From the IMG/VR virus record IMGVR_UViG_3300029319_000420, positions 1-26,368 of that record: 26,368 nucleotides of DNA. One strand, given 5' to 3'. The DNA comes from a virus. Numbering within the stretch: position 1 is the stretch's first letter; each line of letters starts with the position of its first letter. The translations under genes and the position numbers were made by a program. Shown piece after piece: positions 1 through 26,368 of this stretch. The notes under the pieces were generated by a model. It saw only the letters and a list, made by a program, of their open reading frames with translations. It ran no database searches and was not told where the DNA came from.

Positions 1-56
1 TTACCAACTATGGTACTAGTCCAAACTACTAATTGATTAAAGTGTTTATTTTTCAT
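1..56 (-). CDS. small early gene, 5' end only (cut by window edge)
   Basis: Reading the minus strand, an ATG at 56-54 opens a frame of 18 codons that runs off the left edge (starts MKNKHFNQLVVW). An AAAGGA ribosome-binding site lies about 6 bases before the ATG, which supports the start. It continues the line of small minus-strand genes to its right and shares with the next one a similar untranslated leader. No family can be named from 18 residues. Confidence 0.5.
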   Translation of the reverse strand, partial: MKNKHFNQLVVWTSTIVG

Positions 57-80
57 TGTTTTATTCCTTTTCTTTCTTAT

Positions 81-110
81 TATACGCTTAGGTGTTTTAA
101 AAGTTCCCAA
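81..110 (-). repeat. leader repeat copy 1, upstream of the left-edge gene
   Basis: Thirty bases ahead of the left-edge minus-strand gene match 363-392 at about 23 of 30 positions. On the minus strand both copies read an A/T-rich block followed by CGTATAA; this copy has a perfect TATAAT. The most likely role is a repeated promoter or leader for the small early genes. A well-placed -35 box is not convincing (TTGGGA lies 20 bases upstream of TATAAT), so the promoter reading is tentative. Confidence 0.35.
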
Positions 111-335
111 TTAAATTTTATTACCTACAAAATCTATTAATTCCTCAAGTGTAAATTCATCGGTTTCGTCCATATTTGGCAATCCATAACGCCCATCAAC
201 TACTGCCCCAAGATGTACTTCAAACGCTAAAGAGTTTCCACAATCTAAAAATTCATTAAATTCACTTGTTAAAAATGCTCTGATTACCTTTTTTACTTTT
301 GCTTTGCCTAGTCCTTTTAAAATTAATTCTCTCAT
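111..335 (-). CDS. hypothetical small acidic early protein (74 aa)
   Basis: An open frame of 74 codons on the minus strand with a GGAAA ribosome-binding site about 7 bases before its ATG. The N-terminal third is basic (KGLGKAKVKKVIR) and the rest is acidic, ending in a predicted helix (TLEELIDFVG). No family is recognised. It sits between two other small minus-strand genes and is probably co-transcribed with them from the divergent promoter near 1110-1137, possibly boosted by the local leader repeat. Small host-takeover proteins of lytic phages commonly occupy such positions, but that role is only inferred from location. Confidence 0.6.
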   Translation of the reverse strand: MRELILKGLGKAKVKKVIRAFLTSEFNEFLDCGNSLAFEVHLGAVVDGRYGLPNMDETDEFTLEELIDFVGNKI

Positions 336-362
336 TTTATTATTTCCTTTCTTTTGTATAGT

Positions 363-392
363 TATACGATTAAGTTTTTAAAAAGTTTCAAG
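363..392 (-). repeat. leader repeat copy 2, upstream of the 74-aa gene
   Basis: Partner of the repeat at 81-110 (about 23 of 30 bases shared). It overlaps the last codons of the 52-aa gene and lies just before the 74-aa gene on the minus strand. It reads TTGAAA, 19 bases, TATAAC, which would be a stretched sigma70-like promoter. Confidence 0.35.
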
Positions 393-536
393 TTTTTTTG
401 TTTTCTCTTCATCTTTTACAAAGTAACCAGCCTCAACAAAACTATTAACCCAACGACCAATAGAACCTTCAAGCTGTAACCATGCTCCAGAATTAAAAAG
501 TTCAAGAGCTTTTTTTGCGTCTGATTGTAAAGACAT
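378..536 (-). CDS. hypothetical small early protein (52 aa)
   Basis: A 52-codon minus-strand frame whose ATG (536-534) directly abuts the stop codon of the 174-aa gene (TAA then ATG), so the two are translationally coupled. The upstream GAGGG within the end of the previous gene can serve as ribosome-binding site. The protein is amphipathic with a Trp-containing helix near residues 15-30 and a Lys/Glu-rich tail. No family is recognised. Tight coupling to a conserved neighbour is the main argument that the frame is real. Confidence 0.6.
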   Translation of the reverse strand: MSLQSDAKKALELFNSGAWLQLEGSIGRWVNSFVEAGYFVKDEEKTKKLETF

Positions 537-1061
537 TTAACCCTCCCTCTTTTCTAGTGCAACTTTTGTAACATTGTTAAGCCTCTTCTCTTTTTCTTCT
601 GTGCTTAACTGGTCCCAATCATCCGGAAAATGTAAGCCAGGCACTTTCTCGTAAAATCTTTTTTGAAATTTTACTTTTGCCTCCTTGTCATTCTCAGATA
701 ATATTCCAAACATAGCTGACGCAAGACCCACCATTTTGAGCTGGTCCGGTGCTTTAGGCTCTTTATAATCTTTACCTCCGAGCTTTTGCTTAACTATCTC
801 CAGGCACTTATTAAAGCCTTCTGTATCGTATCTGCTGTTTTTGTCTCCTCCATCAATCCAGTTTAAATGTTTACCAGTAGTTGGTCCCCAGTAGTTTTCT
901 TTAACTACAAGCTGATGGCCTGGAGCCTTAAACGCAACAATAGTTTGGTAAGATTTATAATAAACAATACCTAAATCATCCTTCCATTGACTTGCGTGTC
1001 TCTTCTTGTAACTCTCTGATGTATTGTGAGAGTAGTTTCCATAAGTACCAACATATTCCAT
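537..1061 (-). CDS. conserved phage protein, DUF8033-like (174 aa)
   Basis: The start is taken at 1061 rather than the in-frame ATG at 1091, because AGGAGG lies exactly 5 bases before 1061 while nothing resembling a ribosome-binding site precedes 1091. The N-terminal half carries a pattern I associate with a conserved phage/bacterial family of unknown function (DUF8033 from memory): GNYS near the start, VYYKSYQTIVAF, then ENYWGPTTGKHLNWIDGG around residues 56-72. The C-terminal half is charged and helical (residues about 115-170). It is the first gene of the leftward operon and therefore the first product under the divergent promoter. Function is unknown; the family name should be treated as a recollection, not a search result. 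Confidence 0.7.
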   Translation of the reverse strand: MEYVGTYGNYSHNTSESYKKRHASQWKDDLGIVYYKSYQTIVAFKAPGHQLVVKENYWGPTTGKHLNWIDGGDKNSRYDTEGFNKCLEIVKQKLGGKDYKEPKAPDQLKMVGLASAMFGILSENDKEAKVKFQKRFYEKVPGLHFPDDWDQLSTEEKEKRLNNVTKVALEKREG

Positions 1062-1094
1062 ATTATCCTCCTTGGTTAAGTTCTTGGACATAAA

Positions 1095-1110
1095 TTGTAC
1101 ATATATACAA
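1095..1110. promoter_or_regulatory. candidate operator, 16-bp imperfect palindrome
   Basis: TTGTACATATATACAA is palindromic except for one base pair (consensus half-site TTGTAYAT). It lies between the divergent genes, just downstream of the leftward -10 and over the -35 of the weaker rightward promoter, so a dimer bound here could block both. The adjacent RHH-type repressor gene is the obvious candidate for the binding protein. Inference from position and symmetry. Confidence 0.5.
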
Positions 1111-1122
1111 AATATATATATT
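1095..1122 (+). promoter_or_regulatory. candidate rightward promoter for the RHH operon
   Basis: TTGTAC (1095-1100), 16 bases, TATATT (1117-1122) gives a plausible sigma70-like promoter for the gene at 1170, with its -35 inside the palindromic operator. The region is nearly all A/T, so chance -10 boxes are frequent and the exact position is uncertain. Confidence 0.3.
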
Positions 1123-1137
1123 AGATATATTTGTCAA
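1109..1137 (-). promoter_or_regulatory. candidate leftward early promoter
   Basis: On the minus strand a perfect TTGACA (1137-1132) is followed after 17 bases by TATTTT (1114-1109). Spacing and the exact -35 box make this the best sigma70-like promoter in the window; it would drive the four leftward genes. The candidate operator begins immediately downstream. Confidence 0.5.
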
Positions 1138-1169
1138 TACATAAAATAAAAAAAATAATGGAGTAAATT

Positions 1170-1376
1170 ATGGACAAGTTAATCCCTATATATTTAAAGA
1201 TAAAACCCAAATTAAAAGAGAAGTTACAAGCCCAGGCCAGAACCGAGAGGATAAGCATGGCCTCTTTAATCTCTGAGATGCTGGAGATGGGCCTGGAAAT
1301 TAGGCCTAAAATAAGGCAAGACCGATTAGACAAGTTTGTTAATGCTGCGAGAGGATATAGTAATGCCAAGAGATAA
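1170..1376 (+). CDS. ribbon-helix-helix transcriptional repressor (68 aa)
   Basis: A 68-residue protein with the Arc/MetJ/CopG layout: a short beta strand (residues 4-11, IPIYLKIK), a charged first helix (13-27), a turn, a second helix (30-42, MASLISEMLEMGL), then a basic tail. Such proteins dimerise through the strand, which inserts into the major groove of a short palindrome. GGAG lies 6 bases before the ATG. It is the first rightward gene next to a divergent promoter region carrying a near-perfect palindrome, so it probably represses itself and the leftward early operon. The family assignment rests on length and pattern; a toxin-antitoxin antitoxin is less likely because no toxin-like partner gene follows. 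Confidence 0.65.
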   Translation: MDKLIPIYLKIKPKLKEKLQAQARTERISMASLISEMLEMGLEIRPKIRQDRLDKFVNAARGYSNAKR

Positions 1377-1614
1377 GGACCCAACAGACCCAGCTCACTA
1401 TAATAATTTAGCAATCCAGCCAAGGGACTATATAACCAAAAACAAGCTAGGATATAATGAAGGTAACATAATTAAATATATTTCCAGATGGCAGTCTAAA
1501 GGTGGATTGACCGATTTAAAAAAAGCTAAAAATTATATTGATTATTTAATAAACCTGGTAGAAGGACACAACCGGCCAAAGGTCGTAAAGCTGAAACCAG
1601 ATGACAAAAAATAA
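1363..1614 (+). CDS. DUF3310 family phage protein (83 aa)
   Basis: Start at 1363 is chosen because GAGGA lies 7 bases upstream; the in-frame TTG (1336) and ATG (1342) have nothing comparable. The protein shows the DUF3310 pattern: HYNN at 12-15, IQPRDYI at 18-24, then EGNIIKYISRWQSKGGL at 33-49 and DLKKAKNYIDYLI at 51-63. The family is widespread in phages, and a DUF3310 region is reported in T7 gp1.7, a nucleotide kinase; whether this short stand-alone version has enzymatic activity is unknown. It overlaps the RHH gene by 14 bases and the next gene by 14 bases, placing it in one rightward operon with a replication protein, consistent with a role in nucleotide metabolism. Confidence 0.8.
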   Translation: MPRDKDPTDPAHYNNLAIQPRDYITKNKLGYNEGNIIKYISRWQSKGGLTDLKKAKNYIDYLINLVEGHNRPKVVKLKPDDKK

Positions 1615-2437
1615 ACCAAGCTATGGCAAGGGCAAGACCCCAGGGCATTTTTGCGTAATACCACAACGAGCTGTAATTGACCCAAGGTTTAAAAAACACA
1701 GCTCAGTTTTTCGTGTGCTCTGTGCCATTGGTAACTATACATCAAGGCAAGGTGTAGCCTGGCCGAACCAACGAACCCTGGCCAGAGATTTGTCTATAAC
1801 TCAACCAACTATTTCAAGACATATTAAAAAGCTAATTGAATTCGGTTATATAAGATATGCCAGAAAACATCCAGGATTGAAGGGCCTAAAGTATTTTATG
1901 GTATTTGACCCAAGTATTACCGAAGATGACGCAAAGGCCATAGCTACCGAAAAGGACCGGAGCTTTACAGAAAAGCCAGATATATTCAAAGGACCAAAGG
2001 GCATTGTGCATAAAGATATTCACAGAGTGAATAAGTCTATAACTAAGAATAATTCTAATATGGGCTCTAGTGCATACAAAGATATTCATTCAGATGTATC
2101 AGTAACACAACAACAGAACAATATATATTCTTATAAAGCTAAAATGCTATGTAATGAGTTTGTAAGAATTACCGAACAGATATTTGGGACATTGGTCCAG
2201 TACAATATTGATGAGATGAAATTAGTTGAGGAATGGTTACAGCAAGGATTAAATGAGCAGTACGCAGTTAAAAGAATAAAAGAAATCCTGGAATGGAGGA
2301 AGGCCAACCGGTACGATTGCCCTAAAAGAATAGTATTTTATAAGGATATTCTCATGCGAAAGCCCAAGCCCAGGAATAATAAGGAGCTAGTAGAGGCCAT
2401 TCTAAAAAAGACAACACGCAGCCTTAAAATTAAATGA
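1601..2437 (+). CDS. winged-helix replication initiator-like protein (278 aa)
   Basis: The N-terminal 100 residues form a helix-turn-helix of the HTH_36 / lambda O type: a leading helix (36-46, FRVLCAIGNYT), the WPNQRTLARDL helix (54-64), the recognition helix (66-80, ITQPTISRHIKKLIE) and a wing (82-100). This arrangement is common in phage replication-origin binding proteins and in DnaD-like primosomal proteins. A polar linker (about 110-180) leads to a C-terminal helical domain (about 185-278). The gene overlaps the DUF3310 gene by 14 bases, so it is translationally coupled, and is followed by a gene-free stretch that could be its binding site. A plain transcriptional regulator is the alternative. 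Confidence 0.65.
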   Translation: MTKNKPSYGKGKTPGHFCVIPQRAVIDPRFKKHSSVFRVLCAIGNYTSRQGVAWPNQRTLARDLSITQPTISRHIKKLIEFGYIRYARKHPGLKGLKYFMVFDPSITEDDAKAIATEKDRSFTEKPDIFKGPKGIVHKDIHRVNKSITKNNSNMGSSAYKDIHSDVSVTQQQNNIYSYKAKMLCNEFVRITEQIFGTLVQYNIDEMKLVEEWLQQGLNEQYAVKRIKEILEWRKANRYDCPKRIVFYKDILMRKPKPRNNKELVEAILKKTTRSLKIK

Positions 2438-2499
2438 TATATAAATTGTAAAGGAACCTTCACACAAAATAACTAGAATAAATCGCAGAACAAAAAGCG

Positions 2500-2542
2500 A
2501 ACATATCCCCCCCCACGCAGCAGTATATATAGGGGGGGTGTT
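2500..2542. other. C-run / G-run hairpin in the gap after the initiator gene
   Basis: Eight Cs (2507-2514) face seven Gs (2532-2538); flanking AACA (2500-2503) and TGTT (2539-2542) extend the stem past a three-base bulge. The 17-18-base loop contains TATATATA. A T-run follows at 2549-2555. The structure could be a rho-independent terminator for the repressor/replication operon, although the T-run starts about 7 bases late, or part of a replication origin beside the initiator gene. Uninterrupted C and G runs are exceptional in this AT-rich DNA. Confidence 0.5.
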
Positions 2543-2553
2543 ACACAATTTTT

Positions 2554-2582
2554 TTGCAGTTTTTTCTCAAATCAGTTATAAC
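2554..2582 (+). promoter_or_regulatory. candidate promoter for the packaging/virion operon
   Basis: TTGCAG (2554-2559), exactly 17 bases, TATAAC (2577-2582). It follows the hairpin and precedes the 95-aa gene and terminase genes, where a late-region promoter would be expected. The -35 matches consensus only at three positions. The remaining stretch to 2660 holds short palindromes (TACCGGTA at 2588-2595, CCTAGG near 2624) but no convincing gene. Confidence 0.35.
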
Positions 2583-2669
2583 GAATATACCGGTACGAAA
2601 CATGAACATGGGTTCGGTTCTCATCCTAGGCTAGTCAATCGGACCCTCGTACCTGGAGAAAGGAAATAT

Positions 2670-2957
2670 ATGAGTGGACCAACACATAGCAATCGGAACT
2701 TTCAAGTTATGCGTTCTGTGAATATTACAGAAGGTAAATACATTATAGAAGTTTGGAGTGCATCTAACTTTAATAAGGACAAGGGGACCAGAGAAGAAGT
2801 CCCAGGAGCAATAGATATTAAGGTTTATAAGAAAGACGAGAACAAAGAATACAACAAAGGCGAGGCTGTGTTTTTTGTAAGGGCTTTTGAGAACCAAGGT
2901 AAACCTAAAGCTCCGAGTTACCAAACACAAGGTGCTCTAAGTGATGACGACTTCTAA
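2670..2957 (+). CDS. small beta-rich protein with acidic DDDF tail (95 aa)
   Basis: The frame is open from 2538, but AGGA lies 6 bases before the ATG at 2670 and the upstream part reads through the G-run hairpin and a promoter-like sequence, so the 95-residue form is preferred. Predicted strands fill residues 9-30, 46-55 and 64-73; charged loops lie between them. The last residues, LSDDDF, form an acidic tip ending in phenylalanine. Single-stranded-DNA-binding proteins (T7 gp2.5, bacterial SSB) end in acidic tails with a terminal Phe, so an SSB-like role is possible, but 95 residues is short for an OB fold with tail and no aromatic-rich binding face is obvious. The gene overlaps the small terminase gene by 14 bases. 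Confidence 0.55.
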   Translation: MSGPTHSNRNFQVMRSVNITEGKYIIEVWSASNFNKDKGTREEVPGAIDIKVYKKDENKEYNKGEAVFFVRAFENQGKPKAPSYQTQGALSDDDF

Positions 2958-3450
2958 GTCAAAGCGAATAGTTAAACCTCCTTTGGACCGGTTCGGAGGG
3001 GTCCGAGTAGTTCAGAGGAGGATTAAGAAATCAGAAGTGATTGAGCACAATAAAGAAAATGTTGCTCAAGAATTGATAGATATAGCAACAGCCAATATTG
3101 ACGATATTATGTCCTGGGATGAAACTGGGAATGTCAGCATCAAAGATGTAAATAGTATTTCTAAATCAGCAATCAAAGCAATCAAGAAGATAAAAGTTAC
3201 TCCGACAAAAATGGGGCCACAGCTAGAAGTGGAGCTACACGATAAGGTTGGAGTGTTAAGAGTATTAGCCAAGGCATCTGGATTATTAGAACAGCAAGAA
3301 GATATGGATAGACCATCTGTTGTTGGAATAGTGATGCAAGGACCAGAGCCGAAACCAATAATTGACATGGAGGCAGATGAGCAAAGCGAGGTACATAAGC
3401 CATCCGGAGATAGACCGGATACAAGTACAAATGCTGAAAAAACAAATTAG
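2944..3450 (+). CDS. terS: terminase small subunit-like protein (168 aa)
   Basis: The central region (residues about 38-117) carries the pattern of the C-terminal part of Terminase_2-type small subunits: a helix with NIDDIMSWDETG at 51-62, then AIKAIKKIKVTPT, GPQLEVELHDK at 91-101 and LRVLAKASGLL at 105-115. In that family this segment forms oligomerisation and large-subunit contacts. The usual N-terminal helix-turn-helix that recognises the packaging site is missing; the first 35 residues are basic and disordered instead. A separate HTH-like peptide gene follows directly. ATG at 2944 is preferred to GTG at 2941. Position two genes before the large subunit supports the call. Confidence 0.75.
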   Translation: MTTSKSKRIVKPPLDRFGGVRVVQRRIKKSEVIEHNKENVAQELIDIATANIDDIMSWDETGNVSIKDVNSISKSAIKAIKKIKVTPTKMGPQLEVELHDKVGVLRVLAKASGLLEQQEDMDRPSVVGIVMQGPEPKPIIDMEADEQSEVHKPSGDRPDTSTNAEKTN

Positions 3451-3589
3451 TGATAGTGAGGCAGCTAGGATTTGTGGTTTACCACTAAATGAATATAAGA
3501 GTATTGTATTAGGTAAAAAAAAATATGATGGCGATAGAATTGCTAGTATGGTACTTACAATAGAAAGCATAGTGAATGGCGAAAGCTAA
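3431..3589 (+). CDS. small HTH-like peptide before the large terminase (52 aa)
   Basis: Residues 5-40 look like a helix-turn-helix (ISDSEAARICGLPLNEYKSIV, with an AA.ICGLPLNEY turn), followed by a helix ending in ESIVNG. The start is uncertain: ATG at 3431 begins right at the first helix but has no good ribosome-binding site; ATG at 3377 has GGAGG only 3 bases away and would add 18 residues read out of frame with the terS tail. The gene overlaps terS by 20 bases and the next gene by 14. It may provide the DNA-binding part absent from the TerS protein; a stand-alone regulator is the alternative. Confidence 0.55.
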   Translation: MLKKQISDSEAARICGLPLNEYKSIVLGKKKYDGDRIASMVLTIESIVNGES

Positions 3590-3719
3590 AGGATTATTAA
3601 ACAAAGTTGCACACGAACCTATATTCCATAAGACATCAATCGGAAGGAACCCTAGCCTAGCAAAAATGAACAAAGCAAAACGAAAAAATTTTAAGAAATA
3701 CCGAGGCCAGGGTAAATGA
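3576..3719 (+). CDS. small basic conserved peptide upstream of large terminase (47 aa)
   Basis: A 47-codon frame, nearly a third Lys/Arg, with KTSIGRNPSLAKMNKAKRK in the middle and YRGQGK at the end. From memory, short basic proteins with a KTSIG...KYRGQG pattern precede terminase genes in many environmental podoviruses; the function is unknown. Its stop overlaps the terL start as ATGA (3716-3719), so terL is translated by coupling to it; it overlaps the HTH peptide gene upstream by 14 bases. DNA binding during packaging is a reasonable guess from charge and place. Confidence 0.7.
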   Translation: MAKAKGLLNKVAHEPIFHKTSIGRNPSLAKMNKAKRKNFKKYRGQGK

Positions 3720-5230
3720 GTATTGCAGATTTAAAATTAGATTTCAGTACATCTCCTACTGTCTGGAAGTTTCTCAAAGATAAATCATTTGTCAGAGGCC
3801 TCATGGGCCCAGTTGGAAGTGGTAAATCGTATGCGTGTGCTGCTGAGATAATGTTGAAAGCAGTATCGCAAGTGCCTTCTCCAAAAGATGGTATCAAGTA
3901 TAGTAGGTTTGTTGTTGTCAGAAACTCTTATCCGGAACTTAGAACAACGACTATAAAAACCTGGCAAGAGTTATTTCCAGAAAATGTATGGGGTCCTTTT
4001 AGATGGAGCCCACCACTTACACATCACATAAAATTACCATCAAGAGACAATGCACCAGGTGTGGACTGCGAGGTTATCTTTCTGGCCCTTGACCAGCCAA
4101 AAGATGTTAGGAAACTATTGTCCATGGAACTTACTGGGGCTTGGGTAAACGAGGCCAGAGAATTACCTAAAGCAGTTATTGATGGTCTAACGCATAGAGT
4201 GGGTCGTTACCCAACCCTATCGGATGGTGGAGCAAAACCATGGAGAGGTATCATTATGGATACGAACCCTATGGATGATGACCATTGGTGGTATAGACTT
4301 GCAGAAAAAGAAAAGATGAAAGGTAAGTTTGCCTGGAAATTTTTTAAACAACCAGGTGCAGTAGAAGAATACACAAAAGAAGATTTACCAGAAAATCCAG
4401 AGGCTAATGGTTTTGTTATGGCAGCAAACAAATGGTGGCTTACAAATCCTAATACAGAAAATAAAAAAAATTTACCAAATGGTTATTACGAACAAACATT
4501 GTTAGGTAAGAACCTAGACTGGATAAGATGTTATGCTCAAGGCCTATACACTTATGTTCAAGAAGGTAAGCCAGTAATATCTGAATATGACGACAACATG
4601 ATGGCAACAGATTTTATAGAGCCGGATATAAGTTTACCTATACAAGTTGGAGTGGACTTTGGTTTGACACCAGCAGCTATATTCGGTCAAAGATTAAAAA
4701 ATGGTAGATGGGTTATTCTACATGAGTTAGTTACATTTGATATGGGTCTTGAAAGATTTGGTACTATGCTCAAAGGAGAGTTGGCCAGTAAGTTTCCTAA
4801 GTACGAGGTGTTAGTACATGGAGACCCAGCCGGACAAAAACGAGATGAGATATACGAAGTAACTGCATTTGACCATCTAAGGTCTATTGGATTGACTGCT
4901 AGACCAACTGCATCAAATGATTTTAGGATAAGACGAGAGGCCGGAGCTATGCCTATGAACAGATTGATAGAAGGTAAACCTGGTTTACTTGTAGATAAGA
5001 GATGTCAGAGATTAAGAAAGTCATTGTCTGGTGGTTATCATTTTAGAAGAGTACAAATATCTGGAGGAGAAAGATACAAGGACCAACCAAACAAAAATGA
5101 ACACTCTCATGTCGGAGATGCTTTTATGTATCTTATGTTAGGTGGAGGAGAACATAGAACTCTTACAAGAGGACATAATCCTAAATTTAAAATGGCAAGA
5201 GCAAAAACAGATTTTAATATTTTTGAATGA
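3716..5230 (+). CDS. terL: terminase large subunit (504 aa)
   Basis: The packaging motor: an N-terminal ATPase that pumps DNA into the prohead and a C-terminal RNase H-fold nuclease that cuts concatemers. Walker A is GPVGSGKS at 31-38. The Walker B region is GAWVNEARE at 141-149, with the catalytic glutamate at 146 and Asn in place of the usual Asp before it. The coupling motif is MDTNP at 181-185. Nuclease acidic residues are D314 in VGVDFG, D370 in HGDPAG and D468 in SHVGDAF. Length and motifs are complete. The start overlaps the upstream stop as ATGA and the stop overlaps the next start as ATGA, so it sits in a translationally coupled chain with TerS, the nuclease and the GNAT protein. Confidence 0.97.
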   Translation: MSIADLKLDFSTSPTVWKFLKDKSFVRGLMGPVGSGKSYACAAEIMLKAVSQVPSPKDGIKYSRFVVVRNSYPELRTTTIKTWQELFPENVWGPFRWSPPLTHHIKLPSRDNAPGVDCEVIFLALDQPKDVRKLLSMELTGAWVNEARELPKAVIDGLTHRVGRYPTLSDGGAKPWRGIIMDTNPMDDDHWWYRLAEKEKMKGKFAWKFFKQPGAVEEYTKEDLPENPEANGFVMAANKWWLTNPNTENKKNLPNGYYEQTLLGKNLDWIRCYAQGLYTYVQEGKPVISEYDDNMMATDFIEPDISLPIQVGVDFGLTPAAIFGQRLKNGRWVILHELVTFDMGLERFGTMLKGELASKFPKYEVLVHGDPAGQKRDEIYEVTAFDHLRSIGLTARPTASNDFRIRREAGAMPMNRLIEGKPGLLVDKRCQRLRKSLSGGYHFRRVQISGGERYKDQPNKNEHSHVGDAFMYLMLGGGEHRTLTRGHNPKFKMARAKTDFNIFE

Positions 5231-5334
5231 CATTTGAAACTGGTATAGGTATGCTTGTTGTAGGATTGATTGCAATATTCATAGGTGCGATTATTGCATA
5301 TTACATAATTAACAAGGTTCAAGACGATGAGTAA
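5227..5334 (+). CDS. single-helix membrane peptide (35 aa)
   Basis: A 35-codon frame starting as ATGA on the terL stop and ending 8 bases inside the nuclease gene. Residues 7-29 form one strongly hydrophobic segment (MLVVGLIAIFIGAIIAYYII), followed by a short polar tail (NKVQDDE). Membrane location is clear from composition. Such tiny one-helix proteins can be holin-like or membrane-targeting accessory proteins; the sequence does not decide. The fit between two certain genes with overlapping start and stop supports expression. Confidence 0.7.
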   Translation: MTFETGIGMLVVGLIAIFIGAIIAYYIINKVQDDE

Positions 5335-5647
5335 TACTTCAAAAAGAAAAGGGACCAGGGTTGAAAATAAAATAGTGAAACTATTTGAGAACCTTGGTAT
5401 AAAGGCAAGACGACAACCAATGTCTGGTAGCCTTCAAGACTTTCCACACGATGTTAAGGTAGAACTACTTGGTGGTCTGCACATTGAGGTCAAAGCTAGA
5501 AAAAATGGAAAAGGATTTGCTACAATTAAAAAGTGGAAGGGCTCTGCCGATTTGCTTATCATGGTTGAAGATTACGATGAGCCAGGTGTTTATATTGATT
5601 GGAGACTATGGAAACAGATAGCCAAGATACTAAAAGACAATGGTTAG
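5327..5647 (+). CDS. Hjc-like Holliday junction resolvase / PD-(D/E)XK nuclease (106 aa)
   Basis: The pattern follows the archaeal Hjc-like endonuclease family: KGTRVENKIVKLFENLG with E13, RRQPMSGSL with the conserved S33-G34-S35, acidic D42, then the metal-binding E54-V-K56 in HIEVKARKNGKGF, and a C-terminal ADLLIMVEDYDEPGVYI strand. All expected catalytic residues are present in a compact 106-residue protein. The likely role is resolving branched replication or recombination intermediates so that DNA can be packaged, or trimming DNA for the terminase. It lies between the large terminase and the gp13-like gene and overlaps both small neighbours, indicating coupling to packaging genes rather than to replication genes. 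Confidence 0.75.
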   Translation: MSNTSKRKGTRVENKIVKLFENLGIKARRQPMSGSLQDFPHDVKVELLGGLHIEVKARKNGKGFATIKKWKGSADLLIMVEDYDEPGVYIDWRLWKQIAKILKDNG

Positions 5648-5775
5648 TTAGAGTTTGGTACAAAGGAGATATGGAACTAAGAAAAGAGTTTACCATAAGA
5701 GCAACTGAAAAAAGATTACAAAACTTTATTGTACCAAAAAAATACAGAGCTACTTATGAGATTAGCAACACTTGA
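5608..5775 (+). CDS. hypothetical small basic protein overlapping both neighbours (55 aa)
   Basis: A 55-codon frame nested over the end of the nuclease gene (40 bases) and the start of the GNAT gene (20 bases). Residues 11-30 read as a beta hairpin (RQWLVRVWYKGDMELRKEFTI) and the rest as a basic helix plus a final strand. The only sequence not covered by other genes is about 108 bases, which are otherwise unexplained. GGAG is 3 bases from this ATG; a shorter version could begin at 5671 behind AAAGGAG. No family is recognised. Confidence 0.5.
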   Translation: METDSQDTKRQWLVRVWYKGDMELRKEFTIRATEKRLQNFIVPKKYRATYEISNT

Positions 5776-6247
5776 AAACATATTTGGATGCGATGGTAAA
5801 CAACTTATTGTATTGCCATTCAAATCATATCTACTCAATCTTATGGACTTATACCAGGAAGATAAGGACCATCTAAACTCTATACCTGGATACCAAGATT
5901 ACTTAGACGCAGCAACAAAACAAGGATATGGATTTACTGTTTTAGATAATGGTAGGCCCATAGTTTGTTTTGGTATAGTGCCTCAATGGCCTGGTGTAGC
6001 TGAGTTATGGTTAATACCAGATATGAAACTTATGCGTAAATGGAAACTTAAATTTCACAAAGGCTCATTAAAATTTATGGAACTTGCAGCAGACGAACTA
6101 AACTTGCATAGACTTCATGTAACAGTTAGTGCTCAAAATGTTCGTGCAGTCAAATGGATAGAACATATATATTTTAAGAGAGAAGGTGTATTAAAAAAAT
6201 ATTCCTTTAATAAAAAAGACATGATAATGTATAGTAGGTTGTTTTAA
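5756..6247 (+). CDS. GNAT-fold protein, T7 gp13-like (163 aa)
   Basis: The sequence follows the acetyltransferase-like fold of the phage T7 gp13 / DUF2833 group: strands around 59-75 (GFTVLDNGRPIVCFGIVPQW), GVAELWLIPD at 80-89, a helix at 101-117 and HRLHVTVSAQNVRAVKWIE at 118-136 ending with the GNAT-style FKREGVLKKY at 140-149. In T7 gp13 is a minor internal virion component whose loss affects head assembly. ATG at 5756 is preferred over TTG at 5729. In T7 gp13 lies just before gp14-16; here it sits with the terminase instead, far from the internal proteins, so an enzymatic host-modifying role remains possible. Confidence 0.7.
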   Translation: MRLATLENIFGCDGKQLIVLPFKSYLLNLMDLYQEDKDHLNSIPGYQDYLDAATKQGYGFTVLDNGRPIVCFGIVPQWPGVAELWLIPDMKLMRKWKLKFHKGSLKFMELAADELNLHRLHVTVSAQNVRAVKWIEHIYFKREGVLKKYSFNKKDMIMYSRLF

Positions 6248-6249
6248 TT

Positions 6250-6336
6250 ATGAAAAAACTTTTTAAAAGATGGGTATGTATGGTGTTTTGTATGAACATT
6301 TGTTTTTATACTCCTTGTGCAAAGGATAAAAAATAA
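6250..6336 (+). CDS. cysteine-rich hydrophobic micropeptide (28 aa)
   Basis: A 28-codon frame beginning two bases after the GNAT gene and ending by sharing one base with the next ATG. A basic start (MKKLFKR) is followed by a hydrophobic stretch with four cysteines (at 10, 14, 18, 23) and a polar KDKK end. The layout resembles a short signal/anchor peptide; Cys23 is not in a standard lipobox. The precise fit between two genes is the reason to list it; ribosome-binding site evidence is weak. Confidence 0.45.
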   Translation: MKKLFKRWVCMVFCMNICFYTPCAKDKK

Positions 6337-6599
6337 TGGGTAGTCTTTTCAAAATGCCTAAGTATGAGCCACCTCCAGCAATCAATACAGCTAATGAGGC
6401 ATTGGATAGACGAGAAGAAAGAGCAGACGCATCTGAAAAAAGAGAGTTAAGAAAAGTCTCCTCAAGAAGGAGAGCAAAACGACAAGCTGGTAGATTATTG
6501 TTGTCTCAAGATAGAGCCATACCACAACTTGGTGTTGGCGAAACACTAACTGGACAGTCAATGGTAAGAAACCCATACGATGATGAAAGGATGGCATAA
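6336..6599 (+). CDS. small basic protein with RNP motif (87 aa)
   Basis: AAAGGA lies 9 bases before the ATG, which shares a base with the previous stop. The protein begins MGSLFKMPKYEPPPA, has a long charged helix (about 17-53, very rich in Arg) and ends with GETLTGQSMVRNPYDDERMA. Similar small proteins precede the portal gene in related marine podoviruses; the function is unknown. The C-terminal half shares its layout (basic cluster, TG element, V/I-RNP) with the next gene, suggesting duplication or a shared binding partner such as portal or scaffold. Confidence 0.65.
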   Translation: MGSLFKMPKYEPPPAINTANEALDRREERADASEKRELRKVSSRRRAKRQAGRLLLSQDRAIPQLGVGETLTGQSMVRNPYDDERMA

Positions 6600-6880
6600 T
6601 GGGAGGAGCACCTAGAATAATTAGAAAAGTAGTAAGCCCAGTTAAAAAAATTGTAAGGCCACCTTCATCTCCTATTGCAGAGAGAAGAGAAGAGGTTGCA
6701 AAAAAAACTGAACCAGAGGCAAAACAAATATCTCCAAGAAAACTTAAAAGAAGAGGTACAAAAGTAAGAGGTAGAAGAAGAGCAATAGTTGGAGGACAAC
6801 TAACTGGAGGAGAAACACAAACTGCTGATTATTCTCCAATTAGAAATCCTAAAGATGGAAGTAAATTAGGGAGTGCATAA
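6599..6880 (+). CDS. small basic protein with RNP motif, possible paralogue (93 aa)
   Basis: AAAGGA is 7 bases before the ATG, which overlaps the preceding stop by one base. The protein is proline- and arginine-rich and probably largely disordered; the second half has a basic cluster (KLKRRGTKVRGRRRA) followed by GGQLTGGETQ and YSPIRNPKDG. The shared end pattern with the upstream 87-aa protein suggests common origin. A minor virion or assembly role is inferred from location just before the portal gene. Confidence 0.65.
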   Translation: MGGAPRIIRKVVSPVKKIVRPPSSPIAERREEVAKKTEPEAKQISPRKLKRRGTKVRGRRRAIVGGQLTGGETQTADYSPIRNPKDGSKLGSA

Positions 6881-6981
6881 TGGACCATCACGAACAAACA
6901 TATATTAGAAATCCTAAATTTAGAAATTTAGAAAAAGAAAAAAAAGAAAGAGAGGAGGAAAATGAAAAAGGGGTATCATAA
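6880..6981 (+). CDS. charged micropeptide with RNP motif (33 aa)
   Basis: A 33-codon frame with GGGAG 6 bases before its ATG, sharing one base with the upstream stop and overlapping the next gene by 20 bases. It begins MDHHEQTYIRNPKFRN, repeating the IRNPK motif of the preceding gene, then becomes a run of Glu/Lys. Its end covers the ribosome-binding site of the next gene, so translation through it may control that start. No family is recognised. Confidence 0.5.
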   Translation: MDHHEQTYIRNPKFRNLEKEKKEREEENEKGVS

Positions 6982-7147
6982 AACTAAATCTGGTAAGATG
7001 GCTAAAAAAGGTTTGTATTATAACATCAACCAGAAAAAAAAGGCTGGAACTAGCAATACAAAAGCTAAAAGCACAATTAGTGATAAGGCTTATGCAAATA
7101 TGAAAGCTGGATTTCCAAAAAGAAAAAATAGAAAGGGGCTAGTATAA
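6962..7147 (+). CDS. small highly basic conserved phage protein (61 aa)
   Basis: AGGAGG stands just before the ATG. The protein is about a third Lys/Arg and starts MKKGYHKTKSGKMAKKGLYYNINQ, then SDKAYANMKAGFPKRK. I recall short proteins with this YHKTK...KGLYYNIN...AY.NMK pattern from many environmental phages near the portal gene, without known function. Charge suggests nucleic-acid contact. It overlaps the preceding micropeptide and the next gene starts on its stop codon. Confidence 0.65.
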   Translation: MKKGYHKTKSGKMAKKGLYYNINQKKKAGTSNTKAKSTISDKAYANMKAGFPKRKNRKGLV

Positions 7148-7284
7148 TGGCTTATAAAATGAAAATGAAAAAGTCATCTAAGTTAAAAGGTGGACAAAAA
7201 AAATTAGATGCAAACAAGGATGGCAAGATTGGTAAACAAGATTTTGCTATGTTAAGAAACAAAAAGAAAAAGGTAACTACATGA
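7147..7284 (+). CDS. EF-hand-like small basic protein (45 aa)
   Basis: AAAGGGG lies 8 bases before the ATG. Residues 21-32 read D-A-N-K-D-G-K-I-G-K-Q-D, matching a canonical calcium loop at positions 1, 3, 5, 6, 8 and 12 (D, N, D, G, I, D), followed by FAML as the exiting helix. The rest is a lysine-rich head and tail. A single isolated loop would need to pair with another copy to bind calcium tightly; a dockerin-like or structural role is possible. The motif in such a small phage protein is clear, calcium binding is inference. Confidence 0.7.
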   Translation: MAYKMKMKKSSKLKGGQKKLDANKDGKIGKQDFAMLRNKKKKVTT

Positions 7285-7391
7285 TTATTTTTGGACATAC
7301 ACCTAGAGAGTGGATTAGAAGAACTAAAAATAATAAAATATGCGTAGCTGGTTTTTTTGTAGCATTTATTTTAGGAGCAATAATATTTTGA
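7281..7391 (+). CDS. single-helix membrane peptide (36 aa)
   Basis: A 36-codon frame starting as ATGA on the EF-hand gene stop, with AAAGG 7 bases upstream. A basic N-terminus (PREWIRRTKNNK) is followed by a hydrophobic helix reaching the C-terminus (residues 20-36, ICVAGFFVAFILGAIIF). The positive-inside rule predicts the N-terminus in the cytoplasm. Holin-like or envelope-associated function is possible but not shown. Confidence 0.65.
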   Translation: MIIFGHTPREWIRRTKNNKICVAGFFVAFILGAIIF

Positions 7392-7392
7392 C

Positions 7393-7647
7393 ATGGTTGC
7401 AAAAAGATTTCAAAACCCATCCGGTGGACTAAATGATGCTGGTAGAAAAAAATTTGGTGTTAAGGCTCCAGTTTCAAGTGGTAAAAACCCTCGTAGGATT
7501 TCTTTTGCAGCAAGGTTTTCAAAAGTTAAAGGACCTTTGATGAAAGATGGGAAACCAACAAGACTAAAACTTGCATTAAAAAAATGGGGTTTTGGTTCCA
7601 AAGAGGCAGCAGCTAAATTTGCTGCAAACAATAAGGCAAGGGCATAA
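7393..7647 (+). CDS. DUF6321-like conserved phage protein (84 aa)
   Basis: The sequence shows FQNPSGGLNDAGRKKFGVKAP (6-26), NPRRISFAARF (32-42), KGPLMKDGKPTRLKLALKKWGFG (46-68), a pattern I recall as the DUF6321 group of phage proteins, usually encoded near the portal gene. The function is unknown; it is basic and compact. No clear ribosome-binding site precedes it; it probably relies on coupling to the membrane-peptide gene ending one base earlier. Its stop overlaps the portal ATG by one base. Confidence 0.7.
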   Translation: MVAKRFQNPSGGLNDAGRKKFGVKAPVSSGKNPRRISFAARFSKVKGPLMKDGKPTRLKLALKKWGFGSKEAAAKFAANNKARA

Positions 7648-9263
7648 TGCACAGAACACCAGATGAAGTTTTAAATAGGTCAAAGAAAGCATTTTCTCGT
7701 AAAGAACAATGGAGAACAATTTACGAAGATTGTTATAGATATGCGTTACCACAAAGAAATCTTTATGAAGGTTACTATGAGGGTAATGTTCCTGGCCAAA
7801 ATAAAATGAATATGGTTTTTGATAGCACAGCCATACATTCAACTCAAAGATTTGCAAATAGAATACAGTCTGGCTTATTTCCTCCCTATAAAAAATGGTG
7901 CAGACTGGAGCCTGGTAATGACATACCGGCAGATAGAAGAGCAGAAGTACAAGCTGCATTAGACATCTACCTAGATAAAATGTTTACTATACTTAGACAA
8001 TCTAATTTTGATTTGGCTATGGGAGAGTTTCTTTTAGACTTATGCGTAGGTACTGCTGTTATGCTCATCCAGCCAGGCGATGACATTAACCCAATACAAT
8101 TTACACCAGTTCCACAATACCTTATCGCACTAGAAGAAGGTCCTTATGGAACAGTAGATAATGTTTATCGTAAATATAAAATTAGAGCTGAAAGTATTAC
8201 AAGAACATTTCCAGATGCAAACATACCAGAGACTTTACAAAATCTAATAAATGAAAAACCAGCAGAGATGATTGAGTTGTTAGAGGCTGTTATAGTTGAT
8301 ACCGAAAGAAAAGATTTTTGTTACCATATTATTTATGAAAAGACTAGAGATGAATTAGTTTATAGAAGAATGGACAGCACTCCATGGATTGTTGCAAGAT
8401 ACATGAAAATACCTGGAGAAGTTTTTGGTAGAGGTCCACTTGTAACTGCTTTACCAGATGTAAAAACATTAAATAAAACTTTAGAGTTATTACTTAAAAA
8501 CGCATCTATTGCGTGTGCTGGTGTTTACACAGCAGCAGATGATGGAGTAATCAATCCATCTAATATTAGAATTACACCAGGTAGTATTATACCAGTTGCA
8601 AGAAATGGTGGACCACAAGGTGCATCACTTGCTCCACTACCTAGGTCTGGAGATTTTAATGTATCTCAAATTGTAATTAACGATTTAAGAATGAATATTA
8701 AAAAAACATTATTAGATGATACTCTTCCTCCAGACAATATGTCTGCAAGGTCAGCAACAGAGATTGTTGAGAGAATGAAAGAATTAGCACAAAACATGGG
8801 TGCAGCTTTTGGTAGATTAATTACTGAAACTATGGTACCTATCATAACTAGAGTGTTAAACATCATGGATGAGAAAGGTCTCATCCAGCTCCCTTTGAAG
8901 GTCAATGGGCTTGAGGTTAAAGTAGTTCCGGTCAGCCCATTGGCAAAAGCCCAAAATTTAGAAGAAGTAAACGAAGTTATGCAGTTCTATCAAATAGCAA
9001 ATGCACTTGGACCAGGTGGTGTAGCAGAAGTAAAACCAGATGCTATCGCAACATTTGTTGGAGATAAACTAGGCATACCTTCTAATTTAAGAACATCCGA
9101 GGAGGAAAAACAAGTGATAGCACAACAAGCAACTAAATTATTCCAACAACAAATAGCTGGTGGTGGTGGACCAGGACAAGGTGGAGCTCCGGCTGCACCA
9201 AGCCCACCAATGCCTCCACAGCAAGAACCAGCCGAGGCAGTAGAGGATGAGGTCTCTGCATGA
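7647..9263 (+). CDS. portal (head-to-tail connector) protein, T7 gp8-like (538 aa)
   Basis: The dodecameric ring at the packaging vertex through which DNA enters and leaves, and the platform for tail assembly. The N-terminus is typical of the T7-type connector family: a helix with EQWRTIYEDCYRYALPQR, then FDSTAIHSTQRFANRIQSGLFPPYKKWCRLEPG (about 59-91). Further family landmarks are MTPWIVARYMKIPGEVFGRGP-like text around 245-265 and the helix with LPPDNMSARSATEIVERMKE near 365-384. The C-terminus is a disordered Gly/Pro/Ala/Gln-rich tail. Length is as expected (T7 gp8 536 aa). AAGGG precedes the ATG; the stop overlaps the next gene as ATGA. Confidence 0.95.
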   Translation: MHRTPDEVLNRSKKAFSRKEQWRTIYEDCYRYALPQRNLYEGYYEGNVPGQNKMNMVFDSTAIHSTQRFANRIQSGLFPPYKKWCRLEPGNDIPADRRAEVQAALDIYLDKMFTILRQSNFDLAMGEFLLDLCVGTAVMLIQPGDDINPIQFTPVPQYLIALEEGPYGTVDNVYRKYKIRAESITRTFPDANIPETLQNLINEKPAEMIELLEAVIVDTERKDFCYHIIYEKTRDELVYRRMDSTPWIVARYMKIPGEVFGRGPLVTALPDVKTLNKTLELLLKNASIACAGVYTAADDGVINPSNIRITPGSIIPVARNGGPQGASLAPLPRSGDFNVSQIVINDLRMNIKKTLLDDTLPPDNMSARSATEIVERMKELAQNMGAAFGRLITETMVPIITRVLNIMDEKGLIQLPLKVNGLEVKVVPVSPLAKAQNLEEVNEVMQFYQIANALGPGGVAEVKPDAIATFVGDKLGIPSNLRTSEEEKQVIAQQATKLFQQQIAGGGGPGQGGAPAAPSPPMPPQQEPAEAVEDEVSA

Positions 9264-9532
9264 GGTCAAAATCCGGTTGGGATGGCATACAAGTTTTAGA
9301 AAACGAAGTAAATCAAGAAACTAAAAACGAACAACTTGAAATTGATAAAACTTTTGCTAGAACATTTGAAACAGAAGAAGGTAGAAAATGTTTAAATTTT
9401 TTGATAGGAAAAACAATAGACCAGCCTACATGGGTTCCAGGTGGAGATAGTTCACATGGCTATGTCAGAGAAGGTCAAAATAGTGTAATAAGAGAAATAA
9501 AAATGAGAATGGAAAGGGCAAAAAATGGATAA
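9260..9532 (+). CDS. Bbp19-like phage head protein (90 aa)
   Basis: Residues 30-88 match a small family known from Bordetella phage BPP-1 (Bbp19): FARTFETEEGRKCLNFL, then PTWVPGG at 56-62 and GYVREGQNSVIREIKMRM at 67-84. It regularly lies between portal and scaffold/capsid genes in such phages. Its precise role is unknown; location implies head assembly. It overlaps the portal stop as ATGA and overlaps the scaffold start by 8 bases. Confidence 0.75.
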   Translation: MRSKSGWDGIQVLENEVNQETKNEQLEIDKTFARTFETEEGRKCLNFLIGKTIDQPTWVPGGDSSHGYVREGQNSVIREIKMRMERAKNG

Positions 9533-10334
9533 AGAAACTGAAAACCAAAATGTAAACCAAGAAGAAGGTCTCCTAGCCAATACTCCCCAAACAGAAGAGG
9601 TAGAACCAAAAGAAGAAGAAACAACAATACCTCACAAAGAAGAAGAAAAACCACAAGAACCAACACCAGAAAAAGAAGAAGAGAAACTTGCAAAGCCAGA
9701 ATATTTAGAAGATAAATTCTGGGATGAAAAGTCTGGTGTAAAAGTAGAGGAGTTAAATCATTCTTACAAAGAATTACAAAAACAATTCTCTATGGGTAAA
9801 CACAAAGCTCCGAAAGAATATGATGTTACATCTTTAGAAGATGTAGAGGATGACGATGAGTTAAAAACATATTTTTTAGATTGGGCTAAAGAAAACAAAC
9901 CAACACAAGCAGCATTTGATAATCTTGTAAATAAATTTAAAGAATTATCTTTGCAACAAGAAGAGGCTGATAGCATTGACATAGATGCAGAAACCAAATC
10001 ATTAGGTCCAAACGCACCACAAATTATCAAAGGTATAAAAGAGTGGGGACAAGGGCTTGTTGCTAAAGGTGTATGGTCAGACCAAGACTTTGAAGAGTTT
10101 AAAGTGTTTGCTGCAACAGCGAATGGTATCAATGCACTTAACAAAGTTAGAAAATTTTATGGAGAAAAGACTATACCAACAGCACCAATAGATGTTGATG
10201 GACCAGCAAGTAATGACGAGTTATATGAGTTAGTTGCAGACCCTAAGTACAAAACAGACCCAGTATTTAGACGAAAAGTAGAAGAACAATTTGCAAGAGC
10301 TTTTCCTGGTAAAGTAGATACTGGCGAAATATAA
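9525..10334 (+). CDS. capsid assembly scaffolding protein (269 aa)
   Basis: Placed directly before the capsid gene, as in T7 (gp9 before gp10). Residues 1-58 are a Glu/Pro-rich disordered arm; the middle has a PEYLEDKFWDEKSGVKVEELNHSYKELQKQF segment (about 58-88) shared by many phage scaffolds; residues 95-225 are helical and acidic; the C-terminus has DPKYKTDPVFRRKVEEQFARAFPG, the usual basic capsid-binding helix-turn-helix end. It guides capsid subunits into the prohead and is then released. AAAGGG lies 6 bases before the ATG. Confidence 0.85.
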   Translation: MDKETENQNVNQEEGLLANTPQTEEVEPKEEETTIPHKEEEKPQEPTPEKEEEKLAKPEYLEDKFWDEKSGVKVEELNHSYKELQKQFSMGKHKAPKEYDVTSLEDVEDDDELKTYFLDWAKENKPTQAAFDNLVNKFKELSLQQEEADSIDIDAETKSLGPNAPQIIKGIKEWGQGLVAKGVWSDQDFEEFKVFAATANGINALNKVRKFYGEKTIPTAPIDVDGPASNDELYELVADPKYKTDPVFRRKVEEQFARAFPGKVDTGEI

Positions 10335-10356
10335 CACTTGATATTTTTCTCAGAAA

Positions 10357-10453
10357 CGATTATTTTGTAATCGGAGACAACCAAAATTCTTTTTGGCCTT
10401 CTGGCTAGGGTGGATAGTACCCTATTGTCAGCCTGGCTTATTTTACCAGACAA
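10357..10453 (+). promoter_or_regulatory. structured leader of the major capsid gene: four consecutive hairpins
   Basis: The 161-base gap before the capsid gene holds four hairpins in a row: CGATTA/TAATCG (10357-10373, loop TTTTG), CCAAAA/TTTTGG (10381-10396, loop TTCT), TAGGGT/ACCCTA (10406-10424, loop GGATAGT) and CTGG/CCAG extended by TTGT/ACAA past a bulge (10425-10453). No gene fits here. Possible roles are an RNase processing site, mRNA stabilisation for high capsid output, or partial termination. The dense pairing in AT-rich DNA is unlikely to be accidental. Confidence 0.6.
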
Positions 10454-10460
10454 CTGCGAG

Positions 10461-10468
10461 TATAAATA
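10461..10468 (+). promoter_or_regulatory. TATAAATA box upstream of the major capsid gene
   Basis: TATAAATA begins 8 bases after the last leader hairpin and 35 bases before the capsid ATG. It equals the late-promoter core known from T4-like phages and would also do as a sigma70 -10, but no good -35 is present (best is TTATTT 17 bases upstream). In AT-rich DNA the box alone is weak evidence. Confidence 0.3.
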
Positions 10469-10495
10469 AATTGTGTTAAACAAAGGAGAAAACTT

Positions 10496-11347
10496 ATGGC
10501 ACAGTCAATAACTAATGCTTTTGTTACTCTGTTTGATGCTGAGGTAAAACAAGCATACCAAGGAGAAAGTTCAATCTTGGGATGTGTAAGGCTAAGACAA
10601 GGTGTACAAGGGCAAACATATAAGTTTCCTAAGTTAGGAAAAGGAAGTGCGACTGCAAGAATTCCTCAGACTGATGTTACTCCATTGAATGTAACTTATT
10701 CACAAGTTACAGCTACAATGAGTGATTTCAATGCTGCTGAATATTCAGACATCTTCCACCAAGCGAAGGTAAACTTTGACGAAAGACAAGAACTTGTCCA
10801 AGTAGTCAGTAAGGCGATTGGTCGTAGAATGGACCAATTAATAATAGATGCTGTCAATGGTGCATCTGGAACTGGTACAGTTGCTAAAAATGTAGTAACT
10901 TCTGGTTCTGCTGCAAACTCAAACTTGAATGTTGGAAAGCTAATAGCTGCTAAAAAAGCACTTGATGCTAAAAATGTTCCATTTGATGACAGACATATAA
11001 TAATCCACGCAAACTCATTATCTGGTTTACTAGCTGATGAGAGAGCAATTTCTGGAGACTTTGCATCAATTAAAGCTCTGGTATCTGGAGAAATTAATAC
11101 TTTCCTAGGTTTCAGATTTTATGTGCTTGGCGACAGAGATGAGGGTGGCTTACCATTAGCAACAAACGACAGAACTTGTTTTGCGTTCCATAGAAGTGCA
11201 GTCGGTATGGCTGTTAATATGGCACAAAAAACAGAAATCAACTATGTTCCAGAAAAAACATCTTTCTTGGTTAATAGTATGTTTTCTGCTGGTGCTGTTG
11301 CAATAGATGCAGATGGTATAGTTAAAATAACAACCGATGAAAGCTAA
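10496..11347 (+). CDS. major capsid protein (283 aa)
   Basis: Follows the scaffold gene and has the strongest translation signal nearby (AAGGAG, 7 bases from ATG). The sequence has the layout of HK97-fold capsid proteins of the BPP-1 / HMO-2011 type: an N-terminal arm with ITNAFVTLFDAEVKQAYQ, an E-loop region (GQTYKFPKLGKGSATARIPQTDVTP), the spine helix HQAKVNFDERQELVQVVSKAIGRRMDQLIIDAV (about 87-119), a P-domain helix with AKKALDAKNVP, and beta sheet segments HIIIHANSLSGLL and FYVLGDRDEGGLP. The C-terminus has a strand pair ending in DADGIVKI. It differs from T7 gp10 in sequence. Assignment rests on context and pattern. Confidence 0.9.
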   Translation: MAQSITNAFVTLFDAEVKQAYQGESSILGCVRLRQGVQGQTYKFPKLGKGSATARIPQTDVTPLNVTYSQVTATMSDFNAAEYSDIFHQAKVNFDERQELVQVVSKAIGRRMDQLIIDAVNGASGTGTVAKNVVTSGSAANSNLNVGKLIAAKKALDAKNVPFDDRHIIIHANSLSGLLADERAISGDFASIKALVSGEINTFLGFRFYVLGDRDEGGLPLATNDRTCFAFHRSAVGMAVNMAQKTEINYVPEKTSFLVNSMFSAGAVAIDADGIVKITTDES

Positions 11348-11365
11348 TAGAGAAGGAGAATAATT

Positions 11366-11641
11366 ATGGCTTATGCAGAAATAGGACTACAACCAATAGG
11401 TGGTCAATCTAAAGCTGGTAATGCTCCTCAAATGTGGAGCTACAAATCGGCTGATGCAATCGCTGATGTAAACACAGAAGGGTATTTTAATGATGCCTCT
11501 GATGTTTTAAAAGTTGGCGATTTAATCTATGTATATGACAGTAATACACCTACTGCTAGTTTAGTAGTAGTGCTATCAAATGCATCTGGAGTAGTGGATG
11601 TATCTAATGGCGAAAGTATAACTGTTGCCGACAGCGATTAA
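11366..11641 (+). CDS. small structural protein after capsid, likely decoration protein (91 aa)
   Basis: AAGGAG lies 7 bases before the ATG. An all-beta protein with WSYKSADAIADVNTEGYFNDASDVLKVGDLIYVYDS (about 24-59) followed by SLVVVLSNASGVVDVS. I recall this DAIA.V...GYFNDA...LKVGDLIY pattern from small genes right after capsid genes in many phages, where it is presumed to decorate or stabilise the shell. It shares the transcript of the capsid gene, being cut off by the hairpin terminator immediately downstream, so it is probably made in large amounts too. Confidence 0.65.
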   Translation: MAYAEIGLQPIGGQSKAGNAPQMWSYKSADAIADVNTEGYFNDASDVLKVGDLIYVYDSNTPTASLVVVLSNASGVVDVSNGESITVADSD

Positions 11642-11651
11642 TAAATAGACA

Positions 11652-11678
11652 TGAGGAGGCCCTTATAGGGCCTCTTCA
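11652..11678 (+). terminator. rho-independent-type terminator after the capsid operon
   Basis: TGAGGAGGCCCT and AGGGCCTCTTCA pair over 12 bases with a single G-U and a TAT loop, followed by TTTATT. It is the strongest inverted repeat in the window, GC-rich in AT-rich DNA, and lies between the decoration gene and tail tube A. Its position corresponds to the T7 terminator Tphi after gene 10. The trailing T-run is short, so read-through to the tail genes is likely and needed. Confidence 0.75.
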
Positions 11679-11695
11679 TTTATTAAAGGATTATT

Positions 11696-12331
11696 ATGGC
11701 AAGTGGAGATACTAATATTACAATTTGCAACCAGGCATTAAATTTACTTGGTTCAGATACTATTTCATCATTTACAGATACAACAAATGATGCTGCCTCT
11801 GTTTGTAATAATATTTATGAAACTGTAAAAAGAAAAACTTTGTCAATGTACCCCTGGTCATTTGCAATAGTAAAAGAACAATTAAATAAATCAGCCGGAG
11901 TTACACCAGTTAATGAATGGACTAATCAATTTGTATTACCATCTAACGCAGTATCCGGCACACCACACCAAGTTTACAATTCCACTTCTACAAGAATATT
12001 ACCAATCCAAAGTTATGAATTAATCTACACATCATCTGGCCCAGCGATTGTAACTAATGAAGAAAATATTTATGTTGATTATGTTAGTTCAGTCGTAACA
12101 GAAGGTCTTATGCCTTCTTACTTTGTACAATTACTTGTTTACATGATGGCTTGGCATTTAGCTGAACCAGTAACAGACCAAATAACAAAATCTGATTATT
12201 GGAGAAAGATAACAGTTGGGACTGAAAGTGAGAATGGTAGGGGTGGGTATTTCAGACAAGCCATGAATATTGATGGAAGGGGTAAACCAAACTATTCAAT
12301 AGTTGATTTCCCATTAACAGATGTTAGATAA
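11696..12331 (+). CDS. tail tubular protein A, T7 gp11-like (211 aa)
   Basis: The adaptor ring that joins the portal to the tail nozzle. It begins with the characteristic CNQALNLLGSDTISSFTD (11-28) and continues DAASVCNNIYETVKRKTLSMYPWSFA (31-56), both hallmarks of the gp11 family in which a helical bundle contacts the portal. The central part is a beta region and the C-terminus has YFVQLLVYMMAWHLAEPVTDQ. Length fits (T7 gp11 196 aa). AAAGGA precedes the ATG just after the terminator hairpin; the stop overlaps the tail tube B start by one base. Confidence 0.92.
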   Translation: MASGDTNITICNQALNLLGSDTISSFTDTTNDAASVCNNIYETVKRKTLSMYPWSFAIVKEQLNKSAGVTPVNEWTNQFVLPSNAVSGTPHQVYNSTSTRILPIQSYELIYTSSGPAIVTNEENIYVDYVSSVVTEGLMPSYFVQLLVYMMAWHLAEPVTDQITKSDYWRKITVGTESENGRGGYFRQAMNIDGRGKPNYSIVDFPLTDVR

Positions 12332-14628
12332 TGAGCAGAGCAGTAACTATACAATCAAATTTCACTACTGGCGAAATAGACCCATTATTAAAATCAAGAA
12401 TAGATATTAACCAATATTACAACGCATTAGAAACAGCTAGGAATGTTTTAGTACAGCCACAAGGTGGTATTGAAAGACGACCTGGTTTACAATTTTTATT
12501 TGAAATACCAAGTGCTGCTAATCCACAAAATGGAATGAAGTTAGTGCCTTTTGAGTTTTCTACTACACAAAGTTATATGCTTTTGTTTGTACATAATAGA
12601 ATGTACATTTTTAAAGACAAAGAATTAGTAACTAATATAAACTCTAGTGGTAATGATTATCTTACAACTACTATAAGTGCTACAACATTAGCGACTATGG
12701 ACTTTACACAATCAGCAGATACTTTGATTGTTGTACAAGAAGATATGGCTCCTAAACAAATAGTTAGAGGTGCATCACACTCAAGCTGGACTATATCCGA
12801 TATAACATTTGAGCATACACCTTTTTTTGCTTTTACTCTCTCAACTACAACTATCAATCAAACTATAACTCCATCGGCTGTGGATGGAAATATCACACTT
12901 ACAGCCGGTGGTTCATTCTTTAACTCTGGCCATGTCAATCAATTTGTAGAGGCTAACGATGGTTTGGGTAGAGCAAGAATTACAAGATTTGTAAGTAACA
13001 CATCTGTTGAGGCTATTGTTGAAATACCTTTTTTTAATACAAGTGCAATAGCATCTGGCTCAACATTTTTAGAAAGTGGATATGAAGTTACCTGGTCTGG
13101 CTCAAAAGGCTATCCTCGTACAACAACCTTCCATGAGGGGAGACTATATTTTGGTGGAGCTAAGTCTAGGCCAAACACAGTTTTTGCATCAAGAGTAGGT
13201 AGGTTCTTTGACTTTAATCCTGGAGAGGGATTAGATGATGATAGTATAGAAGTTACACTAGCAACTGATAACACAAATGCTATCGTTGGTATGTTCTCTG
13301 GTAGAGACTTACAAATTTTTACAAAAGGTGGAGAGTTCTTTTTACCTCAATCATCTCTGGACCCTATCACACCATCTAATGTTGTAATCAATGGTGCAAC
13401 AAGAAGAGGTGCAAAAGAAGGTATTAAACCAGTAGGTGCAGAAAGTGGTACTTTGTTTATACAAAGAGCTGGTAAAGCATTAAGAGAGTTTTTGTTTAGT
13501 GATGTAGAGTTATCTTACATATCAAATAATATTTCTTTACTATCTTCTCATTTATTAAAAAATCCAACAGACATGGCTCTTAGAAAAGCAACATCTACAA
13601 CAGATGGAGACTTGTTAATATTAGTCAATTCAACAGATGGTTCTTTAGCAACATATTCCATCTTGCGAGGCCAAAATGTCATAGCACCTAGTCTATCTAC
13701 AACAGATGGCACATTTGAAAAAGTAGGTGTAGATGTGGACCAAATTTATTTTGTTATTAAAAGAACAATTAATAGTTCAACAAAATATTATGTAGAATGT
13801 TTTAATGATGATAATACAACTGATAGTTCTAAATTATATAGTGGCTCAAGTTTACCAAACGCATCTACAATTACAAAAACAGTAACAGTACAAAATGTTT
13901 CTGGTTCTAATAAATATTTTATAGATGGTGCACAACAACCAACATTAAATTTATACGAAGGTCATACTTACAAGTTTGACCAATCAGATGGTACTAATGC
14001 TACACATCCTCTTAGATTTTATTTAGATGCAAACAAAACAACTGCTTATACTACTGGGGTAACTACCAATGGTACTCCAGGACAAGCTGGGGCCTATACT
14101 CAAATAGTAGTAGCATCTGGAGCCCCTACTCTTCATTATCAATGTTCAGCTCATGCAGCTATGGGTGGTATTGCAAATACACCAGTAGGTGCTGAACTAA
14201 CTGGACTTTCTCATTTAGAAGGTAAAACATTAAAAGTTATTATAGATGATAGTATGCACAACGATATTACAGTCTCTAGTGGAAAAGCTATTATAACAAC
14301 ACTACCAACAAGTTATGTAGAGGTAGGTATAAATTATACTCCAGAAGTTAAAACACTTCCGGTTGAATTAAAACTATCAAGTGGAAATATAGTTGCACAA
14401 AAAAAAAGAATTGTAGAGGCAACAGTAAATCTTTACTTGTCGCAAAACTTAACATTGAATGGTAAAGACTTCTCATTTACAGTAGGTAGTGGCCAGTTTT
14501 TTACTGGAAAAAAAAGAAGGAAACCTATGTTAGGATTTGATAGAGAAGGACAAATGACATTCTCCCAGTCTAGTCCATTATTTTTTACATTATTGGGAGT
14601 AGAATATAAAGTGAGTGTAGGACAATAA
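12331..14628 (+). CDS. tail tubular protein B / tail nozzle, T7 gp12-like, with inserted cupredoxin-like domain (765 aa)
   Basis: The six-copy nozzle at the tail tip. Family landmarks: N-terminal QSNFTTGEIDPLLKSRIDINQYYNALETARNVLVQPQGGIERRPG-type start (8-52), GRLYFGGAKSRPNTVFASRVGRFFDF (about 271-296), ATDNTNAIVGMFSGRDLQIFTKGGEFFL (about 310-338), and near the end TGLSHLEGKTLKVIIDD and YTPEVKTLPVEL. Between about residues 514 and 617 lies an extra domain with a His559...Cys605-x2-His608-x2-Met611 pattern like a type 1 copper site (listed separately); it falls in the short loop that normally joins the YVECFNDD segment to TGLSHLEGKT. The stop is followed closely by the next ATG. Confidence 0.93.
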   Translation: MSRAVTIQSNFTTGEIDPLLKSRIDINQYYNALETARNVLVQPQGGIERRPGLQFLFEIPSAANPQNGMKLVPFEFSTTQSYMLLFVHNRMYIFKDKELVTNINSSGNDYLTTTISATTLATMDFTQSADTLIVVQEDMAPKQIVRGASHSSWTISDITFEHTPFFAFTLSTTTINQTITPSAVDGNITLTAGGSFFNSGHVNQFVEANDGLGRARITRFVSNTSVEAIVEIPFFNTSAIASGSTFLESGYEVTWSGSKGYPRTTTFHEGRLYFGGAKSRPNTVFASRVGRFFDFNPGEGLDDDSIEVTLATDNTNAIVGMFSGRDLQIFTKGGEFFLPQSSLDPITPSNVVINGATRRGAKEGIKPVGAESGTLFIQRAGKALREFLFSDVELSYISNNISLLSSHLLKNPTDMALRKATSTTDGDLLILVNSTDGSLATYSILRGQNVIAPSLSTTDGTFEKVGVDVDQIYFVIKRTINSSTKYYVECFNDDNTTDSSKLYSGSSLPNASTITKTVTVQNVSGSNKYFIDGAQQPTLNLYEGHTYKFDQSDGTNATHPLRFYLDANKTTAYTTGVTTNGTPGQAGAYTQIVVASGAPTLHYQCSAHAAMGGIANTPVGAELTGLSHLEGKTLKVIIDDSMHNDITVSSGKAIITTLPTSYVEVGINYTPEVKTLPVELKLSSGNIVAQKKRIVEATVNLYLSQNLTLNGKDFSFTVGSGQFFTGKKRRKPMLGFDREGQMTFSQSSPLFFTLLGVEYKVSVGQ
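13870..14178 (+). other. cupredoxin-like (blue copper type) domain inserted in the tail nozzle protein
   Basis: About 100 codons encode a beta-rich domain starting TITKTVTVQNVSG and including PTLNLYEGHTYKFDQSD, THPLRFYLD with His559, and LHYQCSAHAAMGG with Cys605, His608 and Met611. Cupredoxins coordinate copper by an early His in the strand after the 'G..Y.F' hairpin and a late Cys-x2-His-x2-4-Met loop; the x2/x2 spacing equals that of amicyanin. All four ligand residues are therefore in place in the expected order. Similar YQCS.H..MGG text is known to me from other marine phage structural proteins. Copper binding itself is inferred. Confidence 0.75.
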
Positions 14629-14629
14629 T

Positions 14630-15079
14630 ATGGCATTTTCTCCATGGACAGCAGTAGCAGTAGCAGCAACAGCAGCAAAAGCCTATGGTACATTATACCA
14701 AGGTTATGCGATGGCTGCTTACTATCAAGGCAAAGCAGATATAGCTTTACTACAAGGCAGAACAAAAGCAGTAGAGGCTAAAGAAAATGCAAATATTGCT
14801 TTGCGTAAAATGAATGAGACTATTGCATCAAATATAGCAAAAGGTGCAGCCGGAGGTGTTACACCATTTGATGGTTCACTATCAGTATTAAATACAATGA
14901 GTATGAGGTATGGAGTTACAGATTTTTACCAAGCTAAAGATACACAAGAAATAGTTACAGCCTTTAGTGTAGCTGAGGCTGCTATGTTAAACAATGCTGC
15001 TAAGACTACTAAGAAAGGAGCCATTATAACTGCTGTCGCAGATGCAGCTATGGGTAGTTATAATATTTTTGGAACCTAA
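14630..15079 (+). CDS. internal virion protein, T7 gp14-like (149 aa)
   Basis: AGGA lies 7 bases before the ATG. The first 35 residues are Ala-rich and hydrophobic (PWTAVAVAATAAKAYGTLYQGYAMAAYY), followed by a helix with KADIALLQGRTKAVEAKENANIALRKMNE and a conserved Gly-rich turn AAGGVTPFDGSLSVL. This matches the small ejection protein that is released through the tail and embeds in the outer membrane (T7 gp14, 196 aa). It follows tail tube B and precedes two or three large internal proteins, the standard T7 order. Confidence 0.8.
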   Translation: MAFSPWTAVAVAATAAKAYGTLYQGYAMAAYYQGKADIALLQGRTKAVEAKENANIALRKMNETIASNIAKGAAGGVTPFDGSLSVLNTMSMRYGVTDFYQAKDTQEIVTAFSVAEAAMLNNAAKTTKKGAIITAVADAAMGSYNIFGT

Positions 15080-17013
15080 TGGCACAAAGAAATGTTTATA
15101 AATCTCAGTTACCTGGTTTTAGAGCTAGTGATATACAACTATCATTTGCTAATTACAAAGCCCAAGCAGATGTAGCTGGAGAGATTATAAAAAGAATAGA
15201 TACTGTATCTGACTTTGCACTTAAAAAAGTAAACGAACAAAAAGTAGAAGAGGGTACAAAGTATGGTGTAGAAAATGCACCAACATTAAAACAAGTTTTA
15301 GAGACAGACGCAGAGGACAGAAAACAATTATTTAAAGATAATAAAACTATATTTAACAAAGCTGCACAAGCTGCACAAATGGGTTTTGTTATAAATGAGA
15401 TGACTATTGCTGCACACAGAGATTTTGCAAATGCAGAGATAGAGGCTAACGAAAACAATCAATCTCAAACAATGTATTTACAAACATTGTCAAATATAAA
15501 AGATGAATATGTAAAAGTTGTATCAAGCATAAATCCAGATTTAGCTGTTGAGTTAGATGCTAAGTTAGCAACAAAAGCAAACACTTACTATACAAGCTAT
15601 ATTGATAAAAAAATAAAAGAAAATGCAACACAAACAAAAGTGTTGGCTATGGGTTTTGTTACTCAAGAACTTAACGATTTAGAAAAAATATTTAGTGAAA
15701 CTAACAATTACATAGATGATAAGACTGGAGACCAGGTTTATGTTAATATAGAAAACAGAATATTAGCAAAAAGAAAAAACCTAAATAATTTTATTGCTAA
15801 ACAAAAGTTTACTGTTGCTGAGGCTACAACAATACTTAATAACTTTGATAAAGCAGCTACGAGAGTAAAAACAGATTTTGTTATAAACTTTGTAGAAACA
15901 TACTCAGAGGGTCGTGTTGGTGGTTACAATCTATACTCAAAAATGGCTGCACCAGATGGAAAAATTATTAGTGATAAAAAACAAAAGGAAGGTTTAGCAA
16001 CTGATGATGATATAATTTATTTTGAGAAAGCTGCTATGGTCCAGGAAATACTTATGACATCTGATAACAATGTAAAACAAGAAATATTAAAAGATGTAAA
16101 AGCAGTTTTAGATGATAGAGAAAGTGTCAATAAATCAAAACAAGATGCTATAAATTTAGAATTTGAAAACATATATAAACAAGCATCTATTGATTTTATA
16201 ACTGCATACGAAAATAGAGATACAGCCGGAATGAATAAAGCACTTGGTGTAATACAAATTGCAAAACCAGAAAAATACGAAAGCTATGCAAAAGGCATAA
16301 CTGGTTTTGATTTATCTCAAAACCCTAATACAATATCTACACCAGGTCTTAAAGATGATTTACAATTAAAAATAAATTTGGGAGAGATTAAAGATTTTAG
16401 CGATATACTTGCATACAATGGAACTGGTATAGAAACAGTAGATGGACAAAGGTTTGTCTTATCTCCAGGGGATACTAACACATTATTAGGAGACTTTAAA
16501 ACTCTACAAGATAAAGATATGCAAGATGGTATTAAGTTAGCAAAAGAATTATTGCTTGAAGGTGTAGAGCCACAAATACTTAGATTAAGTACAAAAGTAC
16601 AAGATTTAGAAAAACTTAAAAAATATAATATGGTCGTTGCAGATTTAATTAGAGCAAAAAGAAGTGGTCAAAGAATGGATATTGAAAGTTTTGTTAAAAA
16701 GACTGTTGAAGATGCAAACAAAAAAATAGAAGAAGAAAAAAAAGCAAAACAAGCAGAAGGTTTATCTGAGTACATGGCATTTAGTGAGATGACTTATACA
16801 AATAGTAAAGGTGTTGAAATACAATTACCACCTCTTGATGAAAACTTAACAAGTGTAGGTGCGATGCAATATCACGCATTTTTTACCTTCTATAAAAATA
16901 ATTTAAAACTTACAAAAGATATTGATGCTTTTAATGAAGGTGTATTTGCAACAGATGCAAGAATGAAAGCATTTGAACAAGCAAGGAGATTTTTTAAAAA
17001 TTATGGCAACTGA
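15079..17013 (+). CDS. internal virion protein, T7 gp15-like position (644 aa)
   Basis: A long, almost wholly helical protein, rich in Lys, Asp, Ala and Gln, with no transmembrane segment. It starts MAQRNVYKSQLPGFRASDIQLSF and has coiled-coil-prone stretches around 75-190 and 535-565 (KKTVEDANKKIEEEKKAKQAEG). Order and composition match the second ejection protein that forms part of the periplasmic channel in T7 (gp15, 747 aa). No enzymatic motif was found. The ATG shares a base with the gp14-like stop; the 3' end overlaps the next gene by 11 bases. Confidence 0.75.
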   Translation: MAQRNVYKSQLPGFRASDIQLSFANYKAQADVAGEIIKRIDTVSDFALKKVNEQKVEEGTKYGVENAPTLKQVLETDAEDRKQLFKDNKTIFNKAAQAAQMGFVINEMTIAAHRDFANAEIEANENNQSQTMYLQTLSNIKDEYVKVVSSINPDLAVELDAKLATKANTYYTSYIDKKIKENATQTKVLAMGFVTQELNDLEKIFSETNNYIDDKTGDQVYVNIENRILAKRKNLNNFIAKQKFTVAEATTILNNFDKAATRVKTDFVINFVETYSEGRVGGYNLYSKMAAPDGKIISDKKQKEGLATDDDIIYFEKAAMVQEILMTSDNNVKQEILKDVKAVLDDRESVNKSKQDAINLEFENIYKQASIDFITAYENRDTAGMNKALGVIQIAKPEKYESYAKGITGFDLSQNPNTISTPGLKDDLQLKINLGEIKDFSDILAYNGTGIETVDGQRFVLSPGDTNTLLGDFKTLQDKDMQDGIKLAKELLLEGVEPQILRLSTKVQDLEKLKKYNMVVADLIRAKRSGQRMDIESFVKKTVEDANKKIEEEKKAKQAEGLSEYMAFSEMTYTNSKGVEIQLPPLDENLTSVGAMQYHAFFTFYKNNLKLTKDIDAFNEGVFATDARMKAFEQARRFFKNYGN

Positions 17014-18328
17014 TGATTTAAACAAATTTATAGAGGCAGAATACGAGCAAAAAGCTAGTGGAGAAGAGGATATTGTTCTTAGATATGATAGTAATGGTTT
17101 TGGAACAACAGTAGATAAAAGTTTCTTTGAGTATGTAAATAGCTTTGCATCAGATGTAGCAACAACAGCATCGGAGGAAGTATTAAGTCCGGCTGTAACT
17201 GGTTTGACTAAGATTGTAGAAAATGCTGCAAGTCTTGGTATAGCTGGTGCAGAGATGTTAGGATTAGCAGAAGAGGGAACAGTAGATGAGTTTGCAAAAG
17301 TTTTTGATGAGTATGTATATGCAAACATAGATAAAACATTGGGCGAACCAGATAGTATGTTTGGCAGATTATTAGAGGGTGTTGTTCAATATGGTACACC
17401 TGGTTTTGGTTATTATAAATTATTTAGTAATGTGATGAAACTGCCTGGTATGGCAAACTGGGCTCGTAAAGCTGTGATTGCTGGTCAAGCAGAAGTAGCA
17501 ACTGTATTGACTGCTCAAGACCCAGTTGATGGTAATTTTGCAACTGCAATATCTGAGTTGTTTGGTATTGAAAGAGACAAAGCAGATAATGTAGCAAGAG
17601 AGTTTTTTAATTACATCGCAAGTCCAGAAGAAGAAACAACAGCAAGGTCTGTATTTGAAAGTAGATTAAAAGGTATTATAGCAGATGCACCATTAGCAAT
17701 AGGTATAGAAGGTACTATCATGTTGTTAGGAGCAACTGGTAAATTGTTTAGAAAAGATAAAACAAAAACACAAATAGATGATGTTACACAAACAAAGATA
17801 AGAGAAACTCAAGCTAATAATTTATTTAATGCTATAACTAGATTAAAAAAAGATGAGGGTTTTTCAATAACACTTGATGGTAAAGATGTAACAGAATTGT
17901 ATAAAGAAGGTTTTATGGTAGCACCTTTGAAAAAGACAGAAATCATATTTGATAGTAAAACATTTAGTTTAGCAGATGCACAAAAACTACTAGATAATGT
18001 AGAGGCTTTAGAAAAAGCTACAAAAGGCAGATATAAAGAGGTTTATGCTGGGGCCTGGTTTAACCCAGATGATGGTAAATTTTACCTAGATGCGTCAGTA
18101 AGAATTGACAATAAAGCTGATGCTCTGTATATTGCTAATCAAGGAGAACAACTAAGTATCTTTAATATTAAAGATTTTAGTACAATAAAAACAGATGTCG
18201 GTATCCAAGAACTCAAACAAAGTGGAACTTATAGCCCTACCAAAAACTTCATCCAGGGAATTGAGACTAAAGGCCTTGGTAGAAGGTTTGAAAAAGCAAG
18301 GGTGGCAACTCAAGGAGGAACAGAATAA
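17003..18328 (+). CDS. internal virion protein of unknown class (441 aa)
   Basis: ATG at 17003 is preferred over an in-frame TTG at 16973; AGGAG stands 13 bases upstream, rather far, so coupling to the preceding gene is likely. The first half is Ala/Gly-rich with hydrophobic helices (around 60-95, 110-165 and 230-250, the last GIEGTIMLLGATGKLF) typical of segments that insert in or lie along membranes; the second half is mixed alpha/beta (FSITLDGKDVTELYKEGF; GAWFNPDDGKFYLDASVRI). It lies between the gp15-like and the large internal protein, so it is probably ejected with them. It has no obvious T7 counterpart; it could be a piece split from a gp15/gp16-type protein. Confidence 0.65.
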   Translation: MATDDLNKFIEAEYEQKASGEEDIVLRYDSNGFGTTVDKSFFEYVNSFASDVATTASEEVLSPAVTGLTKIVENAASLGIAGAEMLGLAEEGTVDEFAKVFDEYVYANIDKTLGEPDSMFGRLLEGVVQYGTPGFGYYKLFSNVMKLPGMANWARKAVIAGQAEVATVLTAQDPVDGNFATAISELFGIERDKADNVAREFFNYIASPEEETTARSVFESRLKGIIADAPLAIGIEGTIMLLGATGKLFRKDKTKTQIDDVTQTKIRETQANNLFNAITRLKKDEGFSITLDGKDVTELYKEGFMVAPLKKTEIIFDSKTFSLADAQKLLDNVEALEKATKGRYKEVYAGAWFNPDDGKFYLDASVRIDNKADALYIANQGEQLSIFNIKDFSTIKTDVGIQELKQSGTYSPTKNFIQGIETKGLGRRFEKARVATQGGTE

Positions 18329-21300
18329 TGTCTCTGCCAAAGGAACCACTAATCTCGGAAAAGGAAAACAAAGAGCTTAACAAAGTTCTTGATGGTATAA
18401 CTGGTCCTACAAAAGAAGAGGCTGCTAATACTGTTTTAAATGAACAAACAGTAGTAGAAGAAGTAACAGACCCTAAAGAAATTATACCAGACAACAACAC
18501 AATAGATATAAATAAACCAGATACAGAGTTTGAAGAAAACTTTGCACAATACAACACAACATTAAAAGAACCAGAAGAGCCAGTTTTATATGCTGGTGTT
18601 TTTAAAGGTATTACTAAAACAGCCACAGATGCCTCTCCCATGTATGGTTTTAAAGATGATAAATTAGTTACAGAAGTAAAAGGTGGACTTGTTTACAGAG
18701 ACGCAACACAAGATGAAATAGAAAGTTTAGATAAATTATTATTTACACCTTTAGAATTAGAAAAAGGTTTCACTTTTAAAATGGTAGGAAAAGATGGTAA
18801 GAAAAAATCTATACCTATTGTTACACCTAATCTTAATAAAATGGAAAATATTGATGACATAAAAGAATATAGTATGGCTGTGCAAAAGGTAATGAAACCA
18901 TTTATTGAAGAGGCCAAGAGAGGCAAGATGACTGTTGATGATATAATTAAACAAGCATCAAACATTGGTAACAATGAAATGGTAATTAAAATTTTGAACA
19001 GACCTAAAGGCACACAATTCAAAAACTCAGCAGAAGTTTTAAAAGCAAATGTAATATCTATTCAATCATTGTTTGAAGTAAAAAGACTTGCAAAATTAGT
19101 ATCAGAAGGAAAAGCAGATAAAGGATTAAATGTTGAAGATACACAAAAAAAATATGCACAAGCACTAGGTTTTCATTCTGCAATTATGGCAAGTACAGCC
19201 GGTAATAATACAGAGGTTGCAAGGTCTCTTATGATTATAGGACATATAAAAAGATACTTTGATGCAAAAGGTATAGATAGTCCAGATAATGTAAAACAAA
19301 TAGAACAATTTAATTTAGAAACACAACTACCAGGATTTAATGGTAATGTTGTGAAATTACACGCAAACAACTTTCTAAAATTTAGTGATATGTACTCACA
19401 ATCAGACTTTGCTAGACAAGTTCCCTCTTGGTTAGAAAAGACTGGAGATGTAATGTCTGAGTTATTTATAAACTCACTACTTGCATCTCCGGTAACACAC
19501 CAAATAAATGTATTTTCAAACTTAGCATTTAAAATTTATCAAATACCAGAAACAGCAGTTAGTGCTGGTATATCTAAAATGCGTAAAATGACTGGCCTAG
19601 GTAAAGGTAGAGGAGATGAAATATTTTTTGGAGAGAGTTATGCAAAAATGTATGGCATGACTAGAAGTTTATGGGAGGCTACACAAAATTTTGGTAAAGT
19701 TTTAAAAACAGAAGAACCACTTGACCCAATAACAAAAATAGATACTAGAAAAAGAAAAGCAATAACAACAGAAAATTTATTTCCTGGATTAAAAGATAGT
19801 CCATGGGGTAAAGCCATAGACATTATGGGTATGATGTATAGAGGCCCTGGTAGATTACTTATTGCAGAAGATGAATTTTTTAAAACCCTAGCATATAGGT
19901 CGGAATTACACGCACTAGCATATAGACATGGTATGGAGGTATTTAAAAAAACCGGTAACAAAGAAACAGCTAGTCAAGCTGCTGCTATGTTTATGAAAAA
20001 TCCTCCACCTCAAGCTGTTGCTGCATCAAAAGCAAAAGCAACTGAGCTTACTTTCCAACAAGAGCTAGAGGGTTTTTTAGGTAGTATGCAAGGAGTTATG
20101 TCTCATCCAATGGCAAAAATTTATGTACCATTTTTTAGAACACCTACAAATCTAGTTTTAGAGTTAGGCAAAAGAACACCATTAGCCATGGCTATGCCAA
20201 GTTTTTATAGAGAATTGTCTGCTGGTGGTGCTAGAGCAGATGCAGCTTTAGGTAAAATGGCTATGGGTTCTAGTTTGATAGCTGGATTTGCTTATGCGTC
20301 TGGTGGTGGCTGGGACCAAGATATTGTTATTACTGGTTCAGCACCAAGAGATTTTGGAGGTAAACAAACTTGGAAAAACCAAGGGTTACAACCATATTCT
20401 ATTGCATTTAGAAATCCGGAAACTGGTTTATTTACATCTGTTTCATACTCAAGATTTGAGCCACTATCTGGTTTACTTGCTGTTGCTGCTGATTATGCTT
20501 GGGCTGCAAATCACTCTCCAAATACAGAAAGTGCTATGGAAGATTTAACTAATCTTGCTATGAATGGTTCCTATGCAATATTTAATTATATGGGCCACTT
20601 GCCAATGTTACAAGCTATTGGAGATATTTCACAATTATGGGGTAAAGAATATGAAACATTTGATGACAGAGTACAAAGAGCAAAACAATTATTAACTGAA
20701 CAAGTAACTACTTATGGTTTAAGTGTAGGACAACAAGCTGCAACTTTTGGAGTATTTCCAGAAACATTAGTTGCTAACTTTGAGAGAGCAATATCTCCAG
20801 GTGCATCAAATGTAATGCCATCAACAACAGATGGAGATTTTATGTTATTAGGTTGGAGTTCTGCTTGGAACAGATGGAAGTCAAGAAATCCATTATTTAA
20901 TGATGAAATACCACCACTACTTAATTTTTGGGGAGAAGAAATTACAGTTGGTACTGGTAAAACAACATGGGAATACTGGACACCATTCCAAATAAAAAAT
21001 CAAAAGTATAATGATGTAGATGTATTTTATAACGAAATATTAAATGGCCAAGGTTTAAGGATGCCTCCTCGTACACTAGATGGCATACCTATGACTGCAC
21101 AACAATATAACGATTACATTATAAAAACTAACAGTATTACTATGGAAGGCCCAAATGGTACTGAAATGAATATGTTAGATATGATGACTTATGTAATTAA
21201 CCAAAAAGATTTTTTTGAATTACCTATTGGAGAGATGAAAAAAGAGTTGAGTTTAATTTATGCAGACTATAAAAGTGCAGCAAGGGCTGAATTATTAGAA

Positions 21301-21387
21301 GAATATCCAGACCTTGATAATAGAATTAATGAAAGAAATGAGTTTATAACTAATACTGGTAAGAGAGCAAAAAAAGGAGTATTTTAA
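18328..21387 (+). CDS. large internal virion (ejection) protein, gp16-like position (1019 aa)
   Basis: AAGGAGG lies 9 bases before the ATG, which overlaps the previous stop by one base. After an acidic disordered N-terminus (1-90) it is mostly helical. Segments typical of large ejection proteins in marine podoviruses are TSPVTHQINVFSNLAFKIYQ-like text near 385-405, GPGRLLIAEDEFFKTLAYRSELHALAYRHG near 505-535, HPMAKIYVPFFRTPTNLVLE near 592-611, and a hydrophobic stretch near 640-660 (GSSLIAGFAYASGGG) followed by another near 711-727. T7 gp16 (1318 aa) carries an N-terminal lytic transglycosylase; no matching Glu/Ser/Asn motif is evident here. Probable role: DNA translocation through the cell envelope. 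Confidence 0.78.
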   Translation: MSLPKEPLISEKENKELNKVLDGITGPTKEEAANTVLNEQTVVEEVTDPKEIIPDNNTIDINKPDTEFEENFAQYNTTLKEPEEPVLYAGVFKGITKTATDASPMYGFKDDKLVTEVKGGLVYRDATQDEIESLDKLLFTPLELEKGFTFKMVGKDGKKKSIPIVTPNLNKMENIDDIKEYSMAVQKVMKPFIEEAKRGKMTVDDIIKQASNIGNNEMVIKILNRPKGTQFKNSAEVLKANVISIQSLFEVKRLAKLVSEGKADKGLNVEDTQKKYAQALGFHSAIMASTAGNNTEVARSLMIIGHIKRYFDAKGIDSPDNVKQIEQFNLETQLPGFNGNVVKLHANNFLKFSDMYSQSDFARQVPSWLEKTGDVMSELFINSLLASPVTHQINVFSNLAFKIYQIPETAVSAGISKMRKMTGLGKGRGDEIFFGESYAKMYGMTRSLWEATQNFGKVLKTEEPLDPITKIDTRKRKAITTENLFPGLKDSPWGKAIDIMGMMYRGPGRLLIAEDEFFKTLAYRSELHALAYRHGMEVFKKTGNKETASQAAAMFMKNPPPQAVAASKAKATELTFQQELEGFLGSMQGVMSHPMAKIYVPFFRTPTNLVLELGKRTPLAMAMPSFYRELSAGGARADAALGKMAMGSSLIAGFAYASGGGWDQDIVITGSAPRDFGGKQTWKNQGLQPYSIAFRNPETGLFTSVSYSRFEPLSGLLAVAADYAWAANHSPNTESAMEDLTNLAMNGSYAIFNYMGHLPMLQAIGDISQLWGKEYETFDDRVQRAKQLLTEQVTTYGLSVGQQAATFGVFPETLVANFERAISPGASNVMPSTTDGDFMLLGWSSAWNRWKSRNPLFNDEIPPLLNFWGEEITVGTGKTTWEYWTPFQIKNQKYNDVDVFYNEILNGQGLRMPPRTLDGIPMTAQQYNDYIIKTNSITMEGPNGTEMNMLDMMTYVINQKDFFELPIGEMKKELSLIYADYKSAARAELLEEYPDLDNRINERNEFITNTGKRAKKGVF

Positions 21388-21390
21388 ACT

Positions 21391-22497
21391 ATGGCAACCT
21401 TTAATATAAATGATGTAGCAAGAAGAGCACAATTTACTGTTGGGTCTAGTGGACAAATAGGTCCTTATGCTTTTAGTTTTCAAGTAAATGCTGCATCTGA
21501 ATTACAAGTATATCAAAACGATACTTTGCTAACTGATAGTGTTCAATACAATGCTACTATATCATCCTCAGATGGAACTGGCTCTATAAAATTTATTGAT
21601 AATTCTGGCTCTGGTGGAACTAATTACACTCCATCAACTGGAGATATAATTACAATTATTGGAGACCAGCCATTATCAAGAACAACTGTATTTCAAGTTG
21701 GACAAACAAATAACCCAACAACTTTAGAAACAGAATTTGACAACATAGTCATAAGACAACAACAATTAAAAGAAATTACAGATAGGTCTATACAATTAAA
21801 ACCTTCTACTACTAGAACTGTAACTGGTACTGGCACAAATGGTCCAGTATTTTTTCCAGAGTTAGCTGCTAACAAAATACTTTCTGTTAATAATGCTGGT
21901 AACGCATTAGTTATGACAAAAGAAATAGGCTCATTCAAAGGTAACTGGTCAGCTAGTACAGCTTATTTTGAAAGAGATATTGTAAAAGATACTAGCACTA
22001 ATAATATTTTTATAGTAAACAGCGACCACACATCCTCTGGTTCTCAACCTTTAACAACTAATGCAAACTCAGCTAAATACGATTTATTAGTAGATGCTGC
22101 AACAGCTACATCTGCTAGTACAACTGCGACTGCTCAAGCTACAATAGCAACGACAAAAGCTAATGAAAGTGCTGCAAGTGCAGCCTCAGCTTTATCACAT
22201 AAGAATGATGCTGAAACTGCAAAAACAGCAGCAGAGGCAGCTAAAACAGCAGCCGAAACAGCTAAGAATACTGCTGAAACTTTTTTAGATAATTTCCAGG
22301 ACCAGTATTTAGGAGTACAATCATCCGAGCCCTCAACAGATTTAGATGGCGACCCTCTTACAGAAGGCGATATTTATTTTAATTCAAATAGTAACAAGCT
22401 ACGAATATTTAGTGGTGGACAATTTAAAGATGCAGCAGTAGATACATCTGCATTTGCTCAAGCTGGATTTGCAATAGCGATGGCAGTAGCATTATAG
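21391..22497 (+). CDS. tail fibre with T7 gp17-type N-terminus (368 aa)
   Basis: Residues 1-150 are the T7 gp17-like tail-attachment domain (FTVGSSGQIGPYAFSFQV, LQVYQNDTLL, TGDIITIIGDQPLSRTT, FDNIVIRQQQLKEITDRSIQL). Then a VNNAGNALVM linker (about 165-175), a CBM-like YERDIV module (about 181-238), an Ala/Thr/Glu coiled coil (about 255-300, KTAAEAAKTAAETAKN) that trimerises the shaft, and a final beta module with FLDNFQDQYLGVQSSEPSTDLDGDPLTEGDIYFNSNSNKLRIF. It is shorter than T7 gp17 (553 aa) and has no receptor-binding tip of its own, so the tip is likely supplied by the following small genes. Confidence 0.9.
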   Translation: MATFNINDVARRAQFTVGSSGQIGPYAFSFQVNAASELQVYQNDTLLTDSVQYNATISSSDGTGSIKFIDNSGSGGTNYTPSTGDIITIIGDQPLSRTTVFQVGQTNNPTTLETEFDNIVIRQQQLKEITDRSIQLKPSTTRTVTGTGTNGPVFFPELAANKILSVNNAGNALVMTKEIGSFKGNWSASTAYFERDIVKDTSTNNIFIVNSDHTSSGSQPLTTNANSAKYDLLVDAATATSASTTATAQATIATTKANESAASAASALSHKNDAETAKTAAEAAKTAAETAKNTAETFLDNFQDQYLGVQSSEPSTDLDGDPLTEGDIYFNSNSNKLRIFSGGQFKDAAVDTSAFAQAGFAIAMAVAL

Positions 22498-22509
22498 AAA
22501 GGAGAACAG

Positions 22510-22842
22510 ATGGCACAAAACTTTAGAAACCAATTAACACATACAGCGATTGGTACAAGTTATAGTGATATACTTACACAAGTTAATTCTTTTGATACAG
22601 TAGTTGGTATAAGATTAGTTAATGTTACAACATCATCTATTAATGTTACTGTTGCGATAGAAAACTCATCAAATGATACAGAGCTAATTAAATTAGCTCC
22701 TATTCCTGGTGGTAGTTCACTTGAATTAATTGATGGTGGAGCTAAAATTATTTTAAAATCTGGCGATAAGATAAAAGCAAAATCTGATACAGCTAGTTCT
22801 TTAAAAGCTGTTGTATCATTTATAGATAGTATTAGTACATAG
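22510..22842 (+). CDS. small conserved tail/fibre-associated beta protein (110 aa)
   Basis: AAAGGAG is 5 bases before the ATG. The protein reads FDTVVGIRLVNVTTSSINVTVAIENSS then ELIKLAPIPGGSSLELIDGGAKIILKSGDKIKAKSDTASSLKAVVSFIDSIS, a compact beta sandwich I recall as widespread in cyanophage and pelagiphage genomes, including myoviruses. It is presumed to be a virion surface or fibre-associated protein. Its spread across unrelated tail types suggests exchange as a cassette. Function is inferred only. Confidence 0.7.
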   Translation: MAQNFRNQLTHTAIGTSYSDILTQVNSFDTVVGIRLVNVTTSSINVTVAIENSSNDTELIKLAPIPGGSSLELIDGGAKIILKSGDKIKAKSDTASSLKAVVSFIDSIST

Positions 22843-22850
22843 GAGTAATT

Positions 22851-23171
22851 ATGGGATACATAGGAAATCAAATTTTTACTGGTGTTATAACATCAAGTGA
22901 TAGTATTGATGCTGGAGTAATAGAGATTACAGATTTATCTGCATCAGCTCAAGCTCAACTTGGTACTGCTGAGTTATATGGTTTTACAAAAACAAATGGC
23001 TCTGGTAGTCAAAAAGAAGATTTAATATTAACTAAGACTGCTGGAACAGATGATATATCTGTGGCTAATAATGATGGCACACAATCAGATTTATATGATG
23101 AAAGTTTTATAGCCAAGTCTGGATTAACATTTACTGTTAATATTGATGGCGAATTGGAGGTAACAATATAA
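22851..23171 (+). CDS. small fibre-type protein with C-terminal repeat module (106 aa)
   Basis: AGGAG is 5 bases before the ATG. The N-terminal part (MGYIGNQIFTGVITSSDSIDAGVIEITDL) is a fibre-type beta segment; residues 40-106 form a module (AELYGFT...DESFIAKSGLTFTVNIDGELEVTI) repeated at the C-terminus of the 190-aa protein two genes on. Most likely a tail-fibre or tip subunit. GGAGG near its 3' end serves the next gene, which starts on its stop codon. Confidence 0.65.
   Translation: MGYIGNQIFTGVITSSDSIDAGVIEITDLSASAQAQLGTAELYGFTKTNGSGSQKEDLILTKTAGTDDISVANNDGTQSDLYDESFIAKSGLTFTVNIDGELEVTI
22968..23168 (+). repeat. C-terminal fibre module, copy 1
   Basis: Codes for a 67-residue module similar to that at 23767-23958. 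Shared features are AE-L/V-YGFT-x-T at the start and F/I-x-A-x-SG-x-TF-T/S-V/L-N-x3-G-x-L-x2-TI at the end, with a charged variable middle. Protein-level repeat, not a DNA-level one. Confidence 0.6.
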
Positions 23172-23389
23172 TGGCTCTTACAAGATTAGGTTCACTAGCT
23201 GCAACAAATTTAGTATTAGGTGGTAATGTAGGTACAGAGGGAGATGCTTATAAAAATTACAATGCTATTACAAGTAATGTAACTCTTACTATGGAGGCAT
23301 CTAAAAACTATTTTTTAAGAGGACCATTAACAATTAACAATGGTGTTACATTCACTATTGCTGGAACTGGGGAGTTAAAAATAATATAA
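23171..23389 (+). CDS. small fibre-type protein (72 aa)
   Basis: Starts on the previous stop codon with GGAGG about 10 bases upstream and ends on the next start. The sequence begins MALTRLGSLAATNLVLGGNV and ends with NYFLRGPLTINNGVTFTIAGTGELKII, short hydrophobic strands alternating with Asn/Thr turns, as in beta-helical or spike-like fibre tips. Part of the coupled fibre gene string; no enzymatic motif. Confidence 0.65.
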   Translation: MALTRLGSLAATNLVLGGNVGTEGDAYKNYNAITSNVTLTMEASKNYFLRGPLTINNGVTFTIAGTGELKII

Positions 23390-23961
23390 TGCCATACATA
23401 GGCCGAGGATTACAAACTGGAGAATACAAGCTCATAACATTAACAGAGAGCTTTGATGGTAATAGAACAGAATTTACTATGTCAGAGAGTGTACCATCTG
23501 AAAGAGTGCTTATGGTTATACTGTCTGGGGTCCTACAACATTGGGGAGAGGCTTTTACTGTATCTGGAAATAAATTAAATTTTTCTGCTGCCCCATCAAA
23601 TGGCGAAACAATCAAAATATTAAAGCTAGGAGATACTTTAAATATTGCTACTCCATCCCAAGGTACAGTAGGTGTAGCTCAACTATCTACAAGTGGAGTA
23701 TCTGCTGGTAAAGTATTTAAAGTAAATGATGCTGGTAATGCCTGGGAGTTAGGTAATGCAAGTTCAGCTGAGGTCTATGGATTTACAATGACAGATACTA
23801 ACTCTGATGGTGTATTAGATAGTTTACAAGTAACAACAACAAATGGTGGTCAAGACAATATAACAGCTACTCAGTATGCAGCCTTTGATGACAAGATTTT
23901 TGCTGCATCTGGATTTACTTTTAGTCTTAATAGTAGTGGCCATCTAATAGCAACAATATAG
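23389..23961 (+). CDS. tail-fibre protein with repeat module (190 aa)
   Basis: The N-terminal 80 residues (MPYIGRGLQTGEYKLITLTESFDGNRTEFTMSE-type start, VLMVILSGVLQ, FSAAPSNGETIKILKLGDTL) match a baseplate/fibre adaptor module common in marine phages. A linker QGTVGVAQLSTSGVSAGKVFKVNDAGNAWELG follows (about 87-124), and the last 64 residues repeat the C-terminal module of the 106-aa protein. Its start shares a base with the previous stop. Likely receptor-binding or adaptor subunit. Confidence 0.7.
   Translation: MPYIGRGLQTGEYKLITLTESFDGNRTEFTMSESVPSERVLMVILSGVLQHWGEAFTVSGNKLNFSAAPSNGETIKILKLGDTLNIATPSQGTVGVAQLSTSGVSAGKVFKVNDAGNAWELGNASSAEVYGFTMTDTNSDGVLDSLQVTTTNGGQDNITATQYAAFDDKIFAASGFTFSLNSSGHLIATI
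23767..23958 (+). repeat. C-terminal fibre module, copy 2
   Basis: Codes for the 64-residue partner of the module at 22968-23168. Ends and strand pattern are conserved while the middle (TNSDGVLDSLQVTTTNGG) differs. The DNA has diverged, so the duplication is old or the modules were acquired separately. Confidence 0.6.
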
Positions 23962-24024
23962 TGAGTATAATGTTCTTATTAAAAATATATAAAAATAAAT
24001 GTAAATTAGGTAAAGGTATATACT
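23962..24024 (+). promoter_or_regulatory. A/T-rich gap with TATAAT box before the 239-aa fibre gene
   Basis: The only sizeable gap in the fibre string (63 bases). It contains TATAAT at 23966-23971 preceded by GTGAG, similar to the GCGAGTATAAAT before the capsid gene. No -35 box at the right distance was found. It may be a weak internal promoter; the AT-richness makes chance likely. Confidence 0.25.
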
Positions 24025-24744
24025 ATGTCAAAAATTAAAGTTAATGAAATAGAGAAAGCATCTGGTAGTGGTATAACAATTCCTACTGGTACTAGCTTTA
24101 CAATTACAGATGGTCTTGCTAGTTCATCTTTACCTACTGTACCAGTAACTAAAGGTGGTACTGGATTAACTTCATTAGGTTCTGCTGGACAAGTGGTGCA
24201 AGTTAATAGTGGTGGTAATGCTTTAGAGTTTGCTACTGCTAGTAGTGGTGGATTAGTAGATACTAAATTTGTAACTTTTCAAGGTACTCAATCTCATACT
24301 GGAAATAGTTTTGCAGATGTAACAGATTTAACAATTACTCATACTTGCTCAAATGCATCAAACAAAATAATATTAATGGCACATATAGGTTCTTTGCAAA
24401 CTTTAGGTAGTAGCAGTAATACTATAAGTGGTACTAGTGCTTTTGCTTTTTCGGTAGATGGTTCAAGACCAGCATCAATGATGGGAACACCAGCTAGTAA
24501 TAGGGTTGGAGTAGTTTCAAGAAATGGAGCAAGAGGGGTAAATCAAGATCATGGCTCTGGTGGAATATTTTTACAAGGTGTTCACTCTCCAGGAGATACA
24601 AACTCTCACACATATAAAGTTCAAGTCTTATGTCAAAGTGGAGAATATGCCTTAATCAATAAGGCTTATCAAGACAATGATAGTAATAACTCTTTTGGTT
24701 CAAGAGCATCATCAACACTACAATTATTAGAGGTATCAGTATAA
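24025..24744 (+). CDS. tail-fibre / receptor-binding protein (239 aa)
   Basis: AAAGG lies about 8 bases before the ATG. The N-terminus MSKIKVNEIEKASGSGITIPTG is a fibre start common in cyanophages and other marine phages; then VPVTKGGTGLTSLGSAGQVVQVNSGGNALEFATASSG (about 40-75), a linker also seen in the neighbours; and a C-terminal beta sandwich from TKFVTFQGTQSHTGNSFADVTDLTITHTCSNASNKIILMAHI onward (80-239), typical of receptor-binding heads. Predicted to sit at a fibre tip and contact the cell surface. Confidence 0.75.
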   Translation: MSKIKVNEIEKASGSGITIPTGTSFTITDGLASSSLPTVPVTKGGTGLTSLGSAGQVVQVNSGGNALEFATASSGGLVDTKFVTFQGTQSHTGNSFADVTDLTITHTCSNASNKIILMAHIGSLQTLGSSSNTISGTSAFAFSVDGSRPASMMGTPASNRVGVVSRNGARGVNQDHGSGGIFLQGVHSPGDTNSHTYKVQVLCQSGEYALINKAYQDNDSNNSFGSRASSTLQLLEVSV

Positions 24745-25049
24745 TGTTTATAGAAAAAGCAATTTATTTAATAAATCCAGATGCAAAATTTGGTGTGATT
24801 AATGATGATATAGATAATATTAAATGGTATGATGGAACAAACCCAATTCCTAAAGCAGATATACAAGCTAAAATAAATGAATTACAAGCTGAATATGATG
24901 CAAACAAATATCAAAGAGATAGACAAAAAGAATATCCAACATGGCAAGAACAATTAGACATGATGTGGCATGATAAACAAAACGATACTACAACATGGGA
25001 AGATGCTATAGCAAAAGTTAAATCAGATAACCCAAAGGCGAGTGAATAA
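24744..25049 (+). CDS. tail-fibre assembly chaperone-like protein (101 aa)
   Basis: The N-terminal half (IYLINPDAKFGVINDDIDNIKWYDGTNPIPKADIQAKINELQ) and the C-terminal YPTWQEQLDMMWHDKQNDTTTWEDAIAKVKSDNPK resemble short XkdW-like / fibre-assembly proteins encoded beside fibre genes, where an N-terminal adaptor is followed by a helical tail. It is sandwiched between two fibre genes with one-base overlaps on both sides, which supports a helper role in folding or trimerising a neighbour. Confidence 0.6.
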   Translation: MFIEKAIYLINPDAKFGVINDDIDNIKWYDGTNPIPKADIQAKINELQAEYDANKYQRDRQKEYPTWQEQLDMMWHDKQNDTTTWEDAIAKVKSDNPKASE

Positions 25050-25972
25050 TGGCAACAGTAAACTTAGGTAGAATTAAACCAGTATTTAGAGGAGCATACA
25101 ATAACTCAACAGCTTATGTGATTGATGATATTGTTACATCTGGTGGAGAAACATTTATAGCAATCGCAGCTACTACTGGTAATGCTACAAGTGATGCAAG
25201 TAAGTGGACTAAACTTGCAGCCAAAGGAGCTGATGGTACTGATGTTGCAGCTACATTAGCAAACAAAGAAATTTCATTTAAAACAAATGCTGGTGCATTA
25301 GATGGTATTCCAATCGGTAATGCTGGTGAATTTTTAAAAGTTAATAGTGGTGCAACAGGATATGAATTTGGAACAGCCTCAAGTGCAACACAAGGTCAAT
25401 GGAAATATTTAGCACAAGCATCTATTACAAGTGATACTTCTAGCATTTACATGGATAATGTTTTTGATCATACAAATCATGACCATTATTATTTAAAAGT
25501 AATGAACCTAAATAGTACGACTACCTCTAATAACGATATATGGTTAGGTTTAAGAACAGGGGGTTCTTCTGGTTCTCATTATGGTTATGATGTTTATCAA
25601 GCAAGAATAAGACAACATCCATCAGCTGGTCATGGTGGTTCAAGTGGACATCAAACAGATGACTATGTAAGACTACAACATAGTGGAGTAGCTGGTAATA
25701 GTAATGTTGATACAACACAAATGGAAATATATTTATACAATATAAGTAATAAAAAATCTGATGGAACAGCAGACTTTCATAGACCATTTATGCAATCTTT
25801 TAGTGTTGGATATTCTGCTGGTAGTCCATACACATCAATTCATTATGCTGGTGCTTTTTGGGATAATGCCTCAGTAGATATAACTGGATTAGAATTTAAA
25901 GAAAGTGGTGGTAGTGGTTGGAGAGGTGCTACTAGACCATTAATATATTTATATGGGCAAGTTAAACATTAA
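25049..25972 (+). CDS. tail-fibre protein with CBM-like N-terminus and His-rich tip (307 aa)
   Basis: Residues 1-58 (NLGRIKPVFRGAYNNSTAYVIDDIVTSGGETFIAI) resemble a small carbohydrate-binding module of the chitin-binding CBM5/12 type as used in phage fibres. A collagen-like KGADGTD turn, the PIGNAGEFLKVNSGATGYEFGTASS linker (about 88-113) and a beta-sandwich head (115-307) follow. The head contains NHDHYY and several further histidines (RQHPSAGHGGSSGHQTDD), an HxH pattern like those that bind iron in T4-type fibre tips. The next partial gene is a paralogue at its N-terminus. Confidence 0.75.
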   Translation: MATVNLGRIKPVFRGAYNNSTAYVIDDIVTSGGETFIAIAATTGNATSDASKWTKLAAKGADGTDVAATLANKEISFKTNAGALDGIPIGNAGEFLKVNSGATGYEFGTASSATQGQWKYLAQASITSDTSSIYMDNVFDHTNHDHYYLKVMNLNSTTTSNNDIWLGLRTGGSSGSHYGYDVYQARIRQHPSAGHGGSSGHQTDDYVRLQHSGVAGNSNVDTTQMEIYLYNISNKKSDGTADFHRPFMQSFSVGYSAGSPYTSIHYAGAFWDNASVDITGLEFKESGGSGWRGATRPLIYLYGQVKH

Positions 25973-25984
25973 TAGGAAAAAATT

Positions 25985-26218
25985 ATGACAACATACAAAA
26001 CAACAGATGGAATAAATGATATTACAAGAGATATGACACCAGAAGAAAATGCTGAACATAAAAGATTTCTTGAAATGGTTAAAAAAGTTAAAGAGGCAGA
26101 TGCTAAAGAATTAGCAGACAAAAAAGCTGGTCATGAAAAATTAATAGAATTAGGATTAACAAAAGATCAAGCAACTGCAATATCTGGTTATGTAGAACCA
26201 GAGGAGGTTGAAGAATAA
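25985..26218 (+). CDS. small charged helical protein, fibre-associated chaperone candidate (77 aa)
   Basis: AGGA lies 7 bases before the ATG. Residues 17-55 form one long Lys/Glu-rich helix (PEENAEHKRFLEMVKKVKEADAKELADKKAG), followed by a UBA-like LIELGLTKDQATAISGY and an acidic end. It sits between two paralogous fibre genes and shares a base with the second. Its role as assembly factor is inferred from this position; no family is recognised with confidence. Confidence 0.6.
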   Translation: MTTYKTTDGINDITRDMTPEENAEHKRFLEMVKKVKEADAKELADKKAGHEKLIELGLTKDQATAISGYVEPEEVEE

Positions 26219-26368
26219 TGGCTACGATAGACTTAGGAAGATTAGGATTTGTAAACAAAGGTACTTATAACAATAGTACAACTTACGAAAAAAATGATTT
26301 AGTACAATTTACTGATGGAGGTATTCTATCTACTTACTTATACATAGATAGCACAGCTCAATCTGGAC
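26218..26368 (+). CDS. tail-fibre protein, 5' end only (cut by window edge)
   Basis: GAGGAGG lies about 10 bases before the ATG, which overlaps the preceding stop. The 50 visible residues (MATIDLGRLGFVNKGTYNN start, NSTTYEKNDLV) are clearly related to the N-terminus of the 307-aa fibre protein: MAT-V/I-N/D-LGR...G-A/T-YNNST-A/T-Y...D-I/L-V. It is therefore a second fibre of the same type; the tip lies outside the window. Confidence 0.75.
   Translation, partial: MATIDLGRLGFVNKGTYNNSTTYEKNDLVQFTDGGILSTYLYIDSTAQSG

Follow-up and report, generated by a model that had tools for sequence, protein, structure and literature searches.

The window, a stretch of 26,368 nucleotides of viral DNA analysed at its full length, carries an open reading frame (12331..14628, plus strand) encoding a 765-residue T7-type tail nozzle protein of the gp12-like family. 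The protein was matched by PF25675 Phage_nozzle (E 1.2e-9) with a score of 37.5 bits, above the curated cut-off of 27, by the tail protein family phrog_376 (E 6.7e-132) and, in profile searches, by the solved nozzles 8ck1_A (E 8.4e-68) and 9efk_M (E 1.6e-49). As expected for a T7-type nozzle, the gene order in the window is portal, capsid, adaptor, nozzle, internal virion proteins and fibre, with the gp11-like adaptor gene (11696..12331, plus strand; phrog_394, E 2.4e-31) adjoining that of the nozzle. The short tail fibre (21391..22497, plus strand; 368 residues; phrog_38058 tail fibre, E 2.3e-16) is without the cupredoxin module described below, which in some relatives lies close to the C-terminus of longer homologues of this fibre. 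Further downstream, the last ~47 residues encoded by ORF 23389-23961 resemble the C-terminus of long tail fibres in related phages (51-69%), and ORF 22851-23171 weakly shares the same end. It looks as if the fibre of the window is divided between a short anchor protein and separate small ones that end alike.

When the nozzle was aligned with 80 homologues from viral contigs, the window and ten other loci (L081-L090) displayed 113 residues at a point where ~70 homologues have a linker of 7 (PSTTTVT and variants). This insert comprises residues 509-621 (13855..14193, plus strand). The closest nozzle lacking it (L091) is 95.1% identical outside the insert and has the seven-residue linker in its place. 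A preliminary description of this DNA had proposed that a domain interrupts the gp12-like protein where a short loop is normally found. The interruption is evident from the alignment, but the short loop is true of close relatives only: epsilon15, Pseudomonas YA3, pelagiphage Skadi-4 and the solved nozzle 8ck1 all have extra residues at about the same place. Because these residues are unrelated to the insert, the slot looks reusable. A different insert of ~110 residues, without a cupredoxin, was seen slightly upstream, near the propeller end, in the nozzles of L127, L128 and L143 (…TCTITVTDxxNIAxGxT…), and from these three nozzles there seem to be several slots for extra domains. Within the insert, the cupredoxin module spans residues 516-618 (13876..14184, plus strand), as delimited by an AlphaFold2 model, Foldseek and VIA-align 2 comparisons with the PDB and an alignment of 52 module copies. 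The limits given earlier, 13870-14178, were roughly correct but fell short at the 3' end, where the domain reaches about 14184 and the insert about 14193.

The domain was modelled by AlphaFold2 using 52 diverse copies of the module, resulting in an eight-stranded structure with a pLDDT of 95.6 and a pTM of 0.88. The top PDB match was the N-terminal cupredoxin domain of a three-domain copper nitrite reductase (Foldseek E 8.8e-5), and VIA-align 2 superimposed 102 residues on the same domain with a Z of 10.4, an rmsd of 2.5 and 22% identity. Laccases and rusticyanin were the next structural matches in both programs. Plastocyanin and amicyanin were absent among the structural matches listed, which says nothing against either. 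The cupredoxin fold proposed in the preliminary description is therefore borne out at the level of prediction, as an eight-stranded cupredoxin-like barrel with cupredoxin chains leading the structural matches; the assignment is taken from the predicted model, and the strand order follows from the structural matches. In model numbering, strand 52-55 starts right after His559, strand 92-96 has Cys605 as its last residue, and the loop that follows holds His608 and Met611. This placement relative to the strands is the arrangement known from cupredoxins.

His559 (14005..14007), Cys605 (14143..14145), His608 (14152..14154) and Met611 (14161..14163, the proposed axial ligand), all on the plus strand, occupy the positions previously claimed for a copper site, with the C-x2-H-x2-M spacing confirmed. 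The order His, Cys, His, Met with a Cys-x(2-4)-His-x(2-4)-Met loop is that of type-1 (blue) copper sites. Among the 52 copies, which extend down to ~31% identity to the window, the only fully invariant columns were the four ligands, two tyrosines and one glycine. In contrast, the domain's two other histidines, 545 and 602, vary between copies. The codons of the His and Cys ligands vary synonymously (CAT and CAC for His559; TGT and TGC for Cys605). Some of the 52 copies came from a pattern that includes the Cys-x2-His loop; loci L179-L338 had been found by such a pattern, which makes their conservation of that loop circular. To remove this bias, a loop-blind scan was run in which the query, the first 80 residues of a divergent copy, lacked the Cys-His-Met loop. 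In the resulting 63 distinct copies the His-Cys-His set was kept in 63/63 and the methionine in 61/63. In the remaining two, the related copies L356 and L357, the loop reads C-x2-H-x2-H, so that histidine naturally takes the place of methionine at the proposed site. The variation of ligands among homologues with the insert that would have spoken against a copper site was not observed. Among the nozzle copies of the domain dN/dS was ~0.1, indicating purifying selection; because selection is combined with retention of the four ligands while His545 and His602 vary, the insert is more than a chance addition. The only other cysteine of the nozzle, Cys490, lies outside the domain, and an intradomain disulphide is therefore excluded. 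Judged from the model and the conserved ligand set, the domain quite probably binds copper, most likely as one predicted ion per copy held by His559, Cys605, His608 and Met611. Up to six copper sites per virion, the number suggested earlier, would fit a hexameric nozzle.

The domain of the window had no Pfam or NCBIfam match of its own among the models scanned, PF00127 included. However, PF00127 weakly matched 8/52 module copies (best E 1.5e-4), and a bridge group, consisting of L436 and L437, which both pass the PF00127 cut-off, and a second domain in cyanophage MED4-213, linked the module to plastocyanins in profile comparisons (E 2.5e-12 and 1.9e-13, both single-pair E-values). Direct profile comparison of the module with plastocyanins gave E 1.6e-4, again a single-pair value. 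A PDB search with the single sequence of the domain returned no match, and a PDB profile search placed pseudoazurin first at a non-significant E of 0.2. Homology of the module to the plastocyanin/azurin family is supported, at the sequence level, by way of the bridge sequences, and the module appears to work like a PF00127 member without being filed as one, scoring below its cut-off.

The beta-propeller region, tip excursion included, covers approximately residues 51-495 (12481..13815, plus strand), as judged by alignment with T7 gp12. Structural alignment paired nozzle residues 51-495 with the gp12 propeller (46-580), and profile comparison paired window residues 265-377 with gp12 351-461; the two agree on an offset of ~85 residues. 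The AlphaFold2 model of the full nozzle was weak (pLDDT 53) and served for the propeller boundary only. In T7 gp12 the beta-propeller leads into the outer fibre dock (PMC6702177). The insert starts ~15 residues past the propeller and therefore probably belongs to the fibre-dock region rather than to the tip, a placement that would set it on the tail exterior. The tail-tip site of the preliminary description was not supported and is judged unlikely, the insert following the propeller by domain order and by both gp12 alignments, with the full-nozzle model offering weak guidance.

On a tree of nozzle residues 1-410, presence and absence of the insert required five changes of state, suggesting that it has been gained or lost repeatedly in nozzles. 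In a tree of the domain itself, which has few supporting columns, the nozzle copies cluster together, near copies from other viral proteins; the simplest reading is therefore that the domain entered nozzles once and afterwards spread and was lost. Sliding nucleotide identity to L091 starts at ~96%, drops to 62-90% near the insert and recovers to 100% beyond it. The differing segment (13588..14430, plus strand; ~residues 420-700), with both ends 96-100% identical, is a probable recombined segment whose donor, to judge by the sequences compared, would be related to L082. A sister phage without the insert (L439) is >96% identical in most structural genes and >99% in capsid and terminase, whereas identity falls to 82% in the adaptor (11696-12331), 53% in a 451-residue ORF (16973-18328) and 61-68% in the fibre anchor (residues 1-175), beyond which the fibre (21391-22497) could not be aligned. 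The genes exchanged relative to this sister surround fibre attachment. Linkage of the insert to a short-fibre cassette was striking in one comparison but was rejected on hand counts over 48 records (2/4 versus ~4/25, p 0.18). In seven of the 41 insert-free records the module lies close to the C-terminal end of a long fibre that matches window ORF 21391-22497 at its N-terminus. A nozzle copy and a fibre copy were never seen together, but insert-bearing records with a complete fibre gene were few, and for this reason we make no claim of mutual exclusion.

The module was found in 49 phage records, nearly all from phages of marine cyanobacteria, Pelagibacter and Methylophilales, in proteins annotated as tail fibre, baseplate or structural protein. 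The hosts of the module-bearing viruses (Pelagibacter, Prochlorococcus, Synechococcus and Methylophilales) are among the most abundant ocean bacteria. One cyanophage structural protein (L171, a 1702-residue ORF) has a second cupredoxin-like copy at ~residues 857-1026, seemingly interrupted by another segment and with its regular ligand loop lost. In cellular contigs, the module ends collagen-repeat proteins with lipoprotein-like N-termini in marine Euryarchaeota, cadherin-repeat proteins with lipoprotein-like N-termini in Gammaproteobacteria and an Acidimicrobiaceae bin, and a 183-residue protein with a lipoprotein-like N-terminus in SAR86; in Flavobacteria and Photobacterium it lies within very large proteins. 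The combination in the euryarchaeal L280 and L297 of a lipoprotein-like start, collagen-type repeats and a terminal cupredoxin module is unusual in archaea. Since binned metagenomes and single-cell assemblies make up many of these genomes, the cellular labels may be wrong, and some Pelagibacter contigs, in which the module sits in a T7-type fibre (PF03906), are probably phage. The module, described earlier as a feature of the nozzle, is indeed present there but is not specific to it, being widespread in marine phage tails and on marine cell surfaces. It is mobile: marine phages have it in tail fibres, baseplates and structural proteins, and marine archaea and bacteria in lipoproteins and large proteins of the cell surface.

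We propose that the insert is a mobile cupredoxin module that would sit on the tail exterior, within the fibre-dock part of the nozzle, would bind one copper ion per copy and up to six per virion, and may act as an accessory adhesion module helping the tail to hold cell surfaces or surface ligands. A display module for cell contact is the best fit because the metal site is conserved, the slot is changeable and the module recurs on exposed proteins of phage and cell surfaces. Granted the domain, the adhesion role, for which position and company are the only guides, stands at about even chances, and we hold the explanation as a whole, a copper-binding display module aiding contact between tail and cell, to be similarly balanced.

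The main rival is a structural role, in which the module braces the fibre dock or fibre base and copper merely staples the domain, with no contact to the host. The inferred site in the fibre-dock region agrees with this role, as does the observation that, relative to the sister phage, divergence in the nozzle segment is accompanied by divergence in the adaptor (82% identity) and the fibre N-terminus (61-68%) but not in capsid and terminase (>99%). However, most relatives have the same slot without the module, which is also found near fibre C-termini and in surface proteins of cells, places without any dock, and we regard bracing as rather unlikely. A purely decorative Ig-like beta-domain, its metal site a relic or only structural, would be consistent with a nozzle slot that takes unrelated domains in other phages and with the two copies having His for Met. 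A relic site would be expected to drift, whereas the four ligands, two tyrosines and one glycine are fully invariant down to ~31% identity and His, Cys and His persist in all 63 loop-blind copies, leaving decoration with a low probability.

Two further explanations assign the metal itself an active part. Tail copper could be a lure recognised by metal-uptake or metal-handling proteins of the host, like iron in the Trojan (Ferrojan) Horse idea. Invariant ligands and the iron precedent proposed on marine phage fibres (PMC11705849) favour this possibility, but cellular copies of the module are on surface proteins and not obviously in uptake systems, and we consider a lure doubtful, to the same degree as decoration. 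Alternatively, the site might pass electrons or sense redox state and so trigger ejection, as could be imagined from the general role of type-1 copper proteins as electron carriers. No redox partner or enzyme domain lies beside the module in the carriers examined, and its repeated loss from nozzles indicates that ejection is possible without it. Electron transfer or a redox trigger, which has no specific support, is thus very improbable.

Returning to display for cell contact, we tentatively suggest that one copper-binding adhesion module may be common to marine phages and to the cell surfaces of marine archaea and bacteria, that virion copper might take part in attachment and that virions could form a pool of seawater copper. 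Searches of the open-licence literature turned up no paper that describes a cupredoxin as part of a phage virion. If copper is bound, the module is a metalloprotein site on phage tails that is named by no Pfam or NCBIfam model scanned, and copper would enter the debate about virions acting as metal ligands in seawater. Cultured phages such as Baldr, HTVC028P, Melnitz and S-TIM5 allow a direct test of whether metals have a role in phage adsorption.

The window nozzle shares its family and propeller with T7 gp12, 8ck1 (Carin 1) and 9efk (LME-1), none of which showed a sequence match to the cupredoxin module in PDB sequence and profile searches; 8ck1 has ~107 other residues near the window insert site. 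Iron sites made of histidine pairs have been proposed on the fibres of T4 (gp37) and Alteromonas phage R22Y (PMC11705849). Like the module, these are metal sites proposed on marine phage tails, but they consist of HxH pairs along the fibre trimer, with neither a cupredoxin fold nor a Cys or Met ligand. The amicyanin ligand loop CTPHPFM (titles of 2vmj and 2ux6) has the same C-x2-H-x2-M spacing, a likeness that covers the loop only. The closest structural match, the N-terminal cupredoxin domain of the Hyphomicrobium denitrificans three-domain copper nitrite reductase (2dv6, 6tfo, 6tfd), belongs to a nitrite-reducing enzyme, whereas the window nozzle has no enzyme domain. Plastocyanin and azurin (PF00127) have the same ligand order, His...Cys-x2-His-x2-Met, but are soluble electron carriers, in contrast to the nozzle module, which would instead be displayed.
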